Shown here: positions 1-64,000 of the stretch, one piece after another
How the letters are laid out: every line of letters starts with the position of its first letter
Position numbering within the stretch: the stretch's first letter is position 1
NCBI RefSeq assembly: GCF_036347055.1
Contig: NZ_CP108882.1
Span: 868,001 to 932,000, forward strand
Source of the DNA: Streptomyces sp. NBC_00820
GTDB lineage: Bacteria; Actinomycetota; Actinomycetes; Streptomycetales; Streptomycetaceae
Reading direction: 5' to 3'
DNA length: 64,000 nucleotides
Notes under the pieces: generated by a model
What the model saw: the letters and a program-made list of their open reading frames with translations, nothing else
What the model was told of the DNA's origin: nothing
Databases searched by the model: none
Position numbers and translations under genes: made by a program

Positions 1-1
1 G

Positions 2-394
2 GTCATCGGTCTGGCGATCAGCTTCGGTTACGCCGCGATGCCGGCGCTCATCGTCGCCAGCGTCCCTCCCCACCAGTCCGGTATCGCCAACGGCATCAAC
101 TCCATCTCCCGCTCGGTCGGCAGCGCCGTCGCGAGCGCGGTGATCACCTCGTTGCTGGCGTCGAAGACCATCCCGCTCCCGAAGGGGATGCCCGCACTCC
201 CCCAGGAGAGCCAGTTCACGCTGAGCTTCGAGATCGCCGGCGTGGCGTTCGGCCTGGTCGTCCTCGTCGCCCTGACCGGGATCAAGGCGACGCACGCTCC
301 TCGTACGCCGGTCCTCCGCAAGGCCGAGGCCGAGGCTGTGGCCTCCGGCACGCCGGAAGTCTCGGAGCCGGAACCCCGTACCGAACTCGTGTGA
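2..394 (+). CDS. MFS drug-efflux transporter, C-terminal part (5' end outside window)
   Basis: This frame is open from the window edge and ends at TGA 392-394. It encodes the last ~130 residues of a multi-helix transporter. The stretch with PPHQSGIANGIN followed by SRSVGSAVASAVIT is typical of the late transmembrane helices of DHA2 (14-helix, EmrB/QacA-type) major facilitator pumps, where a Gly-rich helix follows a G-x-A-x-G-x-N loop. One more hydrophobic helix follows, then a charged cytoplasmic tail rich in Glu and Pro. By family it would be a proton-driven multidrug exporter in the cytoplasmic membrane. The substrate cannot be told from this fragment. Confidence 0.8.
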   Translation, partial: VIGLAISFGYAAMPALIVASVPPHQSGIANGINSISRSVGSAVASAVITSLLASKTIPLPKGMPALPQESQFTLSFEIAGVAFGLVVLVALTGIKATHAPRTPVLRKAEAEAVASGTPEVSEPEPRTELV

Positions 395-521
395 CCCTGC
401 TCCACGCAGCACCGCCGGCCGCAGCCCGTACTCGTCAGATGTCCCGAGTCGGTGCCGCGGCCGGCTCCCTTCGTCTCTGAACCCGCTCTGAACCCGCAGC
501 TTCTTTGAAAGGCCTGTCCCG

Positions 522-1319
522 ATGAAGACGCCCGACCACACCGACCACGCGTCCGCTGTCACCTCGGTCGATCACCGCGCGGCGATCGCGGCGGAGACCG
601 CCCGGTTCGTCGCGGTCGTGAACGACGCCGACCTGGACACGGCCGTGCCCGGCTGCCCCGGCTGGACCCTGGCCGAACTCGTCAGGCACACGGGCAGCGT
701 CCAGCGCTGGTTCTCGGTCCTGTTGCGGGCACGCGTCCAGGAACCGCCGCGCAGCCGTGACGTCGACCTTCACCTCCCGGATCAGGCGGCCGGATACGCC
801 GACTGGCTGGCCGAGAGCGCGACCGTGGCCGCGGACGCCTTCGCGGTCACCGACCCGGACCTGCCGATGTGGGCGTGGGGCGCCGACCAGCACGCCCGCT
901 TCTGGGCACGCCGGATGCTCTTCGAGACCCTGCTGCACCGGGTCGACGCCGAACTCGCACTCGGACTGCGGCCTTCGATCGACCGCTCGCTCGCCGTCGA
1001 CGGGATCGACGAGTTCCTCGTCAACCTGCCCTCCGCCACCTTCTTCGCCCCCAAGGTGTCCGAGCTGCGCGGAGCCGACAGGACCATCCGCTTCCACACG
1101 ACGGACGGGGACGAGGCCTGGCTCGTGCGCCTGCGGCCCGACGGTTTCGGGATCGACCCGGCCCACCCGGCCACGGTCACCGCCGACGCGACCGTCCGGG
1201 GAACCGCGGCCGACCTGCTCCTGCTCGTCTACGGCCGCCTGCCCTACACGGCCAAGTCCCTTGCCCACGAGGGGGATGAACAGTTGCTGACCCACTGGTT
1301 CGCCCATTCGTCCTTCTGA
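522..1319 (+). CDS. Maleylpyruvate isomerase family mycothiol-dependent enzyme
   Basis: 265-residue protein of the MDMPI/DinB-like superfamily, which uses mycothiol as thiol cofactor in actinobacteria. Residues ~15-60 carry the typical opening: ETARF, then PGCPGWTLAELVRHTGSVQRW, where the His after the RLxxH-like helix is a metal ligand in the family. The middle has MWAWG followed by ARRMLFETLLHRVDAE, the second metal-binding helix (E-x-x-x-HR-x-D). The C-terminal half is the small domain with a repeated TVRGTAADLLLLVYGR signature. An AAAGG-like ribosome site lies ~9 nt upstream of the ATG. The true substrate is unknown, since members include maleylpyruvate isomerase and many uncharacterised thiol transferases. 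A second member lies at 2485-3288, but the pair are diverged and separated by mobile debris. Confidence 0.85.
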   Translation: MKTPDHTDHASAVTSVDHRAAIAAETARFVAVVNDADLDTAVPGCPGWTLAELVRHTGSVQRWFSVLLRARVQEPPRSRDVDLHLPDQAAGYADWLAESATVAADAFAVTDPDLPMWAWGADQHARFWARRMLFETLLHRVDAELALGLRPSIDRSLAVDGIDEFLVNLPSATFFAPKVSELRGADRTIRFHTTDGDEAWLVRLRPDGFGIDPAHPATVTADATVRGTAADLLLLVYGRLPYTAKSLAHEGDEQLLTHWFAHSSF

Positions 1320-1367
1320 GAAGCCGGACGGGCTTCGTCCGGTGCGCGAGCGGCGGGCCTTTCGCGC

Positions 1368-1893
1368 TTGCTGAACTACGAGGAGGCAGAGCTGCTGCGG
1401 CTGCAGCAGCTCCTGCTGATGCGGGCAACTCGGTCTGGGACTGCGCGAGATCGCGGCGGTCCTGGAGCGCCAGGTCGACGAGGTGGCCGCGCTGCGCGAG
1501 CACCAGCGCGGGCTGCCGGCAAACCAGGAGCGGCTGAACGTGCTGGCGGCCACGGTCGGCCGCACCATCGCCGAAAAGCAGTCGGGACAGTTCACCGGCA
1601 CGCTCACCGACGAGGACCAGGCGCGGCTGCGGCAGGAGGCCACGGCGGCGATGGTCCGCATGGCTGAGGCCATGGCAGCCGGCACGCGGATGACCGAGCC
1701 GGCGGTGCAGGCCGAGGTCGATGCCCAGTACCGGGGCATCTGCCGGATGCGGACCCCGAACGCGGCCGCGCTCAAGGCGCTCGGACAGACCTACGTCGAC
1801 GACGTGCAGTGCCGCGCGGCCTACGGCCAGGTCGCTGCCGGGCTCGCCGTCTACCAACGCGACGCGATGGCCGCCCACACGGGCACCGCCTGA
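1368..1893 (+). pseudogene. MerR/TipAS-type regulator remnant, 5'-truncated and frameshifted
   Basis: Translation shows a MerR dimerisation helix split over two frames. Frame 3 reads NYEEAELLRLQQLLLMR, and from about 1429 the match continues in frame 1 as QLGLGLREIAAVLERQVDE, then ALREHQRGLPANQERLNVL. Removing one G from the run near 1428-1431 restores a continuous family sequence. The winged-helix DNA-binding N-terminus (first ~45 residues of MerR proteins) has no counterpart between 1320 and 1367. The C-terminal ~110 residues resemble the TipAS effector-binding domain and end at TGA 1891-1893. So the gene lacks its HTH and carries a +1 shift; it is probably dead unless the shift is a sequencing error, and even then it would lack DNA binding. 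Confidence 0.7.
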
Positions 1894-2041
1894 GCTGACC
1901 GGCCAACGGCCGCTGGAGGGCTGCAGACCTCCAGTCCCGGGCATCTTCCGCCCGACCCGCTCCGCCGCCCGGCGGTGTCCCGTCCTTGCGAAGCGGGCGT
2001 TGCCGCGCACCTGTTGGACCATCCGCCGTGATCCCCGCCCA

Positions 2042-2231
2042 CTAGGGCCTCTCTTCCGGATCTTGCCGGGGTCGCGGGGTCTGGCACGCACATCTGCGGC
2101 GTTGTCGTCGGTCCCCGACGCGCCGCGTCGACTCCCTCCTCCGCCTTGCAGCTGCACGCACCAGACCCCGCTCGGGTCGGCCAGAAGGCACCGCAGACCG
2201 GAGCCGGCCTGATCCGGAAGGAAGGCCCTAG
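2042..2231. mobile_element. MITE-like element, copy 1 (190 bp, CTAG-flanked)
   Basis: A 190-bp unit bounded by CTAG on both sides (2042-2045 and 2228-2231). Its ends are inverted repeats of ~18-20 bp: GGGCCTCTCTTCCGGATC at the left and GATCCGGAAGGAAGGCCC at the right. A nearly identical unit of exactly the same length lies in reverse orientation at 22164-22353. It is too short for a transposase, so it fits a non-autonomous miniature element mobilised in trans. The CTAG duplication is compatible with IS5-like target choice, but that assignment is inferred. Confidence 0.75.
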
Positions 2232-2484
2232 TCCCGCCACTGCCGCCTTGAGGACTGCGAACCCCTCCATGGTGTCCGACCACATGTGCGTCTGCCCCAC
2301 AAAAGCTCGCGAGTTGAGTCGTGTCCGCCCTACCCGTCGAGGTCCGTCCGTCTGCCGTGCGCCCTCTGGGGGCTGTCCGGCGGATCATGGCGGCATCACG
2401 GGATTGGAGTCATCGGCGCCAGCCCGCGATGGCGGCTGTGAAAATCGCTGTCGGATTGTCGGAACGCAGTGATACAGAGTCCGG

Positions 2485-3288
2485 GTGACAACGACACTCG
2501 AGTTCCCCGTTCTGCTGCGGCTGATCGACGAACGGTCGACCGCCTTCCGCGCCGCGGTCGCCTCCGCGCCCAGCCTCGACGTACAGGTGCCGACCTGCCC
2601 CGAGTGGACGCTGTTCGATCTGGCGCAGCACATCGGCGAGGGGCGCCGCGACTGGGCCGCCACCGTCGCCGCAGGGCCTGCTCCGGCCAAGTCCGCGGCG
2701 GAGGGCGCCCCGGCTGCGCCTCGGGAGCGCGAGGCCCTGCTGGCCTGGTTGGCGGAGTCCACGGAGCAACTGCTGGACGCACTGCGGAAGGCCGGCCCGG
2801 ATCGCGGCTGCTGGACGTGGTGGGAGGCGTTGCAGTCGCCGCAGACCTCCGGTGCCGTAGCTCGGCACCAGCTCCAGCAGATGGCGGTGCACACGTACGA
2901 CGCCCAGATCACCGTAGGTGCCCCGCAGCCGCTGCCGGACGAGGTGGCGCTCGACGGTGTCGACGAGTTCCTGTCCACCTGCGTCGCAACGACGAGTGCC
3001 TGGCCGCACAAGCCCGCTGTCGTCGACTTCCACGCCTCCGAGGGCCGCTCCTGGCGCCTCTCGCTCTCCGCCGACGGCGCACGGACCGCCCGCCTCCCCG
3101 GGCCCGGCACCATGCCGGCCACGGCTGCCGGCCAGGACCCGGACGCGGCCGCCGCCTTCCTCTCCGCTCGGGGCACGGCCAGCGAGCTGGTCCTCATCCT
3201 GCACGACCGTATCCCGACCGACTCCCTGCAACTCGACGGCGACCGACGTCTCTTCGAGCAGCTCAGCGCCTGGGACCCGGATGAGTAG
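2485..3288 (+). CDS. Maleylpyruvate isomerase family mycothiol-dependent enzyme
   Basis: 267 residues starting at GTG 2485. The N-terminus has the family pattern: a helix with ERSTAFRAAV, then VPTCPEWTLFDLAQHIGEGRRDW with the metal-binding His. Near the middle, HQLQQMAVHTYDAQ gives the second His/Asp pair (H-x-x-D analogue). DGVDEFLSTCV opens the C-terminal domain, and GTASELVLILHDRIP matches the terminal motif also seen in the protein at 522-1319. The function is a mycothiol-dependent transfer or isomerisation of unknown substrate. It stands alone: a MITE-like element lies ~250 bp upstream and decayed transposase sequence lies downstream. Confidence 0.83.
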   Translation: MTTTLEFPVLLRLIDERSTAFRAAVASAPSLDVQVPTCPEWTLFDLAQHIGEGRRDWAATVAAGPAPAKSAAEGAPAAPREREALLAWLAESTEQLLDALRKAGPDRGCWTWWEALQSPQTSGAVARHQLQQMAVHTYDAQITVGAPQPLPDEVALDGVDEFLSTCVATTSAWPHKPAVVDFHASEGRSWRLSLSADGARTARLPGPGTMPATAAGQDPDAAAAFLSARGTASELVLILHDRIPTDSLQLDGDRRLFEQLSAWDPDE

Positions 3289-3460
3289 GACGTGACGATG
3301 CGCCACCTCGTACGCCCCGGGGCATGCCTCCCGCCAACGGCTACAACCACGCCATGGTGGCCTCGGGGCCGCGGGGGGGCAGACCGTCACGGCTGCGAAG
3401 CGGCTGACCAAGGCCGCGGCTCACAAGCTGATCGGTGCGCCTGGTCGGCACCTGACGCCG

Positions 3461-3697
3461 TCAGTTCTCAGCGCCGTCCTCGTCGTCATCGAGTCCGGCC
3501 GCGTCAGGGTCGCGCAGCGGGCGCAGGGTGCCGCCCGCGACCATCTCCGGTTTCACCCCGCCGTCCAGGTTCAGCAGCGCGTCCAGGATGAACAGGGAGT
3601 CGCGCGGGGTGCCGGGCACCACCATCTGCCCGATACCGATGACCTGGTCGTTGATCGCGTCCGTCGGCCGGAGGCGGCGCACCCGGCGCGCATCGGT
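3461..3697 (-). pseudogene. Tn3-family transposase fragment
   Basis: On the minus strand the translation INDQVIGIG, then VVPGTPRDSLFILDALLNLDGG and VKPEMVA, matches the conserved catalytic-domain region of Tn3-type TnpA proteins, where the same order I-x-DQV-x-GIG, RDSL-x-ILDA and GG-x-x-PE-x-V occurs. The rest of the ~1000-residue transposase is absent. The frame ends at 3461 in an unrelated acidic tail and there is no credible start. This is a relic of an old insertion. Boundaries are approximate. Confidence 0.6.
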
Positions 3698-3789
3698 CAA
3701 AATTCCACCGGCATGCGGCGGACGGTAGCCAGCCCCGGCAGCGATCGAAGAGCTTCCGGAAAACCCCCGCAACAGCCCGATCGCCTGTG

Positions 3790-3900
3790 CTGGACGACCA
3801 AGATCAAGCGCTTGGCGCCAACGGCTGTACCGCTGGTCCCCAACGCCGGATGCGGCGCCAGTCGCGCCCACTCATCGCTCGTCAGATCTCCCCGCCCCAC
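3790..3900 (-). pseudogene. IS5-like transposase N-terminal fragment
   Basis: On the minus strand, MGRGDLTSDEWARLAPH starts at ATG 3900. It matches the invariant opening of many actinobacterial IS5-family transposases (GDLT-x-x-EW-x-x-L-x-P). The similarity fades after ~25 residues and no catalytic DDE region follows. Together with the Tn3 scrap just downstream it marks an insertion hot spot. Confidence 0.5.
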
Positions 3901-3923
3901 AAAACAGGCGGTGATCCCGAAGC

Positions 3924-4931
3924 TCAGGGCTCACACGATCCGCCGGACAGGCCCTGGTCGAGGTCCAGCCGCCAGTCCTGGCCCACGAGGTCCTTACCGA
4001 AGGAGCGGTGCGGTTTCTCGCCGACGAGGGTGAAGCCGTGACGCTGGTAGAGGCGGCGGGCGCTGCCGAGTAAGTCGTTGGTCCACAGCACCAGGTGGCG
4101 GTAGCCGGCGTCGCGCGCGAAGTCGACGACGGCCCGTACCAGCCGGTCGCCCACGCCGTGGCCCCGCGCGCCGGGCTCGACGAGCAGCAGGCGCAGCCGG
4201 GCGGTCCCCGGCGCCGCGTCCCGCACGCACATCACGCAACCCACCGGCCGGCCTTCCAGCTCCGCGATCCACACGCGCTCCAGTGCCGGATCGTGGTCCG
4301 CGGCGAAGTCGGCGACGATCCTCGCCACCAGGCCCTCGTACTCGGCGTTCCAGCCGTACTCGGCCGAGTACAGGACGGCGTTGCGCCGCACGATCCAGCC
4401 GAGGTCGCCCGGGAGCGGCTCGCGCAGAACGACCTCACCGACCTCCCGGGCCTCACCAGCCTCCTCGGCCTTCCCGGCCTTCCCGGAGCGCTGCTCCCGC
4501 TCCGGCTCGTCACCGAGGATGTCGCGGATCGCGCGCATGGCCCCCGCCAGCCGTTTCCGGTCGTCCGGGGCAACGGCCTCCAGCAGCTTCCCGACCGTCT
4601 CCCGGGCGCGCTCGTCCAGTGTGGCGGCCGCCTCGCGGCCGCGGTCGGTGAGAGCGATGCGCCGGCGCCGCGAGTCGTTGCGGGAGGGGCCGCGCTCGAC
4701 CAGCCCGCCCTCCTCGAATCTGTTCAGGATGCGGCTGAGGTATCCGGCGTCCAGGAAGAGCCGTTCGCGCAGGTCGGCGGCGTCCAGCTCCTGGTCGTGG
4801 GCGAGTTCGTACAGGACGCGGGTCTCGGTGAGCGTGTAGGGCGCGTAGAGGTGGCGGCCGTAGTCGAGGGCGCCGATGAGGCGTGTGTAGAAGCGGTTGA
4901 AGGCACGGACGTCCTGAACGGTCATGGCCAC
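3924..4931 (-). CDS. MarR-family regulator fused to a GNAT acetyltransferase
   Basis: 335 residues. Residues ~1-145 are a MarR winged helix: VRAFNRFYTRLIGAL dimer helix, TLTETRVLYEL, recognition helix DAGYLSRILNRFEEGGLV, and the wing RGPSRNDSRRRRIALTDRG. A Glu/Ala-rich linker follows (~150-170). Residues ~172-325 form a GNAT fold with PVGCVMCVRD (beta4), LRLLLVEPGARGHGVGDRLV (acetyl-CoA pyrophosphate loop, R/Q-x-x-G-x-G/A-like) and LYQRHGFTLVGEK. This bifunctional architecture is common in Streptomyces; the acetylated substrate is usually unknown. A GGAGG box lies 6 nt before the ATG. A palindrome between a TATATC box and the start codon suggests autoregulation. The divergent neighbour encodes a phospholipase C-like enzyme with the same motif in its promoter. 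Confidence 0.88.
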   Translation of the reverse strand: MAMTVQDVRAFNRFYTRLIGALDYGRHLYAPYTLTETRVLYELAHDQELDAADLRERLFLDAGYLSRILNRFEEGGLVERGPSRNDSRRRRIALTDRGREAAATLDERARETVGKLLEAVAPDDRKRLAGAMRAIRDILGDEPEREQRSGKAGKAEEAGEAREVGEVVLREPLPGDLGWIVRRNAVLYSAEYGWNAEYEGLVARIVADFAADHDPALERVWIAELEGRPVGCVMCVRDAAPGTARLRLLLVEPGARGHGVGDRLVRAVVDFARDAGYRHLVLWTNDLLGSARRLYQRHGFTLVGEKPHRSFGKDLVGQDWRLDLDQGLSGGSCEP

Positions 4932-4941
4932 CTCCAGATAC

Positions 4942-4953
4942 TTGACTCAGTCA
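4942..4953. promoter_or_regulatory. Candidate MarR operator in front of the MarR-GNAT gene
   Basis: TTGACTCAGTCA contains the perfect 11-bp palindrome TGACTCAGTCA. It lies 12-22 bp upstream of the minus-strand ATG (4931), just downstream of a TATATC -10-like box, a usual place for a repressor site. A near copy occurs at 5116-5127. Confidence 0.45.
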
Positions 4954-5052
4954 GAGATATAACCCGAGCCTACGCCTCCGGACGAGGGCGCTGCACGGCC
5001 GGGGTGAGCGATGCGCCTCGACTGTCACGGTTTGACCGGGCCCATGCCGCAC

Positions 5053-5070
5053 GTTGCCCACTTGTTCACC
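5053..5070 (+). promoter_or_regulatory. Weak PHO-box-like direct repeat upstream of the phospholipase gene
   Basis: GTTGCCC (5053-5059) and GTTCACC (5064-5070) start exactly 11 bp apart, the unit spacing of Streptomyces PhoP boxes, whose core is GTTCACC. Only one unit is a perfect match. It lies ~83 bp upstream of a phosphate-releasing enzyme gene, where phosphate control would make sense. Confidence 0.25.
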
Positions 5071-5115
5071 GTCCGCCCCCTGACGCCACTCGCCTTCCGT
5101 GGCGCACAGTGTCCG

Positions 5116-5127
5116 TTGACTCACTCA
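5116..5127. promoter_or_regulatory. Candidate MarR operator in front of the phospholipase gene
   Basis: TTGACTCACTCA differs by one base from the palindrome at 4942-4953 in the promoter of the divergent MarR-GNAT gene. It lies 26-37 bp upstream of the phospholipase ATG (5153), where it could overlap the transcription start. Confidence 0.4.
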
Positions 5128-5152
5128 GCGAGCACGACCAAGAAGGGGCACC

Positions 5153-6580
5153 ATGACCGAGTTGACTCGCCGTAGGCTCCTGGGTTCGGCCGCGGGCGCG
5201 CTGGGAGGGGCGGCCGCGCTCTCCCTCCTCCCGCCGAGCGTGCAGAAGGCGGTCGCCGCCGAACCGCCCAGACACCGTTCGCTGCGGGACATCGAGCACG
5301 TCGTCCTGCTGATGCAGGAGAACCGCTCGTTCGACCACTACTTCGGCACTCTCTCCGGGGTGCGCGGCTTCGGCGACCCCCGCGCCTTACGACTGGACGA
5401 CGGGCGCAGCGTCTTCTACCAGCCGGACACCCAGAACCCGAAGGGATACCTGCTCCCCTTCCATCTCGACACCCACACGTCGAGCGCGCAGGCCATCCCG
5501 TCCACCAGCCACGCCTGGTCGGTGCAGCACGCGGCGTGGAACGGCGGCAAGATGGACCAGTGGCTGCCCGCGCACCGCAAGGCCGACGGCGTCAACGGCC
5601 CTTACGTGATGGGCTACTACACGCGCGAGGACATACCGTTCCAGTTCGCCCTCGCCGAGACCTTCACCATCTGCGACCACTACTTCTGTTCCGTCTTCGG
5701 CCCCACCTGGCCCAACCGGCTGATGTGGATGACCGGTTCGATCGACCCCGGCGGCACCCGGGGCGGCCCGGTCATCAACAACTCGGCGCCGCAGCCGTAC
5801 CGCTGGACGACGTACGCCGAACGCCTCCAGGCGGCAGGAGTCAGCTGGAAGGTCTACCAGCAGGACGACGACTACGGCTGCAACATGCTGGAGCAGTTCG
5901 CCGCCTTCAAGAACGCCCAGCCCGGGTCCGACCTGTACGAGCGCGGGGTGCGCCCGCAGCCGGAGGGCACGTTCGAGGACGACGCACGCAACGACCGGCT
6001 CCCGGCGGTGAGCTGGATCGTGCCGACCAGCTACCAGTCCGAGCACCCCGCCTACCTGCCCGCCGCGGGAGCTGACTTCGTCGCGTCGAAGATCGAGGCC
6101 ATCGCGTCCCGTCCGAAGGTGTGGCGGAAGACCGCCTTCATCCTCAACTACGACGAGAACGACGGCCTGTTCGACCACGTGGTCCCGCCGACACCCCCCG
6201 CCGGCACGGCGGACGAGTTCATCGGCGGCCTGCCGATCGGCGGTGGCTTCCGCGTCCCGGCGATCGTCATCTCGCCCTGGACCGTGGGCGGCTGGGTCTC
6301 CTCCGAACCCTTCGACCACACCTCCGCCCTGCGCTTCCTGGAACGCTTCACGGGAGTCGAGGAGCCGAACGTCAGCGACTGGCGACGAGAGACCTTCGGC
6401 GACTTCACCAGCGCCTTCCGCTTCTCCCACACCCGCCCGCGCCCGCCACGCCTGCCGCACGACACGGCGGAGCAGCTGGAGAAGGCGAAGGAGGAGGTGG
6501 CGACGCTGCCGAAGCCGACCCTGCCGGACGAGGACCAGACCTTCCCCCACCAGGAGCGGGGACACCGGCCGCACGTCTAG
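5153..6580 (+). CDS. Tat-exported phospholipase C-like phosphoesterase
   Basis: 475 residues. The N-terminus has a twin-arginine signal (TRRRLLGSAAGALGG, then a hydrophobic run and AVAAEPP as likely cleavage region), so the folded enzyme should be exported. The mature part opens with IEHVVLLMQENRSFDHYFGTLSGVRGFGDP, the metal/nucleophile motif of bacterial phosphocholine-type phospholipase C and acid phosphatase (phosphoesterase family). FNLDH-equivalent residues appear later as YDENDGLFDHVVPP, and VPAIVISPWT is the third conserved block. It lacks the ~200-residue C-terminal repeats of the ~690-residue PlcN type, so it fits the shorter family. Role: releasing phosphate or head groups from phospholipids outside the cell. 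The TAG stop overlaps the CTAG end of an inserted element. Confidence 0.88.
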   Translation: MTELTRRRLLGSAAGALGGAAALSLLPPSVQKAVAAEPPRHRSLRDIEHVVLLMQENRSFDHYFGTLSGVRGFGDPRALRLDDGRSVFYQPDTQNPKGYLLPFHLDTHTSSAQAIPSTSHAWSVQHAAWNGGKMDQWLPAHRKADGVNGPYVMGYYTREDIPFQFALAETFTICDHYFCSVFGPTWPNRLMWMTGSIDPGGTRGGPVINNSAPQPYRWTTYAERLQAAGVSWKVYQQDDDYGCNMLEQFAAFKNAQPGSDLYERGVRPQPEGTFEDDARNDRLPAVSWIVPTSYQSEHPAYLPAAGADFVASKIEAIASRPKVWRKTAFILNYDENDGLFDHVVPPTPPAGTADEFIGGLPIGGGFRVPAIVISPWTVGGWVSSEPFDHTSALRFLERFTGVEEPNVSDWRRETFGDFTSAFRFSHTRPRPPRLPHDTAEQLEKAKEEVATLPKPTLPDEDQTFPHQERGHRPHV

Positions 6581-6746
6581 GGGGTGTCTCCCCGATCTTC
6601 GTGGGTCCGCGACGCCCGGCACGGCACCTCGCCGCACGGCCGAATCGCCCACGTACGCCCAGTACGAGGACGATCGGCCGCACGCCGAGGCACCGCACCG
6701 GACGCCGCGGCCTGATCCACGAAGATCGAAGAGACACCCCCCCTAG
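6577..6746. mobile_element. Second MITE-like element (170 bp, CTAG-flanked, different ends)
   Basis: Bounded by CTAG at 6577-6580 and 6743-6746. The left end GGGTGTCTCCCCGATCTTCG pairs with the right end, whose reverse complement reads GGGTGTCTCTTCGATCTTCG, giving imperfect inverted repeats of ~25 bp. It has no coding capacity. The ends differ from those of the 190-bp element at 2042 and 22164, so it belongs to another family, yet it uses the same CTAG target. It could instead act as a terminator between the phospholipase and catalase genes. Confidence 0.65.
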
Positions 6747-6803
6747 GACCCCTCCTCCGGCTTGAGCCGGGGCCGCCGGGCACGCAGGACCTGATCTCCC
6801 GCC

Positions 6804-8321
6804 TCAGGCCTTGTCCTGCATGCTGCTGCGGGCCGGGTTGCCCTGCCCGGCGGCCTTGGGGTCGGTCTCGTCGGCCTTGGCGCGCACGCTCTCCCTGATG
6901 CGTTCGCCGATCTTCTCGTCGATGTTGGACCAGTACGCGAAGGCACGCTCCAGCACGGGCTCGGAGACACCGTTGAGGAGATGTCCGGCCACGTTGTCGA
7001 CCAGCCGGTCCCGGGCGGCGTCGTCCAAGACCTCGCGCACCAGGGTCCCGGCCTGGCCCCAGTCGTCGTCCTCGGGGTGGTCGACGTAGGCGGAACGAGT
7101 GATCATCCCGTCGGCCTCCCAGCCGGGCGGCGTTCCGTAGCGGCCGGTGTCGGCGGCGGGGCCACCCTTGGAATTGGGGGCGTACACGGGGTCCTTGGTC
7201 TTGCGGAAGGCCATCGCCCCGTCCTTCGAGTAGCTGTTGACGTCGACGATGGGGGCGTTGACGGGCAGTTGCTGGTAGTTGGCGCCGATGCGGTGGCGAT
7301 GGGCGTCGCCGTAGGAGAACAGCCGGGCCAGCAGCATCCGGTCCGGGCTGGGACCGATGCCGGGGACGAAGTTGTTGGGCTGGACGGCCAGTTGCTCGAT
7401 CTCGGCGTGGTTGTCGGTGGGGTTGCGGTCCAGCGTCATGCGGCCCACAGGGATGAGCGGATAGTCGCCGTGGGGCCACACCTTGGTGAGATCGAACGGG
7501 TTGAACCGGTACGAGGCGGCGTCGTCGTACGGCATCACCTGGACGTACAGGGTCCAGCTCGGGAACTCGCCGTCCCGGATGTGCTCGAACAGGTCGCGCA
7601 TGTGGTAATCCGTGTCGACCGCGGCCATCTGGTCGGCCTCGTCCTGGGTGAAGCACTCGACGCCCTGGTCGGTCTTGAAGTGGTACTTCACCCAGAACCG
7701 CTCGCCCTCGGCGTTGATCCACATGTACGTGTGGGAGGTGTAGCCGTTCATGTGGCGCCAGGTACGCGGGATGCCCCGGTCGCCCATCAGCCAGGTGACC
7801 TGGTGAGCGGACTCCGGCGAGAGCGTCCAGAAGTCCCACTGCATGTCGTGATCACGGAGGTTGTTGTCGGCGCGGCGCTTCTGGGACCGGATGAAATGCT
7901 GGAATTTCATCGGGTCCTTCACGAAGAACACGGGCGTGTTGTTGCCGACCATGTCGTAGTTGCCTTCGGTGGTGTAGAACTTCACCGCGAAGCCGCGAGG
8001 GTCGCGCCAGGTATCCGGACTGCCACGCTCACCGGCGACGGTCGAGAACCGCACGACCAGATCGGTACGCGTGCCCGGCTGGAAGACCGCGGCCTTCGTG
8101 TAGGCGCTGACGTCGTTCGTCACCTCGAAGTGACCGAAGGCGCCGCTGCCCTTCGCGTGCGGCTGCCGCTCGGGAATCCGTTCCCGGTTGAACTGCGCCA
8201 TCTGCTCGATCAGGTAGGCGTCCTGGAGCAGGACGGGCCCGGCGGGACCGACGGTGAGGGAGTGCTCGTCACTCTCGACCGGCGCGCCGGAATCCGTGGT
8301 GGTGTACGGGATCTCACTCAT
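6804..8321 (-). CDS. katA: Heme catalase (monofunctional, small-subunit)
   Basis: 505 residues, the usual size of clade-3-like small-subunit catalases. It decomposes hydrogen peroxide in the cytoplasm. The catalytic His is H55 in [16 protein letters not shown]. The distal Asn is ~N128 in [15 protein letters not shown]. The proximal heme Tyr is ~Y338 in [14 protein letters not shown]. The substrate-channel segment [12 protein letters not shown] and the block [14 protein letters not shown] are also intact. A GGAAGGAAAG ribosome site precedes the ATG. The last ~60 residues form the usual helical tail. No OxyR/CatR-type site is obvious upstream. The downstream end lies next to the 170-bp element. 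Confidence 0.95.
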
Positions 8322-8625
8322 CCGTCTTTCCTTCCGTCCGGGCGGGCGGTGACCGCGCCCGCACTTCGTCGCCGCTGTCGGTCACCACCGGCGGAACGCC
8401 CGCGACACCGATCCGGCGCCGCCATCGGGCGCCCTCCCCGGAACGCACCTGCGAGAGCGGCACCCCGTCGTACCGGGTGACCTCCGTATGCGTCGGCAAA
8501 CCCGCACATCGCCCCCTCCCGTGGTGCCGGCTCAGCACGGCGACGCGTGGTGGGGGTACGCCCTCGGGGGTACCCGGCGGGCAAGGGCGGCGACAGCGTC
8601 GCGTCCACCGGCGAAAGGGAACGAG
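8322..8625. other. Intergenic region between catalase and CBS genes
   Basis: 304 bp separating divergent genes, so it must hold both promoters. I see no clear inverted repeat, riboswitch or credible small gene. Open frames here have no matching ribosome sites. Confidence 0.5.
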
Positions 8626-9057
8626 ATGACCGGCAACGTACGCAACATCATGACGGGGACGCCCACAACCGTGGACGGTGACGCATCGGTCATATCGGTG
8701 GCCCGGACCATGCGTGACCAGGAAGTCGATGTCGTCCTGGTGGTGGACAGCGGGCAACTGACGGGGCTGATCAGCGACCACGACCTGGTCATCGGGGCAC
8801 TGGCCGACGGGGCGGACGCCGAGCGGATGACCGTGAGCGAGATTGTGCGGCCGGGCCTGGTCACCGTCGACGTCGACGAGGACCTCAATGTGGTCGCCAG
8901 GACGATGCGCGAGCACTCGGTCCGCCAGGCCGCCGTCATCGAGGACGGCGAGCCGATCGGGATCATATCCGCACGCGATCCAGACCTCGAAGGTCGTCCG
9001 GGGCGGATCATCACACCGACCCCGGAGCACGCTCAGGAGGCCGATGGGGGAATGTGA
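8626..9057 (+). CDS. CBS-domain-pair protein
   Basis: 143 residues made almost entirely of two CBS domains. The first (~8-65) starts VRNIMTGTPTTVDGDASVISVARTM and holds VDVVLVVDSGQLTGLISDHDLV. The second (~72-128) starts VSEIVRPGLVTVDVDEDLNVVARTM and holds VRQAAVIEDGEPIGIISARD. Such stand-alone pairs bind adenosyl nucleotides (AMP, ATP, SAM) and act as energy or stress sensors for unknown partners. The start is ATG 8626 after an AAAGGGA box. The gene is convergent with the YihY gene. The short, low-complexity tail has no known role. Confidence 0.88.
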   Translation: MTGNVRNIMTGTPTTVDGDASVISVARTMRDQEVDVVLVVDSGQLTGLISDHDLVIGALADGADAERMTVSEIVRPGLVTVDVDEDLNVVARTMREHSVRQAAVIEDGEPIGIISARDPDLEGRPGRIITPTPEHAQEADGGM

Positions 9058-9173
9058 TCGCGTTGGGTCGCACGGGGCGTACGGGGCGCGGCGGGGGCAG
9101 CGCTCGGGACCGGTGCCACGTCTGACGCGCACTGAAACGCGCTGACACGCGCCCGGCAGGGCGAACCGCGAGC

Positions 9174-10382
9174 TCAGCGTACGTCCCTCTCGCGTGCCCC
9201 CTTCTTGCGTACGTCCTTCTCGCTCCACGTCCGGGTGTCGCGCGGCTGGGTGTAGGGCTCGGCCTCGGGCGGATGACCGCCGGCGATGGCCCGCTGCCGT
9301 ACGGCCTCCGCATCGAACTCCAGGCCGAGCAGGATCGCCAGGTTGGTGATCCACAGCCAGACCAGGAAGACGACCACACCGGCCATCGCGCCGTAGGTCT
9401 TGTTGTAGGACGCGAAACCGGCGACGTAGACGGCGAACCCCGCGGAGGCGATCATCCAGATGACCAGGGCCAGGAGGCTGCCCGGGGTGATCCACTTGAA
9501 GCCCTTGGGCTTGGCGTTGGGACTGGCCCAGTAAAGGACCGCGATCATCACGGTGACCAGCAGCACCAGGACCGGCCACTTGGCGATCGCCCACACGGTC
9601 AGCACCGTGTCGCCGATGTGCAGCGCCCATCCGGCCTGCCGGGCCACGGCTCCGGTGAAGACGACGATGAGCGCGCCGGCCACGGCGAGCACCATCAGTA
9701 CCGCCGTGACACCGACGCGTATCGGCAGGATCTTCCAGAACGGCCGGCCCTCGGGCATGTCGTAGACGACGTTCGCGGCACGCATGAAGGCCGCGACATA
9801 GCCGGACGCCGACCACACCGCCAGTACGATGCCGACGAGGGCCAGGACGGATCCGGCTCCGGCGTTGCCCTGCATCTGCTCGACAGCGCGGGTGATGATG
9901 TCCCGCGCGGAGCCCGGTGCCAGATGACCGACCTGGTTCAGGAGCTTGTCGGTGGTCGAGCGGCCTGTGATCCCGAGCAGGGACACCAGCACGAGCAGGG
10001 CGGGGAACAGCGAGAGCACCCCGTAGTAGGTCAGTGCCGCCGCCCGGTCGGTCAGTTCGTCCTCCTTGAACTCCTTGAGGCTGCCTTTCAGCACCGCGCC
10101 CCATGCCCGCCGGGGGAGCTGGGCGGGTGTGTCCGGCGCGCGCTCCTCCACCTCCCGGCCGGGCCCGGTTGCCGCCACCTTCCCGTCGGGCCCGATTTCC
10201 GCCGCCATCCGGTGAGGCTCGGCCTCATCCGCCTTCCGGAGAGGCTCGGCTTCCTCCGCTGTCCGCTCCGGCCCGGCTCCCTCCGCCTTCCGGTCCGGCC
10301 CGGCCTCATCCGGAGCCGGAGGGGGCGGCGCCGTTGTGCTCGGCTCGTGATCTTTTCGCCCTGGAAGATGAAGTTTCGCCAT
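9174..10382 (-). CDS. YihY/BrkB-type integral membrane protein
   Basis: About 402 residues from ATG 10382 (an in-frame ATG at ~10412 is an alternative). The first ~95 residues are a cytoplasmic low-complexity arm of Pro, Ala, Glu and Arg. The fold begins near LPRRAWGAVLKGSLKEFKEDELTDRAAALTYYGVLSLFPALL, the diagnostic YihY opening, followed by ~5-6 more hydrophobic helices and the conserved end GFKWITPGSLLALVIWMIASAGFAVYV, then YNKTYGAMAGVVVFLVWLWITNLAILLGLEFDAE. The family was once called ribonuclease BN or BrkB; its function is unsettled and it sits in the cytoplasmic membrane. The C-terminal ~40 residues are charged and hydrophilic. Confidence 0.9.
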   Translation of the reverse strand: MAKLHLPGRKDHEPSTTAPPPPAPDEAGPDRKAEGAGPERTAEEAEPLRKADEAEPHRMAAEIGPDGKVAATGPGREVEERAPDTPAQLPRRAWGAVLKGSLKEFKEDELTDRAAALTYYGVLSLFPALLVLVSLLGITGRSTTDKLLNQVGHLAPGSARDIITRAVEQMQGNAGAGSVLALVGIVLAVWSASGYVAAFMRAANVVYDMPEGRPFWKILPIRVGVTAVLMVLAVAGALIVVFTGAVARQAGWALHIGDTVLTVWAIAKWPVLVLLVTVMIAVLYWASPNAKPKGFKWITPGSLLALVIWMIASAGFAVYVAGFASYNKTYGAMAGVVVFLVWLWITNLAILLGLEFDAEAVRQRAIAGGHPPEAEPYTQPRDTRTWSEKDVRKKGARERDVR

Positions 10383-10623
10383 ATCCGCCGGGTAACCCGT
10401 GACGCCCCCGCTCATACACCTGCCGACGGTCGGGATGCGACAGGACGTGCCGGGAACGGTCCTCGCCCCCTCCCCCGGCCTGGTTCCGTGATCTCGCGCA
10501 GGCTGCTCGGACCGGAGCGGGCCCTGCCGCCGGCGGTCGCGGCCCCCGTCCAGGACGACCGAAGCCGGCGCTTCACCCTGGACCCCGGTGGCCGGGACCC
10601 GGGTGCGGAGTTCAGGCCGGCTG

Positions 10624-11016
10624 TCAGCCCTGCTTGGGTGCGGTCGGGGGGACGAGCCGTACGGTGAAGGAGTGTCCGGCCGGATCGGAGTAGCCACGCT
10701 CCTCGTACGGTCCTGCGGCGTCCCGGGTCTCGATGGGCCGCCCTCCGAGGGCGACGATCCGGCGCTCCGCCTCGTCCAGGTCCTCGACCAGGAAGTCGAG
10801 ATGCGCCTGGAGGGAGTTCTCCGGGCGGGGCCAGCTCGGGGGCGTGGCGTTGACATCGCGGCGGAAGGCGAGCCGGACGCCGCCCGCACCCTGGATCTCG
10901 ACCAGGTTGGCGGACGCGTCCACCTGTTTCCCCTCCAGTAACTCCTGGTAGAACATGGCGAGTTTCTCGGGCTCGGCGCAGTCGAGCATCACTACACAGG
11001 CGTTGACCAGTGTCAT
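10624..11016 (-). CDS. VOC-family (glyoxalase-like) protein
   Basis: 130 residues forming one vicinal-oxygen-chelate domain built of two beta-alpha-beta-beta-beta units. VNACVVMLDCAEPEKLAMFYQELL is the first unit, and LQAHLDFLVEDLDEAERRIVALGGRPIE opens the second, with YSDPAGHSFTVRLV as the closing strand. Metal-ligand candidates are the His in LQAHLDF and the Glu-poor closing strand, so metal binding is uncertain. Members range from dioxygenases to antibiotic-binding proteins, and nothing here fixes the role. A GGAAGGAG-like site precedes the ATG. Confidence 0.85.
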   Translation of the reverse strand: MTLVNACVVMLDCAEPEKLAMFYQELLEGKQVDASANLVEIQGAGGVRLAFRRDVNATPPSWPRPENSLQAHLDFLVEDLDEAERRIVALGGRPIETRDAAGPYEERGYSDPAGHSFTVRLVPPTAPKQG

Positions 11017-11274
11017 GCTTCCTCCCTGGGAATCTCCTCTCCTGTCCGGATGTCCCGGCTCACCGGATTCAGTCGACAGTCAGCCGCATCCGGTGGGAGC
11101 AACCGGCGGCGCACGAGCCACGCGCCCCGGGGAACGGACCGCGGGGCGCGCTGCGACTCCCCCACCGACCGTGAAGAAGTGGGCGTCCCCTGCGGACCGT
11201 TCGCGCTCCGCGCTCTGTCCAGAACGTGGACGGCCCTTGGTGAAGAGCGGTGACTGCCAGTAGAAATGGGCCCC

Positions 11275-11346
11275 ATGAATCACGAGTCCCTGGTGCGACG
11301 CCTGGTCATCGACCTGTGCCGACGCCCGGTCTCGTGTTGTCGCTGA
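11275..11346 (+). CDS. Cysteine-ending leader peptide of the sulfonate operon
   Basis: A 23-codon frame begins MNHESLVRRLVIDL and ends PVSCCR just before TGA 11344-11346. The pattern (basic N-terminal helix, V-x-DLCRR, then consecutive cysteines close to the stop) matches the actinobacterial putative leader peptides found upstream of sulfur uptake and cysteine genes. Ribosome stalling at the TGT-TGT Cys codons would couple cysteine supply to expression of the transporter operon that begins 173 bp downstream. A weak hairpin (CACCG near 11388 with GGTG near 11404) follows, which could be the attenuator. The peptide itself is probably not functional. Confidence 0.7.
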   Translation: MNHESLVRRLVIDLCRRPVSCCR

Positions 11347-11519
11347 CCGAGCGGATCTGACGCGCTTTCCGACACTCCCCCACCGGTGAGGCTCCCGGTC
11401 GGCGGTGCGTGGCCGCGTCGTCTTCGTCAGCCCTGACTTCATCCACGCCCACGTGGCACCCCTGCCCGATGACCGGGTACGTCAACCACCCATGCCCCGG
11501 CGCTCTTTGGAGACCCTCC

Positions 11520-12398
11520 GTGTCCACGACACCACGACCGACGGCATCAGAGCCCGCCACTGAGTCCGTTGAGGAAAACGGAAACACAACGGTCGGGCGA
11601 AGGCCCCGCCTTCGAGTCCGAGTGAGCCACGTCGCCCTGCCGCTCGGCTCGCTCCTGCTCTTCCTCGCTCTGTGGCAGTTGCTGGCGGAGGGCGGCACCT
11701 GGAGCAGGACGCTGGTTCCCCCACCCGGGGACGTGTGGAAAGCGTTCGTCAACGTGTCGACGACGCATGACGGCGTGCGGGGCTACAACGGCACCTACCT
11801 CATCGAGCACTTCGGCATCAGCCTGCGGCGCATTGCCCTCGGGGCCGGTATCGGCATCGCCGCCGGCGTGGTCTTCGGGCTGCTCATGGGCACGGTCCGC
11901 TGGATGCGCGCGCTCTTCGAGCCCTGGATCACCTTTCTGCGGACCCTGCCGCCCTTGGCGTACTTCTCGCTTCTGATCATCTGGCTGGGCATCGACGAGG
12001 AGCCGAAGATCGCGCTGCTCGCCGTGGCGGCCTTCCCGCCGGTGGCGGTGTCGACCACCGCGGCCGTGGCCGCCGTACCGACAAGTCTGATCGAGGCCGC
12101 TCGCGCGCTCGGCGCGTCGCCCTGGGACGTCGTCAAGGACATCGTCGTTCCCTCCGCCCTGCCGGAGACACTCACCGGCGTACGCCTCGCCGTGGGCGTT
12201 GCCTACTCCTCTCTCGTCGCGGCCGAACTGGTCAACGGACTGCCCGGAATCGGCGGCATGATCAAGGACGCGGCCAACTACAACAACACGCCCGTGGTGC
12301 TGGTCGGCATCATCACCATCGGCGTCTCCGGTCTGGTCATCGACGGCCTGCTGCTACGGCTGGAGCGCGCTGTCGTCCCCTGGCGCGGCCGCGCGTAG
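11520..12398 (+). CDS. ssuC: Sulfonate/taurine ABC transporter permease
   Basis: 292 residues from GTG 11520 (GGAG 8 nt upstream). After a ~40-residue polar arm come six hydrophobic helices of the BPD_transp_1 fold. The cytoplasmic EAA loop is IEAARALGASPWDVVKDIVVPSALPETLTGVRLAVG, which contacts the ATPase. ERTLPPLAYFSLLIIWLGI-like sequence around residue 145 is characteristic of the SsuC/TauC/NrtB group. It forms the membrane channel for organosulfonate import and works with the lipoprotein at 12578 and the ATPase at 13614. The TauD-type enzyme at 14533 points to sulfonates such as taurine rather than nitrate. Confidence 0.88.
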   Translation: MSTTPRPTASEPATESVEENGNTTVGRRPRLRVRVSHVALPLGSLLLFLALWQLLAEGGTWSRTLVPPPGDVWKAFVNVSTTHDGVRGYNGTYLIEHFGISLRRIALGAGIGIAAGVVFGLLMGTVRWMRALFEPWITFLRTLPPLAYFSLLIIWLGIDEEPKIALLAVAAFPPVAVSTTAAVAAVPTSLIEAARALGASPWDVVKDIVVPSALPETLTGVRLAVGVAYSSLVAAELVNGLPGIGGMIKDAANYNNTPVVLVGIITIGVSGLVIDGLLLRLERAVVPWRGRA

Positions 12399-12577
12399 CC
12401 GACGTGGGCCCCCGCACCGGAACCTCCGCGATCCCCGAGACTCCCGCGCTCCGCGTGATGCCCGCAATTCCCGAGATCCCGGCCACCCCCAACATCCTTC
12501 GTTCCGCTCGGCCTGCCCGGATCCCGTCGCCGGTTCGCACGGCGAAAACCGTCCTCCAGCACAGAAACGGCCACACC

Positions 12578-13627
12578 ATGCCCCCTGTCACGCCCCGCCC
12601 TTCCCGTCGCCTCCTGCTCGCGGGGGGCCTCGGTGCCGCCTCGGCGGTCGTCGCCGGCTGCTCGTCGTCGAGCGAGGCGTCGTCCGGCGGCTCGAAGCGG
12701 CTGCGCATCGGCTATTTCGCCTTCCCCAGCGGCGATCTGATCGTCAAGAACAGGAAGTTGCTGGAGAAGGCCCTTCCGGACTACCGCATCACATGGACCA
12801 AGTTCGACTCCGGGGCCAGTGTCAACCAGGCGTTCATCGGCAGGTCCCTCGACATCGCCGCGCTCGGGTCGAGCCCGTTCGCACGCGGCGTCTCCGGGTC
12901 GTCGCCGATCCCGTACAAGGTTGCCTGGGTCCTCGATGTGGCGGGCGAGAACGAAGCCCTGGTCGCGCGCAGGGCGAGTGGTGTCACCGCCGTCGCCGGT
13001 CTCAGAGGAAAGACGGTGGCGACACCCTTCGCCTCCACCTCGCACTACAGCCTGCTCGCCGCGCTGGACAGAGCCGGACTCAAGGCCTCCGACGTCCGTC
13101 TCGTGGACCTTCAGCCGCAGGCCGTACTCGCCGCCTGGCAGCGCGGCGACATCGATGCCGCGTACGTCTGGCTGCCGACCCTGGACGAGCTGCGCAAGAC
13201 AGGACGGCAGCTCACCAGCAGCAAGCAGATCGGGGCCGCGGGCAAGCCGACGCTGGACCTGGCCGTCGTGTCGGACGAACTGATCTCCCGCGACCCCCGG
13301 GCGATCGACGCCTGGCGAAAGGCGGAGGCCGAGGCGCTACGGCTGCTCAGGTCCGACCCGGCCGGCACCGTCAGGGCGGTGGCCGCCGAACTCGGCATCA
13401 GCGCGGCGGACGCCAGGGCGCAGCTGGCTCAGGGAGTGTTCCTCACCCCGGAACAGGTGACATCGGCGGACTGGCTGGGGAGCGAGAACCGTCCGGGCAG
13501 GCTGCTCGCGTACGTCACCGACACGGGCCGCTTCCTCGCCGGCCAGAAGCAGATCGACGCCGCGCCCTCCGAGGACGCCGTCCGCAAGGCCTTCTACCTG
13601 AAGGGGCTGCCTGATGACCTCAAGTGA
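12578..13627 (+). CDS. ssuA: Sulfonate-binding lipoprotein of the ABC importer
   Basis: 349 residues. The signal has a twin-arginine (SRRLLLAGG) and a lipobox VVAGC with the lipidated Cys at ~28, so it is a membrane-anchored binding protein. The mature part is a two-lobed NMT1/SsuA fold: LRIGYFAFPSGDLIVKNRK (ligand-loop start), WTKFDSGASVNQAFIGRSLDIAALGSSPF, and later LRGKTVATPFASTSHYSLLAAL and AAWQRGDIDAAYVWLP, the usual hinge and sensor blocks. It captures sulfonates and hands them to the permease. The gene overlaps the ATPase gene by 14 nt, so the two are translationally coupled. The 180-bp gap in front holds only low-complexity sequence. Confidence 0.88.
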   Translation: MPPVTPRPSRRLLLAGGLGAASAVVAGCSSSSEASSGGSKRLRIGYFAFPSGDLIVKNRKLLEKALPDYRITWTKFDSGASVNQAFIGRSLDIAALGSSPFARGVSGSSPIPYKVAWVLDVAGENEALVARRASGVTAVAGLRGKTVATPFASTSHYSLLAALDRAGLKASDVRLVDLQPQAVLAAWQRGDIDAAYVWLPTLDELRKTGRQLTSSKQIGAAGKPTLDLAVVSDELISRDPRAIDAWRKAEAEALRLLRSDPAGTVRAVAAELGISAADARAQLAQGVFLTPEQVTSADWLGSENRPGRLLAYVTDTGRFLAGQKQIDAAPSEDAVRKAFYLKGLPDDLK

Positions 13628-14456
13628 GACCGCCCGGACAGCGAAGAGCGTGGTGCGGGAGGACAGCACCGGGACCGACAGCGGCCGAGCGGCCGGGGAC
13701 GCGGGGGCCATCCAAGTCCAGCACGTCACCCACCGGTACGGCGCCACCACCGCCGTCGGTCCGGTCGATCTGACCGTTCCGGCAGGCGAGTTCCTCGTGC
13801 TGGTGGGCGCCTCCGGCTGCGGCAAGAGCACGCTGCTGCGTCTGATCGCCGGGTTCGAGGAGCCCACCCAGGGCTCGGTACGGGTCTCCGGAGCAGCTCC
13901 GCTGCCCGGCCGTACGGCAGGCGTGGTGTTCCAGACGCCGCGGCTGTTCCCGTGGCGGACCGTGCGCGGCAACATCGACCTCGCGTTGCGGTACGCGGGT
14001 GTCGGTCGCGGTCAATGGCCCTTGCGTCGCGCGGAGTTGCTGGCGCGGGTGGGGCTGGAGGGCATCGAGGAACGGCGCGTCTGGGAGATCTCCGGCGGCC
14101 AGCAGCAACGCGTCGCCATAGCCCGGGCGCTGGCAGCCGAGAACCCCGTGCTCCTGCTCGACGAGCCGTTCGCGGCACTGGACGCGCTGACCCGGGAACG
14201 ACTCCAGGAGGACGTCCGCCGGGTGACCGAACAGACCGGTCGTACGACCGTGTTCGTGACGCACTCGGCCGACGAGGCGGTGTTCCTCGCCTCCCGCATC
14301 GTGGTGCTGACCCGTGGCCCCGGAACGGTGGCCCTGGATCTGCCGATCACGCTGCCGCGCGGCGAGTTCGACGCCGAGGGGCTTCGCGCTTCACGGGAGT
14401 TCGGCGAGCTGCGCGCGCAGGTCGCACACGCCGTGAAGGCGGCCGCGGCGCCGTGA
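13614..14456 (+). CDS. ssuB: Sulfonate ABC transporter ATP-binding protein
   Basis: 280 residues. After a ~30-residue polar leader, the ABC domain shows Walker A GASGCGKST, the Q-loop in VVFQTPRLFPWRTV, the signature SGGQQQR, Walker B VLLLDEPF, and the H-loop VTHSADEAVF. This is the SsuB/TauB/NrtD subgroup with its characteristic Q-loop followed by LFPW. It energises uptake through the permease at 11520. Start overlap with the lipoprotein gene supports one operon. Confidence 0.92.
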   Translation: MTSSETARTAKSVVREDSTGTDSGRAAGDAGAIQVQHVTHRYGATTAVGPVDLTVPAGEFLVLVGASGCGKSTLLRLIAGFEEPTQGSVRVSGAAPLPGRTAGVVFQTPRLFPWRTVRGNIDLALRYAGVGRGQWPLRRAELLARVGLEGIEERRVWEISGGQQQRVAIARALAAENPVLLLDEPFAALDALTRERLQEDVRRVTEQTGRTTVFVTHSADEAVFLASRIVVLTRGPGTVALDLPITLPRGEFDAEGLRASREFGELRAQVAHAVKAAAAP

Positions 14457-14532
14457 CCGTGACACCACGGCATGCCGGACACAGCGACGGCACCCCCTCG
14501 ACGACGTATCCATGGAAAGGAAGTGACATCGG

Positions 14533-15432
14533 ATGACCGCTCTCGCCCCGTCCCAGTTGCCGATCACCGAACTCGGCCCGCACTTCGGTGCCGAGATCGA
14601 CGGCATCGACCTCGCCCACCTGGACGACGCCCAGGTACAGGCCCTGCGGGAAGCACTGGTGAGGCACAAGGTGCTCTTCGTCCGCGGCCAGCACCGCCTC
14701 GACGACGCCGGTCAGATCGAGTTCGGCCGGCGTCTGGGCGAGGTCACCGTCGGGCACCCGGTCCACGACTCCGGCGACGTGGCTCCCGAGGTGTACGCCC
14801 TCGACAGCCAGGACGACGGCTTCGCCGACGTCTGGCACACGGACGTCACGTTCGTGGAGCGTCCGCCCGCCATCTCCGTCCTGCGGGCCGTGGAGCTGCC
14901 GCCGAACGGCGGCGACACGAGCTGGGCCGACAGCCAGCTCGCCTACGAGTCGCTGTCGCCGGGTCTGCGGGCGTTCGCCGACACGCTCACCGCCCTGCAC
15001 GACGGCACCCGCTCGTTCGGCTACTACCTGGCCCAACGCCGAAAGGGGCGCGGCAACCTCTGGGAGGGCGAGGTATTCACCGAACTGACCCCGGTGGAGC
15101 ACCCGGTGGTGCGTGTGCACCCGGAGAGCGGCCGCAAAGGTCTGTTCGTGAACCCCGGGTTCACCTCGCGCATCCTGAACGTCTCCGAGCACGAGAGCGA
15201 GGGAATACTCGGGATTCTCTACGCCCACCTGACCAAGCCCGAGCACATCGTGCGTCATCGCTGGCGGCCGGGTGACGTCACCCTGTGGGACAACCGCAGC
15301 ACGGCCCACTACGCCAACCGCGACTACGGCGACCGGCACCGCGTCATGCACCGCATCACGCTGCGCGGGGACGTACCCGCGGGTCCCACCCCGGCCGGCA
15401 CCCGCTTCGCGGCGGGGTCCGCGCGCGGGTGA
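14533..15432 (+). CDS. tauD: TauD/TfdA-family 2-oxoglutarate-dependent dioxygenase
   Basis: 299 residues. The iron facial triad is visible: H102 and D104 in WHTDVTF, and H259 in WDNRSTAHYANRD. The 2-oxoglutarate-binding Arg is in HRVMHRITLRGD (~R270/R274), and RGQHRLDDAGQIEFGRRLGE is the typical N-terminal block. It oxidises a sulfonate next to the sulfur, releasing sulfite and an aldehyde with 2-oxoglutarate and oxygen as co-substrates. It sits ~76 bp after the ATPase gene with an AAAGGAAG site, completing an uptake-and-cleavage unit. TauD proper is the best fit; a TfdA-like or alkylsulfatase substrate is possible. Confidence 0.88.
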   Translation: MTALAPSQLPITELGPHFGAEIDGIDLAHLDDAQVQALREALVRHKVLFVRGQHRLDDAGQIEFGRRLGEVTVGHPVHDSGDVAPEVYALDSQDDGFADVWHTDVTFVERPPAISVLRAVELPPNGGDTSWADSQLAYESLSPGLRAFADTLTALHDGTRSFGYYLAQRRKGRGNLWEGEVFTELTPVEHPVVRVHPESGRKGLFVNPGFTSRILNVSEHESEGILGILYAHLTKPEHIVRHRWRPGDVTLWDNRSTAHYANRDYGDRHRVMHRITLRGDVPAGPTPAGTRFAAGSARG

Positions 15433-15618
15433 GTGTCCCCGCTCGGCCGCAGGGCGCACGCCGTCGGGCCGAGGGCACAGCCCCTCGGCCTGCTCCGGCC
15501 GGGCGTCGGGTGCGGCCTTCCCGGCGTTCGCAGGCATCTGCCCCACTCCGGGTGACCTTCACCGCCGCGCTGAGAAACCCCTGTGCGCGAGCTCGCACAC
15601 CTCTGCGATCATCCCCGA

Positions 15619-17790
15619 ATGGCACGCAGTCTCGAATCACTGGTCATCCGGCACACGCATCGCCTGCCCTCCCCGCAGGGATCCGCCGGAGAAGGGGCCA
15701 CCGCCGCGCGGCAGTTCGATGCGGCACTGGCATCCGTGGGCTTCAAGCTCTCGGCGGAGCTGCTGGAGCGGCTGTCGGGTCTGTCCGCGTCCGCGGTCGT
15801 GCACATCGCCCAGCGGACGCTGCGCACCGTGAGCGAGATGGTGGGTGACCACGCGCGCCACAACACGTACTTCATCGACTTTCCGGCGAACGTGCCCGGT
15901 ACCGAAGAGTTCTGGACGCGGTGTGTGGCGATGGCGCTCGGCGACGACAAGTCGCGCGAGAACGTTCTGACACAACTGGCCCACAGGGAGCTGGACCTGC
16001 TCAGTCTCCCCACGTACGGCCGCTACCAGCACACGTACGAGGAAATGCTCGCGGTGCAGGACGAGCTGATCGCCTCGGCGGGCGACCGGGTGACCGTCCT
16101 GCACCTCGGACGGGACCTGGACGACGAACTCACGGATCTGTACCTGGCTTTGGCGGGCAGCACGACGCCGCTGGGCGAGGAGCGTCTACGCGATCTCAGG
16201 ACCCTCGCCGAGCGGTGCGCGCTCGGCCCCCAGCCGGAGTCGATCCCCGTGCGGGAGAACCGCGCGGTCATCAACGAGGCCCGTCTCGCCGTCGGCGGGG
16301 ATCTCCTGCTGGACACCGTCGTCGACGTGCTGCGGCTGGCCTGCGCGCTGTCGGGCGGCGACGTGACGCTGCAGGAGCCGACCCGGTTCCGGGCTCTCTC
16401 GCGGCCGGTCCGCCGCGCGCTGCTGGCGGGTCTCGACGCCGTGGTCGCGGCGAACCCCGCCAAGCTGGCCGACGTGCACGCCCATCGCGAACCTTTCAAG
16501 CGGCTCGGTGAGCGTCTCCACCCGCACGAGTACCCGCGCTGGCCGCACGCCGCCGACGTGTTCGCCGTGGCGCGGGGCGAGAAGGAGGCGCGGTCCTTCG
16601 ACAGCCGTGTCGAGAAGCTGCTCGACGAGTTCGACGTCCTCGGCGCCGTGCACCTGCTGAAGTCCGCTCCGGGCAAGCTGTACCGCGCCTTGGACCTGCT
16701 GCTGCGTATCGCGGCCGACCAGGATGAGCGGGACGCGGTGGTGGCCGCCGCGGTAGGTGTCGCTCCCGAGGTGGCCGGCCGGGTCGTGCTTTCCGTGCGC
16801 GAGCACTTCCAGAACCGGGAGCCCGAGGCCGACGCACCCCGGGTTTTCGTCAACCGCCGGGGCCGCGGCTGGGTCACCCCCGACAACCGGCCGCCCGTCC
16901 CCTCGGCCGACCGTGATCGTCTGATCGCGGCCCTCGACGCCGAGATACGCCGCAGGCTCCCGACGCCGGGCCGGCTGCTGCTCGACCCTGACGTCCTCGA
17001 CGTGGCGCTCCCGCTCAGCGGCAAGGCGACCGCGGCCGGGCTCGGCGTACTGCCGCGAGGTTCGGTCTCGGCGGTCGACGGCGAACAGCTGCGCTTCTTC
17101 GTGTACTGGAAGGAGACCGAGAACCGGACCGACTACGACCTCTCGGCGCTGCTTCTCCACACCGACTACAGCACCGACGCCTGGCTCTCCTACACAGCAC
17201 TCAGGACCGTCGGGGGCGAGCACTCGGGCGATGTCGTCGCGGCCCCCGACGGGGCCTCGGAGTTCATCAACCTGTCCCTGGACCGGGTGCGCAGCACATT
17301 CATCGTTCCGCAGGTCAACATCTTCGCCGGCGAGAACTTCGAGGAGGTCGAGGAGTCGTTCTTCGGGTTCATGCTGCGCGACGGTGAGCAGAAGGGCCGG
17401 CCGTTCGAGCCTCGCACGGTGCGGATGAAGTCGGAGCTTCGCGGGGTGGGCCGAGTGGCGCTGCCGCTGGTGTTCCGGCGCGAGGACGACGGCCGGTGGC
17501 GCGCCAAGTGGCTGCACTTGTATCTGAAGGGCATCTCGTCGGCCAACCGGGTCGAGGAGAACCAGGTGTCGGTGTCCACGGTGGTGCGCGCCGTCGTGGA
17601 GCGCCGGTATCTGACGGTGTGGTACCTGGTCGACCTGATGTCCGACGCCACCACGACCGTGGATCTGTGGGACGGCGAGTCGGTCCCGGACGAGCCCGTG
17701 ACGTACATAGGTCTCGAACGTCCCGAGGGGCTGCACCCCGACTCCCGGGTCATCACCCTCGAAAATCTGCGCGACTTGATCCCGGGCTGA
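15619..17790 (+). CDS. Large TerD-domain protein (SCO0854/MXAN_6230-like)
   Basis: About 723 residues from ATG 15619 (an alternative GTG at 15583 also lacks a clear ribosome site). The first ~430 residues are an alpha-helical region of unknown fold, with markers TYGRYQHTYEEMLAVQDELI and RVTVLHLGRDLDDELTDLYLALAG. The last ~170 contain a TerD-like beta-sandwich: YDLSALLLHTDYSTDAWLSYTALRT, then SFFGFMLRD. This combination resembles SCO0854/MXAN_6230 proteins, but I see no Cys/His-rich RING motif, so it may be a RING-less relative. TerD domains bind calcium and are linked to stress and tellurite-type responses. The strand context is isolated. A hairpin follows at 17889. Confidence 0.6.
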   Translation: MARSLESLVIRHTHRLPSPQGSAGEGATAARQFDAALASVGFKLSAELLERLSGLSASAVVHIAQRTLRTVSEMVGDHARHNTYFIDFPANVPGTEEFWTRCVAMALGDDKSRENVLTQLAHRELDLLSLPTYGRYQHTYEEMLAVQDELIASAGDRVTVLHLGRDLDDELTDLYLALAGSTTPLGEERLRDLRTLAERCALGPQPESIPVRENRAVINEARLAVGGDLLLDTVVDVLRLACALSGGDVTLQEPTRFRALSRPVRRALLAGLDAVVAANPAKLADVHAHREPFKRLGERLHPHEYPRWPHAADVFAVARGEKEARSFDSRVEKLLDEFDVLGAVHLLKSAPGKLYRALDLLLRIAADQDERDAVVAAAVGVAPEVAGRVVLSVREHFQNREPEADAPRVFVNRRGRGWVTPDNRPPVPSADRDRLIAALDAEIRRRLPTPGRLLLDPDVLDVALPLSGKATAAGLGVLPRGSVSAVDGEQLRFFVYWKETENRTDYDLSALLLHTDYSTDAWLSYTALRTVGGEHSGDVVAAPDGASEFINLSLDRVRSTFIVPQVNIFAGENFEEVEESFFGFMLRDGEQKGRPFEPRTVRMKSELRGVGRVALPLVFRREDDGRWRAKWLHLYLKGISSANRVEENQVSVSTVVRAVVERRYLTVWYLVDLMSDATTTVDLWDGESVPDEPVTYIGLERPEGLHPDSRVITLENLRDLIPG

Positions 17791-17888
17791 GTGCTAGCCT
17801 TGCCGAAGGCGAGGCCATGAAAGGGCTTCCTTCTCAATTCCTCTCTGAAATGCGAGTTCTTTCGCTTTCCTCGCCGTCGGCATCGCTC

Positions 17889-17925
17889 CGGGCGGCGCCC
17901 GCGCTCACCGCGCGAGCGCCGCCCG
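17889..17925 (+). terminator. Hairpin terminator after the TerD-domain gene
   Basis: CGGGCGGCGC (17889-17898) pairs perfectly with GCGCCGCCCG (17916-17925) over a 17-nt loop, ~100 nt after the stop codon, followed by a short TTTT. A smaller hairpin lies nearer the stop around 17796-17814. Confidence 0.5.
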
Positions 17926-18063
17926 AGCCGTTTTCGGGGCCTGCCGCGCAGCCACATGGGCCGCCCCACGGCAGGGTTCACCAGCAGACTCCGCCGGCAG
18001 CAGATCGCGATACCCAGCCCTTGCCACGCCGGTCGAGGGCTCGCGGTCGGAGTACGAAGCGGT

Positions 18064-18504
18064 TCACCAGGCGTGTTCGGTGAAGGGGCCGGCGGTCGCC
18101 AGATAGCCGTTCAGGCCGGCCGCGGGGTATTCGATGATGTCGTCGGGCAGCTCGTGCACGGTGAACCATTGGAGCGCCTGGCATTTCTCGGGCTCCCGGT
18201 TGACCGGCTCCCCTTCCCATTCGGTGGCCTCGAAGAAGAAGCCGATCCGCTCGGTCTCCGCGTCCTGCCGGTGGTGCACGACCTGGACGAGGCGCAGCTG
18301 CGTCGGATCGGTGACGACACCTGTCTCCTCGTACAGTTCGCGGGCGGCGCCGACGGTCAGGGGCTCACCCTTGTCGAGCTTGCCCGAGGGCATGTGCCAT
18401 CGCCCGTGGCCGTAGGGGCCTCCGCGCTGGGAGAAGAGGATCTTGTCTCCGGTGCGCAGGATGACGTGCGTGTCGATGACGGGTTGTGCTGGTTCCGGGT
18501 TCAT
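18064..18504 (-). CDS. Nudix hydrolase
   Basis: 146 residues with a complete Nudix box G-x5-E-x7-REU-x-EE-x-GU: GKLDKGEPLTVGAARELYEETG at ~40-62. WHMPSGKLDKGE before it and IGFFFEATEWEGEP after it fit the NUDIX/MutT fold. The class hydrolyses nucleoside diphosphates linked to another group, using magnesium held by the Glu residues. Substrate is unknown. The ATG at 18504 overlaps the stop of a short upstream frame by ATGA, which is suggestive but not enough to call that frame a gene. Confidence 0.9.
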   Translation of the reverse strand: MNPEPAQPVIDTHVILRTGDKILFSQRGGPYGHGRWHMPSGKLDKGEPLTVGAARELYEETGVVTDPTQLRLVQVVHHRQDAETERIGFFFEATEWEGEPVNREPEKCQALQWFTVHELPDDIIEYPAAGLNGYLATAGPFTEHAW

Positions 18505-18681
18505 GTTCCTTGAGGGGCCGTTGGGACGGTCGAGGTCGTCGAGGCTATCGAGATTTCGTTGAGGGCGTCGACGATTCCGGACGCGATCCCTGCGGGTGCG
18601 ATGTCACCGCTGCCGAGGAGCGGCACGTGCACCTGCGTGGCCTTGAGGGTCTGGGCGGAGAGACGGTCGTCCTTCGCCGAT

Positions 18682-18714
18682 GCCGGCCCGGGCGTCGAGG
18701 ACGCCCGGGCCGGC
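18682..18714 (-). terminator. Strong hairpin downstream of the HhH-GPD glycosylase gene
   Basis: GCCGGCCCGGGCGTC (18682-18696) and GACGCCCGGGCCGGC (18700-18714) are perfect complements around the loop GAG: a 15-bp all-GC-rich stem. It lies 30 bp beyond the glycosylase stop (18744) on the minus strand. Confidence 0.8.
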
Positions 18715-18743
18715 AAGCAGCTCCTGCTCCTTCGGCCTCCTGG

Positions 18744-19547
18744 TCAGAAGGCGTGTGAGCCCCAGGTGAGGGTGGAGAGGGTCAGGGTGTGCAGGGCCGT
18801 GCGGTCGGGGCCGGCCATCGCGGTCCACATCGGGCCGAACGTCTTGTCCTTCGTGCCCGGCCAGGGGTGGTCGGGCGCGATCTGCGCCGCCCAGGTACGC
18901 ACGGCGAGGTCGTCGTGCGGGTAGGCGCTGAAGTCTCCGGTGAAGTCCGCTGCCGCGGCGGAGGCGGTCCACGGTCCGATCCGGGGGATGCCGCACAGCG
19001 CGGCCACCAGGTCGCCGGCTCCCATACGCCGCCAGTGCTCGGCGTGCTGCTCGTAGTGCGCGGCGGCGGCCTGCAGGGCAGTGCGATGGAATCTGGCTCC
19101 GACGGCCGCGAACTGACCCTCGTCGAGAGCCAGGACCTGTTCCGCGGTGGGGGCCACGGCCAACTCACCGTGAGGTGTGTCGACGATGGCCCCATAGGTC
19201 TCGCACCACGCGCGGTAGAGCTTGCGCGCCTGCGCGGCCCGCACCACCTGCCGGAGGACGGCAGTGGTGATCGCGTCCCACAGCGAGGGATTCGTCAGGC
19301 GCTGCGAGACTCCGAGACCGTCGAGTCCGGCTCTGAGCGCGGCGGGAACGGTGCCGGGCAGACACGCGGGATCGGTGGTGACGACCGTGGGCTTCGCGTC
19401 CTCGCCTCCCTGCACGCAGGTCATGTGCGGGCCGTCCTGGCTCCACGACACGACCCATACGCCAGAGGCCGTACGCACGGCACGCGTGCGTGTACCGTCC
19501 TCGCCCTCGTGCCAGGCAGGGTGATCGGTCGACAGAACGGTGGCCAT
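18744..19547 (-). CDS. HhH-GPD base-excision DNA glycosylase (AlkA-like)
   Basis: 267 residues. The helix-hairpin-helix appears as LCGIPRIGPWTASAAAADF near residue 185-205, and the catalytic Asp follows in DDLAVRTWA (GPD/D-x-x-x-R type). The N-terminal half is a beta domain plus a helix with LTNPSLWDAITTAVLRQVV, the AlkA-like lesion-recognition start. By family it removes alkylated or otherwise damaged bases by hydrolysis of the N-glycosidic bond. The strand is opposite to the SARP gene and they share a 650-bp intergenic region. A role in self-protection is possible but nothing here proves it. Confidence 0.8.
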   Translation of the reverse strand: MATVLSTDHPAWHEGEDGTRTRAVRTASGVWVVSWSQDGPHMTCVQGGEDAKPTVVTTDPACLPGTVPAALRAGLDGLGVSQRLTNPSLWDAITTAVLRQVVRAAQARKLYRAWCETYGAIVDTPHGELAVAPTAEQVLALDEGQFAAVGARFHRTALQAAAAHYEQHAEHWRRMGAGDLVAALCGIPRIGPWTASAAAADFTGDFSAYPHDDLAVRTWAAQIAPDHPWPGTKDKTFGPMWTAMAGPDRTALHTLTLSTLTWGSHAF

Positions 19548-20196
19548 GGGCGCTCCTCTTGCTGTGCTGTTCGATAGAGGGAGCCTCTCGCATCACGGAG
19601 ACGCTGCGGGCGCGGTCCCGGAAGATTCGCCGGCGAGGTCATGTCGCGACGAACTCGCTCTCCACTCGTCCTCTCGAAGCGCAAGACGGCTCGCCGATTG
19701 CTCCTCGAATTAAAGAACATACTCAGGTGGTCACTTCGTGGCGTTTTGCCGAAGAGAACTTCAAGCCAATCCGTGATCGGCCTCCGCGGCACACCGCAGA
19801 TCAGAGCCAGCCTCTCGGTGCGAACTCAGTCATGATCTCGCCACCTGGGCAAATACACGTGACATGTATCACGGTGAATGTGTGGCAGTTGGTTGAACAT
19901 CACTGGAAATACTCCACGCGAGAGGACCGCGCATTACTCGCCGCAGCCGACCTCGTCGCAGGCGGCGCTGACGATTCATTTCACCGAGGAAGAAATCAGA
20001 TCAGGAGAGCGGAGAAATCCACCCGGAACGTCCCCGCCGGGTTTCCGTGTGCCGCGGAGTGCGGCGCTTCACGGCGGTGCGCGAGGAAGCCGTCACCCGC
20101 GGTCCACGGGCCACGGGACGGTGTCTCGGCCGCACCTCGGAGTCCGCCCCTTGCCGACCACCACCCCCCACCTGCACGCACTGAACGGAGATCCGC
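19548..20196. other. Long lower-GC intergenic region before the SARP gene
   Basis: 649 bp with clearly lower GC than its neighbours, e.g. GAATTAAAGAACATAC near 19705. It must carry the promoter of the glycosylase (minus) and of the SARP gene (plus). TTGAAC near 19893 followed ~17 bp later by TACTCC could be a promoter. No open frame in it has recognisable similarity. It may be foreign or decayed DNA. Confidence 0.4.
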
Positions 20197-22167
20197 ATGC
20201 CCGACCTCATCGAACTGGACTCCGGGACTCGCTGCCCGGACATCGCGGATGCGCGGGGCACGCGGGATCAGGAAGACAAGCCTCAGCCGGATGCCGTGCG
20301 GTTCTCCCTGCTCGGCCCGGTGCGGGCCTGGCGCGGTGGGACCGAGATCGCGCTCGGATCTCCGCAGCAGCAGACCGTACTGGCGGTGTTGCTGTTGAAC
20401 AACGGCGCCCAAGTGCCGACGGAACATCTTGTCCGTGCCGTGTGGGGTGAACACCCTCCTGCCTCCGGCACCAGTGTCGTCCGCACCTACATCACCCGGT
20501 TGCGCCATATCCTGGGCCCCAAGAAAAGCCTCATACGAACCCGAAGCGGTGGTTACGCTTTGTCGACCGCGCCGGAAAGCCTGGATGTGGAGCGGTTCCG
20601 GCACCTCACCGTGCGGGCCCGTGCGGCCAGGTCACAGGGTGCGATCGAGGACGCGGCCACCTTGCTGCGTGAAGCGCTGCGCATCTGGTCGGGAACCCCA
20701 CTGGCGGGGCAGAAGACCCCCTTCGCGCAGGTCCAGCGGAACGTCCTGAACGAATGGAAGATACTCGCCGCCGAGGAGTGCCTGGCGATCGATGTCGAGC
20801 GGGGCCGGCACGCACAGGCCTCGGTGGAGCTGTTCGACCTCCTCGAGACCCACCCGCTGCGCGAGCGCCTTTCCGAACTGCTGATGCTGGCCCTGTACCG
20901 CTCCGGCCGGCAGACCGAGGCCCTCGATGTCTACCGCCGTGCCCACACCGTGTTACGGCGGGAGTTGGGCGTCGAGCCCGGTCCCGGTCTGCGGACCATG
21001 CATCAGCGCATCCTGGGGGCGGACCCCCAACTGGTCGGCTCGGACGGACAGCACAAGGAGGGCCCGGCCCGCGGCACACCGGCCCGCCCCGCTGACGCCC
21101 GCAAGGACGCCGTCGTACCGCCTCCCGCGCCGCTGCCGACACTTCCCGCCCAACTCCCCCGGGACCCGGTGGCGTTCGTCGGCCGCGAGTGGGAACTGAC
21201 CCACCTGAACTCCCTGGTGTCCGAAGCCGACGGCCCGGCCGGCGCCGTGACGGTCACCGCGATCAACGGCGCGGCGGGCACCGGCAAGACCGCTCTGGCC
21301 GTCCACTGGGCACACCGGGTCGCCCATCTGTTTCCCGACGGGCAGCTCTACGTCGACCTCAAGGGCTTCAGCAGCGCTCCCGCCATCTCCCCGACCACGA
21401 CGCAGCAGGCCTTCCTCCACGCCTTGGGTATCCACCCCGCCCGGCCCCCGGAGAGCCCGGACGAATGGACAGGGCTCTACCGCAGCGCTCTCGTCCGGCG
21501 CCGAGTGCTCATCATTCTCGACAACGCGCGAGACGCCGAGCAGGTACGTGCGCTCCTGCCCGCGGCGCCGGACTGCCGCACCGTCATCACCAGCCGTCCT
21601 CCTCTGCCGACCCTCGTCGCCGCGGAGGGGGCCGCCCCGCTGACGCTGTACTCGTTGGACACGGCATCCGCGATGGAGATCATGATCCGACGGCTGGGCT
21701 CCGAGCGGGCATCCGCGGAGCCCGAAGCCCTGGAAGAGATAGTCGACCTGTGCGGCCGTCTCCCCCTGGCCCTGGCCATCGTGGCCGCCAGGGCCCAGAT
21801 CCACCCGCGGTTCCCCCTCAAGGCGATCGCGACGGAACTGCGGGCCGCCCACGGAAGCCTCGACGCCTTCACGGGCGAGGGCGACACCGACCTCCGCACG
21901 GCACTGTCATGGTCCTACCAGCAGCTCAGCGCTCCGGCCGCACGCATGTTCCGCTTGCTGTCGGCGCATCAGGGGCCCGACATCAGCGTGGCGGTCGCCG
22001 CGCGTCTCATCGGTGACAGCCCCCGCCAGGCCCACGCGTTGATCGTCGAACTCTCCCGCACGCAGATGATCCGCGAGCGCACCCCCGGCCGTTACGTCCT
22101 GCACGACCTCCTGCGTGCCTACTCCTTCGAGCTCTTCAACGAACTCGGCTCCGCGGTCGACTGCTAG
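20197..22167 (+). CDS. SARP/AfsR-family regulator with NB-ARC ATPase domain
   Basis: 656 residues. After a ~33-residue arm comes the OmpR-type DNA-binding domain (VRFSLLGPVRAWRGG, then HLVRAVWGEHPPASGTSVVRTYITRLRHIL, ~35-125) and the bacterial transcriptional activation domain (~130-275, ending VYRRAHTVLRRELGVEPGPGLRTMHQRIL). The NB-ARC ATPase follows, with a P-loop GAAGTGKTAL at ~358-366, a sensor LIILDNARDAEQVRALLP and TSRPPLPTL. It ends after a winged helix (YVLHDLLRAYSFELF) with no TPR repeats, shorter than AfsR itself. Such proteins activate antibiotic gene clusters, so it may control the peptide operon convergent to it. The TAG stop overlaps a CTAG-flanked element. Confidence 0.88.
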   Translation: MPDLIELDSGTRCPDIADARGTRDQEDKPQPDAVRFSLLGPVRAWRGGTEIALGSPQQQTVLAVLLLNNGAQVPTEHLVRAVWGEHPPASGTSVVRTYITRLRHILGPKKSLIRTRSGGYALSTAPESLDVERFRHLTVRARAARSQGAIEDAATLLREALRIWSGTPLAGQKTPFAQVQRNVLNEWKILAAEECLAIDVERGRHAQASVELFDLLETHPLRERLSELLMLALYRSGRQTEALDVYRRAHTVLRRELGVEPGPGLRTMHQRILGADPQLVGSDGQHKEGPARGTPARPADARKDAVVPPPAPLPTLPAQLPRDPVAFVGREWELTHLNSLVSEADGPAGAVTVTAINGAAGTGKTALAVHWAHRVAHLFPDGQLYVDLKGFSSAPAISPTTTQQAFLHALGIHPARPPESPDEWTGLYRSALVRRRVLIILDNARDAEQVRALLPAAPDCRTVITSRPPLPTLVAAEGAAPLTLYSLDTASAMEIMIRRLGSERASAEPEALEEIVDLCGRLPLALAIVAARAQIHPRFPLKAIATELRAAHGSLDAFTGEGDTDLRTALSWSYQQLSAPAARMFRLLSAHQGPDISVAVAARLIGDSPRQAHALIVELSRTQMIRERTPGRYVLHDLLRAYSFELFNELGSAVDC

Positions 22168-22353
22168 GGCCTTTCTTCCGGATCAGGCCGGCTCCGGTCT
22201 GCGGTGCCTTCTGGCCGGCCCGAGCGGGGTCTGGTGCGTGCAGCTGCAAGGCGGAGGAGGGAGTCGACGCGGCGCGTCGGCGACAGACGACAACGCAGCA
22301 GATGTGCGTGCCAGACCCCGCGACCCCGGCAAGATCCGGAAGAGAGGCCCTAG
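22164..22353. mobile_element. MITE-like element, copy 2 (190 bp, inverted relative to copy 1)
   Basis: Same length and near-identical to 2042-2231 but reverse-complemented, flanked by CTAG at 22164-22167 and 22350-22353. The left CTAG provides the stop TAG of the SARP gene. Removing the element with one CTAG leaves the same TGC-TAG, so the stop need not have been created by the insertion. No coding capacity. Confidence 0.78.
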
Positions 22354-22408
22354 AGGGGCGGCTCTGTCGGGGATCTCGGCGTTCGGCTGCCTGTGATCAC
22401 GGTGGCGC

Positions 22409-22445
22409 GCCGATCTCGCGGGCGCACGACGCCCGCGAGATCGGC
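22409..22445 (-). terminator. Terminator at the end of the peptide-pathway operon
   Basis: GCCGATCTCGCGGGC (22409-22423) and GCCCGCGAGATCGGC (22431-22445) pair perfectly over a 7-nt loop, ~54 nt past the radical SAM stop (22499). Being symmetric it can also stop transcription from the SARP side. Confidence 0.82.
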
Positions 22446-22498
22446 GAGGAGTGCGCGGTCCCCCGCGTGATCCGCGTCCGTCCAGGCTGTCCGGGTGG

Positions 22499-24016
22499 TC
22501 AGACGGCTGTCTTCTCGGCACTGCCGCGTGTGTGCTGTTCCCGGGTCAGGTCGGCGAGGTGGCCGCGCAGCACGGCCAGCGGAGTGTCGGCGAACTGGAT
22601 GCCGACCGAGAAGTTGAACTCGTCCCGCGCGCGCATGCTTTCGTCGGCACCCTGGTCGGTCAGGTCGACGTCGCCGTAGGCGAGCATCTGGTCCGCGTCG
22701 TGCCCGTCCTGGATGAGACGCTGCCACACCGGCGTGCCCGGGTAGGGGCGGAACTCGAACACCGAGGCGCGGAAGGTGCCCGGCAGCCGGTCGGCGACGT
22801 CCCACAACTGGTGGATGTGCCGCACGGTCGCGTCGAGGTCCTCGCGCCGTTCGCCGGGGTACCCGAGGATGAAGTACCCCTTCACGTTGATGCCCCGGGC
22901 CATGAGCCGGCCGGCCACCGACGCGGTCATCTCGGCCGTGATGCGCTTGTCCATGGACGCCAGTACCCGGTCGCTGCCGGATTCGATACCGAGCGCCACT
23001 TCGCGCAGCCCGTTGTCGGCCAGGTTGTCGAGCATGGCGTCGTCGGCGCGGTGCAGGACGTTGATCCGGCCGGTGGCGTCCCATACGTACCGTTCACCGA
23101 TCCTGTGCGCGGTGAACGCCTCCATGGAGGGCTTGATGACGCGCGCGGCGCCGAGGAACAGGTCGTCCACGAACCGGAAGGCCGTGACACCGTACTCGGC
23201 GTTGAGCGTCTCCAGTTCCTCGATGATGCCCTCGGGCGAGCGGGTACGGATCTTGATGTCGGGGTTGGCGGACACCGCCGCGCCGCAGAAACCGCAGTCG
23301 TACGGGCAGCCGCGGGAGCCGACGATGTTCGCCTCGACGCGGCCGTCGCCCGCCACGTAGGGGTCCTGCGGAAGGAACACCCGGTCGACGAGAGGCAGGG
23401 CGTCGATGTCCGGGGAGAGCCAGCGCCCGGCGTCCCGGCCCCGGGCCATCCCCACGACCGGGGTGCCCAGCAGCCGGTCGCGCCACATCACGCCGGGCAG
23501 CTCGCGGCGGCGTGACTCGTCGGCGAGCAGCGCGGCGACGCGCGGCTCGCCCTCGCCCAGCACCAGCGCGCGCAGCCGCGCCATGCGCGGGTCGGCGAGC
23601 ACACGCTCCGGCATGGCCTTGGCGTGGTGCCCGCCGACGACGAGCGCGATCCCCTCGTCCAGCCCGGCGGCGATCCGCGCGGACAGCTCGTACGTGGGCG
23701 CCAGCAGGTTCATTCCGGCCCAGCGGGGCCGGGCGGCGTTGATGATGCCGATGGTCCGCTCGATGCCGAGCCCGTGGGCCTCGGCATCGAGTATGCCGAC
23801 GTTGAATCCGGCCTGCCGGGCGTAGGTGGCGATGTAGGCCATGCCGAGCACGGGCAGCGTGTAGTCGTTCACCCGGGGACGTAGGGCGTAGTCCCGCAGG
23901 GGAGCGTTGACGAACAGAGCGTCCAGCGACCGTGCGGGATCAGCGCCCACGATGAGGTCGGCGTCCCGAAGCGGCTTCTCGGTGTTCGTCGGCGTGGTGG
24001 TTGTCAGGGCCGGCAT
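22499..24016 (-). CDS. B12-binding-domain radical SAM enzyme
   Basis: 505 residues. Residues ~30-170 form a Rossmann-like cobalamin-binding domain (LDALFVNAPL, VLGMAYIATYARQAGFNVGILDAEAHGLG, LVVGGHHAKAMPERVL). The radical SAM core follows, with C237, C241 and C244 in GSRGCPYDCGFCG as iron-sulfur ligands, and GYFILGYPGE and FEFRPYPGTPVW in the core barrel. B12-dependent radical SAM enzymes of this arrangement typically methylate unactivated carbons or phosphinates, or rearrange substrates. It is the last gene of the minus-strand operon, 105 bp after the GNAT-nucleotidyltransferase gene, with its own GGGGGAA box. Its likely substrate is the 22-residue peptide or a molecule made from it, which is an inference from position. 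Confidence 0.9.
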   Translation of the reverse strand: MPALTTTTPTNTEKPLRDADLIVGADPARSLDALFVNAPLRDYALRPRVNDYTLPVLGMAYIATYARQAGFNVGILDAEAHGLGIERTIGIINAARPRWAGMNLLAPTYELSARIAAGLDEGIALVVGGHHAKAMPERVLADPRMARLRALVLGEGEPRVAALLADESRRRELPGVMWRDRLLGTPVVGMARGRDAGRWLSPDIDALPLVDRVFLPQDPYVAGDGRVEANIVGSRGCPYDCGFCGAAVSANPDIKIRTRSPEGIIEELETLNAEYGVTAFRFVDDLFLGAARVIKPSMEAFTAHRIGERYVWDATGRINVLHRADDAMLDNLADNGLREVALGIESGSDRVLASMDKRITAEMTASVAGRLMARGINVKGYFILGYPGERREDLDATVRHIHQLWDVADRLPGTFRASVFEFRPYPGTPVWQRLIQDGHDADQMLAYGDVDLTDQGADESMRARDEFNFSVGIQFADTPLAVLRGHLADLTREQHTRGSAEKTAV

Positions 24017-24121
24017 GGTTCCCCCAGCGAGTGTGAGCCGAGTCGGTGTGTGGCGCTACGGACGGTTCGGGTCGGTGCGGCGTGGTGCGGGTGCGGGCGG
24101 GGCGATCACCGGACGAGCAGG

Positions 24122-26062
24122 TCACGGACCGGGGACAGGGGCGGCGTCCTCGAACCGCGCGGCCTCGGCCCGCGCGGCCTCGAACCGCTCCGGGTCCACC
24201 CGGTCGCTGTCCACCAGCAGATAGGCGCCGGCCGGGGTGAGCAGCAACGTGCCCGCCCCGCACTCGTGAGTGCGGGTGGTGGACTCGCCGGGGGACGGGA
24301 TCCGCACCGGGCCGAGCGGCATGCCGTACCGGGTGCGGGCGGCGGGCGGCTGCCCGGGGGCCTTCCGCCGGGCGCGTTCGCGCTCTGCGAGGTCGTCGAG
24401 TGTCCGGGTCAGCGTCTCGGGGAGGTGGCCCAGCAGTCCGCCGCGCTGGTGGGCCAGTTCCAGCAGTTCGGCCAGTTCCGGAGCCAGCCGGTACTGGTCG
24501 GCGGTCGCCGTCAGCAACTCGGGGTCCGGCATCCGTGCGGGATGCAGCAGCAGACTCGCGTCGAGCATGTCCTTGGCGTTGAAGGGCCGTTGGATCCGTT
24601 CCTCGGCGAGTGCCAGCAGGTCGGCCAGCACCTGGTCCTCGGGCAGCTTCGCCCGGATCGGCAGGGCCGCCATGTCGCCCGCGTAGCCGAAGGTGGTGAC
24701 CTCCACCCGCATCTCCGGGTCCAGCAGCGGGTCGGCGGGCTCCCAGTACGGCGCCGCCAGCAGGTGCCGTCCGGCGTCCACCGGCCGTCCGGGCTCCTCC
24801 AGCAGCGAGAGTCCCATGCCGGACACCGTCCGCTGGGACAGCACGGCGCCCACCACCCGCCACAGGGCGGCCTCGTCCGCCACGACGAGGTCCAGGTCGT
24901 TCATGGTCCGCACCACGTCGTCGGGGTACCAGCGGCGCAGCGACGGCCCCTTCACGGGGCGGACGCCCGGCTCGGCCCGTGTGCAGGTACGCAGGATCTG
25001 TTCGTACGTCTCCGCCCGTTCCCTGGCGCGGCGCAGTTCCTCGGCTGTTCCCGGACCGGGCTCGGCGCCCTCTCGCACGGCGAGCGACAGGGCCAGCGGC
25101 GCCAGGACCGGTGCGATACCGCGGGCCCGGCGCACCAGGGCCACCGGCGGCTCGTCCTCGTCCAGCTCCAGCAGGCCGTACAGCGTGGCGAGGTCGAACT
25201 CGGGAGGGGGCGAGGAAAGTTGGCGAGAGTATCGCCAGTACTCGTGGTGCGTCCGCCAGCCGTCCGCCGTCAGGGCGCCGACCACACGGTCCCCTCGCCC
25301 GCCACTCCAGTGGTGGATGACGTTGCCGATCAGCGGACGTCCGGCCGCCGCCGCCTTCTCGGCGCAGACCCGCACCAACGCCGTTGTGGCGGCGCGCCGT
25401 TCGGCCGGGCCCTCGATCAGGATGTCCACCAGGTTCACGAACGTCGTGCCGTCCACGTCGTCCCGGGCGTCGAGGAGCAGTGTGGCGTGGCCGAGCGCGA
25501 CGCCGTCCTTGTGGGCGACGAAGGAGCACCGGTCCGGTGCCGCCATCACCTCGGCGGCCTGTTCGAGAGCCGTGCCGCGCTCCACGGGGTGGCCCTGGTC
25601 GCCCGCGCCCGTCTGGAAGGCGTCGGCGAGCCAGCGGGCGAGGTCGGAGGCGTCGTCGTCGTTCGCGGCGCGCACCGCGACACCGCTGCCCTCGACACCG
25701 CTGTCCGCGACACCGCTGTCCGCGGGACCGCCACCCTCGGCACCGCTGTCCTCGGCATCGCTGTCATCCGACTTGACCACGTATGTCAGCCGCCGGGTCC
25801 ACGGGTCCGGCGGCGTGTGGTGGCCGGGGACGCGCAGCAGCACGGCGTCCGCGCCGGGGCACTCGCCGAGTACGTGGTCCGCGAAGGCGGTCAGCTGTTC
25901 CGGTGCCGTCAGCACGCCGGGGTCGAGGTGCTCGACGAGATACGACACCTCTCCGGTGAGCGCGTCGGTGTAGCGGTCGCCCACGTAGCCGAAGCCGCCC
26001 CAGCTGTGACGGACTCCGGCGCGTTGCGCGGCGGTGAGGAACTCGTCCAGTGCACTGCTCAT
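24122..26062 (-). CDS. GNAT domain fused to a nucleotidyltransferase (NTP_transf_5-like)
   Basis: 646 residues from ATG 26062. Residues ~1-90 form an unassigned domain. A Ser/Asp/Gly-rich linker (~98-128), encoded by ~15-nt repeats, leads to a GNAT-like domain (~128-280: VRAANDDDASDLARWLADAF, FVAHKDGVALGHATLLLDAR, GWRTHHEYWRYSR). Residues ~300-500 carry KGPSLRRWYPDDVVRTMNDLDLVV, where KG at 371-372 and D-L-D at 389-391 are the hallmark of NTP_transf_5 nucleotidyltransferases, a family also seen in some lasso-peptide clusters. The ATG overlaps the M16 peptidase stop by ATGA. It could acylate and nucleotidylate a peptide or resistance target; no precedent fixes which. Confidence 0.75.
   Translation of the reverse strand: MSSALDEFLTAAQRAGVRHSWGGFGYVGDRYTDALTGEVSYLVEHLDPGVLTAPEQLTAFADHVLGECPGADAVLLRVPGHHTPPDPWTRRLTYVVKSDDSDAEDSGAEGGGPADSGVADSGVEGSGVAVRAANDDDASDLARWLADAFQTGAGDQGHPVERGTALEQAAEVMAAPDRCSFVAHKDGVALGHATLLLDARDDVDGTTFVNLVDILIEGPAERRAATTALVRVCAEKAAAAGRPLIGNVIHHWSGGRGDRVVGALTADGWRTHHEYWRYSRQLSSPPPEFDLATLYGLLELDEDEPPVALVRRARGIAPVLAPLALSLAVREGAEPGPGTAEELRRARERAETYEQILRTCTRAEPGVRPVKGPSLRRWYPDDVVRTMNDLDLVVADEAALWRVVGAVLSQRTVSGMGLSLLEEPGRPVDAGRHLLAAPYWEPADPLLDPEMRVEVTTFGYAGDMAALPIRAKLPEDQVLADLLALAEERIQRPFNAKDMLDASLLLHPARMPDPELLTATADQYRLAPELAELLELAHQRGGLLGHLPETLTRTLDDLAERERARRKAPGQPPAARTRYGMPLGPVRIPSPGESTTRTHECGAGTLLLTPAGAYLLVDSDRVDPERFEAARAEAARFEDAAPVPGP
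25676..25770. repeat. Approximate 15-nt tandem repeat inside the GNAT fusion gene
   Basis: Repeated units of the form GACACCGCTGTCCGC encode the flexible linker ADSGVADSGVEGSGV. Copies differ slightly at the second half. Such repeats can change length by slippage without breaking the frame. Confidence 0.6.
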
Positions 26063-27288
26063 GCGGCCTCTCCGTCCGGTCGGACCACGGCGGTCAGTTC
26101 CTCGCACAGCCGCGCCGCCGCGTCCCGGATGTCGTCGCCGGTGACCGCTTCCAGCGCCGCGGCGGAGTCCGCCCCGTCCGGCTCGGCGGCCGACGCCGCC
26201 CCGTCCATCGCGATGCGCTGCGCGTACGCGACCGGGTCCTCGGTGTCCATCAGCAGCGCCGCCACGGCCTGGCGCCGCGCGACGGCGAGGTCGTCAGGGT
26301 CCGGCCCGTGTTCGGCCAGGTCGGTCAGGAGACGGCGTACGAGTGCGAGCACGGCCGGGCCGTTCGCGGCCTCGGTGCCGACCATGACGCGCCAGGCCCC
26401 GGTGTCGCGGTAGGCCCGCGCCCAGGCGAAGAACATGTAGGCGAGCCCCTCTTCGCCTCGCAGCCGCCGGTACAGCAGGGATGCGGGGTTCGCGCCCAGC
26501 AGGTCCGCGAGGACCGTGTACACGTGCCGCCGTTCGTCGTGGACCGCCGGGGCCCGCCCGCCGACGGCGAGCCAGCAGAAATCGTCGTCCGGCCAGCACA
26601 CCGCCAGGTCGGAAGCGAGCGGTTCCGGCGCGCCCGCGCCTTCTCCCGGCCAGGGCGGGTCCGCCGCCGGCTCGCCCAGCGGGGAGTCCGCCAGCGCCGC
26701 GCGCAGTTCCGCGTGCGGGGTGCCGCCCACGGCCGCGAGCGTCATCGGACGCCTCAGGAAACGTTCGCGGTGGGTGTCGAGCACCGTCTTGACGTCGGCG
26801 CCGAGCAGTTCGTCGCGGGTACCACCGACCGGCCGGCCCAGCGGATGTCCGGCGAAGATCCGGCCGAGGAACGCGTCCTGCACGACGTCACTGGGGTCGG
26901 CCGCCGCTGCGGCCAACTCCTGCAGGACGACCTTCCGTTCGCTCTCCAGCGCCTCTTCGGTCAGGACCGGGCGCAGAACCGAACGGGCGAGCAGTGCGGC
27001 GACCTCGGGGGCGTCCCGGTTGAGCACCCGGACCTGGAACAGCATGCGGTCCAGGCCGGTGGTCGCGTTGGCGCTGCCGCCGAGCCGCTGTACGTACTCG
27101 ACGAGTGAACAGCCGCCGGCCGTCGGGGCCGACATCAGGAGATGCTCCATGAGGTGAGCGGTTCCGCCGCCCCCGGGCGGGTCATGGCGCGATCCGAAGT
27201 CCACCGCCAGGCACAGGCTGGTGGTGCGCCAGTGGTCCTCGGCACGTCCCAGCAGCGTCGCTCCGCCGGTCAGTCGGTACTTCTCCAC
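26059..27288 (-). CDS. M16-family zinc metallopeptidase
   Basis: 409 residues from GTG 27288, chosen because GGGAGGG lies just upstream; the frame upstream codes for low-complexity sequence. The zinc motif HxxEH is HLMEH at 45-49 in GTAHLMEHLLM, and the third ligand region is ESERKVVLQEL (E117/E124, ~75 residues later as in the family). The rest holds the second M16 homology domain (RRLRGEEGLAYMFFAWARAY). It fits the PqqF/PqqG and AlbE/AlbF group, which trims peptide precursors in cofactor and sactipeptide pathways. The gene directly follows the 22-residue peptide gene and overlaps the next gene by ATGA. Most likely it removes the leader or digests the modified peptide. Confidence 0.88.
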   Translation of the reverse strand: MEKYRLTGGATLLGRAEDHWRTTSLCLAVDFGSRHDPPGGGGTAHLMEHLLMSAPTAGGCSLVEYVQRLGGSANATTGLDRMLFQVRVLNRDAPEVAALLARSVLRPVLTEEALESERKVVLQELAAAAADPSDVVQDAFLGRIFAGHPLGRPVGGTRDELLGADVKTVLDTHRERFLRRPMTLAAVGGTPHAELRAALADSPLGEPAADPPWPGEGAGAPEPLASDLAVCWPDDDFCWLAVGGRAPAVHDERRHVYTVLADLLGANPASLLYRRLRGEEGLAYMFFAWARAYRDTGAWRVMVGTEAANGPAVLALVRRLLTDLAEHGPDPDDLAVARRQAVAALLMDTEDPVAYAQRIAMDGAASAAEPDGADSAAALEAVTGDDIRDAAARLCEELTAVVRPDGEAA

Positions 27289-27309
27289 GGATCCCGCCCT
27301 CCCCCCTCG

Positions 27310-27343
27310 TCGTCCATCGATCCCGGTCGTCCATCGATCCCGG
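27310..27343. repeat. Perfect 17-bp tandem repeat, two copies
   Basis: TCGTCCATCGATCCCGG occurs twice head to tail (27310-27326 and 27327-27343) between the peptide-gene hairpin and the M16 peptidase start. Its role is unknown; it could bind a regulator or be a slippage product. Confidence 0.85.
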
Positions 27344-27359
27344 TCGCCCGGCGCGGCAG

Positions 27360-27393
27360 GTGCCGCCGCGGACAAGTACGCCCGCGGCGGCAC
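27360..27393 (-). terminator. Attenuator-like hairpin after the peptide gene
   Basis: GTGCCGCCGCGG (27360-27371) and CCGCGGCGGCAC (27382-27393) pair perfectly over a 10-nt loop, 20 nt beyond the stop of the 22-codon gene. A partial terminator here would let the peptide be made in excess over its processing enzymes, as in many RiPP operons. Confidence 0.8.
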
Positions 27394-27412
27394 ACGGATG
27401 GCGCTCGGTGAC

Positions 27413-27481
27413 TTACGCCTTGTCGCCGACCTTCACCTTGTCCAGTCGCGGGCGAAGCCCGGTCGCGTGGTTGCGCTCCAT
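27413..27481 (-). CDS. Putative 22-residue precursor or scaffold peptide
   Basis: ATG 27479-27481 to TAA 27413-27415. The peptide starts MERNHATGLRP and ends LDKVKVGDKA; net charge is basic, with Arg at 3, 10 and 12, Lys at 15, 17 and 21, and Asp at 14 and 20. It has no Cys, Tyr, Trp or Ser and only one Thr. An unusually good ribosome site (AGGAGGGG, 6 nt before ATG), the hairpin 20 nt after the stop and its place before an M16 peptidase, with ABC exporter genes upstream and a radical SAM gene downstream, mark it as a real short gene. Size matches PqqA (22-29 residues), but the Glu/Tyr pair of PqqA is absent. It is probably a RiPP precursor or a carrier peptide. Confidence 0.7.
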   Translation of the reverse strand: MERNHATGLRPRLDKVKVGDKA

Positions 27482-27584
27482 CGAAATCCCCTCCTCTCCC
27501 TGTCCGTTACGGCCCGGCGGCAGGTAGCGCCGGGAGTCTGTGCGGCCGCAGCGGGGTGCGGCGCGTCCCGTGATGCCGGTGGGC

Positions 27585-28400
27585 TCACGAGGTGAACTCG
27601 ATGGAACCGTCGCGCCGTCCGCGTTCGACGAGCCGGTGCACGGCGAGCACGGCCAGCGCCAGCCACCCGGCCCCCACCACCAGCCCCAGCGCGGCGGGAC
27701 CGGCCACCGCGTCCGCCGAAGCGCCGGACAACAGGCGTCGTACGGCTCCGAGTTCATGGGTGAGCGGGAGAACGTCGGCGACCGCGCGTACCGGCCACGG
27801 CCAGAAGTCCTGCGGCACCTCGACGCCACAGATCGCCATCATCACGAGGAACGACGCGTTGGCGGCGACATTGCGCAGCGACGGGAAGCCGAGCACGACA
27901 GTCGCCACGAAGAGCCCGAAACAGTAGGTGGACACCGAGGCGCAGGCGATCAGCGGCAAGGCGGCCAGTGCCGTGCGTGCCGACAGGCGCACCCCGAAGG
28001 GCGACAGCAGCAGGCAGAAGGCGACGAACGAGGTGGCCGTACCGCTGAGCAGCCACTGCACACCCCGCCCGGACAGTACCCACACCGGATTCGCCGGGCC
28101 GGCCACCAGCAGGGGCAGCGTCCCCGACCGGCGTTCCCAGGCGCTGGAGGCGACCACCATCATCGCCTCGATCGCGCACACCGCGACCGCGTTGCCCACG
28201 ACCAGGAACTTCGCGTCGGCCCCGGGGCCCAGCACGGTCGCCGAGACGGCGAAGAACAGCACCTGGCACACCATCCGGGCCAGCCAGCCGAAGGTCCATG
28301 ACCACCAGGTGTGGATCGCCCGCAGATCCGCCAGGCCGTTGACGGCCCCGCAGCGCAGGGCCCGCGCCGCGGCGGGTACGGAGTCGGAAACAGTGTTCAT
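27585..28400 (-). CDS. ABC-2 type permease subunit (second)
   Basis: 271 residues with about six hydrophobic helices (e.g. MVCQVLFFAVSATVLG, AVAVCAIEAMMVVASSAW, ALPLIACASVSTYCFGLFVATVVLG, FLVMMAICGVEVPQDF). WERRSGTLPLLVAGPANPVWVLSGR is the ABC-2 intracellular signature loop. It pairs with the permease at 28397-29176 to form the exporter channel for the operon's product. ATG 28400 overlaps the previous stop by 4 nt (ATGA). A 103-bp gap with a 7-bp-stem hairpin (27513-27534) separates it from the peptide gene. Confidence 0.85.
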   Translation of the reverse strand: MNTVSDSVPAAARALRCGAVNGLADLRAIHTWWSWTFGWLARMVCQVLFFAVSATVLGPGADAKFLVVGNAVAVCAIEAMMVVASSAWERRSGTLPLLVAGPANPVWVLSGRGVQWLLSGTATSFVAFCLLLSPFGVRLSARTALAALPLIACASVSTYCFGLFVATVVLGFPSLRNVAANASFLVMMAICGVEVPQDFWPWPVRAVADVLPLTHELGAVRRLLSGASADAVAGPAALGLVVGAGWLALAVLAVHRLVERGRRDGSIEFTS

Positions 28401-29176
28401 ACCAGGGCCACCGTTCCGGTAGCGCGTACCCGGGCCAGGACCGTACGGAAGGCGAGCAGAGCGACCCCGTACCAGACAAGACCGAGCAGTACGGTGGCCG
28501 CCAGCCGACCCAGCGGGTGGGGCACCGGCGCCGCCGCGACCGAGCGGCGCAGCAGGTCGGCGGACCAGGACAGGAAGAACAGCCGGCTCAGCGGCCGCAC
28601 CCAGTAGGGCATCGCGCTGACGGGCACGGTGAGTCCGGCGAGCAGGTACAGCGGATAGCTCAGCGCGTTCTGGAACACCCGGGCCGAGCGTGCCAGCACG
28701 AAGCCGGCCGACATCAGACAGGCCGCGCACGTCAGGGCGAACGACGTCGCCACCGCCCCGGCGGCGAGCAGGAAGGGATGGTGGACGGGCGGCCAGTCGC
28801 CGGCCACCAGCGCCGAGGTGCACCAGCACTCCACGATGGCGGCCAGGCTGACCCCGGTGACGGCGGCGATGCGCGCGGTGGTCACCACCGCCATCCCGGC
28901 CGGGGCCGCCACCAGCAGTTCGAGCGTGCCGTCGAAGCGGTCCTGGGCGACCAGGTCGCCCGCGGTGAGCAGCGCCATGGTCCACAGCGAGATCAGTACC
29001 GGCACCACGACCGCGTACCCCAACGTCTCCTGGCGGCCGGAGTGTTCGGCCATCGCCGTGAAGATCAGCGTGTAGAGGGGAGCGGTGAACAGCGGTTGCA
29101 GGCTGCCGGGCGAGCGCAGCAGCAGTGTCGCCTGGAGCCGGAAGGCGGCCCGCGCGGCGGTGAACGAGCCGGTCAC
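28397..29176 (-). CDS. ABC-2 type permease subunit (first)
   Basis: 259 residues, ~6 transmembrane helices. DRFDGTLELLVAAPAGMAVVTTARIAAV is the conserved ABC-2 coupling loop, and YLLAGLTVPVSAMPYWVRPLSRLFF is the family's GLTVP-x-x-x-LP block. GTG 29176 overlaps the ATPase stop by GTGA. With the second permease and the ATPase at 29173 it would form a heteromeric exporter, likely for the modified peptide product. Confidence 0.88.
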   Translation of the reverse strand: MTGSFTAARAAFRLQATLLLRSPGSLQPLFTAPLYTLIFTAMAEHSGRQETLGYAVVVPVLISLWTMALLTAGDLVAQDRFDGTLELLVAAPAGMAVVTTARIAAVTGVSLAAIVECWCTSALVAGDWPPVHHPFLLAAGAVATSFALTCAACLMSAGFVLARSARVFQNALSYPLYLLAGLTVPVSAMPYWVRPLSRLFFLSWSADLLRRSVAAAPVPHPLGRLAATVLLGLVWYGVALLAFRTVLARVRATGTVALV

Positions 29177-30120
29177 CCGCCCACCTCCATCCCGCGCCCT
29201 CCGACGAGGTCGAGATACATCTCGGCGAGGTTCGGCCGTACGACGGCGACACGGGTGACGTCCGCGTCCACCAGCCGCCGCAGTACCTCGCGGGCGCTGC
29301 GGTCGTCGTCGACGGCGATCCGCGCCACGGCGTCCGGGTGGTGTTCGATGCCCCGCACCCCGGGGAGGCGGCGCAGTTCGGCGAGGACGGCGGTGGGGGC
29401 GTCCACCGCTTCCACCCGCTGGTGCCCGGCGGCCCGTTCACTCAGGGTGCGGGGACTGTCGGTGGCCAGTACCCGGCCGCCGTCGATGAGTGTCACCCGG
29501 GCACACAGCGCCTCGGCCTCGTCCATGTCGTGGGTGGCCAGCAGGACGGTGCGCCGCTCTCGCCGCAGTTCCTCGATGATGGTCCTGAACCCGTGTGCCG
29601 CGACCGGGTCAAGGCCGGCGGTCGGCTCGTCCAGGAGCAGCACAGGCGGGTCGTGGACGATGGCACGGGCCAGGTGCAGACGCTGCTTCATGCCCCGGGA
29701 GAACGTCTCGGCCCGGTCGTCCGCGTGGCCGGACAGGCCCACCCGCTCCAGGAGCGTCGTCACCCGCGCATCCAGGACGCGGCCGCTCAACCCGTACAAC
29801 GCACCCCAATAGCGCAGGTTCTGCCGGGCCGACAGCCTGCCGTACAGGCCGCGGTCGCCGCCGAGGGAGACTCCGATCAGCGACCGTACGGCGGTGGTGG
29901 CGGTGGCCACGTCCCGGCCCATGACGCTCGCGGTGCCGGAGGTGGGAAGCAGCACCGTGGACAGGATCTTGCAGAGCGTGCTCTTGCCCGCGCCGTTCGG
30001 CCCGAGCAGCCCGTGCACCTCGCCCTCCGGGACTTCGATGTCGATGCCGTGCAGCGCGACCTTCTCGGCGGACTTCCGGACGAACGTCCTGCGCAGGCCC
30101 CGGGTGCTGATGGCGTTCAC
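29173..30120 (-). CDS. ABC transporter ATP-binding protein of the peptide operon
   Basis: 315 residues. Walker A GPNGAGKST, Q-loop region LIGVSLGGDRGLYGRLSARQNL, signature FSRGMKQRL (SRGMK variant of LSGGQ, usual in ABC-2 drug/peptide exporters), Walker B VLLLDEPTAGLD and H-loop ATHDMDEAEAL are all visible. The last ~75 residues form the C-terminal accessory domain. It powers the two permeases encoded downstream. GTG 30120 overlaps the BioD/CobQ-like stop by 4 nt, so the operon is tightly coupled. Confidence 0.92.
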   Translation of the reverse strand: MNAISTRGLRRTFVRKSAEKVALHGIDIEVPEGEVHGLLGPNGAGKSTLCKILSTVLLPTSGTASVMGRDVATATTAVRSLIGVSLGGDRGLYGRLSARQNLRYWGALYGLSGRVLDARVTTLLERVGLSGHADDRAETFSRGMKQRLHLARAIVHDPPVLLLDEPTAGLDPVAAHGFRTIIEELRRERRTVLLATHDMDEAEALCARVTLIDGGRVLATDSPRTLSERAAGHQRVEAVDAPTAVLAELRRLPGVRGIEHHPDAVARIAVDDDRSAREVLRRLVDADVTRVAVVRPNLAEMYLDLVGGRGMEVGG

Positions 30121-30977
30121 TCGGCCGCCACCGCCTCGCGGTCTCGTACGGAAAGGTCCAGCCCGAGCCGCTCCAGCAGCCCGGAGCGGACCACGTTGCG
30201 GGCTGACCGGTCATAGACCGGCTGGAGTTTCTCCGGGGTTCCGTCGTAGCCGTCGGGGAGCAGCGCCTCGGGCAGGGTGGCCAGCAGCGGGAAGTCCGAG
30301 CCCCGACGGGTCCTCTCGGCGGTGGCGCGGGCGTGTTCGGCGTCGCGTACCTGGTTGAGCACATGGCCGCGTACGAGCCGCAGCAGTTCCGGCGCCACCA
30401 TGTGCCGTACGCCGGCCAGCGCGGTGACATGCCCGGAGCGAGCCGCGTTGACCACGAGCATCACGGGCGGACCGGCGGAGACGGGCGCGAGGTGGTTGGC
30501 CAGATCGTGCTCGGGGTCCAGTTCGCCCACCGCGCCCGCGCCCTCGATCACCAGCTGGGCCGCCGGTCCCTGGCGCAGCGCCTCCTGCACCGCGTCGGCG
30601 CACCTCGCGTGCAGCCGGGGTGAGATGCGGTGCAGGTCGATGCTGTCCTGCCCCCGGATGGGGACGTCACCGGCCGGAACACCGCACAGGAACAGTTCGC
30701 CTTCGTGGCGCCGCTGCGGGTCGGGAACCACCGTGACCGGGTTGTGCCACCACTGCGGACGGACGCGGGCTGAACCGCAGTTGTGCAGTGCTCCGCGCAG
30801 CGGGGCCGGCACGTCCGGATAAGCCGGATCGTCGGGATCCACCACGGCAACGGCCTTGAAGGGCTTGACCGGAACTCCGCGATCGGTGAGTGCGCGCAGG
30901 ATGCCGCCGGAAACGCTCGTCTTACCGGAGCCCGCGGACACCCCCAGTACGGTCACTCCCCGCCATCGCGTATGCAA
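30117..30977 (-). CDS. BioD/CobQ-like P-loop ligase domain protein
   Basis: 286 residues from TTG 30977 (an AGGGTGGG site precedes it; a later GTG would cut into the P-loop). TVLGVSAGSGKTSVSGGILRALTDRGVPVKPFKAVAVVD matches the opening of dethiobiotin synthetases and cobyric acid synthase N-domains, P-loop at 12-21 and the PFK-A substrate loop. LVIEGAGAVGELDPEHDLANHLAPV is their second block, where a conserved GAGG-x-x-x-x motif orders the carboxylate. No glutamine amidotransferase domain follows, so it may activate a carboxylate with ATP and join it to ammonia or another amine. Substrate unknown. It leads the operon, ahead of transporter and peptide genes. Confidence 0.72.
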   Translation of the reverse strand: MHTRWRGVTVLGVSAGSGKTSVSGGILRALTDRGVPVKPFKAVAVVDPDDPAYPDVPAPLRGALHNCGSARVRPQWWHNPVTVVPDPQRRHEGELFLCGVPAGDVPIRGQDSIDLHRISPRLHARCADAVQEALRQGPAAQLVIEGAGAVGELDPEHDLANHLAPVSAGPPVMLVVNAARSGHVTALAGVRHMVAPELLRLVRGHVLNQVRDAEHARATAERTRRGSDFPLLATLPEALLPDGYDGTPEKLQPVYDRSARNVVRSGLLERLGLDLSVRDREAVAAE

Positions 30978-31306
30978 CAGCCCACCCTTTCGCCGCCGGA
31001 CGCCTCGTTGAAGAGACTCTGGCAGTCGGTGGCAGACGCGTGAGGTACGGCGGATATACGTCCTGCATATTCCCCGTCCATGCGGGCTCAGCGCCGCGGT
31101 GGGCCGGACGTAGGCGCGAGGGTGGGGGCTTCAGGCGATCGACACACCGGTGACGTCAATGTCCGCCTCGACCCGGACGCCGGCAGGAGCAACCCCGCGC
31201 AGCCCTTCAGGCGTCGCGAACACCCCTTATTGCAGCGAGGATTGCGCCTCTGCCTTCAGCTCGGAGCCGAGGAATGGGGGCGGCACGTACTCACCCGCGC
31301 CCGATG
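30978..31306. other. Promoter region of the peptide-pathway operon and decayed sequence
   Basis: 329 bp. It should hold the promoter for the minus-strand operon; CGTATAT and GAATATG words near 31056-31072 are possible -10 elements. On the minus strand, a short segment (31135-31230) codes for FATPEGLRGVAPAG and ends DVTGVSIA before a stop, like the C-terminus of a lost gene. Nothing else recognised. Confidence 0.35.
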
Positions 31307-31591
31307 TCAGTGACCCGAACCGGACGGAAGCACCGCCAGTGCCTCGTGAACGTCCACCGATCGGCATGCACCGGTAGCGCTGTGCACCGCGATGCAATTG
31401 GGGCCATAGAGGTAGTACTTGTCATCGCCGGTGGTGATGTAGTCAACGGACTGGTAGAAGAAATAGAAGGACCCACCCTTCGGGATCTTGGCCCTGCCCT
31501 CCTGGATCAGGGCGACATCGCACTCCCATCCTGCGGACTCCTGTCGGAGAAATCCGGCCGCGAGCTGCTCCGCCTGCTCCATCGTGTACAT
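31307..31591 (-). CDS. YrhB/Imm35-type immunity protein
   Basis: 94 residues from ATG 31591 (GAGGA 9 nt upstream). MEQAEQLAAGFLRQES and the block GGSFYFFYQSVDYITTGDDKYYLYGPNCIAVHSATGACRSVD match the YrhB/Imm35 family, small proteins that neutralise cognate nuclease-type toxins. Its ATG overlaps the TGA of the toxin-tip remnant by one base (TGATG), the coupling expected of a toxin-immunity pair. It may be functional without a toxin as an orphan immunity gene. Confidence 0.72.
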   Translation of the reverse strand: MYTMEQAEQLAAGFLRQESAGWECDVALIQEGRAKIPKGGSFYFFYQSVDYITTGDDKYYLYGPNCIAVHSATGACRSVDVHEALAVLPSGSGH

Positions 31592-31900
31592 CAGTTGGTC
31601 CTCAACAGCTTGAATTTTTCGAAAGGCGTGAGATTGACGAATCCGGCCTGCAGATCGACGAACAGCGCCCAACCCTGATAGTTGACATTGAATACGTGAA
31701 GGCGCGTGTGGGTGCGGCTTCACACCTCCCAGAATATTCTTCCTCAGAGCGCCGCACGGGCTCTCCAGGTGTTCCCCGGACTCGTCGATCAGTTCGCGGA
31801 GGGGACCCGGAACCGCCGGGGGTGACGACCCGGGTCAGCCGGTCCTCGGCGTCCCAGGTGCAGCGCTCGTCGCGTATCTCCCAGGCGCCGGCCGCGTTCG
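31591..31900 (-). pseudogene. RHS-repeat polymorphic toxin remnant (deleted, frameshifted)
   Basis: On the minus strand, RHS core pieces survive in two frames. ERCTWDAEDRLTRVVTPGG (about 31815-31872) is an RHS repeat unit. In another frame follow RELIDESGEHLE and SPCGALRKNIL, the RHS junction usually reading GTPRELIDESG. Then in yet another frame comes HVFNVNYQGWALFVDLQ and TPFEKFKLLRTN, ending at TGA 31591-31593, probably the toxin's C-terminal tip. Most of the repeat and the toxin domain are missing. GC is lower than around it, as expected for transferred toxin modules. The intact downstream immunity gene supports this reading. Boundaries are approximate. Confidence 0.6.
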
Positions 31901-31991
31901 CCGCGCCGCCGCCGATCGAGTCTCTGACTTGGGCTCAGAACCTCGGCATGGGGGCCGCACGCACACTCTCACCCCGAACTATGGTGTCCCA

Positions 31992-32001
31992 CCACATGTG
32001 C
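31992..32001. promoter_or_regulatory. CCACATGTGC operator-like motif before the MHS transporter gene
   Basis: Nine of ten bases of the palindrome CCACATGTGG, ~70 bp upstream of ATG 32072. A perfect copy lies in front of the co-functional dehydrogenase gene at 36440-36449. Confidence 0.35.
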
Positions 32002-32071
32002 GCCTGACCTGCGGGTTTCTACGGTGTGCCGACACACACCCGTCCCCACCGCACACGAGGAAGTGGCGCAC

Positions 32072-33454
32072 ATGGCATCCCCGAACACCGCTCCCCCGCC
32101 TTCGCCCCCGGCGAAGCTCCCCCGCATCGTCGCCGCGAGCCTCATCGGCACCACGGTCGAGTGGTACGACTTCTTCTTGTACGGGTCCGCCGCGGCCCTG
32201 GTGTTCAACAAGCTGTTCTTCCCGGGCTCGGACCCGCTCGTGGGCACGCTGCTGTCGTTCCTGACGTATGCGGTCGGGTTCGCGGCGCGGCCGATCGGGG
32301 CGCTGGTGTTCGGGCACTACGGTGACCGGCTGGGGCGCAAGAAGCTGCTGGTGCTGAGTCTGCTGCTGATGGGCGGGGCGACGTTCGCGATCGGCCTGCT
32401 GCCCACGCACGCGACGGTGGGCAGCGCCGCACCGGTCCTGCTGACGGTGCTGCGACTGGTGCAGGGCTTCGCGCTCGGTGGCGAGTGGGGCGGTGCAGTC
32501 CTGCTGGTGTCGGAGCACGGGGACGCGCGGCGGCGCGGGTTCTGGGCCTCGTGGCCGCAGACCGGCGCGCCGGCCGGGCAGTTGCTCGCGACCGGTGTGC
32601 TGTCGCTGCTCACCGCCGTGCTCTCGGACGAGGCGTTCGGCACCTGGGGCTGGCGGATCCCGTTCCTGCTGTCCGGTCTGCTGGTGGTCGTCGGCCTGTG
32701 GATCCGTCTGTCCGTCGATGAATCGCCCGTCTTCAAGGAGGCGTTGACGCGGGCCGAGTCGCGGAAGGAAGGCGACAGGGAGAAGCTGCCGCTCGTCTCC
32801 GTGCTGCGCCACCACTGGCGGGACGTGCTCGTCGCGGTGGGTGCCCGGATGGCGGAGAACATCGGCTACTACGTGATCACCGCGTTCGTCCTCGTCTACG
32901 CCACCACGTCCGCCGGTCTCTCGAAGCAGAGCGCGCTCAACGCCGTCCTCATCGCCTCCGCCGTGCACTTCGCCGTGATCCCCGCCTGGGGCGCCCTCTC
33001 CGACCGGGTCGGCCGGCGCCCCGTGTACCTGTTCGGCGCGGCGGGCATCGGCCTGTGGATGTTCCCGTTCTTCTCGCTCGCGGACACCGGGAAGTTCGGG
33101 TACCTGGTCCTGGCCGTGACGGTCGGGCTGGTGCTGCACGGCGCGATGTACGCGCCCCAAGCCGCCTTCTTCGCCGAGATGTTCGCCACCCGGATGCGCT
33201 ACTCCGGTGCCTCCATCGGTGCCCAGTTCGCCTCCGTGGCGGCAGGCGCGCCCGCCCCGCTCATCGCGACGGCCCTGCTCGCCGAGTACGACAGCTCCAC
33301 GCCGATCGCTCTGTACGTGATCGCGGCCGCGCTGCTGACCCTGGTCGCCGTGGGCGTGGCCAGGGAGACCCGGCACCGGGACCTCGCCGACGTGGGCGCG
33401 CGGGACGGGGAGCATGCCGGTGAGCCGGAGGCGGCCGGGGCCCGGTCCGTCTGA
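32072..33454 (+). CDS. MHS-family MFS transporter (likely 3-hydroxybutyrate or other organic acid)
   Basis: 460 residues, 12 predicted helices. IGTTVEWYDFFLYGSAAALVF and FGHYGDRLGRKKLLV (loop 2-3, the MFS G-x-x-x-D-R-x-G-R-R/K) are hallmarks of the metabolite:H+ symporter (MHS) group, as is LVQGFALGGEWGGAVLLVSEH. MAENIGYYVITAFVLVY and GALSDRVGRRPVY mark the second half. It takes up organic acids with protons. Next to a PucR-type regulator and a 3-hydroxybutyrate-dehydrogenase-like SDR, the likely substrate is 3-hydroxybutyrate, by inference. A hairpin terminator follows. Start ATG is preceded by GAGGAAG ~10 nt upstream. Confidence 0.88.
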   Translation: MASPNTAPPPSPPAKLPRIVAASLIGTTVEWYDFFLYGSAAALVFNKLFFPGSDPLVGTLLSFLTYAVGFAARPIGALVFGHYGDRLGRKKLLVLSLLLMGGATFAIGLLPTHATVGSAAPVLLTVLRLVQGFALGGEWGGAVLLVSEHGDARRRGFWASWPQTGAPAGQLLATGVLSLLTAVLSDEAFGTWGWRIPFLLSGLLVVVGLWIRLSVDESPVFKEALTRAESRKEGDREKLPLVSVLRHHWRDVLVAVGARMAENIGYYVITAFVLVYATTSAGLSKQSALNAVLIASAVHFAVIPAWGALSDRVGRRPVYLFGAAGIGLWMFPFFSLADTGKFGYLVLAVTVGLVLHGAMYAPQAAFFAEMFATRMRYSGASIGAQFASVAAGAPAPLIATALLAEYDSSTPIALYVIAAALLTLVAVGVARETRHRDLADVGARDGEHAGEPEAAGARSV

Positions 33455-33485
33455 CCGACGAGTCGAGGCACCGTCCCCTGTGTGC

Positions 33486-33523
33486 CGGCCGGTCCTCGCG
33501 CGCCTCGCGCGGGGGCCGGTCAG
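33486..33523. terminator. Bidirectional hairpin between the convergent MHS and PucR genes
   Basis: The segment CCGGTCCTCGCGCG pairs with CGCGCGGGGGCCGG around a CCT loop with one or two wobble pairs. It reaches the PucR stop codon, so it could end transcription from both sides. Confidence 0.55.
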
Positions 33524-35472
33524 CGTCGTCCCGGTGCCGCCAGCCAGTGCAGGCGCAGGGCCAGTTGGATCTCCAGGGCACGGGACGGCGTCTGCCAGTC
33601 CTCGCCGATGAGCCGGCCCACCCGCTCCAGTCGCTGGGCGACGGTGTTCACGTGCACGTGCAGGGCGTCCTTGGTGCGCGCCGGGCTCATCGCGCAGGCG
33701 AAGTAGGCGTCCAGGGTGCGCAGCAGTTCGGTGCCGCGCCGTGCGTCGTACGTCACGACCGGGCCGATGGTGCGGTCGACGAAGGCGCCGATGTCCCGTT
33801 CGCCGGCGAGGAGCAGGCCGAGGAAGCCGAAGTCCTGGGCCGCCGCGCCGTCTCCGCCCCGGCCCAGGAGGTGCAGCGCGTCCAGGCAGCGGCGCCCCTC
33901 GGCGTAGGCGGCGGTCACCGCGTCGGGGTGGGCGGCCAGGTCGGTGACGGGGGCGGAGGCGCCGACGGTGACGGGCCGGTGGACGGCCGTGCCGAGGTCG
34001 CGGGCGGTGCGGCGGGCCACGTCCGTGGCGGTGTCACCGGCGCCGAGCGGGAGCAGCAGGACCGTGCCGCCGTCGCGGGCGGAGGCGAGACCGTGCCGGG
34101 TGGCGGCGAGGTGGGCGGCGGCGGCTCCCAGCCTGCGGCGGGCGGCGGCCTCCTCGTCGGCGTCGGCCGCGGGGCCGTCCAGGCGGGCCGCGAGGACGAC
34201 GTGGGTGGCGTCCAGGTCGGCGTGCAGCCGGTCGGCGCGTTCGCGCAGCAGGCGCGGGTCCCGGTCGTGGGCGTCCAAGAGGTCGTCCAGCAGCTCGCCC
34301 TGTACTCGCTGTTCGGCCTCGGCCGCGGAACGGCGGGCGAGCAGGAGCAGCGAGGTGACCATCGCCGCCCGTTCCAGGGTGCGTTGGTCGACGGGGTCCA
34401 GACCCGGGTGGCCGTGCAGGACCAGTGCGCCGAGGAGTTCACCGCCGGCGGCCACCGCGGCGATCCAGTCGTTGCCGTGCCGTACGGCGTGCCCCTCGGC
34501 GCGGGACGCCTCCAGAGCCCCGGCCGGCGCTCCGTCCGTCTCGGCGAACTCGACCGTGCCGTCGAGCACTTCGGAGACGGCAGCGGCCACGTCGTGGACT
34601 CCGCCGCCGCGCAGGACGAGTTCGGCGAGCCGGTCGTGCACGTCGGAGGCGCGCTCGATGACGGCGCTGCCGTCCCGGATGATCGCGTTGGCGCGTTCCA
34701 GTCCGGCCAGGGCCGAACGGGTCTCGGTGAGCAGGTTGGCGGTGTCGATGGCGGCCGCGGCGAGTGCGGCGAAGGAGCCGAGCAGGGCGATCTGCGCGCG
34801 TTCGAAGACCCGGGCGCGCCGGTCCGCGGCGAAGAGGACGCCGATGACGTGCGGGCCGAGCATCAGCGGGACACCGAGGATCGCGACCAGACCCTCGTCG
34901 CGCACACCCGCGTCGATGGTGAGGGTGTGCTGGAAGCGGGCGTCCTGGAAGTAGTCGTCGGTGACGTACGGCCGCGCGGTCTGCGCGACGAGACCACCGA
35001 GCCCCTCCCCCATGCCGAGACGCAGCTGCTGGAAGCGGGCGGAGACGGAGCCCTCGGTCACCCGCATGTAGGTGTCGCCGCGTGCCGGGTCGTTCAGGCT
35101 GAGGTAGGCGATGTCGGTGCCGAGCAGGGAGCGGGCGCGCTGCACGATCGCCGGGAGGACGGCGTCCAGGTCCCTGAGCCCGGCGAGGTCGTGGGCGGTC
35201 TCGAAGAGCGCGGACAGCTCGGCCTCCCGGCGGCGGCGGCCCTCCAGCTCGGAACGCACGCGCAGCGCGAGGAGCTTGGCGTGCTCCAGGGCGGCGATCA
35301 GGTCGGCCGGGCGCCCCTCGGCGCGTGCGAGCAGCACCGGCTGTTCGTACGCCTCCACGGAGGCGTCGCGGGCCAGCAGCTGGAGGTAGGGGACCTCCGC
35401 GCCGGCGTCGGACGTCTTCGTGGCGTTCCGGGTGGCGGGGCGCCCGGCCGGCGGGACGTGATCGCGAGACAT
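33520..35472 (-). CDS. GAF-domain PucR-type transcriptional regulator
   Basis: About 650 residues from ATG 35472 (an in-frame ATG at 35490 is possible). Region ~95-250 is a GAF domain (LSALFETAHDLAGLRDLDAVLPAIVQRARSLL, FAADRRARVFERAQIALLGSFAALAAAAI). The C-terminal ~120 residues are the PucR HTH_30 region: LRTLDAYFACAMSPARTKDALHVHVNTVAQRLERV. Between is the CdaR-like GGDEF-related sensor domain. Such proteins bind a carbon/nitrogen metabolite and activate neighbouring catabolic genes. The operator-like CCACATGTGG sites before the MHS and SDR genes are the obvious candidates for its target. Confidence 0.85.
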   Translation of the reverse strand: MSRDHVPPAGRPATRNATKTSDAGAEVPYLQLLARDASVEAYEQPVLLARAEGRPADLIAALEHAKLLALRVRSELEGRRRREAELSALFETAHDLAGLRDLDAVLPAIVQRARSLLGTDIAYLSLNDPARGDTYMRVTEGSVSARFQQLRLGMGEGLGGLVAQTARPYVTDDYFQDARFQHTLTIDAGVRDEGLVAILGVPLMLGPHVIGVLFAADRRARVFERAQIALLGSFAALAAAAIDTANLLTETRSALAGLERANAIIRDGSAVIERASDVHDRLAELVLRGGGVHDVAAAVSEVLDGTVEFAETDGAPAGALEASRAEGHAVRHGNDWIAAVAAGGELLGALVLHGHPGLDPVDQRTLERAAMVTSLLLLARRSAAEAEQRVQGELLDDLLDAHDRDPRLLRERADRLHADLDATHVVLAARLDGPAADADEEAAARRRLGAAAAHLAATRHGLASARDGGTVLLLPLGAGDTATDVARRTARDLGTAVHRPVTVGASAPVTDLAAHPDAVTAAYAEGRRCLDALHLLGRGGDGAAAQDFGFLGLLLAGERDIGAFVDRTIGPVVTYDARRGTELLRTLDAYFACAMSPARTKDALHVHVNTVAQRLERVGRLIGEDWQTPSRALEIQLALRLHWLAAPGRR

Positions 35473-35560
35473 GGTCACAGGATTCCGCATCGGCCGCGCG
35501 GCCCGTCAGGCCTGTGGAAAACTTCCGGATCCGGGTCCGGGTCCGGTGCCGCGGACCCGG

Positions 35561-36409
35561 TCAGTGGGCCGTCCATCCGCCGTCCATCACCAGTGAGGTG
35601 CCGGTGACGAAGGACGCCTGCGGGCTGCACAGGTAGGCGACGCTCTCGGCGACCTCCTCCGGTTCGATGAGCCGTCGTACGGCGCTGTCCTTGAGCAGGA
35701 TCTCGGTCAGGACGCGTTCCTCGGGGATGCCGTGCGCCCACGCCTGGTCGGCGATCTGCTTCTCGACCAGTGGGGTGCGCACATAGGCGGGGTTCACACA
35801 GTTCGAGGTCACGCCATGGGGTGCGCCTTCGAGGGCGGCTGTCTTGGAGAGGCCTTCCAGGCCGTGTTTGGCGGCCACATAGGCGGACTTGAAGGCCGAG
35901 GCGCGCAGACCGTGAACGGAGGACACGTTGACGATCCGGCCCCAGCCCTGCGCGTACATGTGCGGGAGGGCACCGCGGATGAGCCGGAACGGCGCCTCCA
36001 GCATCACGGTCAGCACGGTGTGGAAGACCTCGGGCGGGAACTCCTCCAGAGGGCGGACGAGTTGCAGTCCGGCGTTGTTGACCAGGATGTCGGCGCCGGC
36101 GGCGGCGCGTTCGGCGGCGTCGAGGTCGGTGAGGTCCAGGACGTGCGGGACGACCGCTCCCGCGAGGCCCTCCGCCCGCTCGGCCAGTCGTGCCAGTTCG
36201 GCCAGTCCGGCCTCGTCCCGGTCCACGGCTCTCACCTGGGCCCCTGCGGCCGCGAGCCGCAGCGCGCAGGCGCGGCCGATGCCGCCGGCGGCCCCGGTGA
36301 CGAGGGCGGTACGGCCGCCGAGGTCGAGGGAGAGGGCGTGTGGAGGGGAAGGGAGGGGGTGTGAGCCGGGCACGGGGCCGGACGAGCTCGACGAGCTGGA
36401 CGTGGTCAT
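35561..36409 (-). CDS. 3-hydroxybutyrate dehydrogenase-like SDR
   Basis: 282 residues from ATG 36409. After a Ser/Pro-rich arm (~25 residues), the classical short-chain fold shows TALVTGAAGGIGRACALRL (TGxxxGxG), NNAGLQ, the catalytic Ser in NVSSVHGL, and YVAAKHGLEG (YxxxK). ILLKDSAVRRLIEPEEVAE, a block in 3-hydroxybutyrate dehydrogenases, and the ending VTGTSLVMDGGWTAH also match. It oxidises 3-hydroxybutyrate to acetoacetate with NAD. It lies downstream of a Pro-rich spacer in an operon-like group with the transporter and PucR regulator. A perfect palindrome lies 31 bp upstream of its start. Confidence 0.85.
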   Translation of the reverse strand: MTTSSSSSSSGPVPGSHPLPSPPHALSLDLGGRTALVTGAAGGIGRACALRLAAAGAQVRAVDRDEAGLAELARLAERAEGLAGAVVPHVLDLTDLDAAERAAAGADILVNNAGLQLVRPLEEFPPEVFHTVLTVMLEAPFRLIRGALPHMYAQGWGRIVNVSSVHGLRASAFKSAYVAAKHGLEGLSKTAALEGAPHGVTSNCVNPAYVRTPLVEKQIADQAWAHGIPEERVLTEILLKDSAVRRLIEPEEVAESVAYLCSPQASFVTGTSLVMDGGWTAH

Positions 36410-36439
36410 GGGGCGACCATAGGCGGGCCCCACACGTCA

Positions 36440-36449
36440 CCACATGTGG
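36440..36449. promoter_or_regulatory. CCACATGTGG operator-like palindrome before the SDR gene
   Basis: A perfect 10-bp palindrome ~31 bp upstream of the SDR start on the minus strand. Variants occur at 31992 (MHS transporter) and 2280 (inside a longer shared block). Confidence 0.4.
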
Positions 36450-36463
36450 CGTCGGCCCACACT

Positions 36464-36943
36464 TCAGTCAAGACTCATAGGGTCAAACCATGTGGGTCCC
36501 TCGGACATGGCCTGCTTGATCCGGAAGCGCCCGAACTCGTTCAGGTCGGGCAGCGCGTCCACCTCGAACCACCCCACCTCCAGCGACTCGTCGTCGTTGA
36601 CCCGTGCCTCGCCGCCCACGGCCCGGCAGCGGAAGGTGATGTCCATGTACTGGCAGACGTCGCCGTTGGGGTACGTGACCGGCTCCAGGGCCTGCACCAG
36701 GACGACCCGCTCAAGGACGCAGCGCACCGCCGTCTCCTCGAAGACCTCCCGCACGGCACAGGCGGCGGGCTGCTCGCCCGGCTCCGGGATGCCACCGAGC
36801 ACCGACCACTTGCGGGTGTCGGTCCGCCGGTTCAGCAGGACCCTGCCGTCGTCGTCGAACACGACCGCGGTGACCCCGGGGAGCCACAGCAACTGGTGGC
36901 CCGCCGAGGTCCGGAGCGTACGGATGAATTCAGGAGTTGCCAT
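36464..36943 (-). CDS. Nudix hydrolase
   Basis: 159 residues with an intact Nudix box: [23 protein letters not shown], where REVFEE holds the metal-binding Glu residues. [36 protein letters not shown] is the usual N-terminal beta region. No extra domain is present. Likely hydrolyses a nucleoside diphosphate derivative; substrate unknown. Ends close to the lnt-like gene stop region but on the same strand with a short gap. Confidence 0.9.
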
Positions 36944-37011
36944 GAGCCCGACCCTAGCGGCCCCACCGGCCGCCCCCGTTCCCGTTCAGGGGGCGTACGG
37001 CGGTCGCACGG

Positions 37012-38613
37012 CTACGAGTCTCCGGCGCGCCGGCCGCGCATGCCGGCGCCGATCGCCCAGCCGAGCCCGCCCGCGGCGACCAGCACCAGCGCCATCTCGG
37101 GCAGGATGCCCAGCCGGGTCGCGGGCGTCTCGGAGGAGCGCAGCGGCACCTTCTGGACCAGGTAGGCGGGCACGAACATGCCGGTCTTCCGGGTGACCTT
37201 CCCGTCGGGCATGATGACCGCGCTCACGCCGCTGGTCACCGGCACGGTCACGGTACGGCTGTGCTCGACGGCCCGGATCCGGGACATGGCGAGCTGCTGA
37301 TAGGTCATCTCGCTGCGGTCGAAGGTGGCGTTGTTGCTCGGCACGGAGATCATCCGCGCGCCGTGCGTGACGGTGTCCCGTACGGCCCAGTCGAAGGCGG
37401 CCTCGTAGCAGGTGGCGAGGCCGACCTTGGTCCCGTCGATGTCGAACACGCCCGGCTTGGTGCCCCGGCTGAAGTCCTGGTGGACCATGCTGGTCCAGTT
37501 GCCGTTGATCGCGCCGACGAGGGAACGCAGCGGGAGGTACTCGCCGAACGGCTGGACCTGGCGCTTGTCGTAGGTCTGGACCGGCCCCTTGTCCGGGTCC
37601 CAGAGGACCTGCTCGTTGAGCAGCTTGCCGTCGCGCTCGACGACCGCGCCGACCGAGATGGGCACACCGATCTCCTCGGCCGCGCCCTCGATGACGGTGG
37701 TCGCGTCGGAGTCGGCGAAGGGGTCGACGTCCGAGGAGTTCTCGGGCCACAGCACGAAGTCGGGCTTGGCGACCTTGCCGGCCTTGACGTCGGCGGCGAG
37801 CTTGAGGGTCTCGCGCGCGTGGTAGTCGAGCACGGCCCGCCGCTGGGCGTTGAACTCCAGCCCCGAGCGCGGCACGTTGCCCTGGATCACCGCGACCGTC
37901 GCGGTACCGTCCTCGGCCTTGTCGCTCACCAGCGCCCGGGCGGCGACCGCGCCCACGACGGGCACGACGACGCTCAGCAGCGCGGCGGCCGCGGCCGGGC
38001 GCCGGACGGTCCGCGTACGGCGCCGCTCGGCGATCAGCCGCCCGGCCTCGTACAGGCCGAAGCCGCACAGGACGACTCCGAAGCCGAGCACCGGCGTACC
38101 GCCCACCGCGGCGAGCGGCAGGAAGACGCCGTCGGCCTGCCCGAAGGCGATCTTGCCCCAGGGGAACCCGCGGAACGGCGCACGCGCGCGCACCGCTTCT
38201 CCGGCGATCCACACGGCCGCCGCCCACACCGGCCAGGCCGGCAGCCTGGAGACCGCGGCGATGCCCGCGCCTACCAGGGCGACGAAGACGGCCTCGATGG
38301 CGACCAGGGCGAGCCAGGGGCCCGGACCCACCTCTACACCGGTCCACACCAGCAGCGGCAGCAGGAAGCCGAGCCCGAACAGATAGCCGAGGCCGAGGGC
38401 GGCCTTCCAGCCACGGCCGCGCAGCACCCAGGCGAGGCCGGCGAAGGCGGGCAGGGCCAGCCACCACAGGGCGCGCGGCGGGAAACTGACGTAGAGCAGC
38501 ACGCCGCAGAGCGCGGCGGCGACGGCCGGGACCAGACGCAGCATCCGGCGGCCGTGCGCTGACGCCGGCCTGAGCTGATCCTGCTGGTCCGCGGAGGTAG
38601 TGGTGACGGTCAC
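37012..38613 (-). CDS. lnt: Apolipoprotein N-acyltransferase
   Basis: 533 residues from GTG 38613. Six to seven N-terminal hydrophobic helices (e.g. VAAALCGVLLYVSFPPRALWWLALPAFAGLAWVL) are followed by a periplasmic nitrilase domain (~250-490): IQGNVPRSGLEFN, PDFVLWPENSSDVD (Glu), YDKRQVQPFGEYLP (Lys), and VGLATCYEAAFDWAVRD (catalytic Cys). A final helix anchors the C-terminus. It adds the third acyl chain to lipoproteins such as the binding protein at 12578. GTG choice follows the ACTACC-free spacing after GGCCG-like sequence, and the divergent neighbour begins 220 bp away. Confidence 0.9.
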   Translation of the reverse strand: MTVTTTSADQQDQLRPASAHGRRMLRLVPAVAAALCGVLLYVSFPPRALWWLALPAFAGLAWVLRGRGWKAALGLGYLFGLGFLLPLLVWTGVEVGPGPWLALVAIEAVFVALVGAGIAAVSRLPAWPVWAAAVWIAGEAVRARAPFRGFPWGKIAFGQADGVFLPLAAVGGTPVLGFGVVLCGFGLYEAGRLIAERRRTRTVRRPAAAAALLSVVVPVVGAVAARALVSDKAEDGTATVAVIQGNVPRSGLEFNAQRRAVLDYHARETLKLAADVKAGKVAKPDFVLWPENSSDVDPFADSDATTVIEGAAEEIGVPISVGAVVERDGKLLNEQVLWDPDKGPVQTYDKRQVQPFGEYLPLRSLVGAINGNWTSMVHQDFSRGTKPGVFDIDGTKVGLATCYEAAFDWAVRDTVTHGARMISVPSNNATFDRSEMTYQQLAMSRIRAVEHSRTVTVPVTSGVSAVIMPDGKVTRKTGMFVPAYLVQKVPLRSSETPATRLGILPEMALVLVAAGGLGWAIGAGMRGRRAGDS

Positions 38614-38832
38614 CCGGGGAGTGTACGGCCGCTGACCTCGGCCCCGACAGCGCGGTCCGTGCGCCGGGCGCCCCCTGCCGGCACGCCGGGGAATCACGAC
38701 GATCCGGCGCAACTCGTCCCCAAACCGGCCATCAGCCGTTACGGTGTGCCCAGCCTCAGCGGTGCGGCCGGTATCGGTGCGCGCGGTCGGGGCCTGCCAC
38801 AGCCGGGGGACTGGGTACGAGGGGCGACAGTG

Positions 38833-39873
38833 ATGTCGACGGGGATGAGAGCCGTGGCCGGCACGGACACGGACCACGCCAGACGAAACGTTTCTGACGG
38901 CACGGGCATGATCCTGCTGGGATTCTGCGCCGGCTGGTCGCTGATCACCGCCGCGGTCCACGACGGGCGGCCGGAGGGCGTGCTGCTCGCGGTGCTGGCC
39001 GCGACCGCCGGCTACGCGGCGGGCCGGATCTCCGGGGCGCTGCTCCCCGTGGTCGCGCCGTGCGTCGGCGCGTCGGCCGGGCTCGCGCTGGCCGTGCTGA
39101 TGCCCGATCTCGCGCCGGGCTCCCGGTACACCGCCCCGCTGGGGCAGGCCGGTGCCGTCGCCGCGCTGCTGGCGCTGTCCACCGGCGCGGCGTGCTGCGC
39201 CTCCTGGGCCACACCCGTGCCGGCGCTGCGGCTGGGCCTGCGGGCGCTCGCCGCCGGGATCACGCTGACCGGGGCCGCCATCGGATCGGCCGAAGGGTGC
39301 ACAGCGGGCGCGGCCGTACTGCTCTGCTCGCTCGCCGCGGGCTCGATGGCCCACCGGGGCGTCGGCATCACGGGGCTGGCGCTGGTGGCCGCCGCGGCGG
39401 CCGGAACGGTGTGGGCGGTCGCCGCGGGCGCCCTGCCCGGCGGTCTCGCCCAAGCGCTGACCGGCCGGTTCGACGCGCACCGGGTCCAGCTGTGGCAGGA
39501 CGCCCTGCGGCTGGCCCACCGGGCTCCGGGCCTCGGCGTCGGGCCGGGCCGCTTCGGCGAGCTGAGCGGCAGCGCGCCGGGGGTGCTGCCGGACGGCAAA
39601 CCGCATTCGGCGCCGCTGCAGCAGCTGGCCGAGCAGGGCCTGGTGGGGGTGCTCCTGCTGATGGCCGTGTTCTGCTGGGTGCTCCACGCCCTGTGGCGCA
39701 GCCCGCGCTCGACCCCCGTCGCCCTGAGCGCGGGTGCCGCGCTGACGGCACTGACCGTGATCGCCTCGGCGGGCAACGCGCTCAGTTTCACCACCGTGAC
39801 GGCGGGCGCGGGCCTGCTGGCCGGCTGGGCGACGGCGCGCCCGTGGGCCGGCGAGGAGACGCTGTCCGCTTGA
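38833..39873 (+). CDS. O-antigen-ligase-like (Wzy_C) membrane protein
   Basis: 346 residues, ten-odd hydrophobic helices. RFDAHRVQLWQDALRLAHRAPGLGVGPGRFGEL and HSAPLQQLAEQGLVGVLLLM match the Wzy_C/O-antigen ligase block, where Arg and His near the periplasmic loop take part in glycan transfer. Role here would be polymerising or ligating a cell-surface polysaccharide or teichoic-like glycan; no glycan cluster lies around it. Start ATG 38833 has GAGGGG 8 nt upstream; GTG 38830 is equally possible. Confidence 0.75.
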   Translation: MSTGMRAVAGTDTDHARRNVSDGTGMILLGFCAGWSLITAAVHDGRPEGVLLAVLAATAGYAAGRISGALLPVVAPCVGASAGLALAVLMPDLAPGSRYTAPLGQAGAVAALLALSTGAACCASWATPVPALRLGLRALAAGITLTGAAIGSAEGCTAGAAVLLCSLAAGSMAHRGVGITGLALVAAAAAGTVWAVAAGALPGGLAQALTGRFDAHRVQLWQDALRLAHRAPGLGVGPGRFGELSGSAPGVLPDGKPHSAPLQQLAEQGLVGVLLLMAVFCWVLHALWRSPRSTPVALSAGAALTALTVIASAGNALSFTTVTAGAGLLAGWATARPWAGEETLSA

Positions 39874-40256
39874 GGGGCGGAAGAGGCATTCCGAGGAGCG
39901 GCGGGGGCGGCCGGGCAGATCCGGAAGGGCGGCCACGCAGACCACGCAAGGGCCACCGGTGACCGGCCGACGCTCAGCGGAAGCGGCCCGCCGACGCCCG
40001 GAGGAGCGGTGGCGGGGCCACCGGCCGCCAGGCCGGGGCCGGAAGCGGACTGGTCCCGCGGCCCTCCCGGTACTGCAGTCGAGTGAACGGCCGGACCCGC
40101 CGAGGAGTCGGTCGGTCGTCCTGCCAGGCGCGGCAGCCGGGGAACCGCCCGGCGGGCGCGGCCACCAGTGCCGTCAGCGCCGGTCCGCGGCAACGCCCGC
40201 GAAGTGACCGCCGCGGAACCGACCGGACAGGGCGGGGCGGCGTCAGGGGGGAACCG
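39874..40256. other. Intergenic region without recognised genes
   Basis: 383 bp between convergent genes. Open frames are long only because of high GC and have no family-like content. No repeat or clear hairpin stands out. Confidence 0.5.
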
Positions 40257-40802
40257 TCAGTGTGCCGTGCCGGGGGCGATCGTCTGCAGTCTGGCCCTGA
40301 TCACGCGGACCGCCGACTCGGCGTTGTCCACGGTGATCGTGAAGGTGTGGCCGTCCCACAGGCTCAGCACGATGCCCTCGCCCCGGCGTACGACGACCGC
40401 GGTGCCCTTCTCGGGACGCCAGCGGTAGCCCCAGCCGCCCCAGTTGCGCGGGGTGACATGGGGGGTGAAGTCGGCGCCCACGACGTCGGAGAGCGGGATA
40501 CGGCGGCGGGGCACGCCGATGTGGCCGCAGCGCACCTCGAGGGAGTCCTCGTCGAGCTTGAGGTCGACGTGCACGAAGGCGAGCGTGCCGAAGAGGACCA
40601 GCAGGCCGGCCGCGATGCAGCCCACGACGGACATCACGAGCGGGACGATGCCGGAGGTCCAGGCCGACTGCACGGCCAGCTGGATGCCCAGCGCCATGCA
40701 GGCCGCGCCGACGAGCGCCAGCAGCCACTGCGCGCGGTTGGTGGCGCGACCCGTCCAGACGTCGGGGTGCGGAGCGTCCTCGACGTCGCGGTGGTCCCTC
40801 AT
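40257..40802 (-). CDS. Membrane protein with PH-like C-terminal domain
   Basis: 181 residues. Two hydrophobic helices (QWLLALVGAACMALGIQLAV and IVPLVMSVVGCIAAGLLVLFGTL) follow a ~25-residue N-terminal tail. The C-terminal ~95 residues form a beta-rich unit (VDLKLDEDSLEVRCGHIGVPRRRIPLSDVVGADFTP, then GTAVVVRRGEGIVLSL), like the bacterial PH-type domains of small actinobacterial membrane proteins. It looks like a conserved Streptomyces protein of unknown role. Confidence 0.72.
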   Translation of the reverse strand: MRDHRDVEDAPHPDVWTGRATNRAQWLLALVGAACMALGIQLAVQSAWTSGIVPLVMSVVGCIAAGLLVLFGTLAFVHVDLKLDEDSLEVRCGHIGVPRRRIPLSDVVGADFTPHVTPRNWGGWGYRWRPEKGTAVVVRRGEGIVLSLWDGHTFTITVDNAESAVRVIRARLQTIAPGTAH

Positions 40803-40934
40803 GTCTACGAGGTTACTCAGGTTTCGCTGAGCGGCTACCTGCTCGCGGAGGGTGACCGGTGCGGAAGGGCACCGTGAAGGACGCCGGGACGGACGCTGTG
40901 AAGCGCGCCGTGAGGGGCGTCGTGCGGGAGCGGG

Positions 40935-41720
40935 TCAGCGGGCGGCCCTGACGGCCTGCAGCAGCCGGCCCTCCGGGTAGGACAGGGCGGTCCCGGGCAG
41001 TTCCGCCTCGCGTCCGCTCAGCAGCACGGTGAGACCGGTCTCGGCCTCGGCCTGCGGGGTGGGCTCCGCGCCGATCCGGCGCAGCGCCTGGGCGGCGACG
41101 GCCCCGGCGGAACCGTGCAGCATGAGCGGCGGCATGCCGGGCTTCTGGACGGCCGCCCGGATGCGCTCGGCGACCAGTTCGTAGTTGGTGCAGCCCATGA
41201 CGACGGTCGTCACGTCGTCGGGGGTGCGCGCGGCCGCGGCGGCGACGGCGGCGTCGACGGCCGCCTCGTCCGCGTGGTGCACCGCGTCGGCCAGCCCCGG
41301 GCAGGGCACCTCGGTGACGGTCACACCGTCGGCGAAGCGCTCGATCAGACCGCGCTGGTATGCGCTGCCGGTGGTGGCGGGAGTCGCCCAGATCGCCACG
41401 TGTCCGCCGCCCGCGGCGGCCGGCTTGATCGCCGGAACCGTGCCGATGATCGGCAGCTCCGGTTCGAAACGGGCGCGCATCTGCGGCAGGGAGTGCACGG
41501 AGGCGGTGTTGCAGGCGACGATCAGGACGTCGGGCCGGTGTGCGGCGGCGGCCTCGGCCACGGCGATGGCGCGCCGCGTGATGTCCTCCGGAGTGCGCGG
41601 CCCCCAGGGCATCCCGTCCGGGTCCCAGGAGAGGACGAGCTCCGCGTCGGGCCGCAGTCGACGTACCGCGGCGGCGGCGGGGAGGAGGCCGATTCCGGAG
41701 TCCATGAGCGCGATCTTCAC
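40935..41720 (-). CDS. Asp/Glu racemase-family protein (glutamate racemase-like)
   Basis: 261 residues from GTG 41720. DSGIGLLPAAAAVRRL, CNTASVHSLPQMRARF (first catalytic Cys in CNTAS) and MGCTNYELVAERIR (second Cys in GCTNYE) match MurI-type glutamate racemases. The C-terminus is longer than average and lacks the usual C-terminal helix block. It might supply D-glutamate for peptidoglycan, but the small size of motif differences means it could be a paralogue with another substrate. Confidence 0.75.
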   Translation of the reverse strand: MKIALMDSGIGLLPAAAAVRRLRPDAELVLSWDPDGMPWGPRTPEDITRRAIAVAEAAAAHRPDVLIVACNTASVHSLPQMRARFEPELPIIGTVPAIKPAAAGGGHVAIWATPATTGSAYQRGLIERFADGVTVTEVPCPGLADAVHHADEAAVDAAVAAAAARTPDDVTTVVMGCTNYELVAERIRAAVQKPGMPPLMLHGSAGAVAAQALRRIGAEPTPQAEAETGLTVLLSGREAELPGTALSYPEGRLLQAVRAAR

Positions 41721-41777
41721 CCGGCCACGATAGTCGATCGTCCCGTGCGGGCCGGTCCGGTGGGGCAGACTGCGCCT

Positions 41778-42953
41778 GTGAGCGCCCTTGTGTGGACGGC
41801 CGTCGCCTCATTCGTCGCCTGGTGCTGGCTGCTGCTGTGCCAGGGCTTCTTCTGGCGCACGGACGTCCGGCTGCCGCCCCGCCGGGAACCGGACGCCTGG
41901 CCGTCGGTCTGCGTGGTCGTCCCGGCCCGTGACGAGGCCGCCGTACTGCCCGCGAGCCTCCCCTCACTGCTGGCCCAGGACTATCCCGGGCGGGCGGAGG
42001 TCTTCCTGGTGGACGACGGGAGCACCGACGGCACCGGGGAGCTGGCCCGGGAGCTGTCCGCGCGGCATGGCGGGCTGCCGCTCACGGTGGACTCCCCCGG
42101 GGAGCCGCCGGCGGGCTGGACGGGCAAGCTGTGGGCGGTGCGGCACGGCATCGGGCTGGCACGCGCGCGTGAGCCCGAGTACCTGCTCCTGACGGACGCG
42201 GACATCGCGCATGAGCCGGACAGCCTGCGCGCGCTGGTGGCGGCGGCGCGGACCGGCGGTTTCGACGTCGTGTCGCAGATGGCGCGGCTGCGGGTGGAGA
42301 GCCTGTGGGAGCGGCTGGTGGTCCCGGCGTTCGTCTACTTCTTCGCGCAGCTGTACCCGTTCCGGTGGATCGGCCGGCGGGGCTCGCGCACCGCGGCGGC
42401 GGCGGGCGGCTGTGTGCTGCTGCACGCGGACGCGGCCGAGCGGGCGCGGATCCCGGACGCCATCCGGCATGCCGTCATCGACGACGTGGCGCTCGCGCGC
42501 GCGGTGAAGGGCGGCGGGGGCCACATCTGGCTGGGGCTGGCCGAGCGGGTGGACAGCGTGCGCCCGTACCCGCGGCTGCACGACCTGTGGCGGATGGTCT
42601 CGCGCAGCGCGTACGCGCAGCTGCGGCACAACCCGCTGCTGCTCCTCGGCACGGTCGCCGGGCTCGCCCTGGTGTATCTGGTGCCGCCCGTGGCCGTGGT
42701 CACCGGGGCCGTCACGGGCAGCGTGGGGACAGCGGCCGTCGGCGCGGCGGCATGGGCGGTGATGACGGCGACGTACGTACCCATGCTGCGGTACTACCGG
42801 CAGCCGATGTGGCCGGCCCCTCTGCTGCCGTTCACCGCGTTCCTCTACCTGCTGATGACGGTCGACTCCGCCGTACAGCACTACCGGGGCAGGGGCGCGG
42901 CGTGGAAGGGGCGCACGTACGCGCGTCCGGACGCGGTGCCCGACAAGGGCTGA
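41778..42953 (+). CDS. hpnB: Hopene-associated glycosyltransferase (HpnB-like)
   Basis: 391 residues from GTG 41778. A short N-terminal helix leads to a GT-A domain: VCVVVPARDEAAVLPASLPSLLAQDYPG, VFLVDDGSTDGTG, LLLTDADIAHEP (D-x-D metal motif), and VIDDVALARAVKG. Three more hydrophobic helices form the tail. The organisation fits HpnB, a membrane glycosyltransferase linked to hopanoid biosynthesis. There is no hopanoid gene cluster in the window, so the target lipid is uncertain. It ends 33 bp before the stop of the convergent TerD gene. Confidence 0.8.
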   Translation: MSALVWTAVASFVAWCWLLLCQGFFWRTDVRLPPRREPDAWPSVCVVVPARDEAAVLPASLPSLLAQDYPGRAEVFLVDDGSTDGTGELARELSARHGGLPLTVDSPGEPPAGWTGKLWAVRHGIGLARAREPEYLLLTDADIAHEPDSLRALVAAARTGGFDVVSQMARLRVESLWERLVVPAFVYFFAQLYPFRWIGRRGSRTAAAAGGCVLLHADAAERARIPDAIRHAVIDDVALARAVKGGGGHIWLGLAERVDSVRPYPRLHDLWRMVSRSAYAQLRHNPLLLLGTVAGLALVYLVPPVAVVTGAVTGSVGTAAVGAAAWAVMTATYVPMLRYYRQPMWPAPLLPFTAFLYLLMTVDSAVQHYRGRGAAWKGRTYARPDAVPDKG

Positions 42954-42986
42954 CACGGTCCCCCGGCCGCGGACCCCGGTTCCGGG

Positions 42987-44366
42987 TCACTTGCGGCCGG
43001 GCGTCCAGTTCATGCCCCACCCGTAGGCGCGGTCCATGGTCCGCTGCGGGCTCACCCCGCGCTCCGGGACCAGGTACCGCACCTCGCGCTGGACGACGAG
43101 GTCGCCGCCCGTGTTGGTGAGCAGCGCGAGCGCGCAGACCGTGGAGGGCACCGTGCACTCGTCCAGCGAGAAGTCGATCGCGGCCCCGTGCTGCGGCTGG
43201 AGGGTGACCGTGGCGTGCAGGTCGGCGAAGGACGTGGCGCCTTCGTAGATGGTGACGAAGACCAGGATGCGCCGGAAGTCCCGTGTGCGGTCGAGGTTCA
43301 CGGTGAGGTTCTCGCCGTTCGCCGCGGCGCCGGTGCGGTCGTCGCCGTCCAGGTGGATGTACGGCGGCCGGTCCAGGGACCCGAAGGCGTTGCCGAGAGC
43401 CTGTACGACGCCTTTGCGGCCGTCGCTGAGTTCGTACAGGGCGCACAGGTCGAGGTCGAGGTTGCCCTGCCGGGCGCCCCCGCGGCCGCCCCGGCTGTGG
43501 AACCGCCCGCGCACCTGCCAGTTGAGGTTGACCCGCAGGGCGCCGGAGGTGCCGCCCTGTTTGGCCAGCGAGACCGCGGGAGCCGCCTTGGTGAGCGTGA
43601 CCTTGGTGAGGCGGACCGGCGGCGAGGGCAGGGGGGCGGGGGTCGCGCCCGGGGGCGGTGGCGGCAACGGGGTTGACCGGGTGGCCGGGGGCGGCGTCGG
43701 TGTGGCGGCCGTGGGCGGCATCGCGGGCGCGGGTGCGGGTGCCGACGGCGGCACCGCGGACTGCGACGGCGGCACGGCGGCAGGGGCCGGCGGTATGGCG
43801 GGGGGCGGCGGTGCGGGGGCGGGCGACGGGGAGGTGTGCTGCGGTTCGTCGACGGTGATGCCGAAGTCCGTGGCCAGGCCCTCGAGTCCGCTGCTGTAGC
43901 CCTGGCCGACGGCGCGGAACTTCCAGCCGCCCTGCCGTCGGTAGAACTCGCCGAGCACGAAGGCGGTCTCCACACTCGCGCCCGGGCTGTCGAAGCGGGC
44001 GACGACGTCCCCCGTGCCGGTGTCGGTCACCTCGACGGAGAGGCCCGGCACCTGCCCGAACGTGCCGCCGTCCGCGGAGGCCGCGACGACGATCCGCTCG
44101 ATCTCGCCCTCCACGCGCGCGAGGTCCACGAGAAGGGTGTCGGTGACGCGGTCACCGGCGGTCCGCTTGCCCTCGTGACGCACCGCGCCCGAGAGATGCG
44201 CGGGCTGGTTGTAGAACACGAAGTCCGCGTCGGAGCGGACTCTTCCCGCCGCCAGCAACAACGTCGAGGCGTCCGCGTCGGGCACGCCGGGTCCGGTGTT
44301 CCAGCCCAATTCGACGCGCAGTGCCGTCGTCGGCACCGGCGCGTTCGATCCCTTCGGCATTGACAT
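42987..44366 (-). CDS. Tandem TerD-domain protein
   Basis: 459 residues. ATG 44366 is chosen because GGGGGTGG precedes it. First TerD domain ~1-175: [38 protein letters not shown], then [33 protein letters not shown] ~90-residue Pro/Ala-rich linker follows, then a second TerD domain (~265-450: [36 protein letters not shown]). The repeated D-x-D-L loops are calcium sites in TerD/TerZ proteins. Streptomyces carry many such proteins, tied to stress, differentiation and envelope damage. Neighbours give no further clue. Confidence 0.9.
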
Positions 44367-44655
44367 GTCCACCCCCATAAATGATCGACATCCCGGAGGC
44401 CCCGGCCGCTCCGGGTCACCCCTGCCCGTTCAAGGTATTCCCGCCCGCGGGGCACGCCCACGACCAGCGCGGAAAGATCGCCGGCCAACCGCCGGTAACC
44501 CCCTCGGAACTTGGCCTTTACACGATCCAAACATCGAATGGCGTCCTTTTTTGCCAAGTTCGCTCGGATTGGGGATCCCAGATCACGGCCGACACGGAAA
44601 ACAACCCTCTTATCGGTCTCCCCAACCAGCACATCGTGGGCTTAACTTATGTGCC

Positions 44656-45108
44656 ATGACCTCCCCCCGCTCCACCTATGGCGGCGGCTACTACTCCGCC
44701 TCCTTCCCGGACACCCCGATCTATGACTCGCTCGTGGCCGAGCGGGGCACCCCGCAGATCGCCCCGATCCGGGTCCCCTCCGCCTACGACGCGGGAAGCA
44801 ACCTGCCCGCGCTCCCGTCGGCGCTGCCCGCCCTCCCGGCGGCCCCGTCCCCGCAGGCTCCCGCGTACGGCTACCCCGGACAGCAGGCGCAGCAGCCCGC
44901 GCCGATGCACCAGGCACCCACCGCGTACATCCCGCAGCAGGCCGGCGCGCCGCGCGGCTACCCCGGACCGCAGGCCCCGCAGCCGCCGCGTCCGATGACG
45001 CAGGGCGGTGGCACCGGCGGTTACGACGCGATGCGCCCGGCCGCCCCACGGCCGCCGCAGCCGTCCTACCCGGACCAGTACAACAACCAGCAGTACCGGG
45101 GCTACTGA
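44656..45108 (+). CDS. Pro/Gln/Gly-rich hypothetical protein (DUF6643-like)
   Basis: 150 residues. A conserved-looking N-terminus (YGGGYYSASFPDTPIYDSLVAERGTPQIAPIRVPSAYD) leads to a low-complexity tail of Pro, Gln and Ala ending with QYNNQQYRGY. It resembles Streptomyces DUF6643-type proteins with unknown function. No signal peptide or transmembrane helix is seen. The promoter region upstream (44367-44655) is AT-richer, with TTTTTT near 44549. Confidence 0.7.
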   Translation: MTSPRSTYGGGYYSASFPDTPIYDSLVAERGTPQIAPIRVPSAYDAGSNLPALPSALPALPAAPSPQAPAYGYPGQQAQQPAPMHQAPTAYIPQQAGAPRGYPGPQAPQPPRPMTQGGGTGGYDAMRPAAPRPPQPSYPDQYNNQQYRGY

Positions 45109-45147
45109 CCGCGTCCCCGGCGCCCTGTCACCTGGCAAGGTGGTCCC

Positions 45148-45972
45148 ATGGGGAACGCGACACTGAGGTCGATGCACGTCCATCCGGTCAAGGCGTTCCG
45201 GGGCCTGTCGCCCCAGGAAGCCGTGGTGGAGCCCTGGGGGCTGGCCGGAGACCGGCGCTGGGCACTCGTAGACGACGGGGGAAAGGTCGTCACACAGCGC
45301 GAACAGCCGCGCCTCGCACTGGCCGCCGCCGAGCTTCTGCCCGGCGGCGGCATCGTGCTGTCGGCGCCCGGTCAGGTGCCGCTCACGGTGCCCGTCCCGG
45401 AACCGGAACGGACGCTGGCCATCGACATCTTCGGCACCAAGGTGGAGGCGGTCCCGGCCTCCGACGCCGCTCATGACTGGTGCACCGCGTATCTGGGAGC
45501 CGAGGTCCGGCTGGTCCACCTCGACGATCCGGCGACCCGCCGCCCGGTCGACCCCCCTTACGCGCTTCCCGGCGAGACGGTCAGCCTGGCCGACGGCTAC
45601 CCGCTCCTGGTCACCACGCTCGCCTCCCTCGACGCACTGAACTCCCTGCTGGCGGAGGGCGACCACGCCGACGAGGGCCCGCTGCCCATGAACCGCTTCC
45701 GGCCGAACGCGGTCGTGGCGGGCACCGAGGCCTGGGCCGAGGACCACTGGTCGCGGATCTCCGTCGGCGAGGTGGAGTTCCGGGTCGCCAGGCCCTGCGG
45801 GCGCTGCGTCGTGACCACCACCGACCAGGGCACCGCCGTACGCGGCCGTGAGCCCCTGCGCACACTGGCACGCCACCGCAACCGCGCCGGACAGCTGGTC
45901 TTCGGCCAGAACCTCGTGCCGCTCACGCCCGGCACGATCCGGGTGGGCGACCCCGTGCGCGTGCTTGGGTGA
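45148..45972 (+). CDS. MOSC-domain molybdenum-cofactor-linked protein
   Basis: 274 residues: an N-terminal beta-barrel (MHVHPVKAFRGLSPQEAVVEPWGLAGDRRWALVDDGGKVVTQREQPRLA) and a MOSC domain with GVTVAPS-like NRFRPNAVVAGTEAW and the ligand block ARPCGRCVVTTTDQGT, where the Cys binds the molybdenum centre in family members. This two-part layout matches the MOSC/mARC group, which reduces N-hydroxylated compounds. In bacteria the partner reductase is usually elsewhere. Confidence 0.87.
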   Translation: MGNATLRSMHVHPVKAFRGLSPQEAVVEPWGLAGDRRWALVDDGGKVVTQREQPRLALAAAELLPGGGIVLSAPGQVPLTVPVPEPERTLAIDIFGTKVEAVPASDAAHDWCTAYLGAEVRLVHLDDPATRRPVDPPYALPGETVSLADGYPLLVTTLASLDALNSLLAEGDHADEGPLPMNRFRPNAVVAGTEAWAEDHWSRISVGEVEFRVARPCGRCVVTTTDQGTAVRGREPLRTLARHRNRAGQLVFGQNLVPLTPGTIRVGDPVRVLG

Positions 45973-46173
45973 CGAAGCCGCTCCGGCGCGCCCCACATCG
46001 CACTCGACGGCTCGGTGCCGATGTGTCTCAACTCGACGGGAACCGGGGGCGGGTCCCCGTCGTTGGGCTGATGAGAAATCCGTGAGACGTGGCAATCCGA
46101 CGTGACGTCGCTCTCTCTTCGCGGGACCGGAGGGTGAGCGGCGGCGACGGCGGCTATCACGGAGCCGAAGGGG

Positions 46174-46788
46174 GTGGGGAACGTGCGGGCACTGAACGGT
46201 CTGTGGCGCTGGCGGCGCAATCCACTGTGCCGGGCCACCGACCTGGCCGAGGCATGGGTGGCCCTCGCGGCACTGTTGTTGATCGCGGTGGCCGCTCCGA
46301 TGAGCGGACTCCTGACCGGTACGGCCGCGCAGGAGTCCCTGCAGCGGTCGGCGGGGGCGCAGCAGCACTCCCGCCATCTCGTCTCGGCCACCGTCGTACG
46401 CCGGCTGGGCGGCGCCACGCCGGAAGTCGAATCCGACATCGGCGTCGCGCGCGAGGCCCGCAGCCGGGTCCTGGCCGACTGGGCCGCGCCGGACGGCACC
46501 CGGCGGCGCGGGTCGACCCTCACGGACCTCCGGTCCCCGCGTCACGGCGACCACTTCAGCCTCTGGACGGATCCGCACGGCCGAATAACGACCCGCCCCC
46601 TGGACGCGGAAACGGCGACGACACACGCGGTGCTCGCCGGGATCGGGGCCGCCCTGGCCGTCGCGGGGCTGGTCGAGAGCGGCCGCCGCCTGGTCGTCTG
46701 GCACATGGTCCGGCGCCGGTACGCGCGTTGGGACAGGGCATGGGACCGGGCGGGTCCGGACTGGGGCAAGGCGGGCACGGGCTGCTGA
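46174..46788 (+). CDS. Rv1733c-like two-helix membrane protein
   Basis: 204 residues. A hydrophobic helix near 25-48 (AEAWVALAALLLIAVAAPM) and another near 145-165 (HAVLAGIGAALAVAGLVESG) enclose an external domain of unknown fold. The basic N-terminus (LNGLWRWRRNPLCRATDLAEAW) and ending (RRRYARWDRAW) match the actinobacterial Rv1733c-like family. Function unknown. GTG 46174 has GGAG 8 nt upstream; GTG 46183 is an alternative start. Confidence 0.72.
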   Translation: MGNVRALNGLWRWRRNPLCRATDLAEAWVALAALLLIAVAAPMSGLLTGTAAQESLQRSAGAQQHSRHLVSATVVRRLGGATPEVESDIGVAREARSRVLADWAAPDGTRRRGSTLTDLRSPRHGDHFSLWTDPHGRITTRPLDAETATTHAVLAGIGAALAVAGLVESGRRLVVWHMVRRRYARWDRAWDRAGPDWGKAGTGC

Positions 46789-47015
46789 CCGCGTTCCGTC
46801 TCTGGTCAACCCACCGTACGCGGGCACGCTACGGTGGACCGGCCGACTCGCATTCGGCATCGACCCGCGCGCGAGCGAGCCGAAAGGGCGCGCCGGTGTC
46901 CGGCACGCGAACAGGCGTCGGCCCAGGGCCGAGCGCGGTCGCGGCACCGGAACCGGCCACGGCGCCCCGCAGGTGAGCGAGCACGAGTACCACGAGGTGG
47001 GGGCACAGCAACGCC

Positions 47016-49460
47016 ATGGCACAGGGCACCGTCCAGGTGACGCACACCGGTACATCGCGGTGGCGGCGCCGCACAGGTGAGTACGCCTCGCTCGCCGCCG
47101 CCCTGGAGGCCGCCGCCGAGGGTGACGTCCTCACCGTCGCCCCCGGCACCTACCGGGAGAACCTGGTCATCCAGCGGGCGGTGACGCTGCGTGGACCCGA
47201 GGGATCGTCGGGCTCGGTGCGGATCGCGCCCTCGGACGGCGTGCCGTTGACGGTGCGGGCCTCGGCGGTGGTGCAGGGCCTGCACCTGGAGGGCCAGGAC
47301 TCCGCGTCACCCGCGCTGCTGGTGGAGGACGGCACACCCGAACTGACGGACGTACGGATCGTGGCACGCTCCGCCGCCGGCATCGAGGTGCGGGGCGCGG
47401 CGGCCCGGCCGACCGTGCGCCGCTGCACGGTCGACAACCCGGCCGGCATCGGCATCGCCGTACTCGACGGCGGCAGCGGGGTGTTCGAGGAGTGCGAGAT
47501 CGTCGCGGCCGGGCAGGCGGGAGTGGCGGTCCGCGGCGGCGGCCACCCGCGCCTGGAACGCTGCCGGGTGCACCACGCCTCCGGCACCGGACTGAGCGCG
47601 ACCGGTGAGAACTCCGCGCTGGAGGCGATCGGTTGCGAGGTGTACGAGGTGCGGGGCTCGGGGGTGCAGGTGACCCAGCGGGCCTCGGCGCATCTCACCG
47701 ACTGCGATGTGCACCGCACTTCGGCCGACGGGGTCACGCTCGACACGGACGCGGTGCTCACGCTCGCCGACTGCCGGATCCACGACATCCCGGAGAACGC
47801 GATCGACCTGCGGTCGCGTTCGGTGCTGACGCTGACCCGGACGACGGTGCGTCAGTTCGGGCGCAACGGTCTGTCCGTGTGGGACCCGGGCACCCGTGTG
47901 GACGCCAACCAGTGCGAGATCTTCGACAGCACCGGTGACTATCCGGCGGTGTGGGTGAGCGACGGCGCCACGGCCGTGCTCGACTCGTGCCGGGTGCACG
48001 ACGTACCGGACGCGCTGTTCGTGCTCGACCGCGGCTCGCGCGTGGACGTCGTCGACAGCGACCTGTCCCAGGTGCGCAACACGGCCGTGTCGGTGAGCGA
48101 CGGGGCGACCGCGCAGCTCGACGACTGCCGGATCCGCGAGGCGGCGACGGGTGCCTGGTTCCGCGACCACGGCAGCGGTGGCACGCTCAGCAACTGCACC
48201 CTGGACGGTACCCAGACCGGCGTGATCGTCACCAAGGGCGCCGACCCGACCATCGAGCGCTGCACGGTCGGTTCGCCGGCCGAGGCGGGTTTCTACGTGT
48301 CCGCCGGCGGCCGGGGCAGCTTCCTGAACTGCCGGGTCGGCGGCAGTGGCGGCTACGGCTTCCATGTGCTCGACGGCTGCCGTACGACGCTTCGCAAGTG
48401 CCGTACGGAACGGTGTGCGCGCGGCGGGTTCGAGTTCGCCGACGCGGGGCCGGACGCGGGTTCGGGATCGGGTCCGGTGGTGGAGGACTGCACCAGCGAC
48501 GAGAGCGGCGGCTTGCGGCCGCCGGCATCGCACGAGACCGCCGTGCAGACGGCGTCCCCCTCCAGCGGCGGGCTGCTCGGTGCCATTCCCGGGCAGCGCG
48601 GCACGGAGCCGGAGCCGCCCGCCGCCCAGGCCGAGCCGGAGCAGCCGGCCCGGACGTCGAAGGCCGTGCTCGGTGAACTCGACGCGCTGGTCGGGCTGGA
48701 GAGCGTCAAGCGCGAGGTGCGGGCGCTGACCGACATGATCGAGGTGGGCCGGCGCCGGCAGCGGGCGGGTCTGAAGGCGGCCTCGGTGAAGCGGCACCTG
48801 GTCTTCACCGGTTCCCCGGGCACCGGCAAGACGACCGTCGCCCGGCTGTACGGGGAGATCCTCGCCTCCCTCGGGGTGCTGGAGAAGGGGCACCTGGTCG
48901 AGGTGTCCCGGGTCGACCTGGTGGGCGAGCACATCGGTTCGACGGCGATCCGCACCCAGGAGGCCTTCCAACGGGCGCGGGGCGGTGTGCTGTTCATCGA
49001 CGAGGCGTACGCGCTGTCGCCGGAGGACGCTGGGCGGGACTTCGGCAAGGAGGCCATCGACACGCTGGTGAAGCTGATGGAGGACCAGCGGGACGCGGTG
49101 GTGGTGATCGTCGCGGGCTATACGGCGGAGATGGAACGCTTCCTGACCGTCAACCCCGGGGTGGCCTCCCGCTTCTCACGGACGATCACCTTCGGTGACT
49201 ACAGCCCGCAGGAGCTGCTCAGGATCGTGGAGCAGCAGGCGGATGAGCACGAGTACCGGCTGGCGCCGGGCGCCTCGGAGGCGCTGGTGAAGTACCTCAC
49301 CGCGATCCCGAAGGGCCCCGCGTTCGGCAACGGGCGCACGGCGCGGCAGACGTTCGAGGCGATGGTGGAGCGTCACGCGAGCCGCGTCGCCCAGCTCGAC
49401 GACCCCAGCACCGACGACCTCACCCTGCTGTTCGACGAGGACCTTCCTGATCTTCCCTGA
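47016..49460 (+). CDS. Parallel beta-helix repeat protein fused to a CbxX/SpoVK-type AAA ATPase
   Basis: 814 residues. The first ~475 are right-handed beta-helix repeats with regularly spaced Cys/Asp/Gly turns (e.g. DCDVHRTSADGVTLDTDAVLTLADCRIHDIPENAI), then a Pro/Glu/Ser linker, then an AAA domain (~545-800): Walker A GSPGTGKTT, Walker B GGVLFIDEAYAL, and the CbxX/EccA-type middle EAFQRARGG. The AAA part is of the CbxX/CfqX/EccA1 kind, seen in type VII secretion chaperones. The helix part could bind a sugar or protein surface. A fusion of this kind appears in Streptomyces; function unknown. Confidence 0.85.
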   Translation: MAQGTVQVTHTGTSRWRRRTGEYASLAAALEAAAEGDVLTVAPGTYRENLVIQRAVTLRGPEGSSGSVRIAPSDGVPLTVRASAVVQGLHLEGQDSASPALLVEDGTPELTDVRIVARSAAGIEVRGAAARPTVRRCTVDNPAGIGIAVLDGGSGVFEECEIVAAGQAGVAVRGGGHPRLERCRVHHASGTGLSATGENSALEAIGCEVYEVRGSGVQVTQRASAHLTDCDVHRTSADGVTLDTDAVLTLADCRIHDIPENAIDLRSRSVLTLTRTTVRQFGRNGLSVWDPGTRVDANQCEIFDSTGDYPAVWVSDGATAVLDSCRVHDVPDALFVLDRGSRVDVVDSDLSQVRNTAVSVSDGATAQLDDCRIREAATGAWFRDHGSGGTLSNCTLDGTQTGVIVTKGADPTIERCTVGSPAEAGFYVSAGGRGSFLNCRVGGSGGYGFHVLDGCRTTLRKCRTERCARGGFEFADAGPDAGSGSGPVVEDCTSDESGGLRPPASHETAVQTASPSSGGLLGAIPGQRGTEPEPPAAQAEPEQPARTSKAVLGELDALVGLESVKREVRALTDMIEVGRRRQRAGLKAASVKRHLVFTGSPGTGKTTVARLYGEILASLGVLEKGHLVEVSRVDLVGEHIGSTAIRTQEAFQRARGGVLFIDEAYALSPEDAGRDFGKEAIDTLVKLMEDQRDAVVVIVAGYTAEMERFLTVNPGVASRFSRTITFGDYSPQELLRIVEQQADEHEYRLAPGASEALVKYLTAIPKGPAFGNGRTARQTFEAMVERHASRVAQLDDPSTDDLTLLFDEDLPDLP

Positions 49461-49580
49461 CGTCGCCCGCGGCTGTCCTGACCCCACCGGGTGACCGCCC
49501 GGCGGCCGGCCCGCCGGCCCCTTCGCCTCCTGACCCTCCTGAGCGTGCGCGGTCGGGTGAGCTGCGTCGAGCGGGCGGCG

Positions 49581-51953
49581 TCAGGCGGCCGGGGGTGTCG
49601 GGTCGGGGCGCGGCCCCGGTACCTCCGGGTTGAGCCGGGCCAGGAGACGGGCGCGTTCGCGGGCGAAGACGGGGTCGGCCTGGTAGTCGGAGTGACCGAG
49701 GATCGGTGCCGGGAGCGGGTGTTCGGCCGTGCGGCCGTAGGCGAGGGGGTCGCGCAGCGGCTCGTGGTCGACGTCCGCGGCCGTGCCGGACGGGATGCGG
49801 ACAGGGCCGCCTATGGGATCCGTGTGCCGGTAGAGGTTGCGCCAGCAGCCGACGTCGCGGTGCAGGGCGGCGAGCGCGGACGGACCGAAGTGGGCGGGGA
49901 ACCAGCGGCCGTACAGCCGCTCCAGCGGTGAGCCGTACGTCAGCAGGGCGACCCGTTCGCGGACGGCGGGCGTGAGCTGCCAGGCCGCGGCGGCCGCGAG
50001 GACGCTGCCCTGGGAGTGGCCGGACAGGACCAGCCGGCCGCCGGTGCGCTCGGTCCAGGTCGCCATCCGCCAGGTCAGGTCCGGCACCGCGCGCTCGGCG
50101 TAGCAGGGCGGCGCGAAGGGGTGGGCGGCCCGCGGCCAGAACGTGCCGATGTCCCACAGGATGCCGATGGTGCGCCGCGCGGAGGCGTTCTTGTAGGCGC
50201 GCCGCCCCAGGGTGACGAACAGCAGGAAGCCGACACCGGCCAGCCAGGAGCCGAGGTTCTGTGAGGTCTCGGCCACCGCCCGGACGAAGCCGTACGTCCG
50301 GCCGGCCGCGCCTTCGGGGGACTCGCCGGTCGCCAGGGCGCCGGCCAGCGCGCCCGCGCCCAGCAGCAGGGTGGTGACGAAGAGTACGGCTACGACGAGG
50401 GGCGCGCGGTCGGTGAGGGTGGCCATGGCGCGGGCCTGGGCGATGCCGCGGGTGCGGGAGGGGTCCTCGGGCTCACCGGGGTGCTCGTGGCGCACGCGTT
50501 CGCGCTCCGCGCGGGCGAGGCGGGCGGTGCGCCGGGCCAGCACGGCGACGAGGGCGAGCAGTACGACGAGGAGCGGCGGGATCACGGAGGCCTGCCAGGT
50601 GAGCAGCACGGGCGGGCCGGCGATGGAGGCGCGGGTGCCGTCCAGCCAGTCGCCGACGCGCTGGGCGACGCCGCCGGAGATGACGCCGCCCAGCGCGCAG
50701 GCGAGCAGCGCGACCGCCGGTCCGCCGAGGCCGCGCATACCGGCGCGCGGGTCGGGGTGGCGCCGGTACAGGTCGTGGGCGACGGCGGCGAGGGCCACGG
50801 CGAGCAGTCCCTGGGCCAGCATGAGGGCGCCGAAGGCCGGGTCGCCGGGCAGCCGTCCGGTGGAGTGCCAGCCGGGCCGGGACCAGCCGGCGTACAGCAC
50901 GGCGAGGAGCAACAGGCCCAGCGCGCCGAGCGGAAGACGGCGTTCGAGCCGCCGGTCGAGCGCGCCGTCGAGGCGCTCCTCGCTGCGGCCGCGGCGGCAG
51001 ACCACCGCCACCACGGCGGCCGCCCAGCCGAGCAGGGCCACGCCGAGGAGTCTGCCGAGGACGTCCAGGGCGACGGGACCGCCCGCGTGGTGGTCGAGGA
51101 CGGCCGCCGGTGTCGTGACGGCGGCCGCGACGGTCAGCAGTCCCGCGGCGGTGTGGGCCGCGCGCAGCCTGGCCACGAGCCGTCGCCCGTACCAGAAGCC
51201 GGGCCGGGCCAGGGCGCTGCCCTCGTCTCCCGGCTCGGGAGCGCGGGCCATCGGCCGGTGCGACTCGTACTCCCGCCAGGTGCGCCGGGAGAGGTACCAG
51301 AGCAGGCCGGTGAGCACGGTGGGGGCCACTGCGGCGAGCGCGAGCCGACGGCCGGGCAGGCTCCACCAGCCGTCGCCGGAGGCGGCGGGCGAGAGGAAGG
51401 AGAGCCAGGAGTGCCGGCCGGCGCAGGCGGCGACGCCCGCGCACTGCCAGGCCACCAGGTCCAGGGCGACCTCGCAGGCTGCGGCCACGAGCAGCACGGT
51501 CAGGGTGAGCGCGGCCAGGCGGACGAGGAGGCCGTACAGCCGGACCGTGCGGGTGCGCCCGTGCGCGGCGGGGCGCATCCAGTGGGCGAGGTTCACCACC
51601 ATGAAGGGCAGCAGCAACAGCCACAGGGCGCGGGTGCCGTCGCCGGAGGTGAGGTTGCACCAGACGTACGCCTCGGGCACGGGACCGTCGTGGTGCTCTC
51701 CCCCGGGCTCGGCGCCGCGGGCGGGAACGGCGCCCGGGGTGCCGCCGCTGTCCTCGGCGTCGTGGGCGCGCCGGAAGACGGCCGCGGTGTCGTCGCCGGT
51801 GATCCGGACGGTGCGCGGGTCGCCGAGCATCTTCTCCGGTGTGTTGCCGCCCACTCCGTGCACCAGCAGTTCCAGGCCGCGCTCCGCCTGCGCGGACCGT
51901 GCCGCGACGTCGTGCGTTCTCGGCTTGGCGGTGCGTTCCTGCGCGCGTTCCAC
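49581..51953 (-). CDS. Multi-helix membrane protein with alpha/beta-hydrolase domain
   Basis: 790 residues from GTG 51953 (GGGGGAAG upstream). The N-terminus has LLVHGVGGNTPEKMLGD (hydrolase beta-start, HGVGG oxyanion). Eight or nine hydrophobic helices follow across 130-620. The C-terminal part returns to hydrolase sequence, with GGRLVLSGHSQGSVLAAAAAW (GHSQG nucleophile elbow), LLTYGSPLERLYGRWFP and HSDYQADPVFARER. So the hydrolase fold appears split by the membrane block. It probably acts on lipid or ester substrates at the membrane; no family name is certain. The divergent DeoR gene begins 309 bp away. Confidence 0.75.
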   Translation of the reverse strand: MERAQERTAKPRTHDVAARSAQAERGLELLVHGVGGNTPEKMLGDPRTVRITGDDTAAVFRRAHDAEDSGGTPGAVPARGAEPGGEHHDGPVPEAYVWCNLTSGDGTRALWLLLLPFMVVNLAHWMRPAAHGRTRTVRLYGLLVRLAALTLTVLLVAAACEVALDLVAWQCAGVAACAGRHSWLSFLSPAASGDGWWSLPGRRLALAAVAPTVLTGLLWYLSRRTWREYESHRPMARAPEPGDEGSALARPGFWYGRRLVARLRAAHTAAGLLTVAAAVTTPAAVLDHHAGGPVALDVLGRLLGVALLGWAAAVVAVVCRRGRSEERLDGALDRRLERRLPLGALGLLLLAVLYAGWSRPGWHSTGRLPGDPAFGALMLAQGLLAVALAAVAHDLYRRHPDPRAGMRGLGGPAVALLACALGGVISGGVAQRVGDWLDGTRASIAGPPVLLTWQASVIPPLLVVLLALVAVLARRTARLARAERERVRHEHPGEPEDPSRTRGIAQARAMATLTDRAPLVVAVLFVTTLLLGAGALAGALATGESPEGAAGRTYGFVRAVAETSQNLGSWLAGVGFLLFVTLGRRAYKNASARRTIGILWDIGTFWPRAAHPFAPPCYAERAVPDLTWRMATWTERTGGRLVLSGHSQGSVLAAAAAWQLTPAVRERVALLTYGSPLERLYGRWFPAHFGPSALAALHRDVGCWRNLYRHTDPIGGPVRIPSGTAADVDHEPLRDPLAYGRTAEHPLPAPILGHSDYQADPVFARERARLLARLNPEVPGPRPDPTPPAA

Positions 51954-52261
51954 TGTCTCGCACTTCCCCCGTGACACGTCTGAGGACCTGAGTCCGTGCG
52001 CGCAACAGGATTGCCGGTGCGGGGGCCGCGTACACCTCCCGTCACGGAATCTCCCCGATACGTGTGACGAGGGCCCCGAGGGGTGCTCCCCGCCAGGGGC
52101 CCGAAATGGCATGCGTGCGTCGTGACAGCCGGTGGCGCGCCCGGTGGGGGCCCGTGAAAGGATGGGACGCCCGCGCAGCTCCGGACAGCTGGAACGTCCA
52201 GGTCGGAGCCGGCGTGCCGGGCGTTGTCGGACAGGTTTGCGGCGAAAGGACCGGAGCGTAC
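51954..52261. other. Divergent promoter region
   Basis: 308 bp between the membrane hydrolase and the DeoR gene. GGGCCCC (52071-52077) pairs with GGGGCCC (52096-52102) around an inner GGGG/CCCC hairpin, which could be a regulator site or cruciform. Nothing else recognised. Confidence 0.4.
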
Positions 52262-53191
52262 GTGAGCGAGAATCAGAACCTCCTCGCGGAGCAGCGCCGC
52301 GCCCTGATCGTCGACGAGGTCCGGCGCCGGGGTGGCGTCCGGGTCAACGAACTGACCCGCAAGCTCGGCGTGTCCGACATGACCGTGCGCCGCGATCTGG
52401 ACGCGCTCGCCCGGCAGGGTGTGCTGGAGAAGGTGCACGGCGGCGCGGTGCCGGTGCTGGAGGCGAGCACGCACGAGCCGGGCTTCGAGGCCAAGTCGGG
52501 TATGGAGCTGAGCGCCAAGGAGGACATCGCGCGTGCCGCCGCGCGACTGGTCCGGCCGGGTACGGCGATCGCGCTGTCCGGCGGTACGACGACGTACGCG
52601 CTCGCGCAGCACCTGCTGGAGGTGCCCGACCTGACCGTGGTGACGAACTCGGTGCGGGTCGCGGACGTCTTCCACGCGGCGCAGCGCACCTCGGGGCAGC
52701 GGCAGGGCGCGGCCACGGTGGTGCTGACCGGCGGGGTGCGCACCCCGTCCGACTCGCTGGTGGGCCCGGTGGCCGACCAGGCGATCGCCGCGCTCCACTT
52801 CGACCTGCTCTTCCTCGGTGTGCACGGCATATCGCCGGAGGCCGGCCTGTCCACGCCGAACCTCGCGGAGGCGGAGACCAACCGGCGGCTGGTGCAGTCC
52901 GCGCGCCGGGTCGTGGTCGTCGCCGACCACACCAAGTGGGGGACCGTGGGTCTGAGTTCGTTCGCCACCCTGGAGCAGGTCGACACCCTGGTCACCGACG
53001 CGGGTCTGCCCGTCGAGGCGCGCGAGGAGATCTCCGAGCACCTGCGGCGGCTCGTGGTGGCGGGCGAGCCTTACGACACCGAGTACACCCGGGAGGCCGG
53101 GGACACCCCGGAGACCGGGGACGCCCAGGAGACCGGGGACGCCCAGGACGCCGGGGACGCCGGAGACGCCGGAGACGCCGGGGACCTCTGA
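52262..53191 (+). CDS. DeoR/GlpR-family transcriptional repressor
   Basis: 309 residues from GTG 52262. The DeoR HTH is intact at ~10-60 (RRALIVDEVRRRGGVRVNELTRKLGVSDMTVRRDLDALARQGVLEKVHGGA). The effector domain has ALSGGTTTYALAQHL, VVTNSVRV, and FLGVHGISPEAGLSTPNLAEAETNRRLV, the sugar-phosphate-sensing block (DEOR sensor). It usually represses sugar catabolism genes and is released by a phosphorylated sugar. The tail (residues ~280-309) is made of repeats of ETGDAQ/DAGDAG, coded by a 9-nt repeat, and is probably disordered. Confidence 0.9.
   Translation: MSENQNLLAEQRRALIVDEVRRRGGVRVNELTRKLGVSDMTVRRDLDALARQGVLEKVHGGAVPVLEASTHEPGFEAKSGMELSAKEDIARAAARLVRPGTAIALSGGTTTYALAQHLLEVPDLTVVTNSVRVADVFHAAQRTSGQRQGAATVVLTGGVRTPSDSLVGPVADQAIAALHFDLLFLGVHGISPEAGLSTPNLAEAETNRRLVQSARRVVVVADHTKWGTVGLSSFATLEQVDTLVTDAGLPVEAREEISEHLRRLVVAGEPYDTEYTREAGDTPETGDAQETGDAQDAGDAGDAGDAGDL
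53091..53190. repeat. Short (9-nt-like) tandem repeat in the DeoR gene tail
   Basis: Units such as GCCGGAGACGCCGGGGAC recur head to tail, coding for ETGDAQ/DAGDAG. Copy number may vary between strains. Confidence 0.7.
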
Positions 53192-53224
53192 CGGAACGTC
53201 GGCCGACCGCGCGCCGGTCGGATT

Positions 53225-53254
53225 CCGGTCGGCACGGGCGCACGCGCCGACCGG
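53225..53254. terminator. Hairpin between the convergent DeoR and Cds1-like genes
   Basis: CCGGTCGGC (53225-53233) pairs perfectly with GCCGACCGG (53246-53254) over a 12-nt loop. It sits between the two stop codons and may serve both. Confidence 0.6.
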
Positions 53255-53267
53255 CCGGCCGGGGCGC

Positions 53268-54392
53268 TCAGTCCGGCCACACGCCCGTCGCCAGCAGGGA
53301 GTCGATCGCCGCCGCGTACGGGGTGATGTCCAGGCCCTGTTCCTCCAGCCAGCTGTCGGAGTAGTACTTGTCGAGGTAGCGGTCGCCCGGGTCGCACAGC
53401 AGGGCGACGACGCTGCCTGTGCGGCCCTCGGCCACCATCTCGGAGACGATCTTCAGCGCGCTCCACAGACCCGTGCCCGTCGAGCCGCCCGCCTTGCGGC
53501 CGATGGCCCGCTCCAGGGCTCGTACGGCGGCCACGCTGGCCGCGTCCGGGACCTTCATCATGCGGTCGATCGCGCCCGGCACGAAGCTCGGCTCCATACG
53601 GGGCCGGCCGATCCCCTCGATCCGGGAGCCGCAGTCGCAGGTGACGTCCGGGTCGCCGGTGGTCCAGCCCTCGAAGAAGCAGGAGTTCTCCGGGTCGGCG
53701 ACACAGACGCGGGTGTCGTACTGCATGTAGTGGACGTAGCGGGCGAGGGTCGCCGAGGTACCGCCGGTACCGGCCGTGGCGACGATCCATGCGGGCTCCG
53801 GGAACCGCTCCAACTCCAGTTGGCGGAAGATGGATTCGGCGATGTTGTTGTTGCCGCGCCAGTCGGTGGCGCGCTCGGCGTAGGTGAACTGGTCCATGAA
53901 GTGGCCGCCGGTCTCCCCCGCGAGACGGGCGGACTCCTCGTACATCTTCCGCGGGTCGTCCACGAAGTGACACCGACCGCCGTGGAACTCGATGAGCCGG
54001 CACTTCTCCGCGCTCGTGGTGCGCGGCATGACCGCGATGAAGGGCACCCCGATGAGCTTGGCGAAATACGCCTCGGAGACGGCCGTCGAGCCGCTGGACG
54101 CCTCGATCACCGGGCGGTCCGGCCGGATCCAGCCGTTGCAGAGGCCGTAGAGGAAGAGGGAACGCGCGAGCCGGTGCTTGAGGCTGCCTGTCGGGTGGGT
54201 CGACTCGTCCTTCAGATACAGGTCGATGCCCCATTCCTCGGGCAGCGGGAAGCGCAGGAGGTGTGTGTCCGCGGAGCGGTTCGCGTCGGCCTGGACCTTG
54301 CGGACGGCTTCTTTCAGCCAGTCACGGTAGACCGCGTCGGTGCGGTCGACGTCGAGGGTGGCGCCGGTCCGGGTCTGCGGGGTGGTGCTCAC
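53268..54392 (-). CDS. PLP-dependent cysteine synthase-like enzyme (Cds1-like cysteine desulfhydrase)
   Basis: 374 residues. GTG 54392 is chosen over ATG 54431 because AAGGAG lies 7 nt upstream. The fold-type II PLP core shows [22 protein letters not shown] (PLP Lys in SLKHR), [18 protein letters not shown], and [14 protein letters not shown] and [19 protein letters not shown]. The domain order and the long C-terminal tail ([11 protein letters not shown]) resemble the Mycobacterium L-cysteine desulfhydrase Cds1 more than classic CysK. It likely releases sulfide from cysteine. Candidate operator CTTTGG-x5-CCAAAG lies in its upstream region. Confidence 0.85.
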
Positions 54393-54866
54393 GGCAGGGC
54401 TCCTTACGCTGGGCGCCGACACGTCGGGCATCGACGGCGCCTCAGCCTCGCACGGCCGGCACCTCGATCATAGACACCTTGCGCACCGCTCCCCACCTGC
54501 ATAAACGCATCTTTGGGCCAACCAAAGGCAGGCTGGGGCACACGCGTGCGAGAGCACGTCGGGCGCACGGCTCAACTACGTCGGGCGCCCGTCGCGCGCC
54601 CCTTCTGCGCACTGGCGCTCCGGGCCGTACCGGGGCAGACTGCACCGGTCGGGACGATCGTCCCGACCGGGGACGCACCCCCTGCCCGGCTCCGCGAACG
54701 GTGCTGTGAAACGGCTCTGCGAACGGTTCTGCCGAGCGGCTCCGCGAAGCGGTTCCGGGCGAGGGCCACGGAGCGCACGAGCACGGGTGCGGCCTCGGAG
54801 GGGTACGGCCACACAGGGGTGCGGGGCCGGAATCCGGCGAGTTACGCGCACGAGGGGGCGGCGAGG
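54393..54866. other. Intergenic region with two inverted repeats
   Basis: 474 bp. CTTTGG (54511-54516) and CCAAAG (54522-54527) form an inverted repeat ~120 bp upstream of the Cds1-like gene. A 26-bp perfect palindrome, with half CCGGTCGGGACGA, occupies 54645-54670 and lies ~200 bp upstream of the gene at 54867. No convincing gene is present. Confidence 0.5.
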
Positions 54867-55190
54867 ATGGCGGAGCCTGAGTTCACGGCCACTGGGGTGC
54901 GGATCGGCAAGGGGCTGCGCTCGCTCACCCGGGCCGGGCGGGTCCGGATCAGCGGCGGTCGGCTGCAGTTGCTCACCAGCTACGGCAGGGAGATCGACAG
55001 CGCGCCGGTCCAGGCGGTGCGCGCGTCCAGGCCCTGGTTCGCCCCGGGGGACCGGGCGCGGGCCGACCTCAACGGCCATCGGTATCAGCTGACCCTCGGC
55101 GAGGAGGACCCCGCTCCGGGTGAGCCGGGGCCGCCGGCGGCCCGGCGGTTCATCGACGCGGTGCGCCGGGCGGCCGGACACGGCGGCTGA
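54867..55190 (+). CDS. Hypothetical protein, small and soluble
   Basis: 107 residues. MAEPEFTATGVRIGKGLRSLTRAGRVRISGGRLQLLTSYGREID has an alternating pattern like a small beta-sandwich; VQAVRASRPWFAPGDRARADLNGHRYQLTLGEED then ends in a helical RRFIDAVRRAAG. No transmembrane helix or signal. I do not recognise the family; a short Streptomyces-conserved protein is likely. GCGAGG is the ribosome-site candidate. Confidence 0.6.
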   Translation: MAEPEFTATGVRIGKGLRSLTRAGRVRISGGRLQLLTSYGREIDSAPVQAVRASRPWFAPGDRARADLNGHRYQLTLGEEDPAPGEPGPPAARRFIDAVRRAAGHGG

Positions 55191-55339
55191 CCTGCGTTCC
55201 GTCGCGGCGAGTTGCGGTAGCGCACCCCCTGCGTCACTCTGGTCTCACGTCACTCAGGGTTTACCGGCGGTTACGCTGCGAACCAGCCCGCCGGGCACGA
55301 CAGCAGGCGGCCTTTTCGACGCAAGCACCCTGCTGGATC

Positions 55340-55455
55340 CGTCGTTCTCCGTCTCCGCGTTCCACGTGTACTCCGAGTTCTCCGTATCGCCGAGTTCTCC
55401 GTATTCCGTGTTTCGTGTTCCGTGTTCTCCGTGTTCTCCGGATCCTCCGGACCTC
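55340..55455. repeat. Pyrimidine-rich imperfect repeat (TTCTCCGT-type)
   Basis: Repeated words GAGTTCTCCGTA, TTCCGTGTT and GTTCTCCGTG fill ~110 bp directly before the RsbW-like gene. This is a low-complexity, strand-biased tract with no coding sense and could influence promoter or mRNA structure. Confidence 0.65.
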
Positions 55456-55475
55456 TACATCGGGGAGTCGCAGCC

Positions 55476-56096
55476 GTGATCAGTCACCCAAGCAGGCACT
55501 GCACGGTGGAGCTCCAAGCCCTGCCGTCGCGGATCGGCCAGGTCCGCAGAATCGTATCTGCGCAGTTGCGCTACTGGCATCTGGACCCGTTGATAGACCG
55601 CGCCGCGCTCGGTGTGACCGAGCTGCTGAGCAACGTCCACCGGCACGCCCGGCCCGACAAGTCGTGCACCGTCGAACTGGAACTGCTGCCCGACCGGCTC
55701 ACCGTCTCGGTGCGCGACCACGATCCACGGCTTCCGGTGGTGGCCGACACGGCGCAGACGCCGGACGTCGCGCCGCTGGCCACCTGCGGCCGGGGCCTGG
55801 CGATGGTGGCCGCGGTGAGCGAGAGCTGGGGCGCGCGTCCGGACGGCGACAACGGCAAGGTCGTGTGGTTCACGCTGCCCGCGCCCTCCGCGGCGCTCGG
55901 GCAGCCGGCCCGCTCGCCCGGCCGCAGACCCGAGCCGCCGCCCACGCCCCGGCTCACCGAGGTGGAGCGAACGCAGCCTGTCGGCGCGCCTGTTCAGGAA
56001 CCCTCGGTCGTCCACGTCTCGTCCGTCGTCCACGCCCCGGTCACGGCGCCCGCCGTGACGGCATCCGCTCCCGCCCGGTCGGCCGTTCCCGGCTGA
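55476..56096 (+). CDS. Anti-sigma-type ATP-binding protein (RsbW-like histidine-kinase fold)
   Basis: 206 residues from GTG 55476 (GGGGAG 8 nt upstream). Residues ~1-140 form an HATPase_c_2 domain: VRRIVSAQLRYWHLDPLIDRAALGVTELLSNVHRHAR (N-box; N with ELLSNVHRHA), VSVRDHDPRLP (G1-like DxDP), and CGRGLAMVAAVSESWGARP (G2). This is the anti-sigma/anti-anti-sigma kinase group, of which Streptomyces has many. The remaining ~65 residues are Pro/Ser/Val-rich and disordered. Likely phosphorylates an anti-sigma antagonist or binds a sigma factor; the partner is not adjacent. Confidence 0.85.
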   Translation: MISHPSRHCTVELQALPSRIGQVRRIVSAQLRYWHLDPLIDRAALGVTELLSNVHRHARPDKSCTVELELLPDRLTVSVRDHDPRLPVVADTAQTPDVAPLATCGRGLAMVAAVSESWGARPDGDNGKVVWFTLPAPSAALGQPARSPGRRPEPPPTPRLTEVERTQPVGAPVQEPSVVHVSSVVHAPVTAPAVTASAPARSAVPG

Positions 56097-56148
56097 CCGG
56101 GCGGTGACCTCTTTCCGGCACGCGCACACGCGCGGCCCGGAGCAGGGG

Positions 56149-56187
56149 GATGCGGGCGACGGGTCGCGATGACCCGTCGCCCGCATC
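56149..56187 (+). terminator. Long perfect hairpin after the RsbW-like gene
   Basis: GATGCGGGCGACGGGTC (56149-56165) pairs perfectly with GACCCGTCGCCCGCATC (56171-56187) over the loop GCGAT, ~53 nt after the stop, followed by TTCC. Confidence 0.85.
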
Positions 56188-56384
56188 TTCCACGCCTGTG
56201 ATGCGGGGCGGCATCGGCCGCACGGGGGGGGTGCGTCGTACGACGGCACAGCCGCCCACCTCACGTGTCCCGCGACCCCGCCTCGCGCGTCCGGAGGCCC
56301 CCGGCCTCACGCCAGGTCGAGTGGCCGGTGCCGGTGCCGACGCAGGACGGGTACACCGCGGCCTCCTCCGTCACCGCCGGAGTG

Positions 56385-58946
56385 TCACTCGGTCGCGATC
56401 GCCCGCAGCACGTTCAGGCGGGCCGCCCGGCGGGCCGGGCGCAGGCCCGCGAGGGCACCCGCCGTGAGGCCGACCAAGGCCACCACGGCGAGCCGGGCCG
56501 GCGGGAGCGCGAAGGCGAACGCGGTGTCGCCGTCGCCGTCGGAGGCCTTGACCAGGACCCAGCCGAGGAAGGCCCCGAGGGCGAGGCCGCCGGCCGTGCC
56601 GAAGGCGGCGACCAGGACGGACTCCCAGCGGACCATGGCCCGCAGTTGGGCGCGGGTCTGGCCGACGGCCCGGAGCAGACCGAGTTCGCGGGTGCGTTCG
56701 TGCACGGCGAGGGTGATCGTGTTGGCGATGCCGAGCAGGGCGATGACCACCGCGAGGGCGAGCAGCGCGTAGACGAGGGTGAGCATCATGTCGATCCCGG
56801 CGGCCGAGGACCGCGCGTACTCGTCGCGGGTCTGCACTTCGGGGTTGCCGTACCGGGCGGCCGTCCCGCGCACCGCACCCTTGCCGGCGTCGGCGCTCAC
56901 CCCGCGTGCGAGGGTGACGGCGATCAGCGTGTCGGCGTCCTGGGTGCGGTGGGGCCGCCAGGCGGCGCGGGTGATGACGTAGTCGCCGGCGAGCGCGGAG
57001 TGGTCGTAGACGGCGCGCACGGTGAAGTTCTCCGTCTGTCCGTCGGTGAACGTGAGGCGTACCGTGCCGCCGGGGCTCAGGCCCTGCCGGTCGGCCTCGG
57101 CGCGGGTCAGCGCGATGCCGTCGCCGCCGAGGTCGCGCAGGGACCCGGTGACCGTGCCCAGGTCGAGGACGCGGGCGAGCGCGACCGGATCGGTGACCGT
57201 CAACGCCCTTCCCTTGCCGTCGACTTCGGCGACGCCGCGACCGAGGCCGACGGCGGTGTCCACCTCGGGCAGCCGCTGCAGGGCGGGGGCGAGCCGGGGG
57301 CTGAGTCCGCTGCCGCCCGCCCCGAAGGAGGGCGCGCTGACGGCGATGTCACCCGCGAAGGAACGCGACACCGTCCCGTCCATGGTGGCCTTCAGGGAAG
57401 CACCGAACACGGTGAACAGCGAGACGACGGCCACGCCGATCATCAGGGCGCTCGCGGTGGCGGCCGTACGCCCGGGGCTGCGCAGGGCGTTGCGCCGCGC
57501 GAGGGTCCCGGTGACCCCGCGCAGCCGGTCCAGGGGGCCGCTGAGGAGGCGTACGGCCGCAGTGGCGACGACCGGGCCGAGGACCACGAACGAGACCAGT
57601 GCGAGGAGGGCGCCGAGTCCGGCGAGCCATACGGACGGTGTGACGAGAACGCCGGTGAAGGCCGCCGCCAGGGCCATGGCGCCGAGGAAGGCACCCACGA
57701 CGGCCCGCGTGCGGGAGGCGCCGGAGGAGTCGACGGCCGTCTCGCGCAGCGCGGCCAGCGGTGCGGTGCGCCCGGCCCGGACGGCGGGCAACAGCGCGGA
57801 GCCCAGACAGGCCACGAGGCCCACGGCGAGCGGCAGGACCATGGCGAGCGCCTTGATCACCAGGTCACCTTCGGGGAAGGGGAATCCGATCGCCGGGAAC
57901 AGGGCCTGGAGCCCGGCGGCGATGCCGACGCCGCCCGCGAGTCCGGCCAGGGAGGCGCTGACGGCGACGGCGCAGGCTTCGGCGAGGGCGGAGGCGGTCA
58001 CTTGGCGGCGCGAGGCGCCCAGGGCGCGCAACAGGGCGTTCTCACGGGCGCGTTGGGCGACCACGATCGCGAACGTGTTGTGGATGGAGAAGGTGGCGAC
58101 GAGCAGGGCGACGCCGGAGAACACGAGGAGGAAGGTGGTGAAGAGGTTCAGGAACTGGCTGGAGATCATGTCGGTGTTCTCCTGCGCCGCGCGCTGGCCG
58201 GTGATGGCCTCGACTCCCTTGGGCAGTACGGGAGTCAGCCGGCGCACCAGGTCCCGCTGGCTGAGTCCCGGGGCGGCGCGCACCTGGATGCCCGCCGCCC
58301 GGCCGGGCCGCGCGGTGAGGTGCTTCTCGGCGTCGGCCCGGGTCATGCCGGTGAAGGTCACCTGACCCATGCCGTCCTGGCCGCCGAAGGTGGCGAGGCC
58401 GACGATGGTCACCCGGACCGGGTCGGGAGTGCGCAGGACGGTGGTGTCGCCGATCCTCAGCCCGCCCTTCTTCGCGGCGCCGCGGTTCACCACGACCTCG
58501 CCGGAGCGGGCGGGGGCACGCCCCTCGGCGAGCCGGTAGGGGTTGAGCTTCGCGTCGGGGATCCAGTTGCCGGCGAGGGTCGGCGGCCCCTGCCCGCCGA
58601 CGGGCCTGCCGTCCGCGCCGACGAGCTGGCCGGCCCCCTGGATGTCCGGTGCCGCGGCGGCCACGCCCGGGACCCGCTCGACGGCGGTCACCAGCAAGGT
58701 CTCCACGGGGCTCCGGACGCCCTGCGCGTTGCCCGGCGTGGTGATGACGTCGGCGCCGCGCACGACGGCGTCCGTGCCGCCGGCCGCCTCGCCGAACATG
58801 GTGTCGAAGCTCGCGCGCAGCGTGTCGCCCATGACCAGGGTGCCGGCCAGGAAGGCGACGCCGAGGAACACGGCGAGGAAGGTGCCGGCGAAGCGACGCC
58901 GGTGCGTGCGCAGGGAGTTGAGACTGAGCCTGAGGGAGGCGTTCAC
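56385..58946 (-). CDS. MacB/FtsX-type ABC transporter permease
   Basis: 853 residues from GTG 58946. It begins with a basic, N-terminal helix (RLSLNSLRTHRRRFAGTFLAVFLGVAFLAGTLVMGD), followed by a long extracytoplasmic region, then clusters of three or four helices, each with the FtsX core sequence (e.g. TTFLLVFSGVALLVATFSIHNTFAIVVAQRARENALLRALGASRRQV). A second set repeats this near the C-terminus (VVIALLGIANTITLAVHERTRELGLLRAVGQTRAQL). The double FtsX unit marks an 8-10-TM exporter permease. It works with the ATPase at 58943, whose stop overlaps the GTG start by GTGA. Substrate may be an antibiotic or lipoprotein-like molecule. Confidence 0.92.
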   Translation of the reverse strand: MNASLRLSLNSLRTHRRRFAGTFLAVFLGVAFLAGTLVMGDTLRASFDTMFGEAAGGTDAVVRGADVITTPGNAQGVRSPVETLLVTAVERVPGVAAAAPDIQGAGQLVGADGRPVGGQGPPTLAGNWIPDAKLNPYRLAEGRAPARSGEVVVNRGAAKKGGLRIGDTTVLRTPDPVRVTIVGLATFGGQDGMGQVTFTGMTRADAEKHLTARPGRAAGIQVRAAPGLSQRDLVRRLTPVLPKGVEAITGQRAAQENTDMISSQFLNLFTTFLLVFSGVALLVATFSIHNTFAIVVAQRARENALLRALGASRRQVTASALAEACAVAVSASLAGLAGGVGIAAGLQALFPAIGFPFPEGDLVIKALAMVLPLAVGLVACLGSALLPAVRAGRTAPLAALRETAVDSSGASRTRAVVGAFLGAMALAAAFTGVLVTPSVWLAGLGALLALVSFVVLGPVVATAAVRLLSGPLDRLRGVTGTLARRNALRSPGRTAATASALMIGVAVVSLFTVFGASLKATMDGTVSRSFAGDIAVSAPSFGAGGSGLSPRLAPALQRLPEVDTAVGLGRGVAEVDGKGRALTVTDPVALARVLDLGTVTGSLRDLGGDGIALTRAEADRQGLSPGGTVRLTFTDGQTENFTVRAVYDHSALAGDYVITRAAWRPHRTQDADTLIAVTLARGVSADAGKGAVRGTAARYGNPEVQTRDEYARSSAAGIDMMLTLVYALLALAVVIALLGIANTITLAVHERTRELGLLRAVGQTRAQLRAMVRWESVLVAAFGTAGGLALGAFLGWVLVKASDGDGDTAFAFALPPARLAVVALVGLTAGALAGLRPARRAARLNVLRAIATE

Positions 58947-59692
58947 GTCCGCACCTCGAAGGCCTTCATGCGGTCCAGGACCTTGTCGGCGGTCGGGGAG
59001 GACATCCGGTCGACCAGCCGCCCGTCGGCGAGGAAGAGGACCTCGTCGGCGTGGGCGGCGGCGACCGGGTCATGGGTGACCATGACGACCGTACGGTCCG
59101 TCTCGCGCACGGCGCGACCGAGGAGGCCGAGGACCTCCTCGCCGGAGCGGGAGTCGAGGTTCCCGGTCGGTTCGTCGGCGAAGACGACGTCCGGGCTGCC
59201 CGCGAACGCCCGTGCCACGGCGACGCGTTGCTGCTGGCCGCCGGAGAGTTCGAAGGGCCGGTGGTGCAGCCGGTCACGCAGCCCGACGATGTCCACGAGC
59301 GTGTCGATCCATTCCCGGTCGCCGCGCCTGCCGGCCAGGTCCAGGGGCAGCGTGATGTTCTCCTCGACGGTCAGCGTCGGCACCAGGTTGAACGCCTGGA
59401 AGACGAAGCCGACCCGGTCGCGGCGCAGCAGGGTCAGCCGGCGGTCGTCGAGCGCGCCCAGTTCGGTGTCCCCGATCCAGGCCGCGCCGGAGGTGAGCGT
59501 GTCGAGGCCGGCGGCGCAGTGCATGAGGGTGGACTTGCCCGAGCCCGAGGGGCCCATGATCGCGGTGAAGCGTCCGGCGGGGAAGTCCACGTCCACGCCA
59601 TCGAGGGCGCGTACGGCGGTGTCGCCCGCGCCGTACAGCTTCACGGCGCCCACGACGCGGGCCGCCGTACGCCGTGCGGTCGTCGTGGTCAT
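58943..59692 (-). CDS. MacB/LolD-type ABC transporter ATP-binding protein
   Basis: 249 residues. Walker A GPSGSGKST, VGFVFQAFNLVPTLTVEENI (Q-loop, LolD/MacB type), signature LSGGQQQR, Walker B VVFADEPTGNLD and H-loop VTHDPVAAAHADEV. It pairs with the permease downstream and couples to the SHOCT protein upstream by 4-nt overlap. Such pairs export antibiotics or maintain envelope stress resistance. Confidence 0.93.
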   Translation of the reverse strand: MTTTTARRTAARVVGAVKLYGAGDTAVRALDGVDVDFPAGRFTAIMGPSGSGKSTLMHCAAGLDTLTSGAAWIGDTELGALDDRRLTLLRRDRVGFVFQAFNLVPTLTVEENITLPLDLAGRRGDREWIDTLVDIVGLRDRLHHRPFELSGGQQQRVAVARAFAGSPDVVFADEPTGNLDSRSGEEVLGLLGRAVRETDRTVVMVTHDPVAAAHADEVLFLADGRLVDRMSSPTADKVLDRMKAFEVRT

Positions 59693-59979
59693 GCCGCACC
59701 GCCCTTGCCGGCGCGGCCGAACTGCTCCTCCAGGACGGACAGGCGGCGCCAGTACTCGTCCTCCTCGATCTCGCCCGCGGCGAACCGGCGGCCGAGGACC
59801 GCGAGCGGGGAGTCGGCCGCCGGGCGGTCGCTCTCCAGGGCCCGCCACGGGCCGCCGCGGCCACGCCGGGCGGTACGGCGCAGCAGGGTGACGACGCCGA
59901 TCACGGCGGCCGCCCAGATCAGCGGGAGGAAGAGGATCCATGGGCCGGGTCCGCCGTCCCAGTCGGCCAGGGTCTGCAT
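59689..59979 (-). CDS. Small SHOCT-domain membrane protein
   Basis: 96 residues. One transmembrane helix (WILFLPLIWAAAVIGVVTLL) near the N-terminus, then a short SHOCT motif (LAVLGRRFAAGEIEEDEYWRRLSVLEEQF) at the C-terminus. SHOCT segments are oligomerisation or linking modules. Its stop overlaps the ATPase ATG (59692), so it is part of that operon and may regulate or anchor the transporter. Confidence 0.8.
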   Translation of the reverse strand: MQTLADWDGGPGPWILFLPLIWAAAVIGVVTLLRRTARRGRGGPWRALESDRPAADSPLAVLGRRFAAGEIEEDEYWRRLSVLEEQFGRAGKGGAA

Positions 59980-60143
59980 CTCGGTTCATCTCCGTGGTGG
60001 GTGGGGTGGTCCTGTGACGTTCCGAGACTCCCCCGGCAGAGGGGTCCGGGTCGTCGTGCGGCCGGCGGCAGTGCGCGTACCTCCCCGGGAGTACGGCGGC
60101 GGAGCACGGCTGCTCCCGCTGGGTGCCGTGGCGCGGTAGCGCG

Positions 60144-60165
60144 CTGTACCTACTGGTATGTACAG
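60144..60165. promoter_or_regulatory. Candidate TetR operator
   Basis: Half-sites CTGTAC (60144-60149) and GTACAG (60160-60165), with TAC and GTA inside, give an 18/22 match to a palindrome. It covers the in-frame ATG 60158, so translation probably starts at ATG 60173 and the site may block transcription of the TetR gene and its neighbours. Confidence 0.55.
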
Positions 60166-60172
60166 TGCCCGT

Positions 60173-60748
60173 ATGAGCACCCCGGAGCGACTGATCGAAT
60201 CCACGCGCGAGCTGCTGTGGGAGCGCGGCTACGTCGGCACGAGCCCCAAGGCGATCCTGGAGCGCGCCGGCGCCGGCCAGGGCAGCATGTACCACCACTT
60301 CAAGGGCAAGCCGGATCTCGCCCTGGCGGCAATCCGGCGGACCGCGCAGGAGTTGCGGGCCACCGCGGAGGCGGTCCTGGACGGGCCGGGGACGCCGTAC
60401 GAGCGCATCGAGGCGTATCTGCTGCGCGAGCGCGACGTGTTGCGCGGCTGCCCCGTGGGCCGGCTGACCATGGACCCGGACGTGATCGCCAGCGACGAGC
60501 TGCGCGCGCCCGTGGACGAGACGATCGCATGCATCCGTGAGCGGATCGCCGCGATCGTCGAAGAGGGCAAGCGGGACGGGCAGTTCGCGCCCGGGCTGGA
60601 CGGCAAGGAGATCGGCGCGGCCGTCCTCGCGACCGTGCAGGGCGGCTATGTGCTGGCCCGCGCCTCCGGCTCCCCCGCCGCCTTCGACGCGGGCGTCCGC
60701 GGCCTGCTGTCCCTGCTCGCGCCCCGGACCACCGCACAAGGCGACTGA
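60173..60748 (+). CDS. TetR-family regulator
   Basis: 191 residues from ATG 60173. HTH region RLIESTRELLWERGYVGTSPKAILERAGAGQGSMYHHFKGKPDLALAAI is typical TetR/AcrR. The C-terminal domain (GCPVGRLTMDPDVIASDELRAPVDETIACIRERI) resembles the group found with DUF4865 genes. It likely senses a small molecule and controls itself and the DUF4865-phosphotriesterase pair downstream. ATG 60158 is rejected because it lies inside the operator. No Shine-Dalgarno site is seen before 60173, so the mRNA may be leaderless. Confidence 0.9.
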   Translation: MSTPERLIESTRELLWERGYVGTSPKAILERAGAGQGSMYHHFKGKPDLALAAIRRTAQELRATAEAVLDGPGTPYERIEAYLLRERDVLRGCPVGRLTMDPDVIASDELRAPVDETIACIRERIAAIVEEGKRDGQFAPGLDGKEIGAAVLATVQGGYVLARASGSPAAFDAGVRGLLSLLAPRTTAQGD

Positions 60749-60813
60749 GCGCCGACCCACGTCCGCCCCGGCCCGCCGGTTCGGGCGCGACCGTCCAGAG
60801 AAAGGACCGAACG

Positions 60814-61404
60814 ATGCACGCCATGCAGTACGAGGTGACCCTCCCCGCCGACTACGACCCGGACGTCATCCGCGCCCGGGTCGCCCGGCTGGGGCATCTG
60901 CTCGACGGCTGGGACGGCCTCGGGTTCAAGGCCTACCTGCTGCGCGAACGCGGCGTCCACGGCTCGCCGGTCAACCAGTACGCCCCCTTCTACCTGTGGA
61001 ACACCGTCGAGGGCATGAACCGCTTCCTCTGGGGCGGTGCCTTCCAGGGGATCGTGGACGACTTCGGCCGTCCCGCCGTACGGCAGTGGACCGGCCTCGC
61101 CTATGCGGAGGGCACCCCCGGCGCGGCAGCAGCCTCCGCCGCGTTCGCGGTGCGACGGCGGCAACCGGTGCCGGACGGAGCCGAGTTGACCACGCTCATG
61201 GAGGAGGCGGCCGGCGAGGTGCGGCGGCTGGCCGGTGAGGACGGTGCCGTGCTCGCGGCGGCGGCCGTGGATCCGCACCGCTGGGAGCTGGTGCACTTCT
61301 CCCTCTGGGAGCACGACGCGCCCAAGGCCGAGGGAGACGTCTTCCAGGTGCTGCACCTGTCCGCGCCCGGCCGGGACCGTCTCCCCCGCGGCAGGCAGTG
61401 GTGA
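60814..61404 (+). CDS. DUF4865-family protein
   Basis: 196 residues. MQYEVTLPADYDPDVIRARVARLGHLLDGWDGLGFKAYLLRERGVHGSPVNQYAPFYLWNTVEGMNRFLWGG and the block RWELVHFSLWEHD match DUF4865, a family usually next to TetR genes. It looks like a monooxygenase-type ferredoxin-like dimer; substrate unknown. AGAAAGGA lies upstream. It overlaps the next gene by GTGA. Confidence 0.88.
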   Translation: MHAMQYEVTLPADYDPDVIRARVARLGHLLDGWDGLGFKAYLLRERGVHGSPVNQYAPFYLWNTVEGMNRFLWGGAFQGIVDDFGRPAVRQWTGLAYAEGTPGAAAASAAFAVRRRQPVPDGAELTTLMEEAAGEVRRLAGEDGAVLAAAAVDPHRWELVHFSLWEHDAPKAEGDVFQVLHLSAPGRDRLPRGRQW

Positions 61405-62309
61405 GCGAGGTCCGTACCGTGCTCGGGGACATCCGCCCCGAGGAACTGGGCGCCTGTGACGCGCACGACCATCTGTTCCTGCGCAGCCCTCGGCTGCCCG
61501 GCCAGGAACTCGACGACGTCCCCGCCGCACGGGCCGAACTCGCGGCGTTCCGCGCGGCGGGCGGATCCGCCGTCGTGCAGTGGACGCCGTACGGCATGGG
61601 GCGGCGGGCCGCCGACCTGCCGGGGCTGTCCCGCGCCACGGGCGTCCGGATCGTCTGCGCGACGGGCCTGCATCAAGCCGCGCACTACGGGCCGGAGTTG
61701 CTCGACGGTCTGCGGGGCGGCCTGGCCGAGGTGTTCGTATCCGAGCTGACCGAGGGGATCGGCACGTCGGGGGTGCGGGCCGGTCTGATCAAGGTGGCGG
61801 GCGGCTTCCACGGCCTGGACGCCCATGCCCGCTGGACGATGGCCGCCGCGGCCGAGGCGCACCATGCCACGGGGGCACCGATCGCCGTCCATCTGGAGCT
61901 GGGCACCGGGGCACTCGACGTACTCGACCTGCTGTGCGGTGAGTTGGGCGTGCCCGGACATCGGGTGATCCTCGGGCATCTCAACCGCTCCCCCGATCCG
62001 GTGACGCACCGGCAGGCCGCCGAGTCGGGGTGCTGGCTGGCCTTCGACGGGCCTTCCCTGGCGCATCACGCCACCGACTGGCGCATGCCGGAGGCGGTAC
62101 TCGCCCTGGTGGAGGGCGGGTACGGGGACCGGGTACTGCTCGGCGGGGACACGGTCGTCGCCGGGGCGCGGTCGGTGAACGGCGGCCCCGGGATGCCCTA
62201 CCTGCTGCGCCGGGTGCGGCCGCGATTGGCTGCGGCGGTGGGCGCGGAACTGGTGGACCGCATCCTCACGGAGCATCCGGGGCGGGCGTTCGCGGTCGAC
62301 TGGGCGTGA
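61401..62309 (+). CDS. Phosphotriesterase-like metal-dependent hydrolase
   Basis: 302 residues from GTG 61401. The metal ligands of the amidohydrolase barrel appear as HDHLF (~20-24), the bridging Lys in AGLIKVAGG (~130), IAVHLELGTG and VILGHLNRS (His), and LGGDTVV (Asp). The fold matches phosphotriesterase (Php) homologues, which hydrolyse phosphate or lactone esters. The stop of the DUF4865 gene overlaps its start (GTGA), so it is the second structural gene of a TetR-controlled unit. Confidence 0.85.
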   Translation: MSEVRTVLGDIRPEELGACDAHDHLFLRSPRLPGQELDDVPAARAELAAFRAAGGSAVVQWTPYGMGRRAADLPGLSRATGVRIVCATGLHQAAHYGPELLDGLRGGLAEVFVSELTEGIGTSGVRAGLIKVAGGFHGLDAHARWTMAAAAEAHHATGAPIAVHLELGTGALDVLDLLCGELGVPGHRVILGHLNRSPDPVTHRQAAESGCWLAFDGPSLAHHATDWRMPEAVLALVEGGYGDRVLLGGDTVVAGARSVNGGPGMPYLLRRVRPRLAAAVGAELVDRILTEHPGRAFAVDWA

Positions 62310-62625
62310 CGGTTCGGTGGGGCGCTACGTGACGGCGCCACGGGCCGAAGGATGGAGGGATGGAGTCGGAACACCCCCGCCACCGATCCGGGGAGGCGAG
62401 ACGGTCATGGCACTGGTGATGTGCGATCGCTGCGAGCGCTGTGGGACGGTCGCGTTGCCGCCTCCGGCCGGATCGCGGGCGTGGGGGGCAAGCTGCTGCC
62501 ATGAGTGCGGTCGGCCGTCGCGGTGTCCGCTGCGGGGCAGTCGGCCTCGGCAGAAGGCGTCCGCCCGCCACGGCCGAAGGGGGCTGGTCTCGGCAGGAGA
62601 CCGGCCCGGTGGCGGGAGCCGCGGC
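62310..62625. other. Intergenic region after the phosphotriesterase-like gene
   Basis: 316 bp. A frame beginning at ATG 62407 (GGGAGG ~10 nt upstream) starts MCDRCERCG and later CCHECGRPSRC, but its Cys-rich part is short and it runs into the antisense Nudix gene, so it is not called. No other structure is visible. Confidence 0.35.
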
Positions 62626-63356
62626 TCAGTCGGAGGTCAGGTCGTGACGGCGTACGACCGGCTCCAGGTAGTCGGCCCGCGGCCCGTCCAGTCCGTCCAG
62701 GGCGGCCGCTGAGCGGATCAGCTCGATCCGGTCGAACTCGGCTTCTCGGCCCCGGGCGGTCTCCGCCCTCGCCAGCTCCGCGTACCGCTCGCCCAGCTCG
62801 GCCGCCGAACGTGGCGGCGCGGTGAACATGACGCCGACGTTGCCGCCGTCGCCCCGCGTGGCCAGCCTCAGGGTCAGGGCGTCGGCCGGGGTGTCGGAGC
62901 CGATCTCCTCGGTCAGTTCACGGGCGGCGTGCAGCGCAGACCGGCCAGGTCCAGCTCGTCCTGTCCGTCGGGGGGTTCGACGGTCCCGCCGGGCAGCTGC
63001 CAGCGTCCCGGCGCCGAGGTCGAGGGGGACATCCGGCCCACCAGCAGCCGGCCGTCGTCGGAGGGTTGCAGTACGGCGACGAACAGGGCCGGCCAGGTGG
63101 GCGCGTCCGGAACCTGGCGCAGGGCGCGGTAGCGGTAGGTGGCCCGGGCCCAGGACAGGACCAGGCCGTCGGGACCGTCCCGCTCCATCCCCGTCAGCGC
63201 GGCCACCGGGCCGTCGAAGAGCGCCGGGTTGGCCCGTACCGCCTCCTCCCAGTGGCGGTCCATCGCCGCGCGGTGGCGCGGGGACAGCTCCGGAGCCGGT
63301 GTCTCGACGAGCCGGATGCGCGGCGCGTCCCAGAGGTCCACCGCGTCGGCCGTCAT
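62626..63356 (-). pseudogene. Nudix hydrolase gene with a one-base frameshift
   Basis: From ATG 63356 the protein runs normally to GRWQLPGGTVEPPDGQDELDLAGLR, then changes to nonsense (CTPPVN) and stops. In the next frame the match resumes as HAARELTEEIGSD and continues to TSD before TGA 62626. Inserting one base near 62935 restores a complete Nudix box and a continuous ~242-residue protein. So the box is split: this is a recent pseudogene or a sequencing error. Its ATG overlaps the ROK gene stop by ATGA, so the two form one operon. Confidence 0.75.
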
Positions 63357-64000
63357 CGCAGCGCCCCCAGCGGATCGTCCAGTACCGGCTGCCACGCCAG
63401 CTCCGCCGCGCCGACCAGGCTGTCGTGGTCCAGGGTGCAGGGCAGGATGGGGACTCCGCCGCTCTGGCCCCACAGGCTGCGGCCGGCGACGACCGCGCGC
63501 AGTCGCCCGGGGTCGGCCTCCAGGAGGGTGCGGTGCAGGCCGCCGAGGATGATGCGGTCGGGGTTGAGGATGTTGACCAGGCCCGCGAGGCCCTGGCCGA
63601 GGCGGTCGATCAGGGTCTCGGCGGCGGTGCGCACGGACGGGTCGGCGTACTGGGTGCGCAGCAGGTCGTTGGCCTGCTGGAGCAGGGAGACCTCGGGTCC
63701 GGGTGCGCGGCCCGCCTCGACGAGCAGGGCGAGCGGGTCCGCCTCGACGTCCAGACAGCCCCGGCTGCCGCAGTGGCAGGGGCGGCCCTCGGGGTTGACG
63801 GTGAGGTGGCCGACCTCCAGGGCCAGGCCCGAACTGCCGGTGTGCAGGCGGCCGTCGAGGACCAGCGCACCGCCCACGCCCCGGTGGCCGGTCGCCACGC
63901 ACAGCAGGTCCCGGGCGCCCCGGCCGGCGCCGTGCCGGTGTTCGGCGAGCGCGGCGAGGTTGACGTCGTTGCCCGCGAAGGCGGGGCCGGTGATGCCAGC
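63353..64000 (-). CDS. ROK-family protein, 3' part (5' end outside window)
   Basis: The frame is open to the window edge. It has LCVATGHRGVGGALVLDGRLHTGSSGLALEVGHLTVNPEGRPCHCGSRGCLDVE, containing the ROK sugar/ATP-binding region and the zinc site CHCGSRGC. The C-terminal part ends LVGAAELAWQPVL. ROK proteins are sugar kinases or sugar-responsive repressors; the N-terminal HTH that would decide lies outside. It overlaps the Nudix gene by ATGA. Confidence 0.85.
   Translation of the reverse strand, partial: AGITGPAFAGNDVNLAALAEHRHGAGRGARDLLCVATGHRGVGGALVLDGRLHTGSSGLALEVGHLTVNPEGRPCHCGSRGCLDVEADPLALLVEAGRAPGPEVSLLQQANDLLRTQYADPSVRTAAETLIDRLGQGLAGLVNILNPDRIILGGLHRTLLEADPGRLRAVVAGRSLWGQSGGVPILPCTLDHDSLVGAAELAWQPVLDDPLGALR

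Follow-up and report, generated by a model that had tools for sequence, protein, structure and literature searches.

A conserved short peptide at the centre of a probable modular biosynthetic system of Streptomycetaceae

The window, a 64-kb stretch of DNA from Streptomyces sp. NBC_00820, contains an operon of eight open reading frames, all on the minus strand, at 22499..30977. An initial annotation had described eight same-strand genes with four 4-nt overlaps, and we located all eight at the same coordinates and saw the overlaps at 30117/30120, 29173/29176, 28397/28400 and 26059/26062. From 5' to 3' the operon encodes a BioD/CobQ-type P-loop protein (30117..30977, starting at TTG 30977 or GTG 30956), a DrrA-like ABC exporter ATPase (29173..30120), two ABC-2 permeases (28397..29176 and 27585..28400), a short peptide (27413..27481), an M16 peptidase (26059..27288), a GNAT-NTP_transf_5 fusion (24122..26062) and, separated by 105 nt from the preceding gene, a B12-binding radical SAM enzyme (22499..24016). 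Pfam bore out the domain names AAA_26, ABC_tran, ABC2_membrane, Peptidase_M16, NTP_transf_5 and B12-binding plus Radical_SAM; the GNAT half of the fusion is not recognised by Pfam and is GNAT-fold in its predicted structure. A minus-strand hairpin 3' of the radical SAM gene (22408..22446; z -4.6, 0 of 200 shuffles as good) corresponds to the terminator described before, for which a 15-bp stem was too short a reading, as it has 17 Watson-Crick pairs and one G-U.

The short gene with a strong ribosome site reported in the middle of the operon is a 22-codon gene behind AGAGGAGGGGATT, which encodes the peptide MERNHATGLRPRLDKVKVGDKA and is directly followed, before the M16 gene, by a hairpin on the same strand (27360..27393; -33 kcal/mol, z -4.5, 0 of 200 shuffles). 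A profile of the peptide matched 26 Streptomycetaceae genomes, the window's and 25 others, with a clean score gap. This figure pools a genus search (15 of 392 genomes at E 1.5e-5 or better, the next best at 0.0027) and a family search (14 of 394 genomes at E <= 0.001), with three genomes common to both. The peptides are 19-23 residues long and keep the pattern H-x3-[LM]-R-P-R-L-x-K, in which x before the Lys is Asp in 23 of the 25 complete peptides. Across 22 distinct coding stretches, R-P-R-L stays constant despite synonymous codon change, and the His and Lys of the motif use a single codon each. The C-terminus is the most variable region, ending in Ala in the window and in A, R, N (L093 only), K, G, T, H or E across the family.

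All 25 complete loci have an ATG start and 24 carry a listed ribosome-site motif; the M16 gene is the next same-strand gene 3' of the peptide in 24, and every one has a strong hairpin no more than 70 nt past the peptide stop codon (z -2.6 to -7.2, from 100 mononucleotide shuffles each). The score gap and the codon pattern rule out a chance short frame. Together with the nearly constant adjacency of hairpin and M16 gene, they make it very probable that the peptide defines a conserved system. The locus is best read as one example of a modular biosynthetic system of Streptomycetaceae that is built around this peptide.

Judged by sequence comparison, the conserved core consists of the peptide, the M16 peptidase, the GNAT, the NTP_transf_5 protein and the ABC-2 exporter. 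The initial annotation had proposed searching other genomes for this gene order and for a short peptide frame that still aligns. The core genes were found elsewhere with such a frame; their order varies among clusters. The M16 protein, best read from a GTG start at 27288, is a single unit of about 410 residues (PF00675/PF05193), and its zinc motif HxxEH and two downstream Glu residues are invariant in 15 of 15 aligned sequences, as an M16 assignment demands. The GNAT portion of the fusion spans residues about 1-281 and the NTP_transf_5 portion about 282-646; in the other 25 clusters the two are separate genes wherever both were seen. The GNAT model (pLDDT 90.7) matches tandem-GNAT structures. 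The NTP_transf_5 portion scores 33.4 bits against a PF14907 cut-off of 31.2, and K-G, Y-P, R and the family's D-x-D are invariant in 12 of 12 aligned sequences; one of the four split relatives scanned lies above the cut-off and three lie below, and no sequence match was found among solved PDB structures. The exporter ATPase has homologues of 48-63% identity in peptide clusters. Permease 1 matches PF01061 and PF12698, and permease 2, which falls under the Pfam cut-off, has homologues behind permease 1 in other clusters.

The BioD-like protein and the B12 radical SAM enzyme, both featured in the title of the initial annotation, are not core genes of the peptide system, and relatives of both occur in just one other cluster of the 26. 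The BioD-like protein scores 33.6 bits against a PF13500 cut-off of 27, aligns to the first 198 of 480 positions of the CobQ model only and has no PDB sequence match. Among the stretches around the 26 peptides it is present in the window and in L167 only, where a relative of 44% identity holds the equivalent position (L167:6060-6887), and this rules it out as a core gene. For the radical SAM enzyme (CPYDCGFC), the only solved structures matched at E 0.001 were apramycin oxidoreductase 6fd2 (E 4e-12) and 9ccb, and the only alignable proteins around the 26 peptides, at 23-27% identity, were those of L167 and G111 (L097/L098). Its close relatives sit elsewhere: 65 of 71 loci, at 61-81% identity, belong to a separate actinobacterial cassette family of an OGG1/AlkA-fold glycosylase, a radical SAM enzyme, a thymidylate kinase and a NUDIX hydrolase, the last two usually accompanying the radical SAM gene; this location excludes the enzyme from the core. 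No BioD, permease, peptide, M16 or GNAT-NTP gene was seen in any of the 71 stretches. In the tree, the window's enzyme groups with P0005 and P0006 within the cassette family's Streptomycetaceae branch. Among the matches listed from protein searches that scored about 8000 candidates, Streptomyces NPDC026672 and NPDC057900 had relatives of the GNAT-NTP protein (85% and 70%) and of the radical SAM enzyme (95% and 88%); in each strain both proteins come from contigs of equal reported length, so the two genes are presumably linked, and the 'pepcluster' label of these strains in the tree rests on that linkage.

Two further members of the cassette have relatives in the window, both on the minus strand at 18064-19547 and overlooked in the initial annotation. 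One (18744..19547) is an OGG1/AlkA-fold (HhH-GPD-like) glycosylase relative, 73% identical to its cassette counterpart in L017; it has no Pfam match at E 0.01, matches 3-methyladenine DNA glycosylase in a profile search of the PDB (E 7e-8), and its model (pLDDT 94.6) finds OGG1-type folds as best matches. The other (18064..18504) is a NUDIX hydrolase (PF00293, 73 bits) with 81.5% identity to the L017 cassette NUDIX. The cassette order, with the glycosylase gene directly ahead of the radical SAM gene and the thymidylate kinase gene behind it, is absent from the window, and with the genome's sole PF02223 match located elsewhere, the cassette's thymidylate kinase is missing. Both genes lie 3 kb past the terminal hairpin and behind a reversed regulator gene, which leaves their membership unproven; the cluster probably extends to 18064, beyond the eight genes first listed. 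The regulator (20197..22167, plus strand) is probably of the SARP type (BTAD plus NB-ARC by Pfam).

In the other clusters the accessory genes change from one to the next and include many nucleotide enzymes. On the genes scanned, which cover several clusters in part and L143, L168, L169 and L170 hardly or not at all, at least 12 of the 26 clusters have such enzymes: thymidylate kinase, guanylate kinase, dCTP deaminase-like, NUDIX, NDK-like or uridine-kinase-like proteins. Of the 15 extra PF02223 thymidylate kinases that the 26 genomes carry, 5 are found no more than 10 kb from the peptide, against an expectation of 0.033; this genome-wide control covers this one enzyme, picked after it had been noticed in the clusters. 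These accessories, the thymidylate kinase excess and the two cassette partners in the window would fit a nucleotide-type payload. The payload would not always be a nucleotide, because the genes scanned in L098, L101, L162, L163/L164, L167 and L171 include no nucleotide enzyme and this set has JmjC, 2OG-oxygenase, EPSP-synthase-like, YcaO/TfuA, radical SAM/SPASM or glycosyltransferase genes. A ProRS gene beside L163/L164 was considered as a self-resistance gene, a role weakened by its being the sole ProRS match at E 1e-20 in G853; G856 has one further partial match (204 residues, 76%).

The cluster resembles those for microcin C-like compounds, whose minimal set, according to the available text of PMC9239234, is a short precursor (21 residues in Nocardia vaccinii), a nucleotidyltransferase and an exporter, with a GNAT immunity enzyme in some mcc clusters. 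The window's cluster likewise combines a short peptide, a nucleotidyltransferase-family protein, an exporter and a GNAT protein. It differs in that none of its eight proteins matches the ThiF domain of MccB, NTP_transf_5 standing instead, in that the peptide ends in Ala and not in the precursor's Asn, and in having an M16 peptidase and a constant peptide motif. PQQ and mycofactocin peptides are about 20-30 residues long, and PQQ biosynthesis (PqqA/PqqF) also involves an M16 peptidase. The window's M16 is only weakly PqqF-like (42.7 bits against a cut-off of 320), the radical SAM enzyme binds B12 and has no SPASM domain, no PqqD match was found by Pfam, the peptide has no Glu/Tyr pair, and the accessory genes vary. 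The window's eight genes include no Asn-synthase-like cyclase or lasso peptidase, as a lasso cluster would require (among other clusters' scanned genes, Asn_synthase occurs in L172 only, as two genes of a contig-end cluster), no LanB-like or ATP-grasp carrier ligase and, unlike oxetanocin, no HD-domain OxsA partner for the B12 radical SAM enzyme. That enzyme resembles OxsB and AlbB (albucidin) in its general type and its probable nucleotide context.

Three named products were also considered. Albucidin does not fit by its gene set (PMC7074753, as far as its available text goes); biphenomycin shares JmjC and B12 radical SAM genes and differs in its other enzymes (PMC12707348, likewise); and for sinefungin, suggested by a GNAT relative named S. 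incarnatus among the matches listed, no cluster description was found, including in the available text of PMC10491745, and the link is otherwise unsupported. Our searches of open-access papers turned up no description of such a peptide system or class. The earlier proposal of a peptide pathway that fits no known class stands in so far as the peptide is real and is kept elsewhere with M16, GNAT/NTP_transf_5 and exporter genes. Its suggestion that the peptide is modified, partly digested and exported remains an analogy to RiPPs, and the accessory genes speak for a nucleotide-type payload as much as for changes to the peptide itself.

We slightly favour the reading that the peptide is the constant part, a carrier or delivery handle, while the changing enzymes build a variable payload. 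In the window, a modified nucleotide would be produced or cleaned up by the B12 radical SAM, glycosylase-fold and NUDIX proteins and activated by the BioD-like P-loop protein. NTP_transf_5 would attach a nucleotidyl group to the peptide, and GNAT would acylate or aminoacylate; M16 would trim the peptide and the ABC pump export the product. The nucleotidyl linkage made by NTP_transf_5 is a tentative part of this scheme. PsmN, which is annotated as a nucleotidyltransferase and acts on a ribosomal peptide in the pseudomycoidin (PsmK/PsmN) lasso cluster with its kinase, gives a hexose-bearing peptide according to the available text of PMC9266682; the likeness is one of annotation, and the hexose-bearing product counts against the nucleotidyl reading. 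Taken as a whole, our best explanation is a peptide that stays constant and bears a changing payload, often derived from nucleotides; we give it about even odds.

Alternatively, a small molecule could be assembled on the constant peptide and released by M16, so that the product keeps little or no peptide, as in the carrier logic of 3-thiaglutamate and the amino-group carrier proteins. This would account for a peptide that stays constant while tailoring enzymes vary and for M16 being the gene most tightly tied to it. The GNAT fold search also ranks the aminoacyl-tRNA-dependent Sba18 (place 7) and Sbb17 (place 27), and the gene runs of L099 and L094 include an extra divergent MetRS-like and a class II LysRS-like gene, respectively. 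However, no LanB-like (PEARL) match was found among Pfam-scanned genes, PPDK_N in L093, which we take to belong to the ATP-grasp clan, is the only ATP-grasp-type domain seen, and the peptide varies most at its C-terminus, where growth usually takes place. We consider this rather unlikely.

An ordinary RiPP, in which residues of H...RPRLDK are modified by JmjC, radical SAM, YcaO or other enzymes according to the cluster and the rest serves as leader and follower, is less probable still. The cluster does have the dedicated precursor gene that a RiPP requires, JmjC_2 proteins occur in three clusters, YcaO with TfuA in two (the second by homology) and a radical SAM/SPASM protein in one (L167). Known JmjC relatives hydroxylate Arg or His, and modification could fall on the peptide's own Arg, His and Lys residues, which speaks against the nucleotide reading. 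For the RiPP biphenomycin, a JmjC protein encoded in the cluster is reported to be an ornithine hydroxylase (PMC12707348, available text). Against the RiPP reading, the motif is nearly fixed here and the window's eight genes show no SPASM or PqqD-type domain by Pfam. In RiPPs with differing tailoring enzymes the core usually varies.

It is very improbable that the peptide is an exported, M16-trimmed pheromone read by neighbouring TPR-bearing regulators (SARP-NB-ARC-TPR or HTH-TPR). A SARP-type gene group is present in 17 of the 28 analysed stretches (L092 and L146 being one gene; the member in L168 is, by Pfam, of the HTH-NB-ARC type and lacks BTAD), and an HTH-TPR group in L162, L165 and L167 (Pfam run on L162 only). 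But Streptomyces gene clusters often carry SARP genes, the window's 656-residue regulator has no long TPR tract by Pfam, signals usually diverge between species whereas this peptide does not, and many accessory enzymes would be left unexplained. Least probable is that the peptide is a translated leader and attenuates the M16 operon through the hairpin behind it. The arrangement just before the M16 gene, a short frame, a strong ribosome site and a hairpin, would suit this. But the core genes take different places relative to the peptide from cluster to cluster, and in L092/L146 the peptide stands alone with its own hairpin, without a called same-strand gene after it in L092, with the nearest one 1.8 kb off behind a regulator in L146, and with the M16 gene 6.4 kb away on the opposite strand.

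If the reading of a constant peptide with a variable payload is right, an overlooked short peptide would flag many cryptic Streptomyces clusters of diverse chemistry, findable by one 20-residue profile, and would show one constant peptide serving many payloads. It would also give functions to NTP_transf_5, to a GNAT group missed by Pfam and to single-unit M16 peptidases, and would make the role of the broadly distributed actinobacterial B12 radical SAM/glycosylase/NUDIX cassette testable. More doubtfully, the clusters could form a ThiF-independent peptide-nucleotide class, in which one near-invariant peptide is the shared handle, payload enzymes are swapped, and glycosylase-fold and NUDIX proteins guard the producer or finish the modified nucleotide. 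In that case the extra MetRS-like and LysRS-like genes would mark aminoacyl-tRNA synthetases as targets.

The eight minus-strand genes at 22499..30977 were borne out as the initial annotation had described them. They begin with a BioD/CobQ-type P-loop protein, an ABC ATPase, two ABC-2 permeases and a 22-codon gene (27413..27481) encoding the peptide MERNHATGLRPRLDKVKVGDKA, and continue with an M16 peptidase, a GNAT-NTP_transf_5 fusion (24122..26062) and, 105 nt beyond the fusion gene, a B12-binding radical SAM protein with a strong hairpin after its gene. Upstream, close to the BioD-like gene, lies another called minus-strand gene (31307-31591, 94 residues). Between the terminal hairpin and the plus-strand gene of a probable SARP regulator (20197..22167), at about 22164-22353, minus-strand sequence starting CTAGGGCCT and ending AGGCCCTAG resembles a repeated intergenic element.

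Using the fusion protein as query in 295 genomes of the genus Streptomyces, we found matches in 21, the window's own genome included. Stretches of up to 20 kb (20 in all) were taken from 17 of the other 20 genomes, those left out at that length (G034, G044 and G272) having the three weakest best scores, and a short frame like the window peptide was present in 10 of the 17. Of 392 genus genomes, 15 matched a profile of eleven peptides with an E-value no higher than 1.5e-5, the next match standing at E 0.0027; across the phylum the profile matched 2 of 396 genomes (236 genera) at E <= 0.001, both in the window's own genus. With a 13-row profile, 14 of 394 family genomes, spread over 4 of 17 genera, matched at E <= 0.001; three of these genomes were already known. 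In total, 26 genomes carry the peptide, 25 of them with a complete copy and one (stretch L172) with a copy interrupted by a contig end.

Met1, a His, the run R-P-R-L and a Lys are invariant across the 25 complete peptides, and the residue preceding the Lys is Asp in all except L170 (Glu) and L171 (Gln). Among 22 distinct coding stretches, counted without L171 and L172, R, P, R and L each use two or three codons with the amino acid unchanged; His, Lys and Asp each use one codon and are therefore uninformative on this point. All 25 complete genes start with ATG and have a strong hairpin within 70 nt behind them, 24 have a listed ribosome-site motif (L168 has a G-run only), and in 24 the next called same-strand gene encodes an M16 peptidase, L092 being the exception. 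The peptide-locus hairpins scored z -2.6 to -7.2 against 100 mononucleotide shuffles; nine of these loci and the terminal hairpin scored -3.55 to -6.83 against 200 dinucleotide shuffles. The finding is real and, as regards the conserved peptide, stronger than had been claimed.

M16, GNAT and exporter genes occur in 24 of the 26 clusters, the exporter ATPase of genome G111 as a tblastn match only, at the edge of L097. The L144 stretch (G167) holds the peptide, a shortened M16 gene and accessory genes, with no GNAT, NTP_transf_5 or exporter gene within it; it shares an identical peptide and accessory genes with L145 (G299), and its cluster looks decayed. The L172 cluster stops at the contig end. 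NTP_transf_5 is present in 23 of 26 (in L101 from tblastn) and was not found in L144, L172 or the L162 stretch examined; in G111 it adjoins a second M16 gene, some 21 kb away from the peptide. The two cluster-type M16 genes of G111, about 20 kb apart (L097:1857-3035 and L098:9790-11013), comprise one with a recognisable peptide and one without. Catalytic residues are kept in 15/15 M16 and 12/12 NTP_transf_5 proteins. For the GNAT half Pfam reports no domain, but the predicted structure (pLDDT 90.7) resembles tandem GNAT proteins, most closely VipF (TM 0.53), with the aminoacyl-tRNA-dependent Sba18 and Sbb17 ranking 7 and 27. GNAT sequence relatives also occur in Kitasatospora, Lentzea, Amycolatopsis and Saccharothrix (at least 39 proteins among the matches listed).

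The accessory genes differ widely between clusters. Three clusters have JmjC_2. L094 encodes an NDK-like protein by Pfam, with similar proteins (26-32% identity; unnamed by Pfam in the two scanned) in L096, L099, L142 and L166, and a LysRS-like protein, also found in L096 (30% identity to the L094 gene). L099 has MetRS-like and uridine-kinase-like/HAD genes, and L096 and L166 have dCTP deaminase-like pairs (in L166, one member by Pfam scan and the other by homology). Thymidylate kinase accompanies NUDIX in L145, its homologue L144 and L165; no NUDIX was found beside it in L103 and L172. G101 has guanylate-kinase-like and AdoHcyase genes; PPDK, His_Phos and ARMT1-like genes of L093 recur as groups in L100, YcaO and TfuA of L163 have homologues in L164, and an EPSP-synthase-like gene of L162 has one in L097. 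A group of ~400-residue proteins, whose L101 member had no match in a Pfam scan, occurs in six stretches (L101, L162, L170, L171 and L097/L098, the last two sharing one gene); in L101, L170 and L171 it immediately precedes the exporter ATPase, a place taken in the window by the BioD-like gene. In a second cluster type (L107, L108, L109 and L111) the ABC exporter is similar (54-56% identity) and an NTP_transf_5-like protein is present, but no M16 and no H...RPRLDK peptide was found. Of its scanned members, L107 has a weakly NDK-like protein and a phosphodiesterase-FemAB-like fusion, and L109 an M28 peptidase, a methyltransferase-aminotransferase fusion and a PP-loop protein.

At least 12 of 26 clusters have a nucleotide-type enzyme (window, G101, G271, G110, G095, G323, G024, G167, G299, G933, G909 and G993; G323 solely on similarity to the NDK-like protein), a lower bound because several clusters were annotated in part or not at all, and a count that, having no control, proves little. 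One control was run, with PF02223 (thymidylate kinase) across all 26 peptide genomes. Each genome gave one strong match, taken as housekeeping; 5 of the 15 further matches lay within 10 kb of the peptide against 0.033 expected (binomial P 1.6e-10), a value that flatters because PF02223 was chosen after being seen in clusters and because genomes that are related do not count as independent cases (the peptides of G167 and G299 are identical).

The initial annotation had placed the radical SAM protein at the core of a RiPP pathway, and this assignment was mistaken. A search with it returned 71 loci, of which 65 are closely related at 61-81% identity and the other 6 distantly, at 25-29%, and BioD, permease, peptide, M16 and GNAT-NTP genes were absent from all 71 stretches (tblastn, E 1e-4); some showed a generic ABC ATPase match. 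Close relatives instead sit in a cassette: a ~277-residue protein precedes them at 53 loci, and thymidylate kinase (37, of which L060 aligns to the radical SAM too) and NUDIX (35) follow. At E 1e-200 the radical SAM occurs in 4 of 100 sampled relatives' genomes, its own included. In a 55-protein tree it forms one clade (100/99) with proteins P0005 and P0006 within the Streptomycetaceae branch of the cassette family, a placement that fits a single recruitment.

The window also has the 277-type protein (18744-19547; 73% identity to a cassette member) and NUDIX (18064-18504; 81.5%). Pfam names nothing in the former; profile and fold comparisons make it a relative of OGG1/AlkA-type glycosylases. 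A glycosylase relative together with NUDIX gives the cassette the look of nucleotide or nucleobase chemistry, and this suggests a nucleotide, not the peptide, as substrate of the window radical SAM. Two observations speak against this: PF02223 has a single match in the genome, far outside the window, and the reversed SARP gene separates the radical SAM from the other two genes. The cassette itself (L001-L063, L066 and L070) is broadly distributed in actinobacteria, sometimes with MazG, its members varying between loci; its gene mix suggests the making or policing of a modified nucleotide. Only L167 (G1014) was seen to share the order BioD-like, ABC, permease, permease, peptide, M16, GNAT, NTP; its extra genes encode a radical SAM/SPASM protein, TauD and a B12 radical SAM protein that is only distantly related (27%; B12 domain under the Pfam cut-off). 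This order and these genes support a putative functional BioD-like/radical SAM subtype.

We found no description of the peptide motif and gene set in the open-access PMC literature, including the accessible parts of PMC7074753, PMC12707348, PMC10491745, PMC9266682 and PMC9239234; this absence holds for that scope and is not established beyond it, most subscription papers lying outside. In that literature, the nearest tested case to set beside NTP_transf_5 is PsmN, reported to install a hexose or possibly a nucleotidyl group on a ribosomal peptide (PMC9266682). Minimal microcin C clusters share a three-part logic of peptide, nucleotidyltransferase and exporter, but have a ThiF enzyme and a C-terminal Asn, which the window lacks (PMC9239234). 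Additional genes resembling aminoacyl-tRNA synthetases would be in line with products that target synthetases, but they give a mixed picture: in G095 and G323 the MetRS-like genes come on top of another copy, from which they diverge (~30%), whereas the L094 LysRS-like gene is the sole class II match at E 1e-10 in G271 and the L163 ProRS the sole match in its genome. A peptide that stays constant while the enzymes change fits better with a common handle, or a carrier, to which the payload varies than with a RiPP modified in its core. Despite the PsmN case, NTP_transf_5, with its D-x-D kept, is the best candidate for an enzyme that would join peptide and payload.
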